From: a virus
Length of the DNA: 48,745 nucleotides
Strand: one strand, 5' to 3'
Virus record (IMG/VR): IMGVR_UViG_3300009506_000053
Location: 1 to 48,745 of that record
Positions within the stretch are counted from its first letter, which is position 1. The number at the start of each line of letters is the position of its first letter. Below are positions 1 through 48,745 of this stretch, in pieces. Both the position numbers and the translations under genes were made by a program. The notes under the pieces were generated by a model. That model worked only from the letters and a program-made list of their open reading frames with translations, did no database searches and was not told where the DNA came from.

Positions 1-144
1 CGGAGTCCTGGCTGGGCTTTTCCAGGCCATGGAAGAGCCTCCGGTTGACGCTGGGCCTCTAGGTGAGATCGAGCGGGACAATCCGACTCTCCATCGCGTG
101 GTCCAGACGATCGCGACGGACGCCGCCGGCGTCGAGCTGGTCCT
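1..144. repeat. Left copy of a 144-bp terminal direct repeat
   Basis: Bases 1-144 are identical to 48602-48745, read directly from both ends. The overlap lets the contig be joined into a circle. It may be an assembly overlap of a circular or circularly permuted genome, or a true short terminal repeat; the sequence alone does not decide. It lies inside the portal coding frame, which argues for an assembly overlap. Confidence 0.97.
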
Positions 145-2146
145 AGTGCGCAAGAGCGCCAATGGGAAGAAGCGGACCCAGATCTTCGACCATCCAGCTC
201 TGAACCTTCTGAAGCATCCCAACAAGTTCGATTCCTCGTTCAGCTACCACGAGACGATCTACACAGACCTCCTGGTCTACGGGAATCACTACTCCTGGAC
301 AGATCGAAAAACGGCGCCCGGTGGAGTCCCGACGATGCTCATCCGGACCCCGGCGCATCAGATGAAGGTGAAGGGGTCGAAGGATCCCACCAAGATCGTA
401 GAAAAATACATCTGGGACAACGGCAGCGGGACGAATGATCCGATCGAGTACAAGCCAGAAGAGATCATTCACATCAAGACGAAGAACCTGCACAAGCCAT
501 ATATCGGGCAGTCGCCTCTCGATCCGCTTCGCTTCTACATCAACCTGGAGCGCAGCATGCAGCGATTCCAGTGGAATCGCTTCAAAAATCAGGTGACGCC
601 CAATCTCATCCTCCAGAGCGAACAGCTCGTCACAGGTGGCCCGGAGCGCAAAGAAGAGCTCAAGAACTACATCAAAAGGAAGATGTCGGGCATAGACCAT
701 GTCTATGAACCGCTGATCCTAGACGGTGAACGCTGGGGCATCACCATTGTCCCCCGGGCCACTGAAGACGAGATCGCGTACCTGGCTGGACTGAAGTGGA
801 TTCGCGCCACCTATGCGATGGCGTTCGGGGTTCCTCCGTCACAGCTTGCCGACTGGAGCGATTCCTTCCGGAGCAACAGCAGAGAACAGACGCGGGACTA
901 CTACATGGAGGTGCTCGGCGCGTGGCATCGACTGGTGCTCTCCTATCTGAACGACATCTATTTGCCCAGGTATTGGGAGAGCGAGCCGAACCTCGAGTTC
1001 GAGTACGACTACTCTGCCGTTCCCGCGCTCGCCTTCTCCCGGTACGAGATGGCGCAGCACAACGAGATTCTCATCCGCAACGCCATCGTGACACCGGATG
1101 AAGCCAGAGAAAACATGGGCTTCGATCCGACAGGCGAAGAGTACATGCAGAAGCATTACTGGAACGGCAAAGAGCTTGGGAAAGAGCCAGACCCAGTAGT
1201 TCCACCCGGCATGGCTCCTGGCGCGGCCCCGGCGGATCAGGAAGATCCAAATCCGACGGAGGATCCAAAGGATCCGGGGCCCCAGGACAACAAGCAGAAG
1301 TCGGCAGTGATCTCGATGCACCGAGACGTCCTCACCGAGGATGAAATCTATCTTCTCCTCGATGAGGACGACATCATTGATGAGCCTGGAGAAAAGGACA
1401 AAGCGCGACGTCGGTTCAATCCGATCGTGCATGTTCTGGTTCTCGGTGCGATCAGTAACTGGCTCAGGATCCACAATAAGAAGGACAGGATCAAGGACAC
1501 CGATCCGGAGTTCATTGGATTCGTTGATGCTCAGACGATTCGGCTCGGGAACGGTGTCACCGACAGGACTGTCGAGATGGTTCGCAGTGTGATCCGGCAG
1601 GCCAACTCTGACGGCCTGCCGATCAGAGAAGTGAAGTCGATGCTGGCCGGGGTCTTCGAGAAGAGGCTTGCGGATCCCGAGCTCGACCGCATCGCCAGGA
1701 CAGAGGCGCATCAGGCATCCGAGGGTGGGGCGTACCTCGCCATGCTAGCAGACCCAGATACGACGCACAAACGCTGGGTCACGGAACGGGATGATCGGGT
1801 TCGCGGTCCAGAGACTGGGGAGCTTCGAGCTGACCACATTGGCCTGGACGACCAAGTGGTTCCCAAAGAGGCCAAGTTTCGCGATCCGATTTCCGGTGCT
1901 CTTTTGCGCTTCCCTGGCGATGCGGACGGGGCCATCACTGGTGCCGACGTGATCAATTGTCGATGCACCGCTTTGGCAGAGGTGGGCGACTTCCTGGACA
2001 GGGACGATGCGTGGGTTCGCCGCGATGGATTCCTCGCGACTAACGAGGCTGTCGTGAAGAGTTCCGCGAAGGAATTCCTGGAAGGGATGGAGAGACGCAT
2101 CCGAATGCGCCTCGATGAACAGGTAAGGAAACGGAGGACGGCATGA
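2..2146 (+). CDS. Portal protein fused to a MuF minor head domain (5' end cut by the window edge)
   Basis: Portal of the HK97/SPP1 type. It forms the dodecameric ring at the capsid vertex through which DNA enters and leaves. Counting from the internal ATG at 29, the portal core covers roughly residues 15-385. A Pro/Asp-rich linker follows (about 388-430). The C-terminal third is a Mu gpF/SPP1 gp7-like domain: RTEAHQA at 557-563, a phosphate-loop-like RFPGDAD stretch and the hallmark VINCRC at 641-646. Portal and MuF are more often separate genes, so this is a natural fusion. The frame stays open to the window edge. In the repeated copy at the right end it continues up to a GTG at 48534, so the complete protein is about 737 residues and the ATG at 29 is internal. 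The stop overlaps the protease start by 4 bp. Confidence 0.93.
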   Translation, partial: GVLAGLFQAMEEPPVDAGPLGEIERDNPTLHRVVQTIATDAAGVELVLVRKSANGKKRTQIFDHPALNLLKHPNKFDSSFSYHETIYTDLLVYGNHYSWTDRKTAPGGVPTMLIRTPAHQMKVKGSKDPTKIVEKYIWDNGSGTNDPIEYKPEEIIHIKTKNLHKPYIGQSPLDPLRFYINLERSMQRFQWNRFKNQVTPNLILQSEQLVTGGPERKEELKNYIKRKMSGIDHVYEPLILDGERWGITIVPRATEDEIAYLAGLKWIRATYAMAFGVPPSQLADWSDSFRSNSREQTRDYYMEVLGAWHRLVLSYLNDIYLPRYWESEPNLEFEYDYSAVPALAFSRYEMAQHNEILIRNAIVTPDEARENMGFDPTGEEYMQKHYWNGKELGKEPDPVVPPGMAPGAAPADQEDPNPTEDPKDPGPQDNKQKSAVISMHRDVLTEDEIYLLLDEDDIIDEPGEKDKARRRFNPIVHVLVLGAISNWLRIHNKKDRIKDTDPEFIGFVDAQTIRLGNGVTDRTVEMVRSVIRQANSDGLPIREVKSMLAGVFEKRLADPELDRIARTEAHQASEGGAYLAMLADPDTTHKRWVTERDDRVRGPETGELRADHIGLDDQVVPKEAKFRDPISGALLRFPGDADGAITGADVINCRCTALAEVGDFLDRDDAWVRRDGFLATNEAVVKSSAKEFLEGMERRIRMRLDEQVRKRRTA

Positions 2147-2790
2147 ACAAGGTGCGCTGCAGGGCGTTGGCCGAGATCAAGTCGTCGGGCCAGGATGGCG
2201 AAGACTTTGTGATTCGCGGCGTAGCTTCCGCTGGCAACCTCGATCGAAAGGGCACATTCATCGATCAAGAGTCGCTGTGGAACTCTACCAAGCGGTATAC
2301 GACCCGGACGCTCTTCTGGAACCACGACTGGAACGCACCCATCGGACGGGTGACGAATCTCACTCGAGGAGAGGACGAACTGTTGATCGAGGCGAAGCTC
2401 GGCGGGGATTTCGAGATTCCCATCGCGCTTGGCTTCAGTGGGACCACATGGAACGTGGACAACATTCGGAAGCTCATCCAGCAGGGGATCGTGAATGGGT
2501 TCTCGATCGGGTTCGACGCCGAGCAGAGGGACGCGGAAAAAGAAGGCGACCCTCCGACGCTCATGGTCACGGATCTCATGGAGATTTCCGTGGTCACAGT
2601 TCCAGCCAACGAGAAGACGACCTTTTCGTTTGCGAGGTCGATGATTCTGGATGGTCGGTCGAGGCCGCCCATGCAGATGGTGGAGCCTGTGCGCTTCACC
2701 CTGGACACCGTGATAGAGCGAGAAGACGAGGAGTGGCAGCAGTTGGAGGCCGCGTTGTCGGGCCTCACGGAGTCATTGCGGACGTGGTAA
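2143..2790 (+). CDS. HK97-type prohead maturation protease
   Basis: Serine protease of the HK97 gp4/herpesvirus-assemblin fold (peptidase family U35/S78 type). It cleaves the capsid N-terminal scaffold domain during maturation. The family pattern is clear: His61 in the NHDW-PIGRV motif, Ser121 in the GFSIGF motif, and the EISVVTVPAN strand with Glu147. The 215-residue length is typical. The gene overlaps the portal stop by 4 bp (ATGA), indicating translational coupling. It lies directly before the capsid gene, the usual order portal-protease-capsid. The roughly 40 residues after the protease fold may be a linker or targeting tail. Confidence 0.92.
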   Translation: MNKVRCRALAEIKSSGQDGEDFVIRGVASAGNLDRKGTFIDQESLWNSTKRYTTRTLFWNHDWNAPIGRVTNLTRGEDELLIEAKLGGDFEIPIALGFSGTTWNVDNIRKLIQQGIVNGFSIGFDAEQRDAEKEGDPPTLMVTDLMEISVVTVPANEKTTFSFARSMILDGRSRPPMQMVEPVRFTLDTVIEREDEEWQQLEAALSGLTESLRTW

Positions 2791-2826
2791 TTCCGCAAAA
2801 GAGGATGACAGGAAAGGAGTCCAACG

Positions 2827-4494
2827 ATGGACGGTAAGGAAGCTGTCCTGAAGAAACTCGCGGAAGCGACCGATTTCGTCCGCGCCAAGGGTGAAGAGTT
2901 CCGTGCAGCCCAGGAGCGTGGCGAGGCTCGTGACGCCGAGAACAAGGAGACCCTCGAAAAGTTCGAGGCGACAATCCTTGGACTTCAGGAACAAGTGAAA
3001 GCGTTGCGTCAGCCCTATCCGGATGGCGCACCGCTGAGCGCGGATCCCGACTCTGACGATCGCATGTTCAGTAATGGGATTCTGCACGGTGCCGCTGGTC
3101 CTGTGAACTTCCAGCGCATGATGGATACGTCGCCCAATCATCCCTATGTGAAGGGGACCCGTGATGAGGGAAGCATGAAGTACGTGCAGAACCTCACGGA
3201 CGCAGCGGTCATCCGCTACAACCTCCTTCGCAACAAGAACGATCAGGCCGTCTCCATCGAGATCATGGCAAAGCATCCCGAGACCCGCGAATGGGCCCAG
3301 GCTCTGAAGCGGTTCGGCTACATCAAGGACGTCGAAGCGTTCTTGAATCCGGCCAGCGGACAGTTGCTGAAGATCGCCATGACGAAGCCCTCGGAAGAGC
3401 GCGCCAACGAGCTGATCTACCCTGGCAACTCCACGCAGGGATTCGACAACCTGACGTTCACCCAGGTCTCGGCCCAGTTGCTGGACCAGATTTACGTGAA
3501 CCTGACGGTGGCCCAGAACGTCGGTAAGATGACGCTCCCGCGTCCATCCTACAAGATGCCTCGGCTCACCGGACTGACCCAGGGTGTCTGGGGCGGAAGC
3601 TCCTCGACGGGTTCTGGCAACATCGAGATTCCGTCGCAGAGCTACACCGGAGCCTCTGGGTTGATGCCGGACGCGAGCTTCTTCCAGAAGCCGACGATCG
3701 CCTACACCCAATTCGACGTCGAGCACATGCTCAGCTTCCTGTTGCTGAACGATGATGCAAGCGAGGATCTCATTGTCCCCATGATCCCATTCCTCAGGAA
3801 CGAGCTTGCGAAAAACATGGCTCGAGCCTGGGACGATGCGATTCTGAACGGGCACAGCCTCGACACGGCGAACCAGATGGACCAGCTCCAGGACACCAAC
3901 CATGCGCGATTGGCCGTGGACGGTATCCGGTATCGGACCATCGGGCACCAGCAGATCCAAACGACTCCGGACTACACACTGGAGGCTGGCGTCGATGCCG
4001 GCGGTGATGGTCTGGCCGTCAACCCGGATCTCGAGACGGCGATCAAGATGGGCGGAAAGTACTGGACGAATCCGTCGAACGCGGTCTTCACGTTCACGAT
4101 TCCTCAGTACTACCGCATGGTGCAGAGCAGCGCCTTCCAGAAGGTCACGGACATTGGAAACTTCGCGACCTATCTGCGCGGCACCCTGGGCGCCATCTAC
4201 GGATACGCCATCAACGTGAGCGACGTCATTCCGACGACGCTTTCTACCAAGGGCGTGCATGCCACGATCGACGGCACTGGTGCAAACAAGGCCTGTGCGT
4301 TCTTGTGGCGACCGGATCAGTTTGTTTGGGGCACGTTCGGCGGAACGACCATGGAGTCGACTCGCTGGGCGCCCAAGCTATTCACGATCCTGCAGGCCGA
4401 CAATCGCGGAGACTTCCAGTCGATTCCAGCGGCCACGTTCACCAACGACGATGGCCCCTGGCCGGGAGTCTGCATCTACAACACTGTCGACTGA
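2827..4494 (+). CDS. Major capsid protein, HK97 fold
   Basis: Main shell protein, 555 residues. Residues 1-65 are charged and helical with coiled-coil character, matching the delta/scaffold domain that the protease removes. The remainder is long for an HK97 capsid domain, so an inserted or extra surface domain is likely. The start is the ATG preceded by a good AAAGGAG site 7 bases upstream. Position after the protease, and a Gly/aromatic-rich body with a conserved-looking WRPDQFVWG segment near the C-terminus, support the call. A strong G8/C8 hairpin follows 16 bases after the stop. Confidence 0.88.
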   Translation: MDGKEAVLKKLAEATDFVRAKGEEFRAAQERGEARDAENKETLEKFEATILGLQEQVKALRQPYPDGAPLSADPDSDDRMFSNGILHGAAGPVNFQRMMDTSPNHPYVKGTRDEGSMKYVQNLTDAAVIRYNLLRNKNDQAVSIEIMAKHPETREWAQALKRFGYIKDVEAFLNPASGQLLKIAMTKPSEERANELIYPGNSTQGFDNLTFTQVSAQLLDQIYVNLTVAQNVGKMTLPRPSYKMPRLTGLTQGVWGGSSSTGSGNIEIPSQSYTGASGLMPDASFFQKPTIAYTQFDVEHMLSFLLLNDDASEDLIVPMIPFLRNELAKNMARAWDDAILNGHSLDTANQMDQLQDTNHARLAVDGIRYRTIGHQQIQTTPDYTLEAGVDAGGDGLAVNPDLETAIKMGGKYWTNPSNAVFTFTIPQYYRMVQSSAFQKVTDIGNFATYLRGTLGAIYGYAINVSDVIPTTLSTKGVHATIDGTGANKACAFLWRPDQFVWGTFGGTTMESTRWAPKLFTILQADNRGDFQSIPAATFTNDDGPWPGVCIYNTVD

Positions 4495-4510
4495 TGGGGA
4501 AACGGAGGAT

Positions 4511-4534
4511 GGGGGGGGCAATCGGGCCCCCCCC
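4511..4534 (+). terminator. G8/C8 hairpin after the capsid gene
   Basis: Eight G (4511-4518) pair with eight C (4527-4534) around an 8-base loop, 16 bases past the capsid stop. There is no U-run, so it is not a complete intrinsic terminator. It may act as an attenuator or as a 3' end stabiliser that separates abundant capsid message from the downstream genes. Confidence 0.5.
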
Positions 4535-4543
4535 TACGGGGAA

Positions 4544-4840
4544 ATGCAAACGAAAGAAAAGCTGCGCACTGGGAGCATGGCGGATTCACGCGAAGAGGTT
4601 CAGAACCGCGAAGACGACGGAAAGTTCTGGATTCTCGTCTATCCGGAAAAGGGCCTCACCGATATCGGCGGGATGATGATTCCTGGGATGAGGGGAAAGA
4701 AAGTTCCTCTCTACACATACACCCGCGTGACGCCAGAGGAGTGCGAACACTTCAGGTCCGAGGCCTCGTTGCGGCGCTGTCGCATCTTCGAGCTCGCTCC
4801 GGGCATGTCGCCGCGAGACATCATGGTCCAGGGGAAGTGA
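4544..4840 (+). CDS. Hypothetical protein in the head module
   Basis: About 98 residues from ATG 4544 (87 from ATG 4577). The open frame extends further upstream inside the capsid gene, but that part is out of frame with capsid and is not believed. The protein is soluble, with a GMMIPGMRGKKVPLYTYTRV stretch and a C-terminal SPRDIMVQGK. It has no family that I recognise. The position between capsid and connector genes suggests a minor head or decoration-related role (inference). Ribosome-binding sites are poor for both starts; GGGAG sits immediately before ATG 4577. The gene stops 3 bases before the next one. Confidence 0.6.
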   Translation: MQTKEKLRTGSMADSREEVQNREDDGKFWILVYPEKGLTDIGGMMIPGMRGKKVPLYTYTRVTPEECEHFRSEASLRRCRIFELAPGMSPRDIMVQGK

Positions 4841-4843
4841 GAC

Positions 4844-5401
4844 ATGGGCGTCAACCTTGGGAAGAAATATGCGTGGTCCGGAACCAATTTGGAAGGCACC
4901 GCTGCCGAGTATCGCTTTGTGTTGAAGGGCACCGGCGATACGATGATCGACAACGGAACATCCGGGGCTTCAGATCCAACCAAGATGATCATATCCGACG
5001 ATCTCTTGAGGATGAACAGATGTGCGCTTCTCCTGAAGGCAGAGATCAAGGTAGGAACGGCGGTCGGAACAATCGATGATTTTGATGTTCATGCCATGGG
5101 GTTCTCTTCATCCGAAGAGCTGACCGCCGACTACATGGTTCTAGGAAGCGGCGAGCAGGCTATCAACTGTTTGTCTGGTGGATCAACGTGGACCTCAGGG
5201 ATCTCGCAACCAAGTCACCTTTGGCTCGCGAACCTCCAGCTCACGACTCCGCGCACTTTTGGTTACAGGATGATCAGGTTCTCCGGTGGAACCGATGGGC
5301 TGATCTTTCCATTTCGATGGGTCGGGGTTCAGCTCGTGGTCCATTTCACCGGGGCGAACTCCAACGAGTATCAGATCACTGGACAGTGGATGTACGAATG
5401 A
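4844..5401 (+). CDS. Hypothetical virion protein between capsid and connector
   Basis: A 185-residue protein rich in Gly, Thr and aromatic residues with predicted beta structure and no membrane segment. It lies in the slot where many siphoviruses encode a head decoration or head-fibre protein. I cannot assign it to a family from sequence. Its stop codon overlaps the start of the connector gene in an ATGA arrangement, so the two are probably coupled. A structural role is inferred from context only. Confidence 0.7.
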   Translation: MGVNLGKKYAWSGTNLEGTAAEYRFVLKGTGDTMIDNGTSGASDPTKMIISDDLLRMNRCALLLKAEIKVGTAVGTIDDFDVHAMGFSSSEELTADYMVLGSGEQAINCLSGGSTWTSGISQPSHLWLANLQLTTPRTFGYRMIRFSGGTDGLIFPFRWVGVQLVVHFTGANSNEYQITGQWMYE

Positions 5402-6036
5402 TCAAGCTCAGTGGCCCTACGGTGAACGCAACGAATCTTGAGCTGGTCTCCTTGGCCGCGGCGAAGAGCTATATCAAGAAGCTGACGTCGGACAACGACA
5501 CCTTCATCCAGAGCCTTCTTGATTCGACGCACCGCCAGCTCTATTCGCTGCTTGGCGATCGGATGATCAAATTCATCTCAAGCTCGCCGTATACCTATCT
5601 GCTCGATGGGACCGGGCAGCGATCGATGATGTTGCCGCAGTGGCCGTTCGTCACATCCACGGTGGCTCTGTCTTGGGGCTATGTGGAGGACAAAGACAAC
5701 ACCTGGCACGAGGACTACGCCTACGCCGATTCAGATTGGTATGGGAACCCAGACGAAGGAATCATTTTCCTCACCAAGTGGAACGGGTTTCCCGAGGGGG
5801 TCAACAACATCAGGGCGGTGTTCGAGGCGGGCTACTCCTCCGTTCCAGAAGATCTGGAAGATGCTGTCTGCCAATGGTTCGCCGTGAAATACAGCCGCTA
5901 TTTGGACAAGCGTCACGACTACATCGCACAAACGGCGGATGCTTCTTCCTGGCAATACAGGGAAAGCGAGATTCCCGCATCTGCGCTGATGACGATCAGA
6001 TCTTACGAGAGAGTGGGGCAGGGTCTTGGGCTCTAG
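5398..6036 (+). CDS. Head-tail connector (HK97 gp6-like adaptor)
   Basis: About 212 residues. The true start is the ATG at 5398, overlapping the previous stop; the frame is open further upstream but only as a shadow. The N-terminal region (VSLAAAKSYIKKL, then QSLLDSTHRQLYSLLG) gives the helical pattern of the gp6-like adaptor family. The middle PQWPFVTSTVALSW and the later LEDAVCQWFAVKYSRYL helix also fit. Such proteins form a ring under the portal to which the tail attaches. The order fits: it is followed by a gp10-like protein and a tail terminator. Confidence 0.75.
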   Translation: MIKLSGPTVNATNLELVSLAAAKSYIKKLTSDNDTFIQSLLDSTHRQLYSLLGDRMIKFISSSPYTYLLDGTGQRSMMLPQWPFVTSTVALSWGYVEDKDNTWHEDYAYADSDWYGNPDEGIIFLTKWNGFPEGVNNIRAVFEAGYSSVPEDLEDAVCQWFAVKYSRYLDKRHDYIAQTADASSWQYRESEIPASALMTIRSYERVGQGLGL

Positions 6037-6583
6037 CGACACAAGATTTCTCTCATTTGGTGGAGACATCGGCGGGTTGCCGCCAGCATTTGTGGCGCCG
6101 CGTGTGACCTATCGGCTGACAGGAACGAGCAAGGTGATCGCGCATTTCAACAGAATGCGTGAACAGTTTGGAAACAGTGAGAGATGGTTGAAGCGAGCCG
6201 CGAAGACATATCACGAGTTCATCACCAAAAACATGCTGAGCGGTCAGCGGCTCAAGGTGAGATCTGGGAAGCTCCGGGATGCATGGCGCTATGAACGTGC
6301 CGGAAGGAATCGATACCTCGTGCATCCCGGGATGCTTCCCTATGCGCGGATCCATGAGTTCGGGCACAAGGAATACCAGTTCGTGCGCGGCTACGTGACG
6401 AAGGGCGGGAAACAGGTTCCATCGTACTTCAGGGACCAGAACGTCAAAGCCACGCACTACTTCTCGGATGGGATTCGTCTGGCAGAGCCAGAGGTGATTC
6501 GACAGTTGGACACACTTGCGCTCCAGATCATCCGGGGACGCGAGCTCGCAGCAAAGAGGACGGGAGCAAGTGCCAACAGATAG
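6026..6583 (+). CDS. Tail completion / head-tail joining protein (HK97 gp10-like)
   Basis: A 185-residue basic protein. The core pattern fits HK97 gp10/Mu gpG-type joining proteins: LKVRSGKLRDAW, then YARIHEFGHK, then a C-terminal helix. The HEFGHK segment corresponds to the conserved strand-plus-His region of that family. The start is a TTG at 6026 overlapping the connector's end by 11 bases, with a G-rich site (GAGTGGGGCAGGG) upstream; a later GTG remains possible. The neighbours (gp6-like before, tail terminator after) agree. Confidence 0.72.
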   Translation: MGSSDTRFLSFGGDIGGLPPAFVAPRVTYRLTGTSKVIAHFNRMREQFGNSERWLKRAAKTYHEFITKNMLSGQRLKVRSGKLRDAWRYERAGRNRYLVHPGMLPYARIHEFGHKEYQFVRGYVTKGGKQVPSYFRDQNVKATHYFSDGIRLAEPEVIRQLDTLALQIIRGRELAAKRTGASANR

Positions 6584-6599
6584 CAAGAGGAAGACGGCG

Positions 6600-7046
6600 A
6601 TGGAGAACACGGTCACGATCCTTCGTGGGATCACGGCTGGTTCCACCTACTTCAGGACACTTTCTCTTGGCGAGGCTGCGACCATGCGCTCGATTGGGCG
6701 CTCGGAAATGATGGAGATGGGAACCTCGTTTGCGTGGGTGCATGCGGGGAATGAAGACATCGCAAGGCATGAGGTTTCTCCTGGAACCCTCATGCAGGGT
6801 CAGTTTGTGATTCTGATAGATCTCATCGTTGCAGATGAGACTACGGAGACATTGGTTCAGGAGCTAGAGGATCTGCTCCATGACGTGTCTCTTGCGCTGG
6901 GCAGCAACAGGACGCTTTCCGGAGCCGTGGTGGACTCGAGGATTTCTTTGATCGAGCCTCCGACCTACTCCTTCGAGCAAATGTGGGCTGGAACCACAGT
7001 GCATTTGGAGTGCATCTACGACTTCAATTACGGGTCAGAGATCTAA
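6600..7046 (+). CDS. Tail terminator protein
   Basis: About 148 residues from ATG 6600, with AAGAGGAAG upstream. The ORF extends upstream over the previous gene, but that part is a shadow. Its size, mixed alpha/beta pattern and position directly before the tail-tube gene match the lambda gpU/HK97 gp11 class. These cap the growing tail tube and provide the joint to the head. The middle (ETLVQELEDLLHDVSLALGSN) is a clear amphipathic helix. No sequence-level motif is decisive, so the call rests on context and length. Confidence 0.65.
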   Translation: MENTVTILRGITAGSTYFRTLSLGEAATMRSIGRSEMMEMGTSFAWVHAGNEDIARHEVSPGTLMQGQFVILIDLIVADETTETLVQELEDLLHDVSLALGSNRTLSGAVVDSRISLIEPPTYSFEQMWAGTTVHLECIYDFNYGSEI

Positions 7047-7055
7047 GGAGGGATC

Positions 7056-8219
7056 ATGGCTCTGGTGTACGGATCCGGTCCAAACACCGGAATCGAAATC
7101 AGCGAGGAAAGTACGTGGGGTGTCGCTTCGACCGGCACCTACTACACGCTCGCCATCGTCACTGATAGCTTCCACGTCGAGCGAGATTCCTTCACTGACG
7201 TGGAAGAGTTCGGTTCCTACGGTGGGCGAGAGAGCATCGAGACTGGCCGTGCATTCAGCACTGGGGAGTTCACGGTCATTCCTCGGTACGATAGCGTCGC
7301 CTGGAATATCCTGCTCGCCCATGCCATGGGTGCGGAAGATGTCGTGACGACCACGCACATCGATCGATCTGGCACGAGCGAGACAAACGGCGCATCCCAC
7401 ATCTACACGTTCAGTTCTCTGCCAATCGGTCTCACGATCAGGCACTACAAGAGCGGTGATGCCCCCGCCGGGCTGCGTGAGGTCTATGCCGGATGCATCA
7501 TTACCGGCTTCACGATCGAGCAGCCCGAGGGCGACGTGATGAAGATGACGTTCCGGTTCCTGGCGGCGAAGGCTGCTCCAGATCAGAGCGGAACGCTGGT
7601 TACGACAGGTGGCGGAAGCCGGGCCTTCACGGCACGCGATCTCGTCTATGACAGCAGCACGCGGAAGCTGGTCGAGATCAAGACCGGTTCGCAAACCTAT
7701 GACTACCCGACTGCTTCCGTTGGTGATGTTCTCCCGATTCGGAGCTTCACTGTCGACGTCGACAAGAAGGTAGAACTCGGGTCGAACTTCATCACGGATC
7801 CGGACACGGTGGATAAGCCGGGGATCACAGGGACACGAGAAGTGACGCTCTCTCTGGAGAGCTACCTGGAACGGATCGCAACGGCATCGACCGGGTATCC
7901 GTACTACGAGTTCCTGAACAACACCAATAGCGCGATCAACATCGTGTTCAACGACAACCTGCTGGTCCCCAGCGGTACATATCCACGCGGATTCCGCATC
8001 GATCTTCCGGCCCTCACCTGGGAGACCGGAGAGGCCCCGATCTCAGACGCAGGTCAGATCAACCTCTCTCTCACCGGGCGGGCATACATGACCACCTACA
8101 GGGAGGGTCACGCCACGATTCCGGCAGCAGCGACTCCAACGGAGCTCAGACTGATGACCTTCGTAGATGGAGACGATGGTGGCGCCGGGGCTGGCAACTC
8201 TGCCTATAGCAGCCTGTAA
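7056..8219 (+). CDS. Major tail tube protein
   Basis: A 387-residue beta-rich protein that starts MALVYGSGPNTGIEI and contains the STWG, FSTGEFT and HAMGAED segments seen in a group of phage tail tube proteins. These stack as hexamers to form the DNA channel of the siphovirus tail. It has a good GGAGG site. The next gene is a paralogue with the same landmarks in the same order, so one of the two is probably the main tube subunit and the other a variant with an extra surface domain. I assign the main role to this one because it lacks the extension. Confidence 0.78.
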   Translation: MALVYGSGPNTGIEISEESTWGVASTGTYYTLAIVTDSFHVERDSFTDVEEFGSYGGRESIETGRAFSTGEFTVIPRYDSVAWNILLAHAMGAEDVVTTTHIDRSGTSETNGASHIYTFSSLPIGLTIRHYKSGDAPAGLREVYAGCIITGFTIEQPEGDVMKMTFRFLAAKAAPDQSGTLVTTGGGSRAFTARDLVYDSSTRKLVEIKTGSQTYDYPTASVGDVLPIRSFTVDVDKKVELGSNFITDPDTVDKPGITGTREVTLSLESYLERIATASTGYPYYEFLNNTNSAINIVFNDNLLVPSGTYPRGFRIDLPALTWETGEAPISDAGQINLSLTGRAYMTTYREGHATIPAAATPTELRLMTFVDGDDGGAGAGNSAYSSL

Positions 8220-8228
8220 GGAGCGGCC

Positions 8229-9983
8229 ATGTCGATCGTATACGGAAACTCCACAGTCAGCGGAATCCAGATCGCGGAGGTCTCTTCTTGGGGATCGACC
8301 TCGGCTCTCGGGGGTTCTTGGCTCCGCATTCCTCTGGTCTCGGCCAGGGATGCGGATGAAGTCGAGACCATCCCGGTGCCGGAGGAGATCTCGGCCTCTG
8401 GCGGAAACCCCGGCACTGAGACAGCCAGTCGCATCGCGACCGGAGAGTTCACGACTCGGCTGGACATCGGAGCCTATTGGTTCTGGCTGCTCATGCGGCA
8501 CGCCATGGGTTCCGAGGTGATGTTCGATAGCATCAACATCTTCACCGGAAGCGCCATCGGATTCATCACACACCAGTTCATTCCACAGTCCTATCTAGAA
8601 CGCAACTACGCGAACTACGGTGGGCGCGGGAAGGGGCTGCTTTTCCAGATTATGAAGGCTGGTGAGAGTGCGGCCACGGACGCCCTGTGCGAACAGTATG
8701 AGGGTGTCCAGATCACCGGCTTCACCCTCACGCAGCCAGCCGACACATCTCCGACAATCACATGGAGATGGATGTCGAAACCGTCCAATCCAATCGATAT
8801 CACGACGGTCAGCGTCGAGACGGTGAATGAAGCGGAGCGCAAGATCGTTGGCATCCGCGATCTCTTTGCGGTGAAGCTCGAAGGCTCTGGTGATGTGGCA
8901 CCGACAGATGTGACGCTGCAGAGCTTCAGCCTGACGATGGACAAGCCATATGAGTTCGCTCCGCAGTTCCTGACGGAACTCGGGAGTACGAACCTACAGC
9001 AGCCCGGATTCACCGGAGCCTACGATGTGACCTTCGACATGGAGACTCCGCTCGTAGCCGGGTCCGGATACGTGACGAACAACCCACTGGCGCTGTTCAA
9101 TGCCGGCACGACCGGCAGAGCGATTCGGATCATCTACAACACCTCCAGCAATTACTTCATGGACTTCACGGTCCCTGACGTGATCTGGACGGCTGCGGAG
9201 GCACCGATCGAGAGCAATGACGCTCTCATCATCAGTGCTTCTGGACGCGGGCGCATGTCCTACATGCGGCGCACAGGGACGACTCAGGCGTATCGCAAGT
9301 GGGCATTCCACAATGTCAGCAACCGTGACTACAAGGCTGCGGTCATTGTTCAGGTGACAAACCAGCGCGGCACGACCTACGACTACAACGGCGGAGAAAC
9401 CCCACATACCGACACCTCGAACTTCAGGCGGTTTTCGACGGAGCCACACGGGAGCATTACCGCCCCGGCTGGTATCCCGAATGTCATGGAGACCATGGGG
9501 TACTGGTTCTTGCAGGAGACTGGCGACGAGACATCGACGGCCCAGTTGGCTGGGCAGAACCAGGATACTTCCGGGGCTCAGACACTGAGCTATCGCATCA
9601 GATTCCTGGTCAAAGCCTGGGGGACATGCACCAACATCAGCCAAAAGTTGCAGTATGACCTGAACGGATCCGGGACGTGGAATGACGTTACTGGGGCAAG
9701 TTCCGTGGTTCAGATGAACACCACGTCTGGGCTCACCGACGGTAGTGACTGTACGAAGCTGATGTCTGGCGAGGATTTCTATACTTCCAACCTCGGACAG
9801 GCCGAGACAGATGGCACTGCCTGTGATCTCATCGATCCAACGGCTGGCCAGACGTTCGAATGTATTTTCGCCGTGACAAATCAGGATGCCGATCTCGACG
9901 TCAGCGATCAGATCCAGTTCCGGCTCGAAAACGGCACGGTTCCAAACCGGGCCGCTGTGATTCCTACGTTCACTTGCACATGA
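8229..9983 (+). CDS. Second tail tube paralogue with C-terminal extension
   Basis: A 584-residue protein. The first ~360 residues parallel the preceding gene: MSIVYGNSTVSGIQI start, SSWG, IATGEFT, RHAMGSE, a GVQITGFTLTQP strand matching GCIITGFTIEQP, and a final ALIISASGRGRMSYMR strand. The last ~200 residues are extra. They contain LQYDLNGSGTWNDVTGASS and a CTKLMSGEDF segment, resembling a beta-sandwich domain that recurs in phage and bacterial surface proteins. A tube subunit with an outward-facing domain is the natural reading, comparable in concept to lambda gpV with its Ig domain. The GTAAGGAG site before the ATG is good. Confidence 0.72.
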   Translation: MSIVYGNSTVSGIQIAEVSSWGSTSALGGSWLRIPLVSARDADEVETIPVPEEISASGGNPGTETASRIATGEFTTRLDIGAYWFWLLMRHAMGSEVMFDSINIFTGSAIGFITHQFIPQSYLERNYANYGGRGKGLLFQIMKAGESAATDALCEQYEGVQITGFTLTQPADTSPTITWRWMSKPSNPIDITTVSVETVNEAERKIVGIRDLFAVKLEGSGDVAPTDVTLQSFSLTMDKPYEFAPQFLTELGSTNLQQPGFTGAYDVTFDMETPLVAGSGYVTNNPLALFNAGTTGRAIRIIYNTSSNYFMDFTVPDVIWTAAEAPIESNDALIISASGRGRMSYMRRTGTTQAYRKWAFHNVSNRDYKAAVIVQVTNQRGTTYDYNGGETPHTDTSNFRRFSTEPHGSITAPAGIPNVMETMGYWFLQETGDETSTAQLAGQNQDTSGAQTLSYRIRFLVKAWGTCTNISQKLQYDLNGSGTWNDVTGASSVVQMNTTSGLTDGSDCTKLMSGEDFYTSNLGQAETDGTACDLIDPTAGQTFECIFAVTNQDADLDVSDQIQFRLENGTVPNRAAVIPTFTCT

Positions 9984-9995
9984 TGGGAGCCAAGG

Positions 9996-10523
9996 ATGGG
10001 ATTCCTAGAGGAGCTGAAACGCCGCAAGCAACCGATCATCATCGATCTTCCGGTCGTGCTCGAAGATGGCAAGCCGGCACAAATCAAATGCCGGCCTGTC
10101 GTCCCGGGCGAACTGATGAACCGCCTCGATGGTGTCGGTGGTATTCCGATTGCCCAGCCAGGACTCGAGCGAGATGTGCCCAAAGACGAGGCCTTGAAGC
10201 TTTACCGATGGGCATGCTCGGTTCTGATCCGCAGCATCTTTGCCATCAGAACCATAGAAGACGGCGAAGAGGTGTGGATCGACATCGAACTCACAGATGA
10301 CGAGGATGCCGATACTCCACAGGATCTTCCGGCAGACGGGAAGAAACCGGAGCGCACCCTCCTGCGGTTGATAGATTTCGACTACTTTGATTCTGATTTC
10401 GTCAACCGGGTCGCCAACGAAGTTCTCATCACCAACACCAATTTCGGAGGAGATATAGACGACCTCGGTCGTCCAAGGTTTCGCGAAGGACGACTATCTG
10501 ATGTGCCACCGGCTGGCCAGTGA
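9996..10523 (+). CDS. Tail assembly chaperone, first frame (gpG-like)
   Basis: A 175-residue acidic protein in the invariant position between tail tube and tape measure, where siphoviruses encode a chaperone that binds the tape measure. The following short frame lies +1 to this one and its coding character continues upstream of its own ATG. The two may therefore be joined by a programmed frameshift, as in lambda G/GT. A TTT-C at 10479-10482 would let tRNA-Phe slip by +1 from TTT to TTC. It is preceded by an in-frame rare-type AGG codon. Confidence 0.72.
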   Translation: MGFLEELKRRKQPIIIDLPVVLEDGKPAQIKCRPVVPGELMNRLDGVGGIPIAQPGLERDVPKDEALKLYRWACSVLIRSIFAIRTIEDGEEVWIDIELTDDEDADTPQDLPADGKKPERTLLRLIDFDYFDSDFVNRVANEVLITNTNFGGDIDDLGRPRFREGRLSDVPPAGQ

Positions 10524-10683
10524 GTACGGCAAGTGGCCGCACGAGGTGATGCTGGCGAGGAATGATGGCCCCGGGCCATTCGACGTTTCGCTGCTGATCT
10601 TCGACATCCAATGCCTCGAGTTCCACGAAAAAGAGGTGCTGGCGGCACAGAAAAAGGCAGCGAGCAGAGCGAAAAGAAGGTGA
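10501..10683 (+). CDS. Tail assembly chaperone, second frame (T-like extension)
   Basis: Sixty residues from ATG 10501. The sequence MCHRLASEYGKWPHEVM resembles the conserved HRLA-EYGKWP region of the second-frame part of siphovirus chaperones. In-frame codons before the ATG (FAKDDYL) continue the similarity, and this frame is open back to the stop at 10456-10458. That favours expression mainly as a frameshift fusion of the preceding gene. GAAGGA about 10 bases upstream of the ATG could also allow independent initiation. The C-terminus is Lys/Arg/Ala-rich. Confidence 0.68.
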   Translation: MCHRLASEYGKWPHEVMLARNDGPGPFDVSLLIFDIQCLEFHEKEVLAAQKKAASRAKRR

Positions 10684-10686
10684 CCC

Positions 10687-13600
10687 GTGGCTGACAGCAA
10701 ACACACTATGGGACTGGAGGTGACCTACAACTCCAACGTCCCCAAGGGTGCAAGTGAGGATACCAAGGCCCTTGAAAAGCAGGCCGCGAAGCTCAGGACC
10801 ATCCAGCAGCGTCAAGCCACCGCGATCTCCAGCATCGCATCCAGGGTGGGGAGCCTGGTCCCCTCCAATGCCCCTCTCGCCGGATTCCTGAAGGATGCAG
10901 CCAAGATTCCCGCCGCGTCTGGCGCGGCGTCGGCATCGCTGATCCCGCTGGGTATCGGGTTTGGGAAGGTGGCTGCTGCTGCTGGAATCGCAGCCGCTGC
11001 GGTCATTTCGATCGGAGTGGCTGCAAAGGGCATCGTCTCCTCTGTGAGGGCCGCTGCGGACCAGGAACAGGCCATCAACCAGCTTGCCATCGCGTTCCAG
11101 AGCACTGGGAACTACAGCAACGCTGCCGTGAGGGGGATCACCAACTTTGCAGAATCCCTGCAATCCACGACCATCTACTCGGACCAGGCGATCCTGCGCA
11201 CCTCTGCCCTCCTGGCCCAGCTCGGGCGCCTGAGCGGCGAGGGTCTGAAGGAGGCCACGAGAGCCACTCTGGACCTGGCGGCAGGCCTCGGGCGGGAACT
11301 TCCGGTTGCAGCTCTGATCATGGCCAAGGCTGCACAGGGAAGCACCTTCGAGCTCAGGAAGTACGGTCTGGTGATCGACAACTCGATCCCGAAGACCGAG
11401 CGGTGGGCCGCTGCTTTGCAGTTCGTCCAGCGCAAGTTCGGTGGTGCAGCCGAGTCCCAACTCCGGACATTCACCGGAACGATCAGAGCCCTCGGCAATG
11501 AATATCGTCAGCTTCTCGAGGTCCTCGGCAAACCGATCACCGATCGTCTGGGCCCATGGATCCGCGATCGGATCAAAGAAATGGCTGAATTCAGGCGGGC
11601 GATCACCGCCTTCCTGCACATCGACGTCGGCGGCGGTCCACCGGAACTGGATTTCGACAAGTTTTTCAAGGAGTTGGATAAGTTCGGGGCTGAGCTTCCT
11701 GGGGCAATCTCATCCGGTAGAGACCTCCGCTTCTTCGTCAGGGACCTGCAAGATACGGGCGAAGATTTCAACGCGACCATCGATAAGATGCTCAAGGCTG
11801 TGCCGAAACTGTCCGAGACCACGGACATCGACTTCCTGGTCAAGTGGGCCAACGAGTTGAACTCCAGGGCCACAGACCTCGCAGACGCCGTGGATTCTCT
11901 CCGGTCCTCCGCAACCGATGTGGCTCAAGCTGGAGATACTGGCGCTGCGGACAAATTGACAAAGGCCGCTGATCTCCTGCAGACGAGGATCACAAAACTG
12001 CGGGAGGTTCATGCGTCCATCAGGAAGGGGCTCGCAGAACGCTTTGGCATCGATATCGAGCAGTCTCAGACACAGATCGACCATCTGCTCGACACGCTCA
12101 GGATGGAGCGCGCCACACCAAAGCAGAAGATCCTGCTCACCTTCGATGCCGAACTCTCCGGACTCGAGGAACAAGTGGACGCCCAGGCCGCGAGGCTCGG
12201 GACGAGGTTCCGGGATGCCTTCGACAAACTCGACGTCAAACCGCTGGAAGCCTTTGTCGAGCAGACCTTGAGCAGCGTCGATCTGAACAACATCGATGCC
12301 ACGGTTCAGAAGATCAGGGAGCACATCGTCCAGGGGCTCAGTTTCGGAGACCAGACCCCCGCCCAGGTGGCCCAGGCCAAGGCCATCCTGAACATCTTGC
12401 GGAAGACCGTGGCCGGCGAGAAGGGTCAGGTCTTCATCGACATCGCCATCCAGAAGCAGACGGTGAGTCAGCTCCAGACGACCTACTTCTCCCTCATCGA
12501 CAAGCTGAAGAGCAAGAGTCACGACATCATCACGCCAGACGATTTCAAGTTGCCAGACACCCTCCCGGCACTCCTGAAATTCATTGGCGATGGAATGACC
12601 AGGCTCAAAAACATCGACCCGAGCGACGCCATCGATGCATGGAACCAGTGGACCAGGGACATATCCAAGGTGAAGGAGAACCTGGACGCGAACACAGAGT
12701 CCGGACAACAGCAGATCGCCATGATCAGCGCCATGCAGCAAGAGGTCTCACAGAACCTCATGCCGACGCTGAACAAATATGTCGACACCCTGAACCTCCT
12801 CGATGCGATCTCTGCTCAGGAGAAAATCGTCCAGTTGGCATTCACCTCAAAGGATCCAGAGGCGGTCTTCTCTGCACTGGACAAGTACACCGAGCTGGTT
12901 TCCAGAGCCCCAAAGTCGGTCGAGCTGGATTTGAACGTCGAGAAGTTCCAGCAGCAAGCCGCCGAGTTCTACAAGATCCAGGGGCCACTCCTGGAGACGT
13001 TCGATCAGATGGCGAACCGTCTGTCCACAGAGATCACTGCCCACATCAACGTCAAGGATTTCGAGGGGGCTGAAGCTCGGCTCAAACAGCTCGAGCAGTT
13101 CGCGAAGGAAAGTTCTGGAGATGTCGAATTCAATATCCTCGTGAAGCTTCTGCGGGCTCAGTTCGATGCAGACTTCAAGCAGTTCAAACAGCAGACCCTC
13201 CAGGACAAAGTCCAGATATTGCAACTCCAGGTCCAGCTCAAGAACTGGACCGAGGTGAGGGCGCTGCTGCAGGAGATTGAAATCGAGGCAGCAAAGTTCC
13301 CCAAGGACCTGTTGCTACAGCTTCGCGTCGACATCCTGAGGCAGCAAGTCGAAGAGGCCATGAAAAACATGGACGATCTCCAGCTCTCTGTAGAGAGAAT
13401 GGTGGAAAACATCTATTCGTCCATGGCAAACAGCGGGCTGGATGCTGTCGGGAACCTCATCGCAGATCCAATCATCGCCGGGTTCGACCGCTCACAGAAC
13501 CAGATGGAAGCATTCAAGAATGCATTCATCAGTTTTGTCGGTGAGCTGATCAGGCAGGCGGTCAAGCTCGCAATCCTCAGAGCCATTCTGGGGTCTCTGA

Positions 13601-13821
13601 TTCCGGGTGGCGCGCTTGCTGCCGGAAACGCGATCGGGTTTGCCCTCACCGGAGTTGGGTTCAACGCGACGCAGCAGACGCCGATCACCAACTACAAGAC
13701 TGGATTCCAGCCACAGCCGACGAACATCAACATCTACGCATTCGATCAGCAGTCTGTTCGTAAATCGCTTCTCACCGGGCCCCTCGGCAGGGATTTGGTC
13801 AGGGCCGGATTAATCGGGTGA
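10687..13821 (+). CDS. Tape measure protein
   Basis: A 1044-residue, mostly alpha-helical protein beginning at GTG 10687 with a GAAGG site. It sets tail length and is ejected with the DNA. At roughly 0.15 nm per residue this predicts a tail of about 150 nm (inference). There is an Ala/Val/Ile-rich hydrophobic stretch around residues 98-118 and another near the C-terminus (IPGGALAAGNAIGFALTG). Between them lies a long, highly charged coiled-coil region with Asp/Leu/Lys-rich heptads. I see no lytic transglycosylase or peptidase domain in it. It is the longest rightward gene after the chaperones, as expected. Confidence 0.92.
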   Translation: MADSKHTMGLEVTYNSNVPKGASEDTKALEKQAAKLRTIQQRQATAISSIASRVGSLVPSNAPLAGFLKDAAKIPAASGAASASLIPLGIGFGKVAAAAGIAAAAVISIGVAAKGIVSSVRAAADQEQAINQLAIAFQSTGNYSNAAVRGITNFAESLQSTTIYSDQAILRTSALLAQLGRLSGEGLKEATRATLDLAAGLGRELPVAALIMAKAAQGSTFELRKYGLVIDNSIPKTERWAAALQFVQRKFGGAAESQLRTFTGTIRALGNEYRQLLEVLGKPITDRLGPWIRDRIKEMAEFRRAITAFLHIDVGGGPPELDFDKFFKELDKFGAELPGAISSGRDLRFFVRDLQDTGEDFNATIDKMLKAVPKLSETTDIDFLVKWANELNSRATDLADAVDSLRSSATDVAQAGDTGAADKLTKAADLLQTRITKLREVHASIRKGLAERFGIDIEQSQTQIDHLLDTLRMERATPKQKILLTFDAELSGLEEQVDAQAARLGTRFRDAFDKLDVKPLEAFVEQTLSSVDLNNIDATVQKIREHIVQGLSFGDQTPAQVAQAKAILNILRKTVAGEKGQVFIDIAIQKQTVSQLQTTYFSLIDKLKSKSHDIITPDDFKLPDTLPALLKFIGDGMTRLKNIDPSDAIDAWNQWTRDISKVKENLDANTESGQQQIAMISAMQQEVSQNLMPTLNKYVDTLNLLDAISAQEKIVQLAFTSKDPEAVFSALDKYTELVSRAPKSVELDLNVEKFQQQAAEFYKIQGPLLETFDQMANRLSTEITAHINVKDFEGAEARLKQLEQFAKESSGDVEFNILVKLLRAQFDADFKQFKQQTLQDKVQILQLQVQLKNWTEVRALLQEIEIEAAKFPKDLLLQLRVDILRQQVEEAMKNMDDLQLSVERMVENIYSSMANSGLDAVGNLIADPIIAGFDRSQNQMEAFKNAFISFVGELIRQAVKLAILRAILGSLIPGGALAAGNAIGFALTGVGFNATQQTPITNYKTGFQPQPTNINIYAFDQQSVRKSLLTGPLGRDLVRAGLIG

Positions 13822-13825
13822 TGAA

Positions 13826-14653
13826 ATGTCATACACTGGACTGACAAAGATCGGGGTTCTGGATAAAAACTCAGTCCTCCAGGACGGCGTTACATGGACA
13901 CACAGCGGGTTCACTGAGGCCTCATGGCATCCGACGGAGAACCTCGACAATGACAGTCCACTTTCTACGCTGAAGTCCGCGACGATCACCGGAACCCCGA
14001 GGGTGGTTGCCGATTTTGGCGGAGGAACCACGCCGACGATCACGACATTCGGCATCTGCAATCACAACCTCGTTACCGCCGGATGGTCCACGATATATCT
14101 CTGGTACTCTGACACCTCGGCTACCGGACCGTGGACTCAGATTGGCTCTCCGAACTATTACACGCTCGCCGGCGGAGATCGGGACATCATTCTGTTCTTT
14201 ACCGAGAGCCTGTATAGGTACTACAGCTTCACGATCGGTGGGAGTGGCGGGAACTTCTACATCGGCTACGTCTACTGGGGCATTGCTCATCAGTTGGACA
14301 CCCAGCCTCTCGATGCGCTGATGATACAGACGAGAAGTCCAAACGTGCAGTTCGTAGAGAGCGCCGGTGGTGGGGTTCATGCCGTGAGGATGAACTCATA
14401 TCGGAAGGGCGAGCTCACGCTGAGTTTCTCCAGGGCATCTGCGGACGATCTCGATAGATGGCTCACGGTCTCCAACAGGATCGTGGCTGTGTATCCGCCA
14501 GAGTACAGCACCTATTCACTGTCGGCCCCTAATGGCCAGGACGTTTTCTACGGATGGGTAACCAGGGTCGACTCCACTCTTCGTTCACCTGGAAGTGTCG
14601 CGGCAGGGACGAACGTCTATGACATCACCGTGACGTTGAAGGGAGCCGTCTGA
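13826..14653 (+). CDS. Distal/minor tail protein
   Basis: A 275-residue beta-rich protein following the tape measure. The N-terminal two thirds (ATITGTPRVVADFGGG, then FGICNHNLVTAGWSTIYLWYS) read like a discoidin/galactose-binding-type jelly roll. The C-terminal third (ELTLSFSRASADDLDRWL, then FYGWVTRVD) looks like a structural strand domain found in tail-tip components. Probably a distal tail or baseplate hub component. The stop overlaps the next start by one base (TGATG). Family not determined. Confidence 0.62.
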   Translation: MSYTGLTKIGVLDKNSVLQDGVTWTHSGFTEASWHPTENLDNDSPLSTLKSATITGTPRVVADFGGGTTPTITTFGICNHNLVTAGWSTIYLWYSDTSATGPWTQIGSPNYYTLAGGDRDIILFFTESLYRYYSFTIGGSGGNFYIGYVYWGIAHQLDTQPLDALMIQTRSPNVQFVESAGGGVHAVRMNSYRKGELTLSFSRASADDLDRWLTVSNRIVAVYPPEYSTYSLSAPNGQDVFYGWVTRVDSTLRSPGSVAAGTNVYDITVTLKGAV

Positions 14654-15114
14654 TGAGACTCGGATTCACGGGACGGGGACGGGTGCGTGTCTTCGATGAA
14701 GACGGCACCCTGATTCACGAGGGGTTCTTCACCAATTTCATCACCGAGGCAGGGGAGGCCCTCGCAGCCGACCGTCTTACAGACAGGGATGACAGCGGTG
14801 GCGATCTTTCTCACATGGCCATCGGTGACAGTACGGGCCAGACGCGGGCGAGCACCACCCTGGCCAATGAGGTCGCCCGCGTGGCGCTCACCACCCTCGA
14901 CCAGGGAACCGGTGGCGACGACAACGACATGCTATTCACGGCAACATTCGGAAGCGGCGTCCCCGCCGGAGGGGCGACCATCACCGAGGGAGCCATCTTC
15001 AACGAGGCTTCCGGCGGGACCATGTTCAATTACTACGAGTTCGATCCGGCGATTGTGAAAGGATCGACCCAGAGCGTCACCATCGACATGACGATCACCT
15101 GCGGGAACAGCTAA
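14653..15114 (+). CDS. Minor tail protein, fibre-base-like domain
   Basis: A 153-residue protein. The pattern FITEAGEALAADRL, then LSHMAIGDSTGQTRASTT-LANEVAR, then a strand-rich end with EGAIFNEASGG is familiar from the proximal domain of various tail fibre and baseplate proteins, where a GxG-type turn precedes a conserved L-E-R segment. No catalytic motif is visible. It starts at an ATG overlapping the preceding stop and its own stop overlaps the next start, so the three tail-tip genes are translationally linked. Confidence 0.6.
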   Translation: MRLGFTGRGRVRVFDEDGTLIHEGFFTNFITEAGEALAADRLTDRDDSGGDLSHMAIGDSTGQTRASTTLANEVARVALTTLDQGTGGDDNDMLFTATFGSGVPAGGATITEGAIFNEASGGTMFNYYEFDPAIVKGSTQSVTIDMTITCGNS

Positions 15115-18100
15115 TGATTGATGGATTCCTGGAATCGGTCGCAAGCGCAAATGATGCTGGATGGTCAGGGGCTACCGGGGCATATGCCGATGGTGGGGGT
15201 TATGCCAGCACCCAGACAGACACCGCGACATGCAAATACTCTGGCTTCGATTTCTCTGGCCTCCCATCTGGCGTCACGATTACTGGTATCCGGGTCCGCA
15301 CTGATGGCTGGTGGCACGACACGACCGGCGGATCCATCCTCGACAAGGGCAGGATTCTGATTGAACTCTCATGGGATGGTGGGACGAGCTGGACCTCGAA
15401 CAAGGCTGGCAGCGTGCTGCTCGAGGACGCCGAGGAGACTTCTTACTACGGTGGTCCACAGGATACATGGGGTCATACCTGGACCAGATCACAAGTCGAC
15501 AGTTCAACCAACTTCGTCGTTCGCATCACGGCAAATTCCTCATCCTATCTGGACACGCCGGAATGGCGAGTTGATTTCATCCATGTGGCCGTATACTACA
15601 CGGACACCTCCATCATCACGGTCAAGGTGTATGACTCGCTTGGATTCAGCGACACATACATCGACACGTCGCTGAAGAATGTCGCCGTCAGGGACTTCTT
15701 GAACTTCTACGATTCCGGTAGCGCCGGGCAGGATGTTGCAGCACCGAAAACAAATCAAGTTTCTTTCTCCGGTGATGCCATCGCGGCTCTCGGCAGTGCG
15801 AGCCATGCCGATTTCAGCGCGGCGGCAACACCCTCGAGAAGCGAGTCCTTTTACGTTGGCATTACCTGCGGCACGTCTGGATCTACCGTCTTCATCGGGG
15901 ATGCAAACGCGGCCAACGCCGTGCCCGGCACAGATCCCGGGTTCATGGGCTATGCGCAGGAAGGCCTGATCGCCATCTCCTACCAGACGGTGGCGAACTT
16001 TGGCGAGGCCATGCGCTATCCATCGTGTCGAGACAATGTGGCAAACATCGCATACAATGATGGTGGCGGGAATATGAAGACGCTATCGGAACTCTTTGGT
16101 GGTTCCAGCGGCTACTCTGGCACCCTCTACGTCTGGTGTGCCGCCAAGTCGAACACGGACTCGACGTGGTATCAGCAGCAGATCTTCATGGGCAAGATCG
16201 GCGATATGCGTTTCACCGAGCAAGAGGCAGAGTTCGATGCATATGCCATCAATCACGGAGACCTTGCGGTTCCGGATCAGGTCATCGATAGCGGCACCTT
16301 CGATTACAACGACGATGGCGGGACCGACGGGAACATGATCGAAGATACCCAGGGCAAGGTGATTCCGATCGGGATTGGCCGCTTCGATTACACGGCGGTG
16401 AATCAGTTCCTTGAATCCGGGCATCCATTCTTCCATGAGAGCTCCAAGAACCCACGGGCCAAATCACAGGCCGCAATCATGGCCGGGCAGATGGGTCTGA
16501 AATATCCGATGATGCCAATCATTCCGGCGATCTGGGGATGGGGCCCCGTAGAGATTCAGCCAGCATTCCCATCCGTGGCAAAGAATGTGATCTTCCTATA
16601 TGGATCGAGAAAAGCTGCCGGGAAGATCTACGTTGCCCTGCATGATGTGACGACGGATCCTGCGAACTGGGAATTCGGCCTGCTTAGAGCCTATGCCATC
16701 TCGCAATGGACGCATTCTACGAATGGCAACATCGCTAAGCAGCAGAACATTCTCGACTACACAAACATCTGCTCCTGGGTGAAGGGTGACGGGTTTGAAT
16801 CCGCCGCTTTTTTCGTCAAGGATAGAAGCCACAAATCCATCGGCCAATCCAATCCACTCTATGCCCTGTCATGGGGCCCATACTATTTCAACTCCGCAGG
16901 GCACCTTGGTGGGTGGGAAAATTACAATGGAGCCTGGACCACAGGCGATGCCATGAATGCGTATGGTGTCTTTGTGAATACGTCCTGGGACATTCGAGAT
17001 CAGGCCCTGTCAACCAGACTGAAATACTTCTCTGGTGCGTTGCAGGCTTGTGGGGTTCCGTTCCAATCGAGTCGCACCGTGCTTGGGACCAGAACCGGTT
17101 TCTATCTATTCGATGATGTGAATGTGGGAGACATCGACAACCCCGAATACGCCATCGATCTGAAGGCACCGCTGAATGGTGCGGTATTCACTTGCGATAC
17201 GGCAGACACAAATGAGTTCTGGACCGATCAGAGTGACTACGAAATCTATCGGTGCCAGAAGGTCTACAAGCTACCGACGAAGCTCCCCGGCCTGGGTGAG
17301 CTGTATGGCGTCATGCTCTGCCTGCTCTACAACTACGACCGGTCGACCGATCCCAAGATCAAGATCCGATACGCGGGGCCAAGCTTTGGAACGGTGAGCC
17401 CCGGCATTGCCTCCCATGGATACCCGAAGGATTTTGCGGAGTATGGTGCCCTGGGGAACATCGGCTCGAGCCTCGGGCGTGAACTGGCGACCTTTGGAAA
17501 CAACAATACATACATGAACTCGTGGGATACCAATTCCGGTCTCTCTCTGGTCTACAACGCCCGCGGTTCTTACTGGATGCCAGCAACCACAGCACCATAT
17601 CGAACACGGTTCGATTTGTGGCTGATCCCGAAGTATATCTATCGCAACAAATATGACGGGGAAGATCCAGATCAGTTCAACGCGACTCCGTTCTTCAATG
17701 ACCAGGGATCCGTGTCCGAATGGCCATCTACGCATCCAGAAGAGCGCGGAGAGATGTGGGAGGGGCCATCTTCAACGGTGGATGAAAACAACAACTATCG
17801 CACCTATACCTTCACCACAACCGAGAACGAACCATTCAAGGTTGGGATGCCGGTTCCACACATGGCGAGCGAGAGCGAGCTCATGGTATGGGGGCACTCA
17901 TATGACATCCTTGGCCCCGCCATCAAGTTCCCCATGGACATGGCGGTCTCCTGCGCCAGCGATACCGTGAGTCAATCCTTCAAGATGTACGGCATGTATG
18001 TCGTCTATGTGTTCCGGTCCCCGATTCAGAATGATAGGCCGATCGATGTGTGGTCCGAGGCCGTGAGAGATGAGCAAAGAGAAAAAGAAGCGGCCAAGGT

Positions 18101-19160
18101 CTATAACGCCTACCCCGGGGACTTTGGACGTCTCTCGCCATGGGTGAAGGTCGTCCAGGAATACAGAAGCAACGAGACCTACGAAGCTCCACGCGTTGGC
18201 GGATACTTCGTCACGGGGCGCTCGTACAACACGGCCTATCAGGATGGAACGAACCCTCTCGGAAATCCACTCGCCGAGAAGCCGCTGGATATCGCGAGGA
18301 CTCTCATCCAACACTACTGCGGGACAACGACCTTCAACGACGTCCAGTACACGACCGGACTGTTTGGGAGTTTCGAGGATTGTGAGAGCAGCTTGCCGAC
18401 CATCGGCGGCGGGAACTTCTGCCGGATGACATTCATCGAGGATCGGCAGAGCAAGATGTCCGAGTGCCTTGGAAAGATCGCGGAGCAATTTGGCCTGATC
18501 ATCTGTGAACAGCTCGTCACAGAGTCCGGTATCACCACCTACAAGTATCAGGCTTTCCACGAGACAGATGATCCGGCCACGGATTGTTCGAGCAGAATGT
18601 ATGGCGGCGGCACGCACTACTTCGTTCCAGATGATCTGGTGTCGCAGCAGATCGAGGTTACCTTGAGCCCGCTTACTGAGACCTCGAATAACATCGATGT
18701 GAAGTACGGGTTGCACAGACCGTCGGGGGATTACTCTGGCCGCATCTATCTCAGCAGGGGCGGCTCGAATCTCAAGTCGGAGCAGTCCACCTATCAGGCA
18801 GCAGCGGCTCTCAGCTTTGCGCAGAACGGAATCGAGAACCCCAGGAAGTACATCTTCGAGGACATCTGGGATCCAAACGTCGCGGAGAAAATGACGAAGC
18901 ATCTCTTCAGCCGCCTCTGGACGCGCCGCGTCGCAGTGTCTTTCCGTGTGGGGATCAAGTACGTCGACGTCCAGATCGGACATGTGATCAGGTTTGACAA
19001 TTCCATGTCCGATGTGGCCGACTATCCTGGACAGGAGGGGACATCCAACTGGGCGGATCACCAGTTCAACGTGCTCGGGGTGAACGTCGTGTATGACTCT
19101 GGCCTTCCCTGCGAGGTCGAGATTCTCGCGAAGGAGACATTCACGTGGGCGCATGCATAG
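15114..19160 (+). CDS. Large tail-tip / hub protein
   Basis: A 1348-residue protein and the largest gene. Residues 1-165 form a jelly-roll-like domain (LESVASANDAGWSGATGAYA start), plausible for carbohydrate contact. The central ~800 residues are Gly/Tyr/Trp-rich beta structure. The last ~300 residues (DIARTLIQHYCG onward to VDVQIGHVIRFDN and CEVEILAKETF) resemble the hub domain of siphovirus tail-tip proteins, where a strand-rich region with a G-x-hydrophobic-I-RF segment is typical. It is thus the likely tail-tip protein linking the tube to receptor-binding components. Exact family undetermined. Confidence 0.66.
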   Translation: MIDGFLESVASANDAGWSGATGAYADGGGYASTQTDTATCKYSGFDFSGLPSGVTITGIRVRTDGWWHDTTGGSILDKGRILIELSWDGGTSWTSNKAGSVLLEDAEETSYYGGPQDTWGHTWTRSQVDSSTNFVVRITANSSSYLDTPEWRVDFIHVAVYYTDTSIITVKVYDSLGFSDTYIDTSLKNVAVRDFLNFYDSGSAGQDVAAPKTNQVSFSGDAIAALGSASHADFSAAATPSRSESFYVGITCGTSGSTVFIGDANAANAVPGTDPGFMGYAQEGLIAISYQTVANFGEAMRYPSCRDNVANIAYNDGGGNMKTLSELFGGSSGYSGTLYVWCAAKSNTDSTWYQQQIFMGKIGDMRFTEQEAEFDAYAINHGDLAVPDQVIDSGTFDYNDDGGTDGNMIEDTQGKVIPIGIGRFDYTAVNQFLESGHPFFHESSKNPRAKSQAAIMAGQMGLKYPMMPIIPAIWGWGPVEIQPAFPSVAKNVIFLYGSRKAAGKIYVALHDVTTDPANWEFGLLRAYAISQWTHSTNGNIAKQQNILDYTNICSWVKGDGFESAAFFVKDRSHKSIGQSNPLYALSWGPYYFNSAGHLGGWENYNGAWTTGDAMNAYGVFVNTSWDIRDQALSTRLKYFSGALQACGVPFQSSRTVLGTRTGFYLFDDVNVGDIDNPEYAIDLKAPLNGAVFTCDTADTNEFWTDQSDYEIYRCQKVYKLPTKLPGLGELYGVMLCLLYNYDRSTDPKIKIRYAGPSFGTVSPGIASHGYPKDFAEYGALGNIGSSLGRELATFGNNNTYMNSWDTNSGLSLVYNARGSYWMPATTAPYRTRFDLWLIPKYIYRNKYDGEDPDQFNATPFFNDQGSVSEWPSTHPEERGEMWEGPSSTVDENNNYRTYTFTTTENEPFKVGMPVPHMASESELMVWGHSYDILGPAIKFPMDMAVSCASDTVSQSFKMYGMYVVYVFRSPIQNDRPIDVWSEAVRDEQREKEAAKVYNAYPGDFGRLSPWVKVVQEYRSNETYEAPRVGGYFVTGRSYNTAYQDGTNPLGNPLAEKPLDIARTLIQHYCGTTTFNDVQYTTGLFGSFEDCESSLPTIGGGNFCRMTFIEDRQSKMSECLGKIAEQFGLIICEQLVTESGITTYKYQAFHETDDPATDCSSRMYGGGTHYFVPDDLVSQQIEVTLSPLTETSNNIDVKYGLHRPSGDYSGRIYLSRGGSNLKSEQSTYQAAAALSFAQNGIENPRKYIFEDIWDPNVAEKMTKHLFSRLWTRRVAVSFRVGIKYVDVQIGHVIRFDNSMSDVADYPGQEGTSNWADHQFNVLGVNVVYDSGLPCEVEILAKETFTWAHA

Positions 19161-19173
19161 GGAGGAGGCGGAG

Positions 19174-19446
19174 GTGGATCCTTTCAAGGGGAACGGCTCG
19201 ATCGACAGTCGAGTCGCAAGAATCGAGAGATGGATCGTCGCTCACGAGGAGTGGTGCAGGGGGCAGTTCAACATGATCAATCAGACGTTGCAGAGCAATT
19301 CGCTAGACCACCAGGAGATCAAACACGCGGTCGAAGAGAACAGGAAGGCTCTTTCTCACGTCAACCTCTACATAGGGGGGGCGATCGTAATCGCAACCGT
19401 GATCGGTAGCGTCATCACAGAGCTGCTGACGCGGCACGTACCATAA
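19174..19446 (+). CDS. XhlA-like small membrane protein (lysis accessory)
   Basis: About 90 residues starting at GTG 19174, just after a GGAGGAGG site at 19161-19168. The N-terminal part is an amphipathic/coiled-coil segment (DSRVARIERWIVAHEEWCRG, later NHQEIKHAVEENRKALSHV-like heptads). A single C-terminal membrane span (IGGAIVIATVIGSVITELL) and a short basic tail follow. This matches the haemolysin XhlA layout, which aids holin-mediated lysis. The upstream open frame inside the tail-tip gene is a shadow. The next gene is also a membrane protein. Confidence 0.68.
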   Translation: MDPFKGNGSIDSRVARIERWIVAHEEWCRGQFNMINQTLQSNSLDHQEIKHAVEENRKALSHVNLYIGGAIVIATVIGSVITELLTRHVP

Positions 19447-19458
19447 GGAGATGGAAAC

Positions 19459-19680
19459 ATGGCGACGAAGAATCAAGTCCAGGGCAGCCCTGCTTTCAGT
19501 TTGAATGCGGCTGATTGGCAGAAGCTCGGGAAGTCACTCCTCCTCGGCTCCGCTGGCGCGGTGGTCACATACCTCATCAGCAGCGTGGGACATGTCGATT
19601 TCGGCAACTATACCGTGATCGCAGTGCCAGCAATCACATGGGGCCTGAACTTCCTTCGTAAATTCATTCCTGCTACCTGA
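19459..19680 (+). CDS. Holin-like membrane protein
   Basis: Seventy-three residues with two hydrophobic segments: SLLLGSAGAVVTYLISSV, and FGNYTVIAVPAITWGLNFL ending in a short basic tail. Size, topology and position after an XhlA-like gene and at the end of the structural transcript suggest a class II holin. AAGGAGA precedes the ATG. No endolysin gene follows directly; the best lysis-enzyme candidate is the DUF5675 gene 1.7 kb downstream. A strong intrinsic terminator follows. Confidence 0.65.
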   Translation: MATKNQVQGSPAFSLNAADWQKLGKSLLLGSAGAVVTYLISSVGHVDFGNYTVIAVPAITWGLNFLRKFIPAT

Positions 19681-19718
19681 AAGGTCCAGACGCATTTGCG
19701 GTGGTGCGTTTGGCCTTA

Positions 19719-19758
19719 GGGGGAGGGTCCCTCCCATCACCCTCCCCCGCATTTTTTT
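19719..19758 (+). terminator. Rho-independent terminator ending the late structural transcript
   Basis: A perfect 10-bp stem, GGGGGAGGGT with ACCCTCCCCC (19719-19728 and 19739-19748), is followed after GCA by seven T (19752-19758). It is the strongest intrinsic terminator in the window. It closes the tail/lysis transcription unit before the replication genes. Confidence 0.93.
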
Positions 19759-19761
19759 CTC

Positions 19762-19790
19762 TTGCCCATCTTCTGTCATAGGCATAGAGT
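19762..19790 (+). promoter_or_regulatory. Candidate promoter for the replication module
   Basis: TTGCCC (19762-19767), a 17-base spacer and TAGAGT (19785-19790) lie between the terminator and the Sak4-like gene, about 45 bases before its start. The match to sigma-70 boxes is moderate. Position after a terminator supports a new transcript here. Confidence 0.5.
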
Positions 19791-19832
19791 CCTCGAAGTT
19801 TCGTCCATTCTTCAGGGTAAGAGGAGGCTGAA

Positions 19833-21077
19833 GTGGGTATTCTAGAAGAACTTACGATGGACGTCGGCTATCTCAAGGCTGGCCTCCAGGGGACCACCGC
19901 CGCAGGCAAGACCACCACCGCCGCTCTCATCGCCATCGGACTCCACAGATACGCAAAGATGACCAGCCCAGTGGCTTTCTACGACACCGAGAGGGGGTCT
20001 GGTTTCGTCAAAGAGCTATTCGACCGAGCCGGGATCAAGCTCGTCGGAACCAGATCCCGTTCCTTCAATTCTCTCCGCCAGTTTCTCTCAGAGGCAGAGG
20101 CCAGCAAGATCGAGATCTCCATCATCGACAGCATCACACACCCATGGCGAGAACTCCTCGAGGCGTGGAAGAAGAAATCCCGCAAGCCGTTCATCGACAT
20201 GCGCGACTGGGGCAAGATTAAAGAGGAATGGCACAACGGCTACTCCATTCCCTACGTGAACAATCACATGCACATCATCATGTGCGGACGCAGCGCCAAC
20301 GTCTTCGAGGACTTCGAGGACGAGGAGGCGACCGAGCAGTCGGGGGGCCGCAAGAAGTTCAAGCCCGTCAAGGTCGGGACGAAAATGGCGACGGAGGGCG
20401 AGACCGGCTACGAGCCCAACCTGCTGATGGAGATGGAGCGTGTCCTTCACAAGGAGGGGGGGGCGTTCGACCGCGTCGCCACCGTTCTGAAGGACCGCTC
20501 CTTCAAGCTGGACGGAAGGCGAATGGCCTTCACCATGCCCGAGAAACGCGGGGTGGCTGACGTCGAGAAACTGATCGAAGTGAATCAGCCCTTCCAGTTC
20601 ATTCTCCCACACATACAGAGCCTGGACTTGAAAGTCGGAGCCACAGCCAAAGGCATCAGGACTGATGATAGCCAGGCTCTGTTCGACAACGATGGCGACA
20701 ACCAGTGGTCGCGGGATCGTAAAGAGAAAGAGCTTCTCCTCGGCAACATCCAGAGCGTGCTCACCAAGCACTGGCCGGGCCTCGATGCTGCCTCGAAGAA
20801 GGCGAAGATGGACATCATCGAGGCGACGGCCTGGGCGACGGGGACCAAGGTGCGGAACTGGGATGTGGTCGAGGCAAAGTTTCCCCTCGCCCAGGTCAAG
20901 CAGATGTACATAATGACGGAACTGCTTCTCGGCAAGAGCAAGCCGAAGGTCGAGGAGATTCTGAAGATGGGAATAGACCCGAAGGGGAAGGTGCTGGACG
21001 CGGAGATCGCCGTCAACGAGCTGTACAAGTTCGCCCTTGGGTTCCGCGACAAGGCAGAAGATGATCTCCCCTTCTGA
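19833..21077 (+). CDS. Sak4-like RecA-fold ATPase (recombination/annealing)
   Basis: A 414-residue protein of the AAA_24/Sak4 type. These RecA-core phage ATPases act in single-strand annealing or recombination with a single-strand binding protein. Walker A is GTTAAGKT at residues 20-27. The Walker B aspartate is in EISIIDS (Asp99), and the ADP-contacting DTERGS segment follows strand 2. The C-terminal ~170 residues are not recognised; the protein ends in an acidic AEDDLPF tail, resembling the acidic tips used by SSB-type partners. It starts at GTG 19833 after AAGAGGAGG. Confidence 0.8.
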   Translation: MGILEELTMDVGYLKAGLQGTTAAGKTTTAALIAIGLHRYAKMTSPVAFYDTERGSGFVKELFDRAGIKLVGTRSRSFNSLRQFLSEAEASKIEISIIDSITHPWRELLEAWKKKSRKPFIDMRDWGKIKEEWHNGYSIPYVNNHMHIIMCGRSANVFEDFEDEEATEQSGGRKKFKPVKVGTKMATEGETGYEPNLLMEMERVLHKEGGAFDRVATVLKDRSFKLDGRRMAFTMPEKRGVADVEKLIEVNQPFQFILPHIQSLDLKVGATAKGIRTDDSQALFDNDGDNQWSRDRKEKELLLGNIQSVLTKHWPGLDAASKKAKMDIIEATAWATGTKVRNWDVVEAKFPLAQVKQMYIMTELLLGKSKPKVEEILKMGIDPKGKVLDAEIAVNELYKFALGFRDKAEDDLPF

Positions 21078-21093
21078 ACGAAAGGAAAGATCG

Positions 21094-21324
21094 ATGGCGT
21101 TCATCATCAGAAAGAAGGACGGCACGTTCTACGAATGCCGCTTCCCGGTCCTCGGTTACGAGGGAGTCGACTTCGTCTACAGCGGGGAGAACAAGAAGAT
21201 CGCCTACGGCGACATCGATGGCATCGAGGTCGTCGCCGGCAAAGATACGACGTGGGTTCTGAGCGTGGCCCCGGGGAAACCGCAAGCCAAACCAAAGCCC
21301 AAGCCAGAACCGCAACCGGCGTAG
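21094..21324 (+). CDS. Small hypothetical protein in the recombination operon
   Basis: Seventy-six residues from ATG 21094, preceded by AAAGGAAAG. A small beta-rich body is followed by a Pro/Lys-alternating tail (PQAKPKPKPEPQPA). The gene lies 16 bases after the Sak4-like gene, so co-expression is likely. I do not recognise a family and it is too short to be a classical SSB. A partner or regulator role is conjecture. Confidence 0.62.
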   Translation: MAFIIRKKDGTFYECRFPVLGYEGVDFVYSGENKKIAYGDIDGIEVVAGKDTTWVLSVAPGKPQAKPKPKPEPQPA

Positions 21325-21334
21325 GAGGTGGTGG

Positions 21335-21802
21335 ATGGTCCCGGCTTCCCCCGGTGGTCAGCCTCCCGGGGGATCGCTGGGACCGTCCCTTCCCATGATA
21401 AAAATCCAGCTCAAACGATTCTGCTCCTCCATCGAGCAGGGGACATTCGGCAGAATCCAACTGCCAGAGTACCGACTCTATACCGTCGAACTGCCCTGGC
21501 TCGATAACAAGCCGAATGTCTCATGCATCCCGCCTGGAACATACAAGGCAATGCAGACGAAGTACTTCCGGGGAAACTACCCGACCTTTGAGCTGGTCGT
21601 GCCGAAGCGATCGATGATCAAATTCCACATCGCGAATTCTACACAGGATCTTCTTGGATGTATCGGACTCGGGCTGAAGCTCGGATGGATCGAGAAGCGT
21701 CAGGCCTGGGCCGTCCTGCAAAGCAAGAAAGCCATGGAGGGCTTCATGTCTATCCTTGGAGGAGAAGAGAGTATCGAGGTAGAAGTCCTCTACGTCTACT
21801 GA
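21335..21802 (+). CDS. DUF5675 family protein, possible peptidoglycan-active enzyme
   Basis: A 155-residue protein. The DUF5675 pattern is visible: GTFGRIQLPEYRLYTVELPW, DNKPNVSCIPPGTYKA, and the FHIAN ... LLGCIGLG pair. His followed by Cys in an H-x-N ... GCI arrangement recalls the L,D-transpeptidase (YkuD) active site, so a cell-wall role is a fair inference but not shown. No other endolysin-like gene is obvious in the genome. The AGGAGG-preceded ATG at 21335 lies inside a nested hairpin; an alternative ATG at 21395 starts at MIKIQLKRF but lacks a good ribosome-binding site. Confidence 0.7.
   Translation: MVPASPGGQPPGGSLGPSLPMIKIQLKRFCSSIEQGTFGRIQLPEYRLYTVELPWLDNKPNVSCIPPGTYKAMQTKYFRGNYPTFELVVPKRSMIKFHIANSTQDLLGCIGLGLKLGWIEKRQAWAVLQSKKAMEGFMSILGGEESIEVEVLYVY
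21337..21384 (+). promoter_or_regulatory. Nested hairpin across the start of the DUF5675 gene
   Basis: An inner stem TCCCCCGG / CCGGGGGA (21347-21354 and 21366-21373) sits within an outer stem GGTCCC / GGGACC (21337-21342 and 21379-21384). The outer stem begins right after the ATG at 21335. A structure here could mask initiation and delay or limit expression. The pairing is exact in sequence; function is inferred. Confidence 0.5.
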
Positions 21803-21822
21803 GGGGTGGGAGTGGGGATGGG

Positions 21823-22383
21823 ATGCTGCTGGAAGACGAAACCTACATGGGGATCGACCCGAGCCTCAACAGCTCCGGTGTGGTCGTCATCGACGGCAAG
21901 GGGAACATCAAAGAATCCGGGGCCATCAAACCGAAACCCAAGTGGAAGCACCCGGACAAGTTCATCTACATCGCGAACGAGCTCGGCTCGATCATCTCGA
22001 AGTATCCGAACCTGCATACGGTCTCCATAGAAAAGCCGTTCTTTGGCCCCAACAAGCTGACCGCCCAGTTCTGCATGGGTGTGTGGGGACTCATGCTGGT
22101 CGTGATCAAAAGGATGGAACCCCAATCCATCGTGGAGATCCATCCGAATCATCTGAAGAAGTTTGTCACAGGCAACTACACCGCCCCAAAGGAGCGGATG
22201 CTTCTCAGGATTTTCAAGAAGTGGGCATTCGAGGATGACTGCACCGACATCGTGGAAGCCTACGCCTGTGCGCAATGGGGGATTTGCTGTGCTCACCCAG
22301 AGAATTTCACCGTGGGGGACGCGGCGGTGGTGCAGGACTATATGAGGCTGAAGGATGTCGGATTCGTCACAGGGAACGAGTAG
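21823..22383 (+). CDS. RuvC-like Holliday junction resolvase
   Basis: A 186-residue nuclease of the RNase H/RuvC fold that cuts branched DNA during replication and packaging. Acidic residues lie in the expected places: Asp12 in GIDPSLNSSG, Glu70 in VSIEKPFF, and Asp139/Asp142 with Glu145 in the C-terminal DDCTDIVEAYACA helix. The start ATG 21823 follows a GTGGGAG site; the open frame upstream lies over the DUF5675 gene and is discounted. The helicase gene overlaps its 3' end by 29 bases. Confidence 0.82.
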   Translation: MLLEDETYMGIDPSLNSSGVVVIDGKGNIKESGAIKPKPKWKHPDKFIYIANELGSIISKYPNLHTVSIEKPFFGPNKLTAQFCMGVWGLMLVVIKRMEPQSIVEIHPNHLKKFVTGNYTAPKERMLLRIFKKWAFEDDCTDIVEAYACAQWGICCAHPENFTVGDAAVVQDYMRLKDVGFVTGNE

Positions 22384-23950
22384 CCCACCGTGCTCGCCAC
22401 CCTCTGAAGAAAGACTGCTCTCTGCCATTCTGCGCTCGCCAGATTGCTTCCTTGAGGTACGCCGAATCATCAATGCGGAGCAGTTCTATCTGCCGAAGAA
22501 CCGCATGCTCTATGAAACCCTGATCGATATCGTGGACTCGGGCCTCCCGCTGCAAGACGAAATCATTTACGACCGACTCAACCAGACGAAAATTTTTGAC
22601 CAGATTGGTGGCTCTGCCAGGGTGACCATGCTCCGCCGCCTGGACACGGAGCCCGAGGAGGCCACCACCCACGCTCGCATCATCGCGGACAGGGCCCTGC
22701 AGCGAGAGATCATGGTGGTCGGCAACAAGCTGAACAGGGAGGGCGCCACCGCAGACCCACACGAGCTGATCCACGAGACCCTCGAAACCATGGCCCGCAT
22801 GAACGGGAAGATCGGGAACGTGGGGGATCTGCGCATTCTGCAGTCATCCGTCACCGGCGAACAACTCGTCGCCACCGACATTCGCAGACCGGAGAGCATC
22901 GTTGGCGACGGCGTAGTGACGGAGAACAGCTTCTTCTTGCTTTACGGCAGGCCGGGACTAGGGAAGACGTGGCTGATGCTACAGTTGGCCATCAGCGTCG
23001 CTCTTGGGAAAGACTGGCTCGGCCTGCCGACCAGGAAGTCGAGAGTCGGAATCATCGAGATGGAGATGCATACCTACTATCTGAAGGAGCGCCTCGAGGC
23101 TTTGCTCTTGCACTTCCCGAACGAGGATGACCGCAGGGAAGCCCTGAAGAACATCGACATCATCTGCCGCCCGAACTACTCGGGCATCATCGATCTCAGC
23201 CAAGACTCGACCCGGAACGGCATCACGAGCTGGATCAGGGACCGTGGCATCGAGCTCGCCCTCATGGACGCGCTCTCGAGGCTGCATTACGCCAGGGAGA
23301 CCGACGCCCAGGAGATGGGCAAGGTACTCGGCAACATCGAGCAGATCAGAGACGAGACCAGGGTGGGGATCGGGAGCCTGCACCACGAGCCAAAGGGGCC
23401 CAGCGAGGGCAAGAAGGAGCTGTCAGATATCGACGCTGCCCGTGGAAGCTCGCGATTGCAGTCCGATCCCCATACCATGATGCGCCTCAAGGTGGTGCGC
23501 CAGCGCCTCTGTCTGGTCTTCCCGAAGATGAACCTCGGCCCAGAGGTCGAGCCCATATGGCTGGAGAAGATGGACACCGGGGGCGTGAAGCTCTGCGAAG
23601 CCCCAGCGGACATGGTGGCTGTCGCGGAACAGAATCGGGAACGTATCCGCTTCCACCTGGAGAAGTGCGACTACAACACCACGATCGATGCGCTGGCAGA
23701 GGCAGTGAGCATGAGCACCAGAACGGTGCGTCGACATCTGAAGGCCATGGGGCTGTCGGTCACGAGAGATGGGCTCGTGCAGAGTCTCTTTCCCCCCGGA
23801 GACTCCAGCCCCATTCCCAAACAGGAAAGGGCCCCCCGGTCGGAAGAGGGGGCCCCTGAAGGTGGCACCGTGCAGGCTGAAGAGGATGAGGCGGAAGATC
23901 CCGGTGCCGAAGATCTGTACCACCTCTTTGGTTCCGACCCGCCATCCTAG
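22355..23950 (+). CDS. Replicative helicase: DnaB N-domain, RepA-type ATPase and C-terminal winged helix
   Basis: A 531-residue protein. Residues ~18-130 match the DnaB N-terminal domain (EERLLSAILRSPDCF, then NRMLYETLIDI). A RecA-fold ATPase of the AAA_25/RepA type follows, with Walker A GRPGLGKT at 198-205 and a later ELALMDALSRLHYA Walker-B-like strand. Residues ~442-470 (TTIDALAEAVSMSTRTVRRH and on) form a helix-turn-helix/winged-helix unit. A Pro/Glu-rich acidic tail ends the protein. The added DNA-binding domain suggests that loader, origin recognition and helicase may be combined. No separate initiator, primase or polymerase gene is apparent. The stop overlaps the convergent methyltransferase stop by 4 bases. 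Confidence 0.8.
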   Translation: MSDSSQGTSSPPCSPPSEERLLSAILRSPDCFLEVRRIINAEQFYLPKNRMLYETLIDIVDSGLPLQDEIIYDRLNQTKIFDQIGGSARVTMLRRLDTEPEEATTHARIIADRALQREIMVVGNKLNREGATADPHELIHETLETMARMNGKIGNVGDLRILQSSVTGEQLVATDIRRPESIVGDGVVTENSFFLLYGRPGLGKTWLMLQLAISVALGKDWLGLPTRKSRVGIIEMEMHTYYLKERLEALLLHFPNEDDRREALKNIDIICRPNYSGIIDLSQDSTRNGITSWIRDRGIELALMDALSRLHYARETDAQEMGKVLGNIEQIRDETRVGIGSLHHEPKGPSEGKKELSDIDAARGSSRLQSDPHTMMRLKVVRQRLCLVFPKMNLGPEVEPIWLEKMDTGGVKLCEAPADMVAVAEQNRERIRFHLEKCDYNTTIDALAEAVSMSTRTVRRHLKAMGLSVTRDGLVQSLFPPGDSSPIPKQERAPRSEEGAPEGGTVQAEEDEAEDPGAEDLYHLFGSDPPS

Positions 23951-24870
23951 GTTCCGCTCAGAGTTCGCCACGCATGAGCCGCCACCAGCGGGACCACTCC
24001 GTTCCCAAGGGCTCGAAGCTGGTCCATCCGATAGGGAGGCCCATCAGCCATTCTACGAACCGCGGGTTCAAGACCCCGTGGCCATAGGCCTGATCCTGGA
24101 GGCGGCGGCCATGTCGGTATCTGCCCTCCTCCACGTCTCCACTGGGGCCTCGATCCGCATTGCTCGCTGCTGGCGTTGGGTAGGTCCTCGCCCACGTCTC
24201 CAGGCTCGGCCTCGCTGGGCCCACTCGCCCTGCCGCTCCTCCCTGGTTCGTCCCATAGGTCTGAGCCGCTGGCGTTGGGTAGAGTCGGATGGCGTCCGTC
24301 AGCGTCGTCCCCGAATGCCTCCCGCTCTCCGTCGAGTAACCCGCTGTTCCCGAACTCGCCGTCGCCGTGGGCCAGGACGAAGAGCCTCTGTCTCCGGTGT
24401 GGCGCCCCGATTTCTGACGCCGAGAAGAAGCCTGCCCAAATTGTGAAACCCAGGCGCCGAAGGTCACTCCACACGACTCGCAGTCCGTGATGCACGAGTC
24501 CCGGCACGTTCTCGAGAAAAACGACCCCTGGACCCACGTCCCCGATGATTCGGACGATGTCGGGCCAGAGCCATCGCTCGTCTTCGACGCCTCGTCGCTT
24601 CCCTGCGACGCTGAACGGCTGACACGGGAATCCCGCAGAGACGATATCCACGACGCCACGCCACGCTCTGCCATCGAAGGTCGTGAGATCGTCCCAGATA
24701 GGAGCTTTATCCAGGGTCTCGTCTTCCATCCTCGCCACGAGTACGGCCGCAGCAAAGGCTTCCCGCTCGACGTAACAGACAGTTCGATATGACTTGCCCA
24801 TGGCAAGTTTGAGTCCCAGTTCGAGCCCCCCAATCCCGGCACATAGAGCCAGGCCATTGAGCCTCCTCAC
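23947..24870 (-). CDS. DNA (cytosine-5) methyltransferase
   Basis: A 307-residue C5 methyltransferase. Motif I binds AdoMet (LCAGIGGLELGL, residues 9-20), the catalytic cysteine is Cys83 in GFPCQPFS, ENV is at 120-122, the HRRQRLF motif at 158-164, and motif X is near the C-terminus (LGNGVVPLVAA). The target-recognition region (~170-260) is short and Gly/Pro-rich, so the target site cannot be read. No restriction enzyme gene is nearby, so this is an orphan enzyme, probably for protection from host restriction. It starts at GTG 24870, overlapping the integrase stop by 4 bases. A long second open frame on the same strand (23958-24857) is a shadow. Confidence 0.9.
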   Translation of the reverse strand: MRRLNGLALCAGIGGLELGLKLAMGKSYRTVCYVEREAFAAAVLVARMEDETLDKAPIWDDLTTFDGRAWRGVVDIVSAGFPCQPFSVAGKRRGVEDERWLWPDIVRIIGDVGPGVVFLENVPGLVHHGLRVVWSDLRRLGFTIWAGFFSASEIGAPHRRQRLFVLAHGDGEFGNSGLLDGEREAFGDDADGRHPTLPNASGSDLWDEPGRSGRASGPSEAEPGDVGEDLPNASSEQCGSRPQWRRGGGQIPTWPPPPGSGLWPRGLEPAVRRMADGPPYRMDQLRALGNGVVPLVAAHAWRTLSGT

Positions 24871-25775
24871 AGTGGCATCTCCAGCGTGCGCACAGCGGCC
24901 TCTGCGGCCTCCTGTGGGCGCTTGTCGTAGATCAGAGTGGTTCTGGGGCTGGCGTGCCCGGCGAGACGCGCAGCGACCGCCAAATCGTTCCCACGGGCCA
25001 AGAGTGTCGAGATCATCGTTCGCCTCAGGTCGTGGAGGGTGACGTCTTCCAGGCCAGCTTCTCGAAGGAATCCTTTGACGATCTGGTCCACCATGTCAGG
25101 GCTAAGGGCTCTGCAGGGTACATCGCCCTCCTGGGCGCGTAGACGATCGCGTTGAACACAGAACAGAGCCCCAGGCGCGGATCCTCGTACACCGAGCCAT
25201 CGTTCAAGAGCGGCCCGCGCCCGGTCGAGCGGCACCACTCTCGTTCTTCCGTGTTTAGACCTGACAACTTGCAGCGATCCTTTCGAGTAGTGCTCTAACT
25301 GAAGCCCGGAAACCTCTGATTTCCTTAGACCTCCCTCGATCAGGACGGCCAGAATGGCCAGGTTGCGAAGGCCAAGTGGGCCCTCGCGACGCCTGGCCAC
25401 TCCCACCAGCCGGCCCAGCTCCTCCATGGTCAAACTGCGGCCCTGGCGCACGGAGCCACCCCGGATGGGCCTGAAGTCGACCAGCCTCTCATACGCATCG
25501 GCGTCGAGCAAGCCGGACCTCCAGCAAGACCGCAGCACCCCTCGAAGCACCAGGAGGTGCCCGTTCGCTGTCTGTGGCGCGTAGCGGCGCTGCAGCTCCA
25601 CCCGCAGCACTGCAATCTCCTCTGGCCTGAGTTCGTGCCACGGGAAGTCCACGGGATGGACCCCAGGAGCCATGATCTCGGCCAGGTTCTTCACCCGACA
25701 TGCAGCCGTCGATCGACTGCCACCGGGCTTCAAGCGTGCGAGGTACTGAACCACCGCCGGCGCCACGTCATACAT
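24867..25775 (-). CDS. int: Tyrosine recombinase (phage integrase)
   Basis: A 302-residue integrase that would insert and excise the phage genome. The full catalytic set is present: Arg151 (GGLRKSEV), Lys174 (SKHGRTR), His248 and Arg251 (LHDLRRT), His274 (GHASPRTT) and Tyr283 (LIYDKR). The N-terminal ~100 residues form a SAM-like core-binding domain. A GGGAG site precedes the ATG. The start overlaps the end of the XRE gene and the stop overlaps the methyltransferase start, so the three are one transcript. I found no convincing attP core beside it. Confidence 0.93.
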   Translation of the reverse strand: MYDVAPAVVQYLARLKPGGSRSTAACRVKNLAEIMAPGVHPVDFPWHELRPEEIAVLRVELQRRYAPQTANGHLLVLRGVLRSCWRSGLLDADAYERLVDFRPIRGGSVRQGRSLTMEELGRLVGVARRREGPLGLRNLAILAVLIEGGLRKSEVSGLQLEHYSKGSLQVVRSKHGRTRVVPLDRARAALERWLGVRGSAPGALFCVQRDRLRAQEGDVPCRALSPDMVDQIVKGFLREAGLEDVTLHDLRRTMISTLLARGNDLAVAARLAGHASPRTTLIYDKRPQEAAEAAVRTLEMPL

Positions 25776-26025
25776 TCTGAGTTTCTCCCTTCACCTGCGA
25801 GCCACGGATCTTGATCTGCGCGAACGGATTGTGCTCGAGGCTCGACAAAGGCACACGCAACGCACGAGAGATCCGCTTCAGCGTCTTCTCCCGTGGGCGC
25901 TGCACACCGTTCTCGATGTTCGACAATGTCGGTCGGAAGATGCGGCTTCGATTTGCAAGCTCGGCCTGCGTCATCCCGCGATACTGCCGCCATTCCCTGA
26001 TGAAGAGGCCCATCTTTTTACTCAT
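25768..26025 (-). CDS. XRE/Cro-CI family transcriptional regulator
   Basis: An 85-residue single-domain helix-turn-helix protein of the HTH_3 family. The segment EWRQYRGMTQAELANRSRIF, then PTLSNIENGVQRPREKTLKRI, gives all helices, with TQAELANRS/PTLSNIE as the two helices of the motif. The start is ATG at 26025 (GGGAG upstream), not the longer upstream frame. It overlaps the integrase start by 8 bases. As the regulator of the leftward operon it is the prime candidate to bind the paired operators at 27532-27560 and 29702-29731 (inference). There is no dimerisation or peptidase domain, so it is shorter than lambda CI. Confidence 0.88.
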   Translation of the reverse strand: MSKKMGLFIREWRQYRGMTQAELANRSRIFRPTLSNIENGVQRPREKTLKRISRALRVPLSSLEHNPFAQIKIRGSQVKGETQNV

Positions 26026-26383
26026 GGTCTCCCAGCTCCATTTGGCGCATCCGCCTGTACCACCTCTCGTTGATCGTCTGCATCGCAATCACCGCACGTG
26101 CCCACGCTTTCCGCGTCTGCCCCACAGGGGCCGTGTCTCTCCAGTTCCGAGCCCGGTCCAACGACAACTTGAACAGCTCCTCGTCCTTCGATTCCTTGGC
26201 CGAGCACCAGGCATCGTACTTCGAGCCCTGGCGCATCCAATGCTTCAGACAGAACCACGAGTCCTGACCCGTGTCGATCTTCCCGAAACCGAGGATCTCG
26301 GCCTCTTCGTCACAGCCCCTCTGCTTGCAGATGCGATTCACGCGTCTCTCCACCTGACTGACCTCATCCTCTCGTCCACCCAT
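26018..26383 (-). CDS. Hypothetical protein with a possible zinc site
   Basis: A 121-residue charged protein. Near the N-terminus the spacing CKQRGC, then after ~21 residues FCLKHW (C-x4-C ... C-x2-H), could coordinate zinc. The rest is Arg/Trp-rich helix (RARNWRDTAPVGQTRKAWAR). Its end overlaps the XRE start by 8 bases and its start overlaps the end of the DUF6166 gene, so it belongs to the leftward operon. Function unknown. Confidence 0.7.
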   Translation of the reverse strand: MGGREDEVSQVERRVNRICKQRGCDEEAEILGFGKIDTGQDSWFCLKHWMRQGSKYDAWCSAKESKDEELFKLSLDRARNWRDTAPVGQTRKAWARAVIAMQTINERWYRRMRQMELGDHE

Positions 26384-26676
26384 GCCTGTACCTCTAATTC
26401 GGTGAGCCTGAACTTCACGTGCATCGGTTTCTTCGCGATGATCTCGTGACAGAAATCGTTGTACAAGTTGAAGGCCGTCTGCCGATCATACAGATCGAAC
26501 AGAATGGCGAAAGCAAGCTGATGGGGCCCGCTTCCACCGTAGCCCCAAGCAAAGCCGTCTGGACTGTGATTCACATGCTCATGGCATGCCGGAAGCTCGC
26601 GGAAATCACGCTTCTCCTCCGGACCCTCTGTCACTACAACGCGTCGAGTCCCAGGATTGCCGTGGTAGATCTTCAT
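26338..26676 (-). CDS. DUF6166 family protein
   Basis: A 112-residue protein starting at ATG 26676, with GGAGGAGG immediately upstream. It carries the signature DGFAWGYGGSGPHQLAFAIL followed by FNLYNDFCHEIIAK, typical of the DUF6166 family, which occurs widely in phages and mobile elements and has no known function. The longer upstream frame is ignored. It is co-directional with and overlaps the next gene. Confidence 0.82.
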   Translation of the reverse strand: MKIYHGNPGTRRVVVTEGPEEKRDFRELPACHEHVNHSPDGFAWGYGGSGPHQLAFAILFDLYDRQTAFNLYNDFCHEIIAKKPMHVKFRLTELEVQAWVDERMRSVRWRDA

Positions 26677-26740
26677 CGTCCCTCCTCCGTCGAGCACCAT
26701 GCCCGACAGATTGAACGCTACTACAGAATGTACGATTGAG

Positions 26741-27172
26741 TCAAGGTAAGCCGAGCCCCCGTCGTGCTTTTTTGAGCAGACGGTGGCCCTCGGCAGAACG
26801 GGGCTGGAATCGCTTGAATTCAGGCTTGTTGCGAAGGTACTCGAGCAGGATAGCGGCGGCACGACGCTTGGCGGAGAGCATGGGGAGCCACGCCCCCAAG
26901 ATGCGAACTATCTCTTTCGAGTCTGAGACCTTCCACCGCCAGACTTTCGGCCTCGACCTGAGGTTCTTCGCCGACCCGCCGTGATACCGCTGGAGACGCT
27001 CGACGGCCTCTTGCGAGTACATGTCGACCACAATTCCGGCAGTTCCGTTGGACTTGAGATGGACAGTTCCTTCCCCGTCAAAAAGCCCAGCGGCCCAAGA
27101 AGTGTTGCACGTTTTACAAGTTTCAGGGGAATGGCTACCCGGCCACGGATGTCCGAAGGCCCAGCGTCGCAA
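26741..27172 (-). CDS. LAGLIDADG-type homing endonuclease ORF (short, single motif)
   Basis: The C-terminal part of a 231-residue open frame encodes a single-motif LAGLIDADG domain: WAAGLFDGEG, then a strand-rich region (WRWKVSDSKEIVRILGAW), then a helical end with LLEYLRNKPEFKRF. The aromatic-GLFDGEG signature is specific for the family. Frame upstream of about residue 88 lies over the neighbouring gene and is unlikely to be coding. The only plausible start in the reduced region is TTG at 27172, without an evident ribosome-binding site. It overlaps the 3' part of the preceding gene in another frame. It could be an insertion, a degrading gene, or be expressed by frameshift from the upstream gene. 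Confidence 0.62.
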   Translation of the reverse strand: MRRWAFGHPWPGSHSPETCKTCNTSWAAGLFDGEGTVHLKSNGTAGIVVDMYSQEAVERLQRYHGGSAKNLRSRPKVWRWKVSDSKEIVRILGAWLPMLSAKRRAAAILLEYLRNKPEFKRFQPRSAEGHRLLKKARRGLGLP

Positions 27173-27330
27173 CCGAGATAGAGATTCAGCGAATCGATCC
27201 CAAGGAACCAGCCCAGTGTGCCCAGATGCTGCTCCCGGGAGGGGCGACAGAGATCCTCCGCCGTCCCGGCGGCGTCCACGTCCAGGTGAGCATCGATCCA
27301 CGTCACCAGGACCATCTGCTGCTTTGCCAT
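26908..27330 (-). CDS. Hypothetical first gene of the leftward operon, 3' end overlapped by the endonuclease ORF
   Basis: Begins MAKQQMVLVTWIDAHLD at ATG 27330. The first ~75 residues look real: a WIDAH opening, TLGWFLGIDSLNLYLGCDAG, then AIPLKLVKRATLLG. This pattern is common in small phage proteins that end near an I-P-hydrophobic segment. The remaining ~50 residues are Ser/Arg-rich and correspond to the sense strand of the LAGLIDADG ORF read in another frame, so the natural 3' end may have been altered. Function unknown. Confidence 0.55.
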   Translation of the reverse strand: MAKQQMVLVTWIDAHLDVDAAGTAEDLCRPSREQHLGTLGWFLGIDSLNLYLGCDAGPSDIRGRVAIPLKLVKRATLLGPLGFLTGKELSISSPTELPELWSTCTRKRPSSVSSGITAGRRRTSGRGRKSGGGRSQTRKR

Positions 27331-27467
27331 CGTCCATCCAACTCCAGGACGGTGTGTTACCAAGAACGGTAGGGGCAAAAAATCGAATAGGGAAGTGCTT
27401 TGTTGCCAAGTACTTGGCCGTCTGGAGCCCATACATTGCCGGTGAGAAATGAAATGAAAAGTGGTGT

Positions 27468-27559
27468 ATTCAACTAGACATTGAAATCTTGGGACCAAGA
27501 TTTCCAACCCCCGGTGTGTCCAGACGCACACGTGTCGATGCGACACATGTCGATGCGAC
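27468..27559 (-). promoter_or_regulatory. Leftward regulatory element A with paired operators
   Basis: This stretch lies within the 369-base gap 27331-27699. It contains GTGTCG-ATG-CGACAC (27532-27546) and, one period of 15-16 bases away, a second half-perfect copy (27548-27560). On the minus strand a GTTGAAT box lies downstream of the operators. The whole element is alignable with 29654-29730 upstream of the HerA-like gene (ATTCAAC, GAAAT, GATTT, ACCCCC and TGTGTC blocks in the same order). It is therefore read as a duplicated promoter/operator controlling both leftward operons. Confidence 0.68.
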
Positions 27560-27626
27560 TACTGACATGGCTGTCAGGCGATCTGTCAGGCGGTAGAGGG
27601 GGGGGAATGGGGGGTGAAAATGGAAA

Positions 27627-27646
27627 GGGCCCCGACCTTGGGGCCC
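27627..27646 (-). terminator. Hairpin terminator of the HerA/zinc-ribbon operon
   Basis: On the minus strand the order is GGGCCCC, a 6-base loop, GGGGCCC, then TTTCCATTTTC. It lies about 55 bases after the stop of the zinc-ribbon gene. The stem is perfect; the T-run is interrupted. Confidence 0.65.
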
Positions 27647-27699
27647 GGGCCCTTCCTGCCGGGGCGGATGAAGGAACGCCCCAGCGGTGCTCCTGGAGC

Positions 27700-27966
27700 C
27701 TACTTCAGGCCCCTGGACCGACGCAATACCTCAGGCAGAGGCAAAGGACCATCGCCCCCATAGAAATCACTGATGGCCATCTGCTCTGCCTCCTCGCAAT
27801 GATTCGACCAGCACCCGTCGCACATCAGCTCCCCGAGGTGGTCGACCGCCCCACGATGCTTCCCGCACACCGTGCAGACCAAATGCTCGCTCCGGAGCCA
27901 CTTTGTGCAGCGCCGGCAGAGCGTGCCCTTGCGGATGACCCTCTCGCATTCCGCACACCGCTTCAC
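27700..27966 (-). CDS. Small double zinc-ribbon protein
   Basis: Eighty-eight residues containing two metal-binding clusters: CAEC ... CRRC near the N-terminus (residues ~4-20) and CTVC ... CDGC (~31-52), separated by a short linker, followed by an acidic/Pro tail. Such small ribbons usually mediate nucleic-acid or protein contact. The start GTG 27966 overlaps the stop of the HerA-like ATPase by 4 bases, so the two are tightly coupled and probably act together. Function unknown. Confidence 0.75.
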   Translation of the reverse strand: MKRCAECERVIRKGTLCRRCTKWLRSEHLVCTVCGKHRGAVDHLGELMCDGCWSNHCEEAEQMAISDFYGGDGPLPLPEVLRRSRGLK

Positions 27967-29594
27967 TTGGCACCATCCCCGTGATACGCAGCACGCAGCC
28001 TGTCGAGCTGCGCTTGCATCGATTCCAACCTCGCACGAGCCTCGAGCAATGCCTGAGACTTCTTGCGGTTCGGAGTCTTGAATGCAGAACGCAACGCCGT
28101 CCTGCGCCCGAATCGACCACCAAACACCGCCATGACACCCGTGCGCAACACATTCATCATCGCCTCGCCCGTAACATCACCCTCCAGCGCACTCACCGTG
28201 CGCTGCTGCTCACGTACAGCAACCTCGTGCTGGCGAATCGTCTCCAACATCACCTCTGCCTTGGTGTCCTGCACACTCTGGCCACCAATCATTTCGAGCT
28301 CCGCCGGCGTCATGGGCCCCTTGAGCCACGAGATCGTGTGGCGCGTCTTGATCACATCGAGGTTCCTGTACATGCTATGCACCAGAAACTCCCGCTTGCC
28401 CAAACCGGCAATCTGCTCCGAGATCTCGCCAGGATCCATGGGATTGTCACTCGAGGCAAGCCCGTCCATCAGGCGCTTCTTGTCACGCTCCATGGTGAGC
28501 TTCCCCACGAGCCACATGCCCATGTTGCTCATCATCTTGTAATCAATGTCCGCAGGGTTCTGCGTCGAGAGAATGCAGCCCAAACCAAACGCACGAGCCT
28601 GCTTCAGCAAGGTGAGCATGGGACGTTTCGGCGCGGGCATTCCGTTCGGCGGAAAATACCCCGCCACCTCGTCCATGTACAGCACAGCACGCAACTCGCT
28701 CGTGCCATGCTCAGAACGCATCCAAGAAACCAATTGGTTCAAAAGCAACGCCACGAAGAAATGGCGCTCTGGCTCCGAGAGATGCGCAATGTTCACGATG
28801 TTCACGATGGGATTGCCGTCCGTGATGAACATCTTGCCCGCATCGAGATCGTCCCCCACGCACCATGCCTCCCACGTAGGAGAAGCAACCATTGCGTTCA
28901 GGTCCATGGCCAAACCATGACGCTTTGCCCTTGGATAGAACGTCTCCACATCGATGGCACCCATGCGCGCAAAAGGCGGATCGAGCACATCACCGATCAG
29001 CATCGGCATGTTGACCCCCTCCCCCCGTTGCCACCTCTGCAGAATGCAGTGCGACAGAAGCACCACATCACCCGGCTTGCTCCTGGGGCGAGCCATTGCA
29101 AGAAGCGACATCGCAACAGTGGTCACATGCTGCGCCATGTCGACGTGCTTCCCGGGAACCTGCAATGCAGAGACAATCGAGAGCTGCTGCCCAGGGCCAC
29201 CACCTGGAGCGTAGATACGGAAACACAGATCCTCCCGATATTCCCTCAGAATCTCATCCGTGCAGCCGTCTGCTTCCCTGCCCCTGCGCCACTCGATCTC
29301 CGTGCGCATGGCAAGATCAGCAATGCTGATTCCCATGCGCTTCGCCTGCCCTCGATCCACAAAGTTCACGTATTCCGATGGCGAATCGAGAGCCAATAGC
29401 ATGTTGCAGAGGTCGCCCTTGGGATCGATCGCGATAATGGGAACACGCGCAAGGGCCAGCTCCTCGAGGAGCCCAATCGCAAGCCCCGTCTTGCCAGATC
29501 CAGTCATCCCCACAATGCACCCATGCGTCACGAGCTCCGATGGCTGGATCTCGTGCAACGCTCCACTGGACTTTGATTTTCCGATTTTCAGCAT
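27963..29594 (-). CDS. HerA-like P-loop ATPase
   Basis: A 543-residue protein of the HerA/FtsK superfamily (COG0433-like). Walker A is GMTGSGKT (29-36). Next comes the family's IDPKGDLCNMLL segment, and Walker B is LYMDE (Asp308-Glu309). After that come the CILSTQNPADIDYK sensor region and the WLVGKLTMERDK segment near the arginine-finger region. The C-terminal ~80 residues form a coiled coil (ARARLESMQAQLDRLRAAY). Cellular relatives carry a longer C-terminal part, so this is a shortened form. No NurA, Sir2 or nuclease domain is fused or adjacent; its partner is the zinc-ribbon gene that overlaps its stop. HerA ATPases form hexameric DNA motors and occur in several anti-phage systems. Here an exclusion or DNA-maintenance role is possible but unproven. 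Confidence 0.85.
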   Translation of the reverse strand: MLKIGKSKSSGALHEIQPSELVTHGCIVGMTGSGKTGLAIGLLEELALARVPIIAIDPKGDLCNMLLALDSPSEYVNFVDRGQAKRMGISIADLAMRTEIEWRRGREADGCTDEILREYREDLCFRIYAPGGGPGQQLSIVSALQVPGKHVDMAQHVTTVAMSLLAMARPRSKPGDVVLLSHCILQRWQRGEGVNMPMLIGDVLDPPFARMGAIDVETFYPRAKRHGLAMDLNAMVASPTWEAWCVGDDLDAGKMFITDGNPIVNIVNIAHLSEPERHFFVALLLNQLVSWMRSEHGTSELRAVLYMDEVAGYFPPNGMPAPKRPMLTLLKQARAFGLGCILSTQNPADIDYKMMSNMGMWLVGKLTMERDKKRLMDGLASSDNPMDPGEISEQIAGLGKREFLVHSMYRNLDVIKTRHTISWLKGPMTPAELEMIGGQSVQDTKAEVMLETIRQHEVAVREQQRTVSALEGDVTGEAMMNVLRTGVMAVFGGRFGRRTALRSAFKTPNRKKSQALLEARARLESMQAQLDRLRAAYHGDGAK

Positions 29595-29653
29595 TCTGCT
29601 CCTCCATCTTCCAAACCAGACCTAGTGTAACAAATCCAAATCAAATCCGCCTC

Positions 29654-29730
29654 ATTCAACGAGCCTCGAAATTTTAGGTCACGGGATTTTCGACCCCCCC
29701 TGTGTCGGAGCGACACGGGTCGAAGCGACA
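29654..29730 (-). promoter_or_regulatory. Leftward regulatory element B with paired operators
   Basis: Counterpart of element A, ending about 60 bases upstream of the HerA-like start. It carries a perfect GTGTCG-GAG-CGACAC (29702-29716) and a second weaker site GGTCG-AAG-CGACA 15 bases on. On the minus strand GTGACC, 17 bases and TTGAAT could serve as -35 and -10. Shared order of motifs with element A implies the same regulator. Confidence 0.68.
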
Positions 29731-29739
29731 TACCCCACA

Positions 29740-29811
29740 GATGAGTAGTACTGCGCGGATGAGTAGTACTGAACGGATGAGTAGTACTGCGCGCATGAGT
29801 AGTGCCGGGCC
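29740..29811. repeat. Four tandem 18-bp direct repeats
   Basis: Consecutive units start at 29740, 29758, 29776 and 29794. Units 1 and 3 are identical (GATGAGTAGTACTGCGCG), unit 2 differs by two bases, and unit 4 is degenerate after GTAGT. Each of the first three contains the palindrome AGTACT. There are no spacers, so this is not a CRISPR array. The repeats lie between the two divergent operons, next to the element B operators, and may be iterons or a cooperative operator. The surrounding gap 29595-30045 holds elements B, these repeats and a promoter, and no gene. Confidence 0.9.
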
Positions 29812-29954
29812 GTCGCCACCATGGATCCCCCAAACGCAAAAAGGGCCCCCCCGTGGGCCCCTGCAATGTCTGCGGGAAGCCACAGGAGGGCCCCTGGCAA
29901 TGGCCAGGAGGGCCATCGGAGGGGCTCGAGGCGATGGCCCCTTGCCCCCTTTGC

Positions 29955-29983
29955 TTGCATTCCCACCTTACACTTTGTATGAT
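29955..29983 (+). promoter_or_regulatory. Sigma-70-like promoter for the clamp/GP88 operon
   Basis: TTGCAT (29955-29960), a 17-base spacer and TATGAT (29978-29983) lie 62 bases before the clamp-like gene. This is one of the best promoter matches in the window and points rightward, away from the HerA operon. Confidence 0.75.
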
Positions 29984-30045
29984 AGGGTCTGCAAGTGTAG
30001 GGGGCCCCTAAGGGCCCACAGAACCCAAAAGGAAGGAGGCCACCC

Positions 30046-30741
30046 ATGGCCACCCAATTCTGTAAGTTGATATCCCCTCGCCAATTGGCCCTGCACGCTG
30101 CATGCTCACAGGGGGAAGCCCGATACGCTCTCGAGCATATTATGCTCGAGACCTCCGGGCTCGCCATTGCCACTGAAGGGCACATCCTGGCCACATATAA
30201 GGGGCTCGAGACTGACCCCGGGGAATTCCCACTGAGGGAAGGCCTGGCCCCTTCCAGGACATTCCCCGCAGCGGGCATTGCGATCCCCGCTGATATTGCA
30301 AAGCAAGCCCTCCGGGCCCTGCCCAAAAGAGCCCCCATAGGGGCCCTGCAACATGCTGCCCTGTGGATCGAACCCGACAGGGCGACGGAATATCGGGCCG
30401 TCCTATATGTGCACGACCTCGAAACCTGGCAGGAATTCCCATTCCGAGCCGGCGATGTGGGGTTCCCCGATTGGCGCAGGGTCTGGCCCAAACATAAAAG
30501 GGCCCTGAAAACCGAACGCATAGGGTTGCAGGGCCAATTCCTGGCCCTTGTCGACTCACTGGCCCTGCAGACAGTCTACAGGGGCCAGAAACGCACGGAG
30601 GAACGTCCAATAGCCTGGCAATTCCACGGGCCCGAACACGCCGTGGAATTCGTCGCATCCCACAATGATGCCACATTGCGCGGGGTTTTGATGCCACGCC
30701 TTGTCACGGAATCGGATTATCCGGAAGGGGCGCCAGTATGA
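30046..30741 (+). CDS. DNA sliding-clamp-like protein (DnaN-related, short)
   Basis: A 231-residue protein. Recognisable DnaN-type landmarks are the SQGEARYALEHIMLE opening, the LAIATEGHILATYKG segment (equivalent to the ATDGHRLA hallmark of bacterial beta clamps) and VGFPDWRRVWP (the FPDW-RV-P motif). Cellular beta clamps have about 370 residues in three domains; this has length for about two, so it may form a different ring or bind a host clamp partner. AAGGAGG precedes the ATG. The gene opens a three-gene operon with 4-bp ATGA coupling to the next gene. Its word use (many GGCC, GGGG and CCCC) is unlike the virion genes. Confidence 0.7.
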   Translation: MATQFCKLISPRQLALHAACSQGEARYALEHIMLETSGLAIATEGHILATYKGLETDPGEFPLREGLAPSRTFPAAGIAIPADIAKQALRALPKRAPIGALQHAALWIEPDRATEYRAVLYVHDLETWQEFPFRAGDVGFPDWRRVWPKHKRALKTERIGLQGQFLALVDSLALQTVYRGQKRTEERPIAWQFHGPEHAVEFVASHNDATLRGVLMPRLVTESDYPEGAPV

Positions 30742-30920
30742 AGTTGACCAGAATTCTCCGGGCCCTTGCCTTGTGGCAATTCGCAGCTCTTATCGGGCTC
30801 TCCGGCGCTTGGGTCTGCCAGGGCTGCTCCACGGTTTGGGCCCTGGCGTTCCTGGCCCCTGTGGGGCTTCTCACCTTTTCGGGGCTCTGCGCCCTGGAAG
30901 CTTCCAGGAAGGGGGAATAA
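30738..30920 (+). CDS. Small two-span membrane protein
   Basis: Sixty residues with two hydrophobic segments (ALWQFAALIGLSGAWVC and TVWALAFLAPVGLLTFSGLC) and a basic N-terminus and C-terminus. It overlaps the clamp-like gene by 4 bases and shares one base with the start of the GP88 gene, so it is fully embedded in the operon. No family recognised. A membrane protein between a clamp and a GP88 protein is unexpected. Confidence 0.68.
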   Translation: MKLTRILRALALWQFAALIGLSGAWVCQGCSTVWALAFLAPVGLLTFSGLCALEASRKGE

Positions 30921-31735
30921 TGGGCTGCCCCTATAGGCTCCTGACGCAAGGGGAATCCAACCCGAAACTCGCAAAGCTTCCGGCCAATGTGCTGGCAGCT
31001 GGCCTGCATTTGTACCCTGCCAGGGCTCACGGGCTCACGCTCCCCAAGGGGGACCCCGTGGCCCTGGCCATTCTCAGAGAGCTCGGGGTGAGCCCCGCAA
31101 AGGCTGGAACCCTTCCGACACTCTGCCCATGGGCTTGGCAATGCGACGATGGCCGGTGCCTGGCATGGGCAGGGAGGGGCCCAATGGCCCCAGTGATACG
31201 GGCAAGGGTTGCCAGGGTAGCATGGCTTTTCAGGGATCCCCCTTCCTTCCTGGAAGCCCTGGACAAGGACATCGCCAAACTTGAAACCCGGGCCCTGGCC
31301 AAGGGCCAGGAACCCCGGGCTCGGCTCAATTGCCTGTCTGATCTAGACTGGAGCCGAGTATATCGGGCCCACCCTCGGGTTGGCTTTTACGAATACACCA
31401 AGGCCGTCCACAGGGTCCGGAGATGGCTTGACGGGGGATTGCCTCCGAACCTGCACCTAACACTATCTCGCTCCGAGCGGAATGAAGCGCAAGGCCTGGC
31501 CCTTGTGGCGCAAGGGGCAACCATGACCGTAGTGTTTCGTGTTCCCAAGGGGGAGCCCCTGCCCGATTCCTGGCAGGGCTTCCCCGTGATCGATGGTGAC
31601 ACGTCCGATGCCCGATGGCTCGACCCCATGGGCTCGATTATCGGGCTCCGTGCAAAGGGGGCCCTGGCCAACCATCCGGAGGGCCAGGCGTTCTCAGTGA
31701 GCCCCTCCTCCGGAGGGACCCTGGCCCCTGTCTGA
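30920..31735 (+). CDS. GP88 family protein
   Basis: A 271-residue protein from ATG 30920; the upstream part of the open frame overlies the membrane-protein gene. It follows the GP88 (mycobacteriophage gene 88) pattern closely: LLTQGESNPKLAK, LHLYPARAHG, the cysteine motif TLCPWAWQCDDGRCLAWAGR, RARLNCLSDLDW, VGFYEYTK, LHLTLSRSERNE, VVFRVPKGEPLPDSWQGF, VIDGDTSDARWLDP and IIGLRAKG. The family occurs on phages and plasmids and its biochemical function is unknown. The C-x5-C-x4-C cluster could hold a metal or iron-sulfur centre (inference). Confidence 0.88.
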   Translation: MGCPYRLLTQGESNPKLAKLPANVLAAGLHLYPARAHGLTLPKGDPVALAILRELGVSPAKAGTLPTLCPWAWQCDDGRCLAWAGRGPMAPVIRARVARVAWLFRDPPSFLEALDKDIAKLETRALAKGQEPRARLNCLSDLDWSRVYRAHPRVGFYEYTKAVHRVRRWLDGGLPPNLHLTLSRSERNEAQGLALVAQGATMTVVFRVPKGEPLPDSWQGFPVIDGDTSDARWLDPMGSIIGLRAKGALANHPEGQAFSVSPSSGGTLAPV

Positions 31736-31773
31736 AACCCTCAGAACCCCAGCCAGAACCCCACCACCACCAC

Positions 31774-31793
31774 AGGGCCCCGCAAGGGGCCCT
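31774..31793 (+). terminator. Perfect AGGGCCCC hairpin with GCAA tetraloop after GP88
   Basis: AGGGCCCC (31774-31781), GCAA loop, GGGGCCCT (31786-31793). The stem is perfect, the GNRA-type loop adds stability, and no T-run follows. It lies 39 bases past the operon's last stop and may act as a pause or 3' stabiliser. Confidence 0.55.
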
Positions 31794-31812
31794 GCCCGCA
31801 TTGGGATAACCC

Positions 31813-31940
31813 GTTGCGCTGCAATGGCTTACCCGCTTCCGATCCACGCCGGAGCCCCTCGAGCCCGGCGCAGGGCCCATGGTTGTGCGATACAATGGGT
31901 CCCGGGCCCGATCGGCTAAGCTGTTGCGTGACAATGGGTT
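31813..31940. repeat. Three spaced direct repeats, GTTGyGy..aCAATGGgTT type
   Basis: Related segments at 31813-31831, 31882-31900 and 31923-31940 share GTTG, a pyrimidine-spaced GC, and CAATGG followed by YT. Spacing is about 69 and 41 bases. They lie in the gene-free region after the GP88 operon, upstream of the iteron cluster, and could be protein-binding sites. Confidence 0.6.
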
Positions 31941-32102
31941 AGGGCACCGGGCTTGCAAGGGAGCGGCTGGAGGGGCCACATGTATCCCCTCCGTCACCGA
32001 TGATCAACTCCCCGGGGTTACTGTCCAATTCTGTTCTGACACAAGTCAATTTTGGTACTGCCAAAATGGCAGAAGTGCCCTTCTATTCGAGCTGAGCATG
32101 AC

Positions 32103-32119
32103 ATGGCCCTGAGAGGGCC
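32103..32119 (+). terminator. TGGCCCT-GAG-AGGGCCA hairpin
   Basis: A perfect 7-bp stem with a 3-base loop. A T-rich stretch (CTTTTCATTTTT) follows only about 17 bases later, so termination would be weak. It lies inside the long non-coding stretch. Confidence 0.4.
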
Positions 32120-32280
32120 AGAATCCAATTCTCCTGGCTTTTCATTTTTGGTGGTCCTGCGTGTCTCCTAGGGGGTCGCGGGGCTCAGGGTGGCCCCTTT
32201 CTTCATCTCGAGGGTGTCGGCCCTCTCGAAGCTCTGGTCCGGGCAGGGGGTTGGGTGTGGGGGTTGGGGTTCCCGGCACA

Positions 32281-32503
32281 GTGACAGTGACAAGCGGTTT
32301 GGATGGGTGGTGACGCCCCGAAACCACCAAACCCGACAGGGATGTCGTCGTGTGACAAGCGGTGTGGGGGATGCCTTGGGGGCCCCCCAACCGCTGTCAC
32401 AACGACATCCTGTATGGTTTCGGGGTGTAGCCATCCATGCCCCCCTGTCCGTGTTTGTGACAAGTGACAATCAGACATTTGCCCTTGTCACGACGCTTGT
32501 CAC
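32281..32503. repeat. GTGACAAG iteron cluster with 110-bp inverted repeat (candidate origin or partition site)
   Basis: The octamer GTGACAAG occurs at 32287, 32352 and 32457 on the plus strand, and at 32484-32491 and 32496-32503 on the minus strand; a variant GTGACAGC (minus) is at 32393-32400. Several copies extend to GTGACAAGCGG. Around them an imperfect palindrome runs from 32316 to 32425: CCCCGAAACCA / TGGTTTCGGGG outermost, then CAGGGATGTCGT / ACGACATCCTG, then the iterons. The gene-free span 31736-32793 (about 1 kb) holds these elements, the hairpins and the three repeats above, and no credible gene. Confidence 0.82.
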
Positions 32504-32793
32504 AGTTCTGCCACGGCATGTCAGGTCGGGCGCAAAAGTTGGACAGTTCGAGTCCATGGTGTAAAGCAAGAATTGCGCGGTGGGTCATTTCCCCCAAAAG
32601 CCCTTCTCTAGGGGTGTAAAGAAGTAGTCCTTGACATCATGCATAGGGGTAGTGGAAAGCTACCTCCTGTGCGGCTGGCCGGGCTGTCTTGGCCGTTCGC
32701 GGGGTAGCTGACGGAGAGGGACGCCAGGTGTGGGGTTCCCGACGATTCCACCCACGGCTGGCCGCACGCTTCAAGAAGATGGAGGGGAGAGAC

Positions 32794-33165
32794 ATGCCGA
32801 AGCGCAAGAAGCCCATCACGTACCGGCTCGAGTTGAGATATCAGGCCACCAGGGAGTATGACTACATGGGGTTCCCCGAGATCAACGGTGGGGCCCCAAT
32901 CGTTCTCTGTGCTGACGAACTCTACGCCTTTGCCGGCTGGGAGCTCCCCAGCGGCGATGTCCCTTTCGCGAAGAAGGTGGTTGTCGAGGTGACGCCTCGT
33001 GAGGATGGGAAGTACGTGAAGGCGGGCAATTCCTCTTTTGAGGAATACGGCCAGACGGGCTCGACCTTCGTCGTCCTGCTTTCTCCTGCGAGCCGGGTAT
33101 TGCGGAGTCTTTTGGCGCTTCACGGTGTGGACCGTTTTGACGTGAGTGTCAAGAAGTCCAGGTGA
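32794..33165 (+). CDS. Hypothetical protein
   Basis: A 123-residue protein from ATG 32794, with GGAGGGGAGAG upstream. The N-terminus is basic (MPKRKKPITYRLEL) and the rest is mixed alpha/beta, with a VVVEVTPREDGKYVKAGNS strand and a C-terminal VDRFDVSVKKSR. I recognise no family. It is the first gene after the non-coding region and is followed by the tRNA gene. Confidence 0.65.
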   Translation: MPKRKKPITYRLELRYQATREYDYMGFPEINGGAPIVLCADELYAFAGWELPSGDVPFAKKVVVEVTPREDGKYVKAGNSSFEEYGQTGSTFVVLLSPASRVLRSLLALHGVDRFDVSVKKSR

Positions 33166-33170
33166 GAAGA

Positions 33171-33248
33171 GGCGGGGGGCAGCAGTGGCTAGCTGGGCCA
33201 GGCTCATAATCTGTGCTCGTGTGGGTTCGACTCCCACCCCCGCAACCA
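33171..33248 (+). tRNA. tRNA with CAT anticodon (Met or lysidine-Ile type), CCA encoded
   Basis: A full cloverleaf can be drawn. The acceptor strand GGCGGGG pairs with CCCCGCA except for a G1-A72 mismatch. The anticodon loop CTCATAA lies at 33203-33209. The T arm GTGGG-TTCGACT-CCCAC is perfect (33221-33237). Discriminator A is followed by encoded CCA (33246-33248). The D stem and the first anticodon-stem pair contain mismatches. An unpaired 1-72 position is a feature of bacterial initiator tRNAs, though there it is usually C-A. Elongator Met, initiator Met or Ile2 cannot be separated by eye. Confidence 0.85.
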
Positions 33249-33264
33249 GAGGGAGGCTGACGTA

Positions 33265-33534
33265 ATGGATGAGGTTCTGCTGAAGCTGATTGCTGCGATG
33301 CAGGGTGCTGGACCTGGGGTTGCGAACTTGGTGATTCTCTATTTGTGGTTGAAGTTCGCGGCGTACTGTTTGATTCCGACCTCGATCATCGGGGTGACGT
33401 ATGTGATTGCGAGGGCGATCAACAGGGAGTCGAACTGGAAGCGGTTGCTGAAGGAATTCCCTGGCGTGGAGGACCGGGACGAACTCCGTCGTTGGAAGAA
33501 TCGTGTGGAGGTCAGTTTCAGGATGTCGCTATGA
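33265..33534 (+). CDS. Small membrane protein
   Basis: Eighty-nine residues with one or two hydrophobic segments (VANLVILYLWLKFAAYCLIP and SIIGVTYVIA), then a charged C-terminal helix (ESNWKRLLKEFPGVEDRDELRRW). GAGGGAGG precedes the ATG, 16 bases after the tRNA. The stop overlaps the next start (ATGA). Function unknown; inner-membrane location inferred. Confidence 0.65.
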   Translation: MDEVLLKLIAAMQGAGPGVANLVILYLWLKFAAYCLIPTSIIGVTYVIARAINRESNWKRLLKEFPGVEDRDELRRWKNRVEVSFRMSL

Positions 33535-33755
33535 GGGGGTTCGTCGTGGAGAAGGGATACATCGGTGACGGTGTCTACGTCGAGATGGATCAATATGGTG
33601 ATCTTGTCCTGACGACGGAGGACGGGATCAGCGTGACGAACCGGATCATCTTGGAGCCTGGTGTTTGGAGGGCTCTTGTGATGTACGCGGAGCACGCGCA
33701 GCGCGCCGGGAAGGAAGCGAGTACGACTTCTGAGGTCGAGGAAAAGGAGGGGTGA
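33531..33755 (+). CDS. Hypothetical protein
   Basis: Seventy-four residues from ATG 33531, which overlaps the previous stop by 4 bases; upstream open frame is shadow. Beta-rich first half (GYIGDGVYVEMDQYGDLVLT, then SVTNRIILEPGVWRALVMYA) and a Glu-rich tail. The form resembles small phage proteins that present a short beta sheet followed by a helix. No family assigned. Confidence 0.6.
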   Translation: MRGFVVEKGYIGDGVYVEMDQYGDLVLTTEDGISVTNRIILEPGVWRALVMYAEHAQRAGKEASTTSEVEEKEG

Positions 33756-33756
33756 G

Positions 33757-34443
33757 ATGCCAGTGGACAGTTCGGCATGGACAGTGACGACGGACTTTGC
33801 CCGTGACGTCGAGTCATTCAGGCGGGCATTTTTGACGGAACCTTTGAGGGGAGTGAGAGAGATGGAGGAGAGGAAGAACGTCTCGACGATGACGTGTGAG
33901 GAGATCATTCAGAGCGAGAAGGGCGAAGTGGACGCTCTGTTGTCGAAGCTGGAGAAGCCAGCGACCGTACTTCCCGAGCGGGAAACGGAGGCGACAGAGG
34001 AGTATCTGCGTCTTGCGATGAGGGCTGGGATCCGTGGGAAGATCTTCTATGATGCGGTGCATCATGCGTTTCGGAAGCACGAGATCGTTGTTTATCCGCA
34101 GTTGGCGGTCAGTCGGTATCTGGATGGAATTTGCGAGGGGCTGACGAAGATCGTGACGAAGGATGATCGTCATCCTCGTGACTGGGGTTTCGACGGCACG
34201 GCAGGGGTGCAATGGAGTTGGTTGTCGGTCGAAAATTACGACGATACCATTCCGGTCGAGGCTCTTCGTGTGATGGATCGCGCCAATTCGGCTCTGGATG
34301 ACATCGGCATCTCCAGGGAGGGGTTGACCTGGGCGGTTTCCAAGGTGACGAGTTATCCTGACCCGTTCTTGGCGTTGTACACGGGCTCGAGACTCTACGT
34401 TCTTTACCATTGGGACGAGCCTGGTTTCTCTATTTTGAAGTGA
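33757..34443 (+). CDS. Hypothetical protein
   Basis: A 228-residue protein; AAAAGGAGG lies just upstream of the ATG and the gene begins 1 base after the previous stop. A second start at MEERKN (about residue 36), preceded by GGGAG, is also possible. The C-terminal half contains many aromatic residues (WGFDGTAGVQWSWLSVENYD, then SRLYVLYHWDEPGFSILK). No motif that I recognise. It is followed by a perfect GGGCCCCC hairpin. Confidence 0.65.
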   Translation: MPVDSSAWTVTTDFARDVESFRRAFLTEPLRGVREMEERKNVSTMTCEEIIQSEKGEVDALLSKLEKPATVLPERETEATEEYLRLAMRAGIRGKIFYDAVHHAFRKHEIVVYPQLAVSRYLDGICEGLTKIVTKDDRHPRDWGFDGTAGVQWSWLSVENYDDTIPVEALRVMDRANSALDDIGISREGLTWAVSKVTSYPDPFLALYTGSRLYVLYHWDEPGFSILK

Positions 34444-34450
34444 GGGGGAC

Positions 34451-34470
34451 GGGCCCCCTTTTGGGGGCCC
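34451..34470 (+). terminator. Perfect GGGCCCCC-TTTT-GGGGGCCC hairpin
   Basis: An 8-bp perfect stem with a TTTT loop, 8 bases after the stop at 34443. It is followed by TCTCCGTTTG rather than a clean T-run. It probably ends or attenuates the 32794-34443 transcript. Confidence 0.6.
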
Positions 34471-34489
34471 TCTCCGTTTGGGAGGCGTC

Positions 34490-34783
34490 GTGGGACTTTT
34501 CTCTGGAAGAGCTGCCGAGTTCACGTACTTGGGATACGATCCGATGCGTCTAGTGTGGGATGCTTTGGGGCAGCATCTCATACTTTGCAGCAAGTGTGGA
34601 ATGAAGATTCAGCCAGACCAGAAGATGCGCATTACGAGAGTTGGCCACAACCAGTACGCATATCATCGGGATGAAGGGATTTGCACTCGGTTGATTTTGG
34701 ATTCGCACACGGTGAAGATAGCCGAGTTGGAGTCGAAGTTGGCGGAGCTTGGGAAGGGGAAGAAGAAGCGGAAGAGGAAGTGA
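34490..34783 (+). CDS. Small hypothetical protein with CxxC and Lys-rich tail
   Basis: About 97 residues from GTG 34490 with GGAGG at 34481-34485; the longer TTG start at 34478 would overlap the hairpin. It contains CSKCG early on, a later Cys (EGICTRL), so a partial zinc site is possible, then a coiled helix and a terminal KKKRKRK. A nucleic-acid-binding role is plausible from charge only. Confidence 0.6.
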   Translation: MGLFSGRAAEFTYLGYDPMRLVWDALGQHLILCSKCGMKIQPDQKMRITRVGHNQYAYHRDEGICTRLILDSHTVKIAELESKLAELGKGKKKRKRK

Positions 34784-34800
34784 TGGGAGGGGGCGCTTTG

Positions 34801-34860
34801 ACGGGGGGTGCCCGAGGGGCGGTCTAGGGTTCTGACGTCCGAGTAGGAGCCCCCCGTTTT
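34801..34860 (+). terminator. Long-loop ACGGGGGG/CCCCCCGT terminator-like hairpin
   Basis: ACGGGGGG (34801-34808) pairs with CCCCCCGT (34850-34857), followed by TTTT. The 41-base loop could form a smaller CCCGAGGGGC-type hairpin. The stem-plus-T arrangement is compatible with termination after the gene ending at 34783. Confidence 0.55.
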
Positions 34861-34910
34861 ATGGGAGAAGAGATGGCGATTTTGGTGACGACGGGAACCG
34901 GGACGGGACC

Positions 34911-35048
34911 ATGGTCAGAGTGGTCGTCCACGACGTCGGTAATTACGGGGACGGCTGGGAACGGGTTTTCTGGCCTATGGATTTCATACGGCGCCTGTCC
35001 GAAGCCCGGCATCAAGGGTATGAGGGTGGAGAGCATTATTTTGGATGA
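34911..35048 (+). CDS. Possible 45-residue protein
   Basis: ATG 34911 opens a frame with good protein character: MVRVVVHDVGNYGDGWERVF, then WPMDFIRRLSEARHQGYEGG and a TGA at 35046. Another frame across this stretch, open to 35286, gives a Thr/Gly-rich translation that looks less natural. There is only a weak GGGAC-type site. It is reported because it fits the style of the neighbouring small genes. Confidence 0.42.
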   Translation: MVRVVVHDVGNYGDGWERVFWPMDFIRRLSEARHQGYEGGEHYFG

Positions 35049-35076
35049 TGTGTTGGTCAAACAGGAGGAAGAGGAC

Positions 35077-35286
35077 ATGCAGACGGTATGGGAAGTGATC
35101 ATTCGGGTGGGGAATGACATTGTTTTGGAGGAGAAGGTTGCTGCTCCGAAGGACGACAATGGTGCTTTGGCGATTGCCCGGGCGGTGGAGCAGGGGTTGA
35201 AGAATTCAGGTGACACGTCTTCCTTGGCGGAGAAGATCTGGGAGGAAGATGTGGAGATCTGCATGCGCCCTTTTCAGCGGAAGTAG
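35077..35286 (+). CDS. Small hypothetical protein
   Basis: Sixty-nine residues from ATG 35077, preceded by an AGGAGGAAGAGG site. Beta start (MQTVWEVIIRVGNDIVLEEK) then a helical ALAIARAVEQGLKN segment and acidic C-terminal part. The same frame is open back to 34861, but the strong ribosome-binding site and change in composition favour the shorter gene. Function unknown. Confidence 0.6.
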   Translation: MQTVWEVIIRVGNDIVLEEKVAAPKDDNGALAIARAVEQGLKNSGDTSSLAEKIWEEDVEICMRPFQRK

Positions 35287-35306
35287 GGTCCAGTTGGCCT
35301 GACTGG

Positions 35307-35477
35307 GTGATTAGGGCAACAGAGTTTTATTTCAAGGCCGGAATCGAGCAGCCGAAGTTGAACAAGGAGTTTTTCAATGGAGAGCCTCGCTGGGTTTGTT
35401 CTTGGTGTGGGGTTGTGAAGTGGGATCCCAGCCGGCACATGTTCTGTGATGGTGTGATTTGCAGGGTGGATGTTTAA
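35307..35477 (+). CDS. Short zinc-ribbon-like protein
   Basis: Fifty-six residues from GTG 35307. The C-terminal half reads WVCSWCGVVKWDPSRHMFC followed by DGVIC, a four-cysteine arrangement (C-x2-C ... C-x4-C) typical of small ribbons. The stop TAA shares its last base with the ATG of the MazG-like gene, so the two are coupled. The GTG has only a weak upstream site. Confidence 0.6.
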   Translation: MIRATEFYFKAGIEQPKLNKEFFNGEPRWVCSWCGVVKWDPSRHMFCDGVICRVDV

Positions 35478-35713
35478 TGAATGCACGTGAAGAGGGTGTT
35501 TTCGCTGACATCGAGCAGGAGCGCATTCGTCAGGATGAGAAGTGGGGTGACGTGGATCATCGTGGCGAATACTGGTTGGCGATTTTGAGTGAGGAGGTTG
35601 GTGAGGTTGCCCGGGAGGTTTTGGAGGGTCGGGAGTCGGTATGTTTGTATGATGAGTTGATTCAGGTGGCGGCGGTGGCGGTGGCCTGGGCAGCGAAGGT
35701 GAGGACAGAATGA
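35477..35713 (+). CDS. MazG-like nucleotide pyrophosphohydrolase
   Basis: Seventy-eight residues. The pattern IEQERIRQDEKWG, then WLAILSEEVGEVAREVLEGR and DELIQVAAVAVAWA matches small MazG-like proteins of phages: the EE-x-GE metal-binding helix is EEVGE, and the later E-x2-Q/D position is in DELIQVAA. These hydrolyse nucleoside triphosphates and may blunt host stress alarms or clean the nucleotide pool. The start is ATG 35477, in TAATG overlap with the preceding gene. Confidence 0.8.
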   Translation: MNAREEGVFADIEQERIRQDEKWGDVDHRGEYWLAILSEEVGEVAREVLEGRESVCLYDELIQVAAVAVAWAAKVRTE

Positions 35714-35753
35714 GCAGCAGTCGCCGTCCGATTGTGAGGTTGAGACGTGAACG

Positions 35754-36074
35754 ATGAACTGGCTGGACCCTGAAGAAGTACGAGAGTTGCTCTCTGGAGG
35801 CGCTGAAACTCCGGACGCGGTGGACTGGGCGGAAGTCTTTGGCGTTGGAGAGCCGACGCATTTCTGGCCGAGTACGTCGGAGGAGATTGCACGGCGCGAC
35901 CTGATGGTTGCGAGAGCGGCTGCGGTCGAGTTCGTGAGGGCCCTCGCGTCAAAGTATCGAACGCGTCATCCAGGCAGTTGTGCCACGCGGGATGGATTTA
36001 CGGTCTGTACCTGTTACATTGGCGCGGTCGAGCTGATCGCCCAACGACTGGAGGGTGGCGGTGAACTGGCCTGA
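35754..36074 (+). CDS. MNWLDPEEV-family small protein, copy 1
   Basis: A 106-residue protein, first of three paralogues (others at 37252 and 37481). Shared features are the start MNWLDPEEVR, a central AAVEFVRALA helix and the end ELIAQRLEGG. The variable middle differs fully between copies. A 15-codon frame (35710-35757, MSSSRRPIVRLRRER) lies immediately upstream with an overlapping stop. The 3' end contains the first copy of the GGAGGG-GGCG start junction that recurs through the array. Function unknown. Confidence 0.72.
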   Translation: MNWLDPEEVRELLSGGAETPDAVDWAEVFGVGEPTHFWPSTSEEIARRDLMVARAAAVEFVRALASKYRTRHPGSCATRDGFTVCTCYIGAVELIAQRLEGGGELA

Positions 36075-36153
36075 TATTATCGTGGGACTGGTACTCATTT
36101 TCCTCGGTGTGTTTCTCATCTCGCTTTGGCTTGCACGAGGAGGGCGGCGATGA
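36061..36153 (+). CDS. 30-residue single-span membrane peptide
   Basis: GTG 36061 opens MNWPDIIVGLVLIFLGVFLI followed by SLWLARGGRR and stop. This is one hydrophobic helix with a positively charged C-terminal end, the form of a small inner-membrane peptide. It has the recurring GGAGGG-TGGCG start junction, overlaps copy 1 by 14 bases and overlaps the next gene by 4 bases. Its size fits neither a noise ORF nor a known holin; function unknown. Confidence 0.68.
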   Translation: MNWPDIIVGLVLIFLGVFLISLWLARGGRR

Positions 36154-36401
36154 GTGACTACGACCGCTTCAAGAAGGACCATCCCGAGATGATGAAGATG
36201 GCCGAGGAGCACCTAGAAGAGACAGAGGCCCTTGCGGGTGAGGTCAATCGGCTGTCTATAAAGTGCGCGCAGGCCATCGAGCTGCTGCGGGAGTTGCGGG
36301 ATTCTTACAGAGACCTTCACCAGGACAGAGAGCACGAGGAGAATTGCGCTGGCTGCGAACGGCTTCGTAAAGCCGACGAGCTACTTGGAGGTCGGCGATG
36401 A
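36150..36401 (+). CDS. Helical protein with a CAGC motif
   Basis: Eighty-three residues from ATG 36150. Highly charged and helical (DRFKKDHPEMMKMAEEHLEE, then QAIELLRELRDSYRDLHQDR) with ENCAGCERLRKADELLGGRR at the end. A coiled-coil protein with one CxxC pair, possibly dimeric metal binding. It starts with the array junction and ends GGRR-stop in a 4-bp overlap. No family assigned. Confidence 0.68.
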   Translation: MSDYDRFKKDHPEMMKMAEEHLEETEALAGEVNRLSIKCAQAIELLRELRDSYRDLHQDREHEENCAGCERLRKADELLGGRR

Positions 36402-36643
36402 AGGCACCCTTTAGGTTCACGGCTGACGACGTGAACACGCTAAACGCTGTTCTGGACTGGGCGCGAAGATGGGGCGTTGGGGTTTCGTTCAAGTACCACG
36501 AGATTGACGACCACTGGGCGCTCGTCACCTGGTCGCCAGCTAAGCGCGAGTGCATGGAGACGAAGGAATCCTCAACCATCGAAATCGCCTTCGACAGATT
36601 AGTAACTATGTGGGAGGGCCCGGAGGGTGGCGATGAAGGCTGA
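36398..36643 (+). CDS. Small hypothetical protein of the array
   Basis: Eighty-one residues from ATG 36398. Compact mixed alpha/beta sequence (FTADDVNTLNAVLDWARRWG, then HWALVTWSPAKRE), ending PEGGDEG because its last codons are the next junction. Start and end overlap neighbours. Function unknown. Confidence 0.67.
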   Translation: MKAPFRFTADDVNTLNAVLDWARRWGVGVSFKYHEIDDHWALVTWSPAKRECMETKESSTIEIAFDRLVTMWEGPEGGDEG

Positions 36644-36866
36644 AGAACGCCTTGTCGAATGCGAAAACGTAAACCGCACCGTGCTATACGGGAATTGCGG
36701 TTGTGGAACGTGCGTAAATCGGGAAGAAGCACACCAGGCCATCGCGCTGCTGCGAAAGGTGAGCCAACATAGACTTTGCCGCCTTGGAGATGAGGATGGC
36801 CTAGAGATAAACAGGGAACTAGAGCTGGAGATACAGCGCTGTTTGGAGGGCGGCGATGAAGGCTGA
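36633..36866 (+). CDS. Small Cys-containing protein of the array
   Basis: Seventy-seven residues from ATG 36633. A NCGCGTCVNREEAHQAIALL segment could bind a metal; the C-terminal part is helical (LEINRELELEIQRCLEGG). It begins MKAEER and the following gene begins MKAERAER, so the junction plus first codons look duplicated. Function unknown. Confidence 0.65.
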   Translation: MKAEERLVECENVNRTVLYGNCGCGTCVNREEAHQAIALLRKVSQHRLCRLGDEDGLEINRELELEIQRCLEGGDEG

Positions 36867-37029
36867 ACGTGCAGAACGGACGACGCCGGACAAGTCCATG
36901 CAGCACCGGAATAAGACGTCCACCTCAGCAGTGGGAGACGTGGGGGATACGGTGTACCCTGCCAGCCCCGCCGGATTCATGGGGCTGTCGTTTAGGCACT
37001 GCACGTTCGAAGATGGAGGGCGGCGATGA
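36856..37029 (+). CDS. 57-residue protein of the array
   Basis: ATG 36856, start MKAERAERTTPDKSMQHRNK, end CTFEDGGRR-stop. Low-complexity, Thr/Ser/Gly-rich and hydrophilic; no predicted fold. It is supported mainly by perfect start and end junctions shared with its neighbours, which implies translation. It could be a decayed or newly formed cassette. Confidence 0.55.
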   Translation: MKAERAERTTPDKSMQHRNKTSTSAVGDVGDTVYPASPAGFMGLSFRHCTFEDGGRR

Positions 37030-37271
37030 AGCTGATTGAAGAAGTCTCCATTACGCTTCGACCGAACAGGAACCTCCGTGGGACCGATGTCAAGGTCGAG
37101 GTCAAGAGCGGTCTTGCTGTTCTCGGCAAGTACGAGTTTGTCAGTGAGGACGACGACTTCGTGCCGTACTTCAAGTTCCTGATGGAGCGTGCGACGGAGT
37201 TGATTCTTCGTCATGCGCGAGACGAGCGCGGCCAGCGACTGGAGGGCGGCGATGAACTGGTTGGACCCTGA
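37026..37271 (+). CDS. Small hypothetical protein of the array
   Basis: Eighty-one residues from ATG 37026. A regular beta hairpin start (MKLIEEVSITLRPNRNLRGT, then DVKVEVKSGLAVLGKYEFVS) and a C-terminal helix ending QRLEGGDELVGP, where the last codons are the junction. It reads past the next start by 20 bases. No family assigned. Confidence 0.67.
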   Translation: MKLIEEVSITLRPNRNLRGTDVKVEVKSGLAVLGKYEFVSEDDDFVPYFKFLMERATELILRHARDERGQRLEGGDELVGP

Positions 37272-37500
37272 CGAGGTGCGGGAGTGGCTTTCCGAAAAGT
37301 GGATTGATGATCCACAGCGGCCTGGAGTGCAGTGGAATGAACATGTGCATAATGATCCAGATGATGCGGCGGTCGAGTTCGTGAAGGCTCTCGCGAAAGC
37401 ATCAGCGCTTGATCCCGAATTTAGTTGGGGACGTATTTCTGTCTGTGCTTTTCTGATCGCCCAGCGACTGGAGGGCGGCGATGAACTGGCTGGACCCTGA
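37252..37500 (+). CDS. MNWLDPEEV-family small protein, copy 2
   Basis: Eighty-two residues from ATG 37252. Conserved ends with copy 1: MNWLDPDEVREWLS and AAVEFVKALA ... FLIAQRLEGGDE. The middle (QRPGVQWNEHVHNDPDD) is unique. Conserved termini with unrelated centres suggest diversifying selection or cassette recombination through the shared ends. Confidence 0.72.
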   Translation: MNWLDPDEVREWLSEKWIDDPQRPGVQWNEHVHNDPDDAAVEFVKALAKASALDPEFSWGRISVCAFLIAQRLEGGDELAGP

Positions 37501-37789
37501 AGAAGTGCGGTGCAAGCTGGAGGCCATCGAGCGCGCTAAAGACCAGGGCGTGGTATACGAGTCGCCGCTTGGCCCGTGGGCGGCGGTCGAGTTCGTGAAG
37601 GCTTGGTCGAAGCGACTCGATGAGATTTCGGCGCAGGTACAGATGAAGTACAACATGGGTCTTGCCGCATCGCACGTTCAGGTTGGCGATTGGGTATGGC
37701 AGGAGCGAGATGCGGCGCGGCAAATCACTGAGATGCACGACATCATGTTGCTGATCGCCCAGCGACTGGAGGGCGGCGATGAAAGCTGA
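37481..37789 (+). CDS. MNWLDPEEV-family small protein, copy 3
   Basis: A 102-residue protein from ATG 37481. It again starts MNWLDPEEVR and contains WAAVEFVKAW, then an insert (MKYNMGLAASHVQVGDWVWQ) and the end LLIAQRLEGGDE. The three copies differ in length only between the shared helices. Function unknown. Confidence 0.72.
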   Translation: MNWLDPEEVRCKLEAIERAKDQGVVYESPLGPWAAVEFVKAWSKRLDEISAQVQMKYNMGLAASHVQVGDWVWQERDAARQITEMHDIMLLIAQRLEGGDES

Positions 37790-38030
37790 TCCCGACCCGA
37801 ATGTCGAGGCTCCAAAGTTCGTGGAGCTAGACCGCTCGTTCGAGGCGGGCGGAGACATCCTCCCGGCGTGGCTCGACCGCTTGCTGATGAGCAATGCCGC
37901 CGACAGGGGGATGCAGTTGATTCTGGGGACGATTATGACGGTGCTTTGCTTCCCGGTTATCGCACCCGTATGGCTCGTCGGGAAGATTGCGGAGAAGGTG
38001 GGCGGCGATACGACTGGAGGGCGTCGATGA
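37779..38030 (+). CDS. Small membrane protein of the array
   Basis: Eighty-three residues from ATG 37779. An acidic N-terminal half, then a membrane segment (MQLILGTIMTVLCFPVIAPV and following WLVGKI) and end TTGGRR-stop. One or two closely spaced spans are possible. Linked to neighbours by the same junction. Confidence 0.67.
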   Translation: MKADPDPNVEAPKFVELDRSFEAGGDILPAWLDRLLMSNAADRGMQLILGTIMTVLCFPVIAPVWLVGKIAEKVGGDTTGGRR

Positions 38031-38281
38031 AGGATAACCAAATTCACCCCGAGAAGCCGTGGCCGGAGCCGCCTCGTCCGAAGTTCGACGTTCCGCCCGT
38101 CGAGACCTGCAATTGGGTGCAGGACTGGGATGGAAACTGGGAGACGCAATGCACCAGGACTTTCTGTTTCGATGGTGGAGATCCAGAGGAGCATGGATAC
38201 AATTTCTGCCCGACATGTGGAAAGATCATCATATTGGAGCCGTATCATTATCTGGAGGATGATGATGATGATATGGGATAA
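38027..38281 (+). CDS. Zinc-ribbon protein ending the array
   Basis: Eighty-four residues from ATG 38027; the upstream frame is shadow. Cys pattern: CNWVQDWDGNWETQCTRTFC then YNFCPTCGKIIILEP, a C-terminal ribbon knuckle CPTCGK with upstream cysteines. This layout (C-W-x-D-G-W-x-T-C ... CP-CG) is common in small phage proteins of unknown role. The tail is Asp-rich. No array junction follows it. Confidence 0.72.
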   Translation: MKDNQIHPEKPWPEPPRPKFDVPPVETCNWVQDWDGNWETQCTRTFCFDGGDPEEHGYNFCPTCGKIIILEPYHYLEDDDDDMG

Positions 38282-38295
38282 CGCAAGGAGGCGTC

Positions 38296-38943
38296 ATGGG
38301 TATCAGCGGATTCATACGGGGAATAGCCGTGCTTGTGCTCGGAGGACAGGAAGGGAAGCCGAGGCGAAGCGCGGCTCTTCCGATTCTGATCGGCATTGCT
38401 CTGGCTGCTGCGGGGATTATGTTGGCTGTGCAGCTTGCGAGAGGCGAGATCAGTCACGTCCAGGTTTCGATCGGCGTGGGGCCCATCGGGACGGAGGCGC
38501 GTGTTCCGGTTTATGCCACCTTCCCGAACACCAACTCGGGGGAGACGAGCGTATGGGATTGGCAGATGGTATTCGATCTGCACGGAGCGCGCTTCATCTC
38601 CTTCGAGACTCCTCCCGGTGCGGTCCCCGCGACGGTGGACACGATGCCGGCATGCGGAGGCATACTTGTCCACAGGCCACCGCCCTGTCAGCTTCAGGGG
38701 TTGATCGGGTGGCTCCATGTATACAGCGACAGTGCGACGACTCTTTCTTTGGTGGATGTCTGGCAATGCGGAGATCCGCCGACTTGGTATCAGTATCTGA
38801 CGAGTTCCGGTTTGGCATGCAATCCACTGGGTTTCTATTTCATGGACGGGTTCTTGGTGAACCCCGGAAGGTTGGATAGCGCATCGGATGTTCCGGTCTT
38901 CCCACCTCCCACATGGGGGTCGGTGAAGGCTTTGTTTCGGTAG
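38296..38943 (+). CDS. Membrane-anchored exported beta-domain protein
   Basis: A 215-residue protein. A basic N-terminus precedes one membrane span (SAALPILIGIALAAAGIMLA, about residues 25-45). An extracytoplasmic beta-rich domain follows, with four cysteines that could form disulfides (MPACGG, PPCQLQG, WQCGDP, LACNPLG). The domain start (HVQVSIGVGPIGTEARVPVY) resembles cohesin-type or similar anchor-associated sandwiches. It is a candidate prophage-encoded surface or exclusion protein (inference). AAGGAGG precedes the ATG. Confidence 0.68.
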   Translation: MGISGFIRGIAVLVLGGQEGKPRRSAALPILIGIALAAAGIMLAVQLARGEISHVQVSIGVGPIGTEARVPVYATFPNTNSGETSVWDWQMVFDLHGARFISFETPPGAVPATVDTMPACGGILVHRPPPCQLQGLIGWLHVYSDSATTLSLVDVWQCGDPPTWYQYLTSSGLACNPLGFYFMDGFLVNPGRLDSASDVPVFPPPTWGSVKALFR

Positions 38944-38964
38944 AAAGAAGGAGGGGCTGTAAAG

Positions 38965-39420
38965 ATGGCCAATCATACGAGGAAACCGACGAACCTCGAA
39001 AGGCTTCTGGACATTATAGACGTGAGGGGGAAGGGTGAATGTTGGTCGGTTCAGAAGCCGCCATGCACGAGCGGTTATCATCAGATCAGTTGGAACGGCA
39101 AGTACGAGCTCGTCCACCGTCTGATGTATCAGGTATTCACTGGCACAAAGCTGAAGCGTGGCGAGGTTGTCGGTCACAGATGCCGCAACACTCACTGTGC
39201 GAATCCGTATCATCTGCGGCTCGGGACCCCTGGGGACACGATGCTGCAGCAGAATAACGGGAGAAAGGGCCAGAGACCAAAGCGGATCGACTGGACAGAA
39301 AAGGTGCTGATCGCGAAGGATCGTGGCACCATGCTGCAGATCGCCCGGGCGCATAATGTCTCCGTGGGCACGGTATCTCGTGTGAAGCGTGAGATGAGAG
39401 ACTCTGGCATCCGTTTATGA
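38965..39420 (+). CDS. HNH endonuclease with helix-turn-helix tail
   Basis: A 151-residue HNH homing-type nuclease. It contains GYHQISWNGKYELVHRLMYQ, then VVGHRCRNTHCANPYHLRLG, giving the metal-binding His/Asn/His set with paired cysteines, and a GTPGDTM-type ending as in the HNH_3 family. Residues ~118-145 (MLQIARAHNVSVGTVSRVKR) form a C-terminal helix-turn-helix for target binding. Such genes are usually selfish elements; no disrupted host gene is seen beside it. Confidence 0.88.
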   Translation: MANHTRKPTNLERLLDIIDVRGKGECWSVQKPPCTSGYHQISWNGKYELVHRLMYQVFTGTKLKRGEVVGHRCRNTHCANPYHLRLGTPGDTMLQQNNGRKGQRPKRIDWTEKVLIAKDRGTMLQIARAHNVSVGTVSRVKREMRDSGIRL

Positions 39421-39439
39421 GTGGGAGGTGGGGGTCCTG

Positions 39440-39784
39440 ATGGCGGGACAAAGTGGAAAGCGCGATCCCGTTCCGCCCCGGGAACGGTCTCGTCCAAGCG
39501 GGGGGTCCCCCACTCCTTTGCGTCTTCGTCCCAAGGATGCGAAGACGCTCGAGGACATTGCTCTTTTGCGCCGAGACCATTTGGTGATCTGGAACTGGGG
39601 TCTCCAGGTATTGCCGAGATCGGTGCTTCTGTGGGCCCAGGATTTTGAGGATGGCGAGAGGTATGAGCAGATCGAAATCCCGAGGCGTGTTTTTCAACAG
39701 CTCATCTCGTGGTATAACGATGGGAAAACAAGAGATACGAGGCCAAGAAATTGGTACGTGAGAAACGAAGAGAGAGCCATCTAG
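39440..39784 (+). CDS. Hypothetical protein
   Basis: About 114 residues from ATG 39440 (GTG 39428 possible), with a GGGAGGTGGGG site. A basic, Pro-rich N-terminus (MAGQSGKRDPVPPRERSRPS) precedes a globular part (EDIALLRRDHLVIWNWGLQV, then IPRRVFQQLISWY). No family assigned. It overlaps the next frame by about 30 bases. Confidence 0.6.
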   Translation: MAGQSGKRDPVPPRERSRPSGGSPTPLRLRPKDAKTLEDIALLRRDHLVIWNWGLQVLPRSVLLWAQDFEDGERYEQIEIPRRVFQQLISWYNDGKTRDTRPRNWYVRNEERAI

Positions 39785-40026
39785 GCGAGAAGCCGAAGCC
39801 CGAGTTCAGGAACCTGTATGTGGTTCTGGAGCGGGAGACTGGCGGGATCTACAACTGTTTCACCAGTGCCCAGAAGGCTGCGACCCTGGCGTACAAGTTG
39901 ATGTTGCTGGGGATCGAGACGAGGGTTCGGATCATCATCGCCAGGGATTTGGAGAAGGCTGTGGCCCAATGGTCATTCGATTACACCGAATACAAGGAGG
40001 CCAATGCAAAAGCCAAAGAAGGATGA
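39751..40026 (+). CDS. Hypothetical protein
   Basis: Ninety-one residues from TTG 39751; no ATG occurs in the first part, and a GTG about 60 bases later is an alternative. Contains RNLYVVLERETGGIYNCFTS, AATLAYKLMLLGIETRVRII and an acidic/Lys C-terminus. The mixed alpha/beta pattern resembles small phage proteins with one beta-alpha-beta unit. Overlaps genes on both sides. Confidence 0.58.
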   Translation: MVREKRRESHLGEKPKPEFRNLYVVLERETGGIYNCFTSAQKAATLAYKLMLLGIETRVRIIIARDLEKAVAQWSFDYTEYKEANAKAKEG

Positions 40027-40219
40027 AGCGGTTGACAGTGTCCTGGGTTCTGATGCCTATTTCGTTCTGACTTTGAGGGACCGGGGCCTGGACGAGTTGA
40101 CGGTGGAGCTATTCTCCGAGGTGAGCGACGACTACTCACCTCATGTCGCAGAGGAACTCTGGAAGGCGCTCGGGAAGATAGTCTTTGGGATTCCATGCAG
40201 CGACGAAGACGAAACGTGA
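40004..40219 (+). CDS. Small acidic hypothetical protein
   Basis: Seventy-one residues; AAGGAGG directly precedes the ATG. Segments AYFVLTLRDRGLDELTVELF and HVAEELWKALGKIVFG suggest a compact alpha/beta fold with an acidic C-terminus (CSDEDET). No family recognised. Confidence 0.6.
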   Translation: MQKPKKDEAVDSVLGSDAYFVLTLRDRGLDELTVELFSEVSDDYSPHVAEELWKALGKIVFGIPCSDEDET

Positions 40220-40416
40220 GCAGACCATACCTGACGACTATCAGGGCGAGGGGCCTGGACATGGTCTTGCGTTTGGCCCAGGGGTCCATAAACCGGATCT
40301 CTCCCGAGGCGCAGGAGGAGATGGAGCGATCCACGGATTGGGAGGCGCTCCAGAGCGGCTTTCAGTATGTAGGAGATCTTCTGGCCTGGTTCAGGGACGA
40401 ACGAGGAGGAACGTGA
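40195..40416 (+). CDS. Small basic hypothetical protein
   Basis: Seventy-three residues from ATG 40195, or 66 from GTG 40216, which would give a GTGA overlap with the preceding stop. The body is helical (RARGLDMVLRLAQGSINRIS, EEMERSTDWEALQ). The stop overlaps the next start in TGATG. Function unknown. Confidence 0.57.
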   Translation: MQRRRRNVSRPYLTTIRARGLDMVLRLAQGSINRISPEAQEEMERSTDWEALQSGFQYVGDLLAWFRDERGGT

Positions 40417-40637
40417 TGCCGAACGAATCCGTGCCCGAGAAGGGCAAGCAGTTGGCCGAAGTGGAGGCCCATCTGAACGCCGTGAGGCGGGACGTCGACG
40501 ATCTCTTCATGGGGACCCTCTCGAGGCTTGGGAAGGATGGCTGGGACGCCAGCGATCTGGCCCGGGCGGCTGGTCTGTACGGATCCTTTGCGGATCTGCG
40601 GATCGCCATGGTGATGATTGCGGCGAAGGGCTCTTGA
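40416..40637 (+). CDS. Small helical hypothetical protein
   Basis: Seventy-three residues from ATG 40416, with CGAGGAGGAACG upstream. Helical throughout (QLAEVEAHLNAVRRDVDDLF, then DASDLARAAGLYGSFADLRI). The earlier part of the open frame is shadow. It ends shortly before a TTGACA-type promoter. Confidence 0.6.
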   Translation: MPNESVPEKGKQLAEVEAHLNAVRRDVDDLFMGTLSRLGKDGWDASDLARAAGLYGSFADLRIAMVMIAAKGS

Positions 40638-40662
40638 CAGGAGGGGTGTAAAACTCTAAGCA
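40634..40662 (+). promoter_or_regulatory. Candidate promoter TTGACA-17-TAAGCA
   Basis: A perfect -35 box (40634-40639), 17-base spacer and a fair -10 box (40657-40662) lie at the end of the preceding gene and 50 bases before GTG 40712. The spacer includes GGGGTGTAAA, a word also seen at 32611 close to another TTGACA. Confidence 0.55.
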
Positions 40663-40711
40663 TCCGAACGAGCCATAGAGAATGGGCTCATTCAGCACAG
40701 GAGGTGCGATC

Positions 40712-41005
40712 GTGGCTCTGAATGCAGACATCGTTGAAAGTGTTGCGAATAGCAACTTCAAGACGATGAGCGAACTCGCCGTCCAGAACGCTCTTGGCCA
40801 TCAGAATCGACTGCAGATTCTGGCTGAGAAGGCTCTGGCGAAGTCTCTGGAGTCCATGGACACGGTTGACGTGCCCGAGGGTCTGGGGATCGCAGCGGCC
40901 CAGCGCGGGGATCTGGCTAAGCAGCTCTCCGATCTGGCCTCCGCCATCGCGAGCATCCAGCAGTACAGCAAGACGGCTGCACTGACTCCTCCCCCGACGG
41001 CCTAG
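40712..41005 (+). CDS. Helical protein with faint RebB-like character
   Basis: About 97 residues from GTG 40712 after AGGAGGT; ATG 40682 upstream is a weaker alternative. The sequence LNADIVESVANSNFKTMSEL, then NRLQILAEKALAKSLESMDT, then DLAKQLSDLASAI recalls the layout of RebB-family R-body proteins: an I-V-DAV-x-N start, then a helix with Q-x-N-x-LA. The similarity is by eye and weak. Otherwise an all-helical small protein of unknown function. Confidence 0.58.
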   Translation: MALNADIVESVANSNFKTMSELAVQNALGHQNRLQILAEKALAKSLESMDTVDVPEGLGIAAAQRGDLAKQLSDLASAIASIQQYSKTAALTPPPTA

Positions 41006-41013
41006 TGTGATGG

Positions 41014-41289
41014 GTGGTGGTGGTGGTGGCGTCGTTTGATGAGATCGCCAGGCAGTTTCAGCGAGAAGTCGATGATCTGACGGCGGCCTATCAGAAGGGT
41101 CTTGCTGCCGCCACTCTGAAGCTCCAGGCATCGGTCCAGGGCATCAATCTGAGCGATGATCTTCCGGAGGAACCGGAGGAATCGGTGAAGGTGCCCAAGA
41201 AGGGCGGTGCCGATTTCAACACCTACGGGGAGCTGCTGGACGATATCCAGCACGGAGGGAATCCCTTCACTCCTACGCAGGACGGTTGA
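41014..41289 (+). CDS. Hypothetical protein starting in a GTG repeat
   Basis: About 86-91 residues. Five consecutive in-frame GTG codons (41014-41028) begin the frame, so any could initiate; the last one, directly before GCG TCG TTT GAT, seems natural. The body is helical (SFDEIARQFQREVDDLTAAY, then KGLAAATLKLQASVQ), then an acidic Pro/Glu region. No family recognised. It may form a pair with the preceding helical protein. Confidence 0.58.
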   Translation: MVVVVASFDEIARQFQREVDDLTAAYQKGLAAATLKLQASVQGINLSDDLPEEPEESVKVPKKGGADFNTYGELLDDIQHGGNPFTPTQDG

Positions 41290-41312
41290 AATGGCGCCGG
41301 CGGACTGAAGAG

Positions 41313-41350
41313 GACGGGCTCCACCACAGGGGGCCCGTCTTTCTCGTTTT
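41313..41350 (+). terminator. Rho-independent terminator GACGGGC/GCCCGTC
   Basis: GACGGGC (41313-41319) and GCCCGTC (41333-41339) enclose a 13-base loop; TTTCTCGTTTT follows. It lies 24 bases after the stop at 41289. A competing open frame (41286-41669) crosses it and is not considered a gene. Confidence 0.8.
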
Positions 41351-41409
41351 CGGGGGGCGAAGAGAACTGGCTGCTTGCTCTGTAGTCTTTTCCTTCCCCC
41401 CGAAAACGA
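41344..41409. repeat. Perfect 14-bp inverted repeat
   Basis: TCGTTTTCGGGGGG (41344-41357) and CCCCCCGAAAACGA (41396-41409) are exact inverted copies around a 38-base centre. It could be a bidirectional or second terminator, or a structured leader or operator for the XRE gene that begins 36 bases later. Confidence 0.8.
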
Positions 41410-41445
41410 AACGGAATTTGTGGCGTTCAACCAGGAGGCGGGGCG

Positions 41446-41700
41446 GTGGCAAATCGGCCCAGGCGTGCGGTTCCCACGAAGATCTTCCTGTCCGAGTGGA
41501 GGAAGGTGAAGGGGTACTCGCAGAGTGGACTTGCCCGAGCAGCCCGCGTCTCGAGGCAGACTGTGATCACGATCGAGAGCGGCAAGGGTGGCATTCCGCA
41601 TCCAGCAACGATTCTCTCTCTTTCCCAGGCTCTGGGTATCAGGGAGTTCGAACTGTTCATGGCTCCTGAAGATCGAAACGAGAAGCCCCATGTCGAGTAG
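41446..41700 (+). CDS. Second XRE-family transcriptional regulator
   Basis: Eighty-four residues from GTG 41446, preceded by AGGAGGCGGGG. A single HTH_3 domain: WRKVKGYSQSGLARAARVSR, then QTVITIESGKGGIPHPATIL, then LSQALGIREFELF. It is a compact Cro/CI-like repressor. Alone between terminators and the host-interaction genes, it probably controls its own gene or the downstream virion genes. Confidence 0.88.
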   Translation: MANRPRRAVPTKIFLSEWRKVKGYSQSGLARAARVSRQTVITIESGKGGIPHPATILSLSQALGIREFELFMAPEDRNEKPHVE

Positions 41701-41757
41701 TGCGCTTGACAGAAGCGCCAACTTGTTGGGACGATTCGGGTTAGGGAGAGGTGCGGT

Positions 41758-42177
41758 ATGGGGAGCCCAGACATCAACCTTGCCGAAGAGTGGATCGAGT
41801 GGCAGGGCGGGACGCGCAAGGAGGCTGTGAGTCCTTTTCTGCTGATGGAGAAGACTGTTGTCGATCCCGTGGTCACCACGGCCCCTATTTTCATTGGACA
41901 CTTCTCGAAGGCTTCTGAGGTCACCGAGGTTCTGGTCTATCTGAACGGGACCTCGAGCCCCTCGGTATCGTTCTCGATGGAATTCGGGAATGATATGACG
42001 TCGAGCGGATCGGATCTGGTCGACTCTGCGAGCTCCACCACGAGCACCACGCCCGAGAGCATCACCGTCGAGATCCCCGATGTCGCAGCCGATAACTTCC
42101 TCTGGATGAACATCACCGCCAAATCTGGCACCGTGTACTCGTTCACAGCCGTTGTGAAGTATAGGACGAGCCCATGA
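41758..42177 (+). CDS. Hypothetical virion protein upstream of the tailspike
   Basis: A 139-residue protein. N-terminal short helix, then a beta sandwich-like part (TEVLVYLNGTSSPSVSFSME, then ITVEIPDVAADNFLWMNITA). Composition, rich in Ser/Thr/Val, and 4-bp overlap with the beta-helix gene suggest a structural partner or adaptor of the tailspike. No family assigned. Confidence 0.62.
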   Translation: MGSPDINLAEEWIEWQGGTRKEAVSPFLLMEKTVVDPVVTTAPIFIGHFSKASEVTEVLVYLNGTSSPSVSFSMEFGNDMTSSGSDLVDSASSTTSTTPESITVEIPDVAADNFLWMNITAKSGTVYSFTAVVKYRTSP

Positions 42178-44768
42178 CCACGATCGTAGACGGTGCTACT
42201 GCTCTCACCTCGGTTATGGTTCCGGCCAGGCGCTTTGGCCTGATTGCTGGCACTGGGAGCGACATCGCCTCAAAGCTTTCCTCGGCATTTTCCGATGCCC
42301 CGGCCGGCTGCACGCTGGTCACCGAGCCAGGAGAATACATCGTAAATTCCAGCGTGACTCTGTCCAAGTCCATGAATGTCGTTCTGAATGGGCACTGGAC
42401 ACTGCAGGACGAAATCAACATCTCCGCAGACAATGTGAAGGTCATTCTCGGGAGCGGGGCATACGTAGAGAAGGATCCAACCGGCACGTCTATCGAGCCG
42501 ATTTTATTCAGCGGGACCGCCCCGGCATCGTTCGATGATTTGACCGCAGATCCATCCGCCGGTGATATCTCGATCACCGTGACCACGGCGTCGAATTTTG
42601 CTGTAGATGACTGGATCATGGTGAAGGACAATCAGGACCGATACTATGGCGGATCTTTTTATGACCACTGGGAGATCAATCGCGTCAGATCGAAGGTCGG
42701 GAACATTCTGATCTTGGAGTGGCCACTGGCGGATTCCTATGCGACTTTGTCCACCGTGGCCCCAAGCGCATCGCCATTCACTCCGATCCTTCGCTCTGGG
42801 ATCGTTGGTCCCGGGAAAATATCCAACGGAGACACGAGCGACCCAGAGATCGGGAATGCTGGCGTGCGGTTCAAGTATTCTGTGGGCGGCTACTGCAAGG
42901 GTGTCGAGTTCGAGAGCTGCCAGCAGGACGCTGTCCGTATCTTCGACTCCACGGCCGCCCTCATCTCGAGCAATTACTGCCACGATCCAAGCAATATGTA
43001 TGGCAGTGGCAGGGGTGTCACGGTAGGACGATCCACGCACTGCGTCATCAACAACAACACGTTTATTCGTTCCCGCCATGCTGTCGATATCTCTAATTTC
43101 TGTCGGCACATCATCGTGACTGGAAATGTCTCTCGCGGATCTGGCGAGGCACATTACAAGATCCATCCAGACGTGAAGTATCTCCACATCGTTTCCAACG
43201 AGCTAGACGGTGCATATGGGTTGAATCCGGTCGCGTCGACCGGAGCGGAATGGGGAACGACGTATGCTCCGGGGATTGGTGTCGATCGCGGTAACTCACA
43301 CATCTACATCCTGAACAATCAGATCCAGAACATCAAGTCATACGGAATCGGTGGACTTACCCAGGATACGGAGCACATCGTGGTTCGCGGAAATGAACTC
43401 GTGAACTGCAATACGTCCGGTGGGAGCATCAACGCGGCGATTCTTTTCACCGAGACAATCCAGTCCGGCGTCAGCCCAGATACTGGAGCGAGTACGAACT
43501 GGGATGGATACGTCATCGAGGACAACTATATCCAGGGAACGGCTGGGCGTGGGATCTATTTTGGGATATCGAAGGGTATCATCCGGCGCAACGCGATCTA
43601 CGATGTTTCTGCTTCGGGCTCTCCATCCGCCGGGATTGTGGTCGCACCGTATCTATCGAGCGGCACTGCCAGTGAGGATGCGCTCGAGGATGTTGTCATC
43701 GAGGACAACTACATCCAGGGAGTCGACGGCAAGGGGATCTACGTCGGACGTTCAGACGCCACCACATATCGGACTCTTGCGAAGAAGAACACCATCCGCG
43801 ATTGCACCGAGAGTGGAATCTATGGGATTCCATCCCAGCTAGAAGACATCGAGATCGTTTCGAATTATGTCCACGGGTGCAACACCGATGCGAGTACGAC
43901 AGAGGGCGGAATCGTCATCGGGACCGCAAATACCAGTGCGGTCGATTCTGGTGGCATCGTTCTAATCTCTGAGAATGAGGTCCACGGTTGCGTTAGGTCT
44001 ATTCACTGTACGTCTTCTGAGGCGAACATCGTTCGCAACAAGGTATTCGATGCCACGATCATCGGGATCTATTTGCCGCAGGGGGCTTCCGGACAGGATT
44101 CGCTCGACATGGTAGTGGCAGAGAATCTTGTGGTGAATTGTGTGAACGGCATCTATGTCGGCGGGTCTAGCGGTGGATCGACCACAGATCCGCGCATATT
44201 GCGCAACGTGATCGTTGGATCCACGAACGGCATTCGCCTAAGAGCGACATGCAGTGGGGCGCGGCTCGAGGCAAACGTCACCTTGAACTGTACGACGGAA
44301 CTGCTAGAGGAATCGTCTACGGGGACAGTGGTTGTTTCACATTACGATCCAGACTCTGATCAGATGGTTTATGGAGCAGCAACATCCAGTTACAACGATC
44401 TGCTGACTGTGGAGGCTCCGGCTCGATCGAAGGGTCAGGCATACGCGAGGACGGCGGTCACTACCGCCGCGAGTCCATATACCATCCTCTCGACGGATCA
44501 CTACATCTATGCAGATACTAGCGCCGGGAACCTCACCCTGAATCTGCCTGCCACTGACGCCTCTGCGATCAAGGATGGGAAGGAATACATCATCAAAAAG
44601 ATCGCATCTAATACGCTTACGATAACGCCGAACGGCAGCAATCTCATCGAGGGCGTTTCAAGCTATGGCGGGTCTATGACTGGCGGCGACTCGATCGTCA
44701 TCCGTTCGAATGGCGGGACTGGAGCGAGTGGCAACTGGGAAATCGTCGCCGGATATGGTGTTGGATGA
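42174..44768 (+). CDS. Right-handed parallel beta-helix protein, tailspike/depolymerase candidate
   Basis: An 864-residue protein. From about residue 70 to 730 it shows repeated coils of 20-25 residues with N-x-I/V ladders (for example VIEDNYIQG twice, at roughly 447 and 508), the mark of pectate-lyase-type beta-helices used by tailspikes to bind and cut surface polysaccharides. The C-terminal ~100 residues (HYIYADTSAGNLTLNLPATD, then YIIKKIASNTLTITPNGSN) form a small beta domain common at the ends of tail fibres. Catalytic residues cannot be named. Receptor recognition is the likely role. Confidence 0.82.
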   Translation: MTTIVDGATALTSVMVPARRFGLIAGTGSDIASKLSSAFSDAPAGCTLVTEPGEYIVNSSVTLSKSMNVVLNGHWTLQDEINISADNVKVILGSGAYVEKDPTGTSIEPILFSGTAPASFDDLTADPSAGDISITVTTASNFAVDDWIMVKDNQDRYYGGSFYDHWEINRVRSKVGNILILEWPLADSYATLSTVAPSASPFTPILRSGIVGPGKISNGDTSDPEIGNAGVRFKYSVGGYCKGVEFESCQQDAVRIFDSTAALISSNYCHDPSNMYGSGRGVTVGRSTHCVINNNTFIRSRHAVDISNFCRHIIVTGNVSRGSGEAHYKIHPDVKYLHIVSNELDGAYGLNPVASTGAEWGTTYAPGIGVDRGNSHIYILNNQIQNIKSYGIGGLTQDTEHIVVRGNELVNCNTSGGSINAAILFTETIQSGVSPDTGASTNWDGYVIEDNYIQGTAGRGIYFGISKGIIRRNAIYDVSASGSPSAGIVVAPYLSSGTASEDALEDVVIEDNYIQGVDGKGIYVGRSDATTYRTLAKKNTIRDCTESGIYGIPSQLEDIEIVSNYVHGCNTDASTTEGGIVIGTANTSAVDSGGIVLISENEVHGCVRSIHCTSSEANIVRNKVFDATIIGIYLPQGASGQDSLDMVVAENLVVNCVNGIYVGGSSGGSTTDPRILRNVIVGSTNGIRLRATCSGARLEANVTLNCTTELLEESSTGTVVVSHYDPDSDQMVYGAATSSYNDLLTVEAPARSKGQAYARTAVTTAASPYTILSTDHYIYADTSAGNLTLNLPATDASAIKDGKEYIIKKIASNTLTITPNGSNLIEGVSSYGGSMTGGDSIVIRSNGGTGASGNWEIVAGYGVG

Positions 44769-44780
44769 GAGGAGAACACG

Positions 44781-45059
44781 ATGCGGCAGAGGCAGAGGAA
44801 CGGTACGCTCATCGCCGCAGCCAAGTTCATCGGTGGCCCGTTCGATGGTGGGGTGAAGACGTGGCACATCGGATGGATGCGTGATCCGGTGCTCTTTCCG
44901 ATAGGGGTTGAGATCGAGATGTTGGGGAATCAAATCGATCCGGATCAATATGTGAGCCCGGGAGACATGGCTCACAGGTACGTCAAGAAGGGCAGGGCCG
45001 AGGCAGTGAGCGGCTTTGTGATCTTCAACTACGAATACGCAGGCATCGGGCCCGGATAA
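44781..45059 (+). CDS. Small hypothetical protein (GGPFDGG type)
   Basis: Ninety-two residues. IAAAKFIGGPFDGGVKTWHI is an opening seen in many short phage and bacterial proteins of unknown role; YVKKGRAEAVSGFVIFNYEY ends it. GAGAGGAG precedes the ATG. A strong hairpin follows the stop. Confidence 0.68.
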   Translation: MRQRQRNGTLIAAAKFIGGPFDGGVKTWHIGWMRDPVLFPIGVEIEMLGNQIDPDQYVSPGDMAHRYVKKGRAEAVSGFVIFNYEYAGIGPG

Positions 45060-45079
45060 CACCCCTCGTCTGGGCCTGC

Positions 45080-45108
45080 GGTGGGGCCCTGCTTTTCAGG
45101 GCCCCACC
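45080..45108 (+). terminator. 12-bp perfect hairpin GGTGGGGCCCTG/CAGGGCCCCACC
   Basis: The stem (45080-45091 and 45097-45108) has a CTTTT loop and is followed by TGCTTTGG, so the T-run is poor. It lies 21 bases past a stop and 15 before the next ATG; it could also limit translation of the next gene. Confidence 0.7.
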
Positions 45109-45122
45109 TGCTTTGGAGCATC

Positions 45123-46544
45123 ATGCAGCGCGATATCGTCTGGTACGAGAAACAGTGGCGCGTGGAGCCCGAGCCACAGATCCGTATGGAGCGTCCGGAA
45201 TGGCCCGGGAGCAAGGATCCATTTGGCCGGGGCGGGAAGCGTGTCGGGCGGAGGCTGCCGCTCTTTGGGATCATTTGGTATACATTCGATCAGGGCAATC
45301 CAACGAACTACGCAGACCCGACATTCGCGAGCTCCTCGATGCGGAAGGGATACAACTGGCTCGTCTGGCGTGATGCTCTGATCAATCGGATATTGGGGCG
45401 TGGCGGAGATCCAAATGATGAGATCCAGGAGACCCTGACATCTGTCTATTTCAAAGGAGAGGCGATTCTTGATCTGGCCTCGATGTTGGATGTGGTCGCG
45501 CTGGGTCACTGGCCTGCCGGGGAGCATATCCAGGAGATCAAATCGAGGAGCAAGGTCGACACACGCGTGGTTCTATGGAGCGACCATGAATCAATTAGCC
45601 AGGCCCCGCACTGGAGCAATGTGCATCAGATCGTATACACATTCCAGAGGGCACAATTACTTTTTCTTGATGCTGACAGTGCCAGCGGATGTGGTGGTGG
45701 CACAAACGGCTATGGATGCACGGCCATCGATAAATATGAAACGAGCAATCAAAGCGGTGGACCGTGCGGGGCGACATATCCAGCCGGATACGTCGCGTGT
45801 CCGCATACTCCAGTTCACAACAGCTTGCCATCGGCGGCGACGACTGGGGGTCACACATGGGACGTAGATATAAGTGACCTGGCGTTTGTGGATGAGGGAG
45901 ATAATGTCGAGGCCTACATAAAGACCTATTATGATGCCCTCGACTCGGAATATCTTTCGAGCGGGAAATACACTGTAGACGGATTTGCATATGACAACTG
46001 TCTGTATGCTCCGTACAAGGGAACGGCGTACAACAGCTATGGCGCCGGATGGTCTGCTCTCTATGTACCGGCCTGGAAAGAATTCCTCTCGAGTTTTCAA
46101 TACTTTGCCACAAACCAATTCGAAACAACGCTCCCTAGAGCGGGTGAGTGGAGCACGCAGAAGAACACGTTGTGGGCGAACTGTACTCCAACGGCAGAGG
46201 TCTATTCGTATTCAGATTTGCAGAATCGATATGTGGAACACTTCTTCAGAAAGGATAATGCCGCCAAGACTCTCATCCAATCGAAGGCTGATCTGGACAG
46301 TGTTGGCGAAAGTGGTGTTAGAATCGTTCTTGGAGTGAACCCGAGTGGCGGGACCGATGTTGGGCAAACCTATTACTGGGCCACGACCACTGGTGGTCCG
46401 GTCCCGGGTACGCACGGCACATGGCGAGAGATCATCGATTACATTTGGAACCTTGGAATAGAGGATCAAACATTCGCCCCCGCCGTGCAGACTTTCTCGG
46501 ATGCGTACATATTTCACCAAGAAGGCTGGAGGGTCCCGGTGTGA
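45123..46544 (+). CDS. Possible glycosidase-fold host-interaction protein
   Basis: A 473-residue protein from ATG 45123 (TTTGGAGC upstream); the upstream frame crosses the hairpin. Repeated Trp/Tyr/Asp strands and a VDGFAYDN segment (285-292) recall the acidic strand ends of TIM-barrel glycoside hydrolases. ALGHWPAGEHIQ and VRIVLGVNPSGG would be other strands. A cysteine-rich loop (CGGGTNGYGCTA ... GGPCGATYPAGYVAC) is unusual. It follows the beta-helix gene, so a second tail-borne depolymerase is suggested, with low certainty. Confidence 0.6.
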   Translation: MQRDIVWYEKQWRVEPEPQIRMERPEWPGSKDPFGRGGKRVGRRLPLFGIIWYTFDQGNPTNYADPTFASSSMRKGYNWLVWRDALINRILGRGGDPNDEIQETLTSVYFKGEAILDLASMLDVVALGHWPAGEHIQEIKSRSKVDTRVVLWSDHESISQAPHWSNVHQIVYTFQRAQLLFLDADSASGCGGGTNGYGCTAIDKYETSNQSGGPCGATYPAGYVACPHTPVHNSLPSAATTGGHTWDVDISDLAFVDEGDNVEAYIKTYYDALDSEYLSSGKYTVDGFAYDNCLYAPYKGTAYNSYGAGWSALYVPAWKEFLSSFQYFATNQFETTLPRAGEWSTQKNTLWANCTPTAEVYSYSDLQNRYVEHFFRKDNAAKTLIQSKADLDSVGESGVRIVLGVNPSGGTDVGQTYYWATTTGGPVPGTHGTWREIIDYIWNLGIEDQTFAPAVQTFSDAYIFHQEGWRVPV

Positions 46545-47038
46545 AGGATGAGTTCGATGAGACTCTGAAGAGGCGCGAGTTCATCGAGGCCTATCGGACG
46601 AGAAAGTCCAACGAGGCCCCCAGGGAGCTGATGGATCAAATCGGGGCCCCCCGGAGGATGCTGAGTTCCTGGCTATCGGACCAGACTTTCAGGGGCGAGC
46701 TCGATCAGATCGATTCGGAGCGTGTCTGGCTGGCCAGGGAGGTTGTCTACAGGAAGATCGGGGACATCTTCACGGTCATGGCAGAGCTGGCCTCGCAGAG
46801 GGGGCCGAACAGTCTCAGGGCAGCGGAGGTCATCTTCAGAGCCATCAGCCCGACGAAGGAACAGAAGTCCAAGGAAGAGGGCACAACGGAGCAGCAAGGA
46901 AGCGTGAGCACGGATGAGCTTGTACGGAGGAGGGACGAGCTACTCAAAATCCTCCAGGATGCCGAAGGAGATGTTGGAGGCGACGCGCAGGAAAGTGATG
47001 GAACTGGATCTGGAGATCCAGAAGAGGATTCTGATTGA
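46541..47038 (+). CDS. terS: Terminase small subunit
   Basis: About 165 residues from GTG 46541, after GGAGGG. An N-terminal helix-turn-helix-like part (FIEAYRTRKSNEAPRELMDQ, then RMLSSWLSDQTFRGEL) is followed by helical oligomerisation segments and a very acidic, Gly/Asp-rich C-terminus. It recognises the phage DNA and hands it to the large subunit. It precedes the large subunit gene and overlaps its frame by more than 100 bases if the first ATG there is used. Confidence 0.8.
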   Translation: MKDEFDETLKRREFIEAYRTRKSNEAPRELMDQIGAPRRMLSSWLSDQTFRGELDQIDSERVWLAREVVYRKIGDIFTVMAELASQRGPNSLRAAEVIFRAISPTKEQKSKEEGTTEQQGSVSTDELVRRRDELLKILQDAEGDVGGDAQESDGTGSGDPEEDSD

Positions 47039-48467
47039 ACGCTGCCGCGTCGACATCAACACATTCATCGAGTACGTCCTGGGGGTGAAGCAGCACCCCT
47101 TCCACAGGAAACTTCAGAATCTCGCCAACACGCATCAACACCTGTGTCTGGATGCGCCTGTCGAGCATGGGAAAAGTTTCCAGATGTCCGTGGCCAGGCC
47201 GCTCTGGCTGATCGGCAACAACCCCTATCATACGCTGGCCATCGTTTCCAACAGCATCGACCATCCGATTCGCTGCCTCGAGCTGATTCGCCAGCATCTG
47301 ATGCACAACGATAGGCTGCACGAGGTCTTCCCCAACCTGAAGCTGAAGCAGAACACGAAGACCGATGTGACCATCGAGCGTGGCAACACCTCGCTGAAAG
47401 ATCCCACGCTGCTGGCCGTCGGAATTGGCGGAATGATCATCGGTAGGCGTTTCTCTGGTCTCATCCTCGATGACATCCAGGACTTCGACAACACCTATAC
47501 CCACGAGCAGCGCCGGAAACTCTGGAGCATCCTGGAAAGCACGGTGCTGAATCGCGTGCTCCAGGAGGGGTTCGTGATCGACATCGGGACTCCATGGCAT
47601 GTGGAGGACGCCAGGGCCCAGCTCAGAAATATGGAGGGCTATCGCTATTTCCGCTTCGATGCGATGGACGGACTGTGGCCAGAAACGTACAAGGATCCCA
47701 CGACTGGCCACGTATATGGATTTCCGCCCGAGCGCCTCGAGCTGAAGCGCAAGCAGATGACGTCGATGGAATTTGACAGACAATATCGTTGTGTCAGCAG
47801 CAGCGGCAGTCTGGCCGTGTTCCGCAGTGAAATGTTCGACAAGGCGAAGAATATGGGCCGCGGATTAAACCTCGGTCGAAACGTATCGCCACAACTCGCT
47901 GTGGTCTCTGGAGTTGATCTTGCTCTTACAAAGCGAGAGACCGGCGATAAAACGGTGATCGTGACCGGGACAGTCGACGGAAACATCAAGGAGATTCTGG
48001 ACATCCGTGCTGGGCGCTGGGAGATCAACGAGATCGCCAAACAGATCCTGGAGGTGCTCCGACTGTACGGGGCCCAACATTACGGCTTCCGTGTCGAGAA
48101 TAATGCATGTCAGGGATACGTCCATCAGGTGTTGCAGAACAGGGAGATGATGAAATCCCTTGGGGCAACGGATCGAGAGTTCGAGAACATCAGGATCTAC
48201 TCGCACTACACGGGGCCGAAGAAGTATGACCCCATGGTCGGGATCAGGGCGCTGGCTGCTGATTTCGAGCACGAGCGTGTGAGGTTGCCTTGCAGTGAGG
48301 ATGGGGTGCCCGATCGGCATATCAGCGACCTGATCACCGGCTTCCTGAGCTGGGATCCATTGGCCCACACGAGCGACTTTGTGATGGCCTACTGGCTTTG
48401 GTATGAGCAGATCCGGCGGTTCATTCGAGTCGACGAGGGGGAGTTCAGCGATCTTGGTGTTTGGTAA
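46914..48467 (+). CDS. terL: Terminase large subunit (packaging ATPase-nuclease)
   Basis: 517 residues from ATG 46914. The ATPase has a P-loop variant PVEHGKS (82-88) and Walker B ILDD (Asp186-Asp187). A coupling segment with DIGTPWH follows. The RNase H-like nuclease begins VVSGVDLAL, with later acidic clusters (RALAADFEH, DRHISDLI). The protein motor packages DNA into the prohead and cuts concatemers. Start choice is open: 46914 (AAGGAAG upstream) gives long overlap with the small subunit; 46959, 46971 or 46998 are alternatives, and the last has GCAGGAAAG. Confidence 0.92.
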   Translation: MSLYGGGTSYSKSSRMPKEMLEATRRKVMELDLEIQKRILIERCRVDINTFIEYVLGVKQHPFHRKLQNLANTHQHLCLDAPVEHGKSFQMSVARPLWLIGNNPYHTLAIVSNSIDHPIRCLELIRQHLMHNDRLHEVFPNLKLKQNTKTDVTIERGNTSLKDPTLLAVGIGGMIIGRRFSGLILDDIQDFDNTYTHEQRRKLWSILESTVLNRVLQEGFVIDIGTPWHVEDARAQLRNMEGYRYFRFDAMDGLWPETYKDPTTGHVYGFPPERLELKRKQMTSMEFDRQYRCVSSSGSLAVFRSEMFDKAKNMGRGLNLGRNVSPQLAVVSGVDLALTKRETGDKTVIVTGTVDGNIKEILDIRAGRWEINEIAKQILEVLRLYGAQHYGFRVENNACQGYVHQVLQNREMMKSLGATDREFENIRIYSHYTGPKKYDPMVGIRALAADFEHERVRLPCSEDGVPDRHISDLITGFLSWDPLAHTSDFVMAYWLWYEQIRRFIRVDEGEFSDLGVW

Positions 48468-48533
48468 TGCACTTGCCAAAAGCCAGGGTTGTCTGTATAC
48501 GCCGGACTATGAGGGGTATGGGAACGTGCGCAA

Positions 48534-48745
48534 GTGGGCTTCCGAGATAGGGTTAGGGCATTCTTCAGAAGCTCCCCCTCACCATCCGAGGTCTATGCAT
48601 CCGGAGTCCTGGCTGGGCTTTTCCAGGCCATGGAAGAGCCTCCGGTTGACGCTGGGCCTCTAGGTGAGATCGAGCGGGACAATCCGACTCTCCATCGCGT
48701 GGTCCAGACGATCGCGACGGACGCCGCCGGCGTCGAGCTGGTCCT
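48534..48745 (+). CDS. Portal protein, true N-terminus (continues at base 1 across the circular junction)
   Basis: GTG 48534 opens a frame reading MGFRDRVRAFFRSSPSPSEV, then YASGVLAGLFQAMEE, a typical HK97-type portal start. It runs without a stop into the terminal repeat, where it is in frame with the portal gene at the window's left end. It adds 32 residues before the ATG at 29. GAGGGG lies 17 bases upstream, a little far. The short gap 48468-48533 after the terminase gene holds no other feature. Confidence 0.85.
   Translation, partial: MGFRDRVRAFFRSSPSPSEVYASGVLAGLFQAMEEPPVDAGPLGEIERDNPTLHRVVQTIATDAAGVELV
48602..48745. repeat. Right copy of the 144-bp terminal direct repeat
   Basis: Identical to bases 1-144; see the left copy. 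Together they show that the contig is circularly closed or terminally redundant. Confidence 0.97.

Follow-up and report, generated by a model that had tools for sequence, protein, structure and literature searches.

The closest described systems include motors of the HerA/FtsK clade, which is distinguished by a sensor glutamine ending core strand 4 and an arginine finger just upstream (PMC10853773). Among them are HerA of the HerA-NurA systems, represented by the Sulfolobus (4d2i) and Thermococcus (9x1m) proteins, and the anti-phage HerA proteins of SIR2-HerA (Nezha) and HerA-DUF4297. In DndH, a C-terminal HerA/FtsK domain (7es4) is joined in one protein to domains for restriction and DNA binding, and DndH acts together with DndF and DndG (PMC10853773). 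TdtA, the DNA-donation ATPase of Thermus, is a HerA/FtsK-clade motor encoded in an integrative element together with recombinase and methylase genes (PMC5365140).

The locus described here encodes a motor of the same clade in a temperate tailed phage, and its gene overlaps that of a small protein with a predicted double zinc ribbon. The ATPase-ribbon pair is real and unusual. The first-pass annotation read it as a HerA-superfamily ATPase in a candidate exclusion or DNA-maintenance system, an interpretation that was partly supported. The coordinates, lengths, strand and 4-bp overlap of the two genes were exact, and the pair indeed contains no NurA, Sir2 or nuclease partner.

Genome and gene neighborhood

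The window analyzed is the whole of a viral contig, IMG/VR record IMGVR_UViG_3300009506_000053 (48,745 nucleotides, ~48.7 kb). Because it carries 144-bp terminal direct repeats (1-144 and 48602-48745), the record is probably the complete genome of a tailed phage. A conventional, full-length TerL (46914-48467) and the portal (29-2146) adjoin across the end of the record, and the other tailed-phage genes found encode a protease, connectors, a tail protein, a DnaB-like helicase and a RuvC-like resolvase. Between 29.6 and 23.9 kb, Pfam and PHROGs scans of the minus strand identified the ATPase, the ribbon, a LAGLIDADG-like ORF, DUF6166, HTH_3, a tyrosine integrase (strong Pfam match) and a C5 methyltransferase. 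The latter is an orphan C5 cytosine methyltransferase (23947-24870, minus strand) and a member of the integrase operon; scans of the neighboring minus-strand proteins detected no restriction enzyme domain. At the head of this operon, the LAGLIDADG-like ORF overlaps an ORF in a different frame (26741-27436 and 26908-27546, both on the minus strand), and the latter begins MAKQQMVLVTWIDAHLDVD if read from an internal ATG. This overlap may represent a homing insertion or a frameshift.

When the ATPase, the ribbon and TerL were each searched against viral and genome contigs, no close relatives were returned, and the phage is therefore isolated. Likewise, named phages gave no match for the ATPase, for three of its viral relatives or for the ribbon.

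The ATPase is a HerA/FtsK-clade motor

The ATPase (27963-29594, minus strand) comprises 543 residues and is a short phage version of an uncharacterized bacterial family of ~800 residues. Its Walker A motif, GMTGSGKT, occupies residues 29-36 (29487-29510, minus strand), and G29 and T31-G37 are invariant in 40 sequences. The alignment and the structure model together place the Walker B residues Asp308-Glu309 (28668-28673, minus strand) at the close of strand 298-307, the sensor glutamine Gln345 (28560-28562, minus strand) at the close of strand 336-344, and a candidate arginine finger, Arg334 (28593-28595, minus strand), just upstream of that strand. Among 40 relatives, little or no variation is seen in any of these four elements, and Asp308-Glu309, Arg334 and Gln345 are invariant. 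The two Walker motifs named in the first-pass annotation are confirmed. The model (pLDDT 89) consists of the motor, followed at the C terminus by a hairpin of two helices, 444-491 and 509-542 (residues 444-542; 27969-28265, minus strand).

Pfam assigned DUF87/HerA_C to the ATPase with modest scores. The top Foldseek matches of the model were HerA, HerA-NurA, the C-terminal domain of DndH, SIR2-HerA and related pumps, the best being Sulfolobus HerA, Thermococcus HerA-NurA and the DndH domain. With Gln345 after strand 336-344, Arg334 before it and the Walker A and B (DE) motifs retained, the protein has the features that define the clade. In the model, the HAS barrel is absent: Walker A is already reached at residue 29, and short strands alone precede it. 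For this reason the protein is filed under the HerA/FtsK clade and not under HerA proper, so that the earlier assignment to the HerA superfamily holds for the motor and fails for HerA in the strict sense. Against the named models for HerA, CedB, TraD and anti-phage HerA, the ATPase scores far under the cut-offs (NCBIfam HerA_Thermprot, 20.4 bits; HerA_antiphage, 28.5 bits; cut-off 800 for both), and so do its relatives. In addition, Pfam and PHROGs scans of the neighboring genes revealed no NurA, and Pfam, PHROGs and PADLOC found no gene for a SIR2 or DUF4297 effector beside the ATPase. The ATPase is thus a P-loop motor of the HerA/FtsK clade, and the name "HerA system" is best avoided for the pair.

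The zinc-ribbon protein and its coupling to the ATPase

The second gene (27700-27966, minus strand) starts with GTG and encodes 88 residues. Its eight cysteines form four CxxC pairs in the two Cys4 clusters first described, C4/C7/C17/C20 and C31/C34/C49/C52, from which a double zinc ribbon is predicted. No other ORF of at least 60 residues in the phage record has four CxxC pairs, and 20 shuffles yielded none. The match to Pfam DZR_2 (PF18912) is weak (E=3.6e-4; 20.8 bits, under the gathering score of 27), and the structure model is poor (pLDDT 52). GC content at the three codon positions is 0.60/0.50/0.78, close to the 0.60/0.43/0.71 of the ATPase, which fits a genuine coding sequence. Identification as an HNH or endonuclease VII protein was rejected, as there was no Pfam match and the spacing from the DH to the next CxxC is too short. 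No relatives were detected in 50,697 phage records, and no homolog in five other viral records searched, which is weak evidence for a query of 88 residues.

The 3' end of the ATPase gene reads ...GCCAAGTGA, and the GTG start of the ribbon sits within its GTGA, so that the stop and start codons share 4 bp (27963-27966, minus strand). Judged from the sequence, this overlap supports translational coupling of the ribbon to the ATPase.

Operators and transcription signals

Two TGTCGNNGCGACA sites 15 bp apart form an operator pair upstream of the ATPase operon (29703-29730, sites at 29703 and 29718), and a matching pair lies upstream of the integrase/HTH/methyltransferase operon (27533-27560, sites at 27533 and 27548). 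Allowing at most one mismatch, TGTCGNNGCGACA has 12 matches in the phage genome, compared to 1.2 expected. Pairs with the 15-bp spacing occur at these two places only, while shuffles give 0.02 such pairs, and the claim of an operator pair common to both operons is borne out. Moreover, ~125 bp of the two upstream regions can be aligned; this similarity, together with the operator pairs, suggests that the control region was duplicated. The HTH protein would be the natural candidate for the regulator of both operons.

The pair had also been given its own operon with a terminator and a regulated promoter. An operator pair does precede it, but the other signals are less clear. The ribbon gene is followed by a plausible terminator, the hairpin GGGCCCC AAGGTC GGGGCCC TTT... 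(27627-27646, minus strand). This hairpin is suggestive only, since the scan yielded 4 terminators where shuffled sequences led one to expect 2.9, and a search for a consensus promoter at the two minus-strand operons came back empty. Nor does co-regulation with the integrase and HTH genes alone show expression in the lysogen, as had been proposed. An 18-bp tandem repeat, GATGAGTAGTACTGCGCG, is present in 3.6 copies in the divergent intergenic region (29740-29803, plus strand), and these repeats may be iterons, operators or a centromere.

Bacterial relatives of the ATPase

The bacterial family was found with a degenerate DNA pattern for the Walker A sequence GMTGSGKTGL, which matched at least 119 genome loci in Chloroflexota, Planctomycetota, Acidobacteriota, Actinomycetota, Verrucomicrobiota, Campylobacterota, Myxococcota and other phyla. 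Among Myxococcota, a match was obtained in 63 of 189 genomes. Full-length members are mostly ~750-900 residues long, usually about 800, and the gene is usually present in a single copy (eight genomes tested). The phage ATPase shares 35-45% identity with these relatives across ~430 residues and is shorter by ~300 residues; its end segment aligns partly with their glycine-rich C-terminal coil. Because of long branches, its placement in a tree is unreliable. At two loci (L119 and L022), the short ORFs probably stem from an 800-residue form that has been split, rather than being true mini versions. A literature search returned no papers on this family or on Mad8 of the MADS defence system.

The genomic context of the cellular members is heterogeneous. 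Their 507 flanking ORFs form tiny clusters only, the neighbors being mostly unrelated, and the adjacent Pfam domains are of many kinds; metabolic ones are frequent, and PLD and SNase proteins occur a few times. Of the cellular relatives, 26 have a co-directional gene close downstream, and in no case does that gene contain more than one CxxC motif. No ribbon lies beside any of 11 short Myxococcota copies. For cellular relatives, these counts refute an invariable pairing of motor and ribbon, and a fixed HerA-ribbon system is unsupported.

The short Myxococcota copies are paralogs of 451-487 residues, present in up to four copies per genome (G006, G172, G190, G046 and G075; loci L158-L168). In 11 of 11 loci, the gene immediately before the paralog encodes a protein of ~290-330 residues that looks mostly helical and is homologous from locus to locus; it is longer where the start was called farther upstream and is cut off by the contig end in L162. 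None of four members had a Pfam match. The helical protein and the short ATPase constitute a conserved, unnamed two-gene system, and these pairs imply that short versions of the ATPase elsewhere take dedicated partners other than the ribbon. Homology between this partner and an upstream DUF3150-like phage protein was unsupported by hhalign.

Viral relatives of the ATPase

Short versions of the ATPase, ~394-506 residues in length, were found in six further viral contigs. The gene that follows encodes a 102-residue ORF in L123, an HD-domain protein in L124, a Cys protein of ~73 residues whose start lies within a 4-bp ATGA overlap in L125, a 227-residue protein with one CxxC and a 4-bp overlap in L126, a 603-residue protein with one CxxC in L172, and a 50-residue protein with a hydrophobic helix, two CxxC and a 1-bp overlap in L174. 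A Cys pair is therefore present in the next gene of four of the six relatives, and in L125 and L174 it belongs to a small, translationally coupled protein. The Cys-pair protein after the viral ATPase may be treated as a lead.

In L123 (6519-9609), the ATPase lies among genes for AAA/MoxR-like ATPases and a DUF3150-like gene, and in L172 (5249-11008) among AAA/MoxR-like ATPase genes and a large zinc-motif protein. The ATPase of L125 (9818-11338) ends in a hydrophobic segment resembling a transmembrane helix. In the viral record of 166 kb, an ORF a few genes upstream of the ATPase reads like a DNA ligase in translation. L127/L175 was rejected as a family member, since its translations read as a plain FtsK-type protein near ParA/ParB-like genes.

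A tyrosine integrase was found in none of four viral records searched, which extend up to 166 kb. The motor thus does not look tied to lysogeny, although missing integrases prove little because the records may be fragments.

Possible functions of the pair

The explanation preferred here, with a probability of about 0.4, is that the phage captured a dsDNA translocase and that the ribbon was recruited as its adaptor, the two acting on the phage's own DNA as part of the integrase/repressor program. The ATPase would be a hexameric, ring-type translocase of the HerA/FtsK clade that pumps dsDNA, derived from the widespread bacterial family and shortened to the motor and the C-terminal hairpin. The co-translated ribbon would most likely bind DNA or protein and recruit, load or clamp the motor. 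The operon would be switched by the regulator it has in common with the integrase/HTH/methyltransferase operon, and the motor would most likely move the circular or integrating DNA of the phage during recombination, integration/excision or DNA-end handling.

The strongest competing explanation is superinfection exclusion, possible yet less probable than the translocase-adaptor explanation. Under it, the two genes form a defence operon of the moron type that is turned on together with the integrase/repressor program, the motor acts on incoming DNA and the co-regulated C5 methyltransferase perhaps marks self DNA. The position beside the integrase, HTH and methyltransferase genes, the common operator and the finding that Mad8 of MADS is the closest PADLOC model across the whole motor (residues 23-380, E=2.7e-15) are consistent with such a role, as is the published account of prophages carrying antiviral hotspots (PMC9122126). 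However, neither the ATPase nor the ribbon contains a nuclease, NADase or other effector domain. Defence models are also matched by many HerA-superfamily motors, and the PADLOC mad8 model itself by all 40 relatives of the ATPase. Furthermore, the Pfam domains of neighboring genes show no defence-island pattern around the bacterial relatives, and some viral relatives occur in records where no integrase was detected. The specific exclusion or DNA-maintenance role in the first-pass annotation is unsupported.

It is unlikely, though conceivable, that the two proteins share nothing more than a transcript, with the captured bacterial motor keeping its ancestral role and the ribbon being an unrelated small phage regulator. 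The absence of the ribbon from every cellular relative examined, and of a homologous one from the other viral relatives searched, points in this direction, and these phages have many small proteins with a Cys pair (at least one CxxC in 34 of 194 ORFs of the viral loci, about 17.5%). The translational coupling argues against it, and so does a Cys-pair protein after the motor in five of seven viral cases, including this phage, in a post hoc count of non-homologous proteins. The refuting condition named in the first-pass annotation, relatives lacking the ribbon, therefore largely applies, but two of the six viral relatives had a different, coupled small Cys-rich protein, which preserves part of that idea. 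A more general proposal, drawn from this phage (88 residues), L125 (~73 residues) and L174 (50 residues, with the hydrophobic helix), is that short phage ATPases repeatedly recruit a small coupled zinc-binding protein and form an undescribed motor-plus-clamp module acting on DNA. This is rather doubtful; if true, the module might, for example, bar competing genomes or segregate the phage's own.

A role in partition or maintenance, with the motor and ribbon adaptor using the upstream 18-bp tandem repeats as a centromere, is very improbable. The repeat array does lie between the ATPase operon and the divergent genes, giving a motor-adaptor-repeat layout, but the tyrosine integrase leads one to expect chromosomal integration, no ParB_N domain was found in the phage record and the repeats may equally control the rightward promoter. 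Finally, a virion or packaging-related ATPase can practically be dismissed: despite a match to phrog_2666, a PHROG labeled terminase large subunit (E=2e-13), the gene lies on the opposite strand among lysogeny genes, and the phage has its own TerL (near full-length match, E=4e-57) adjoining the portal gene, so the ATPase is not the packaging motor.

Comparison with known systems

HerA of HerA-NurA shares the motor fold of the phage ATPase (Foldseek E ~2e-14), as well as the Walker A and B motifs, the sensor glutamine and the arginine finger. In contrast, identity between them is 14-15%, and the phage protein has neither a HAS barrel nor NurA and is accompanied by the ribbon instead. The anti-phage HerA proteins belong to the same ATPase clade and have the same fold, while the phage pair lacks their SIR2 or DUF4297 effector. 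Mad8 is the best PADLOC match of the ATPase, but the two-gene operon shows no MADS gene set: in PADLOC scans of four proteins of the region, no other mad model appeared among the matches listed. TdtA differs from the phage ATPase in having an upstream NurA gene, a type IIG enzyme and a membrane-linked role in DNA transfer. The HerA/FtsK domain of DndH, which possesses no HAS barrel either, matches the phage motor with E=1.8e-13.

The ~800-residue GMTGSGKTGL family (DUF87/HerA_C in Pfam) consists of true homologs of the phage ATPase, which differ from it in ~300 extra C-terminal residues and the lack of a ribbon neighbor. Compact phage versions with a tiny partner and a recognizable operator offer a tractable route to the role of this common bacterial family. 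Should the ribbon steer the motor, the pair would represent a HerA/FtsK pump equipped with a zinc adaptor in place of a nuclease or NADase partner.
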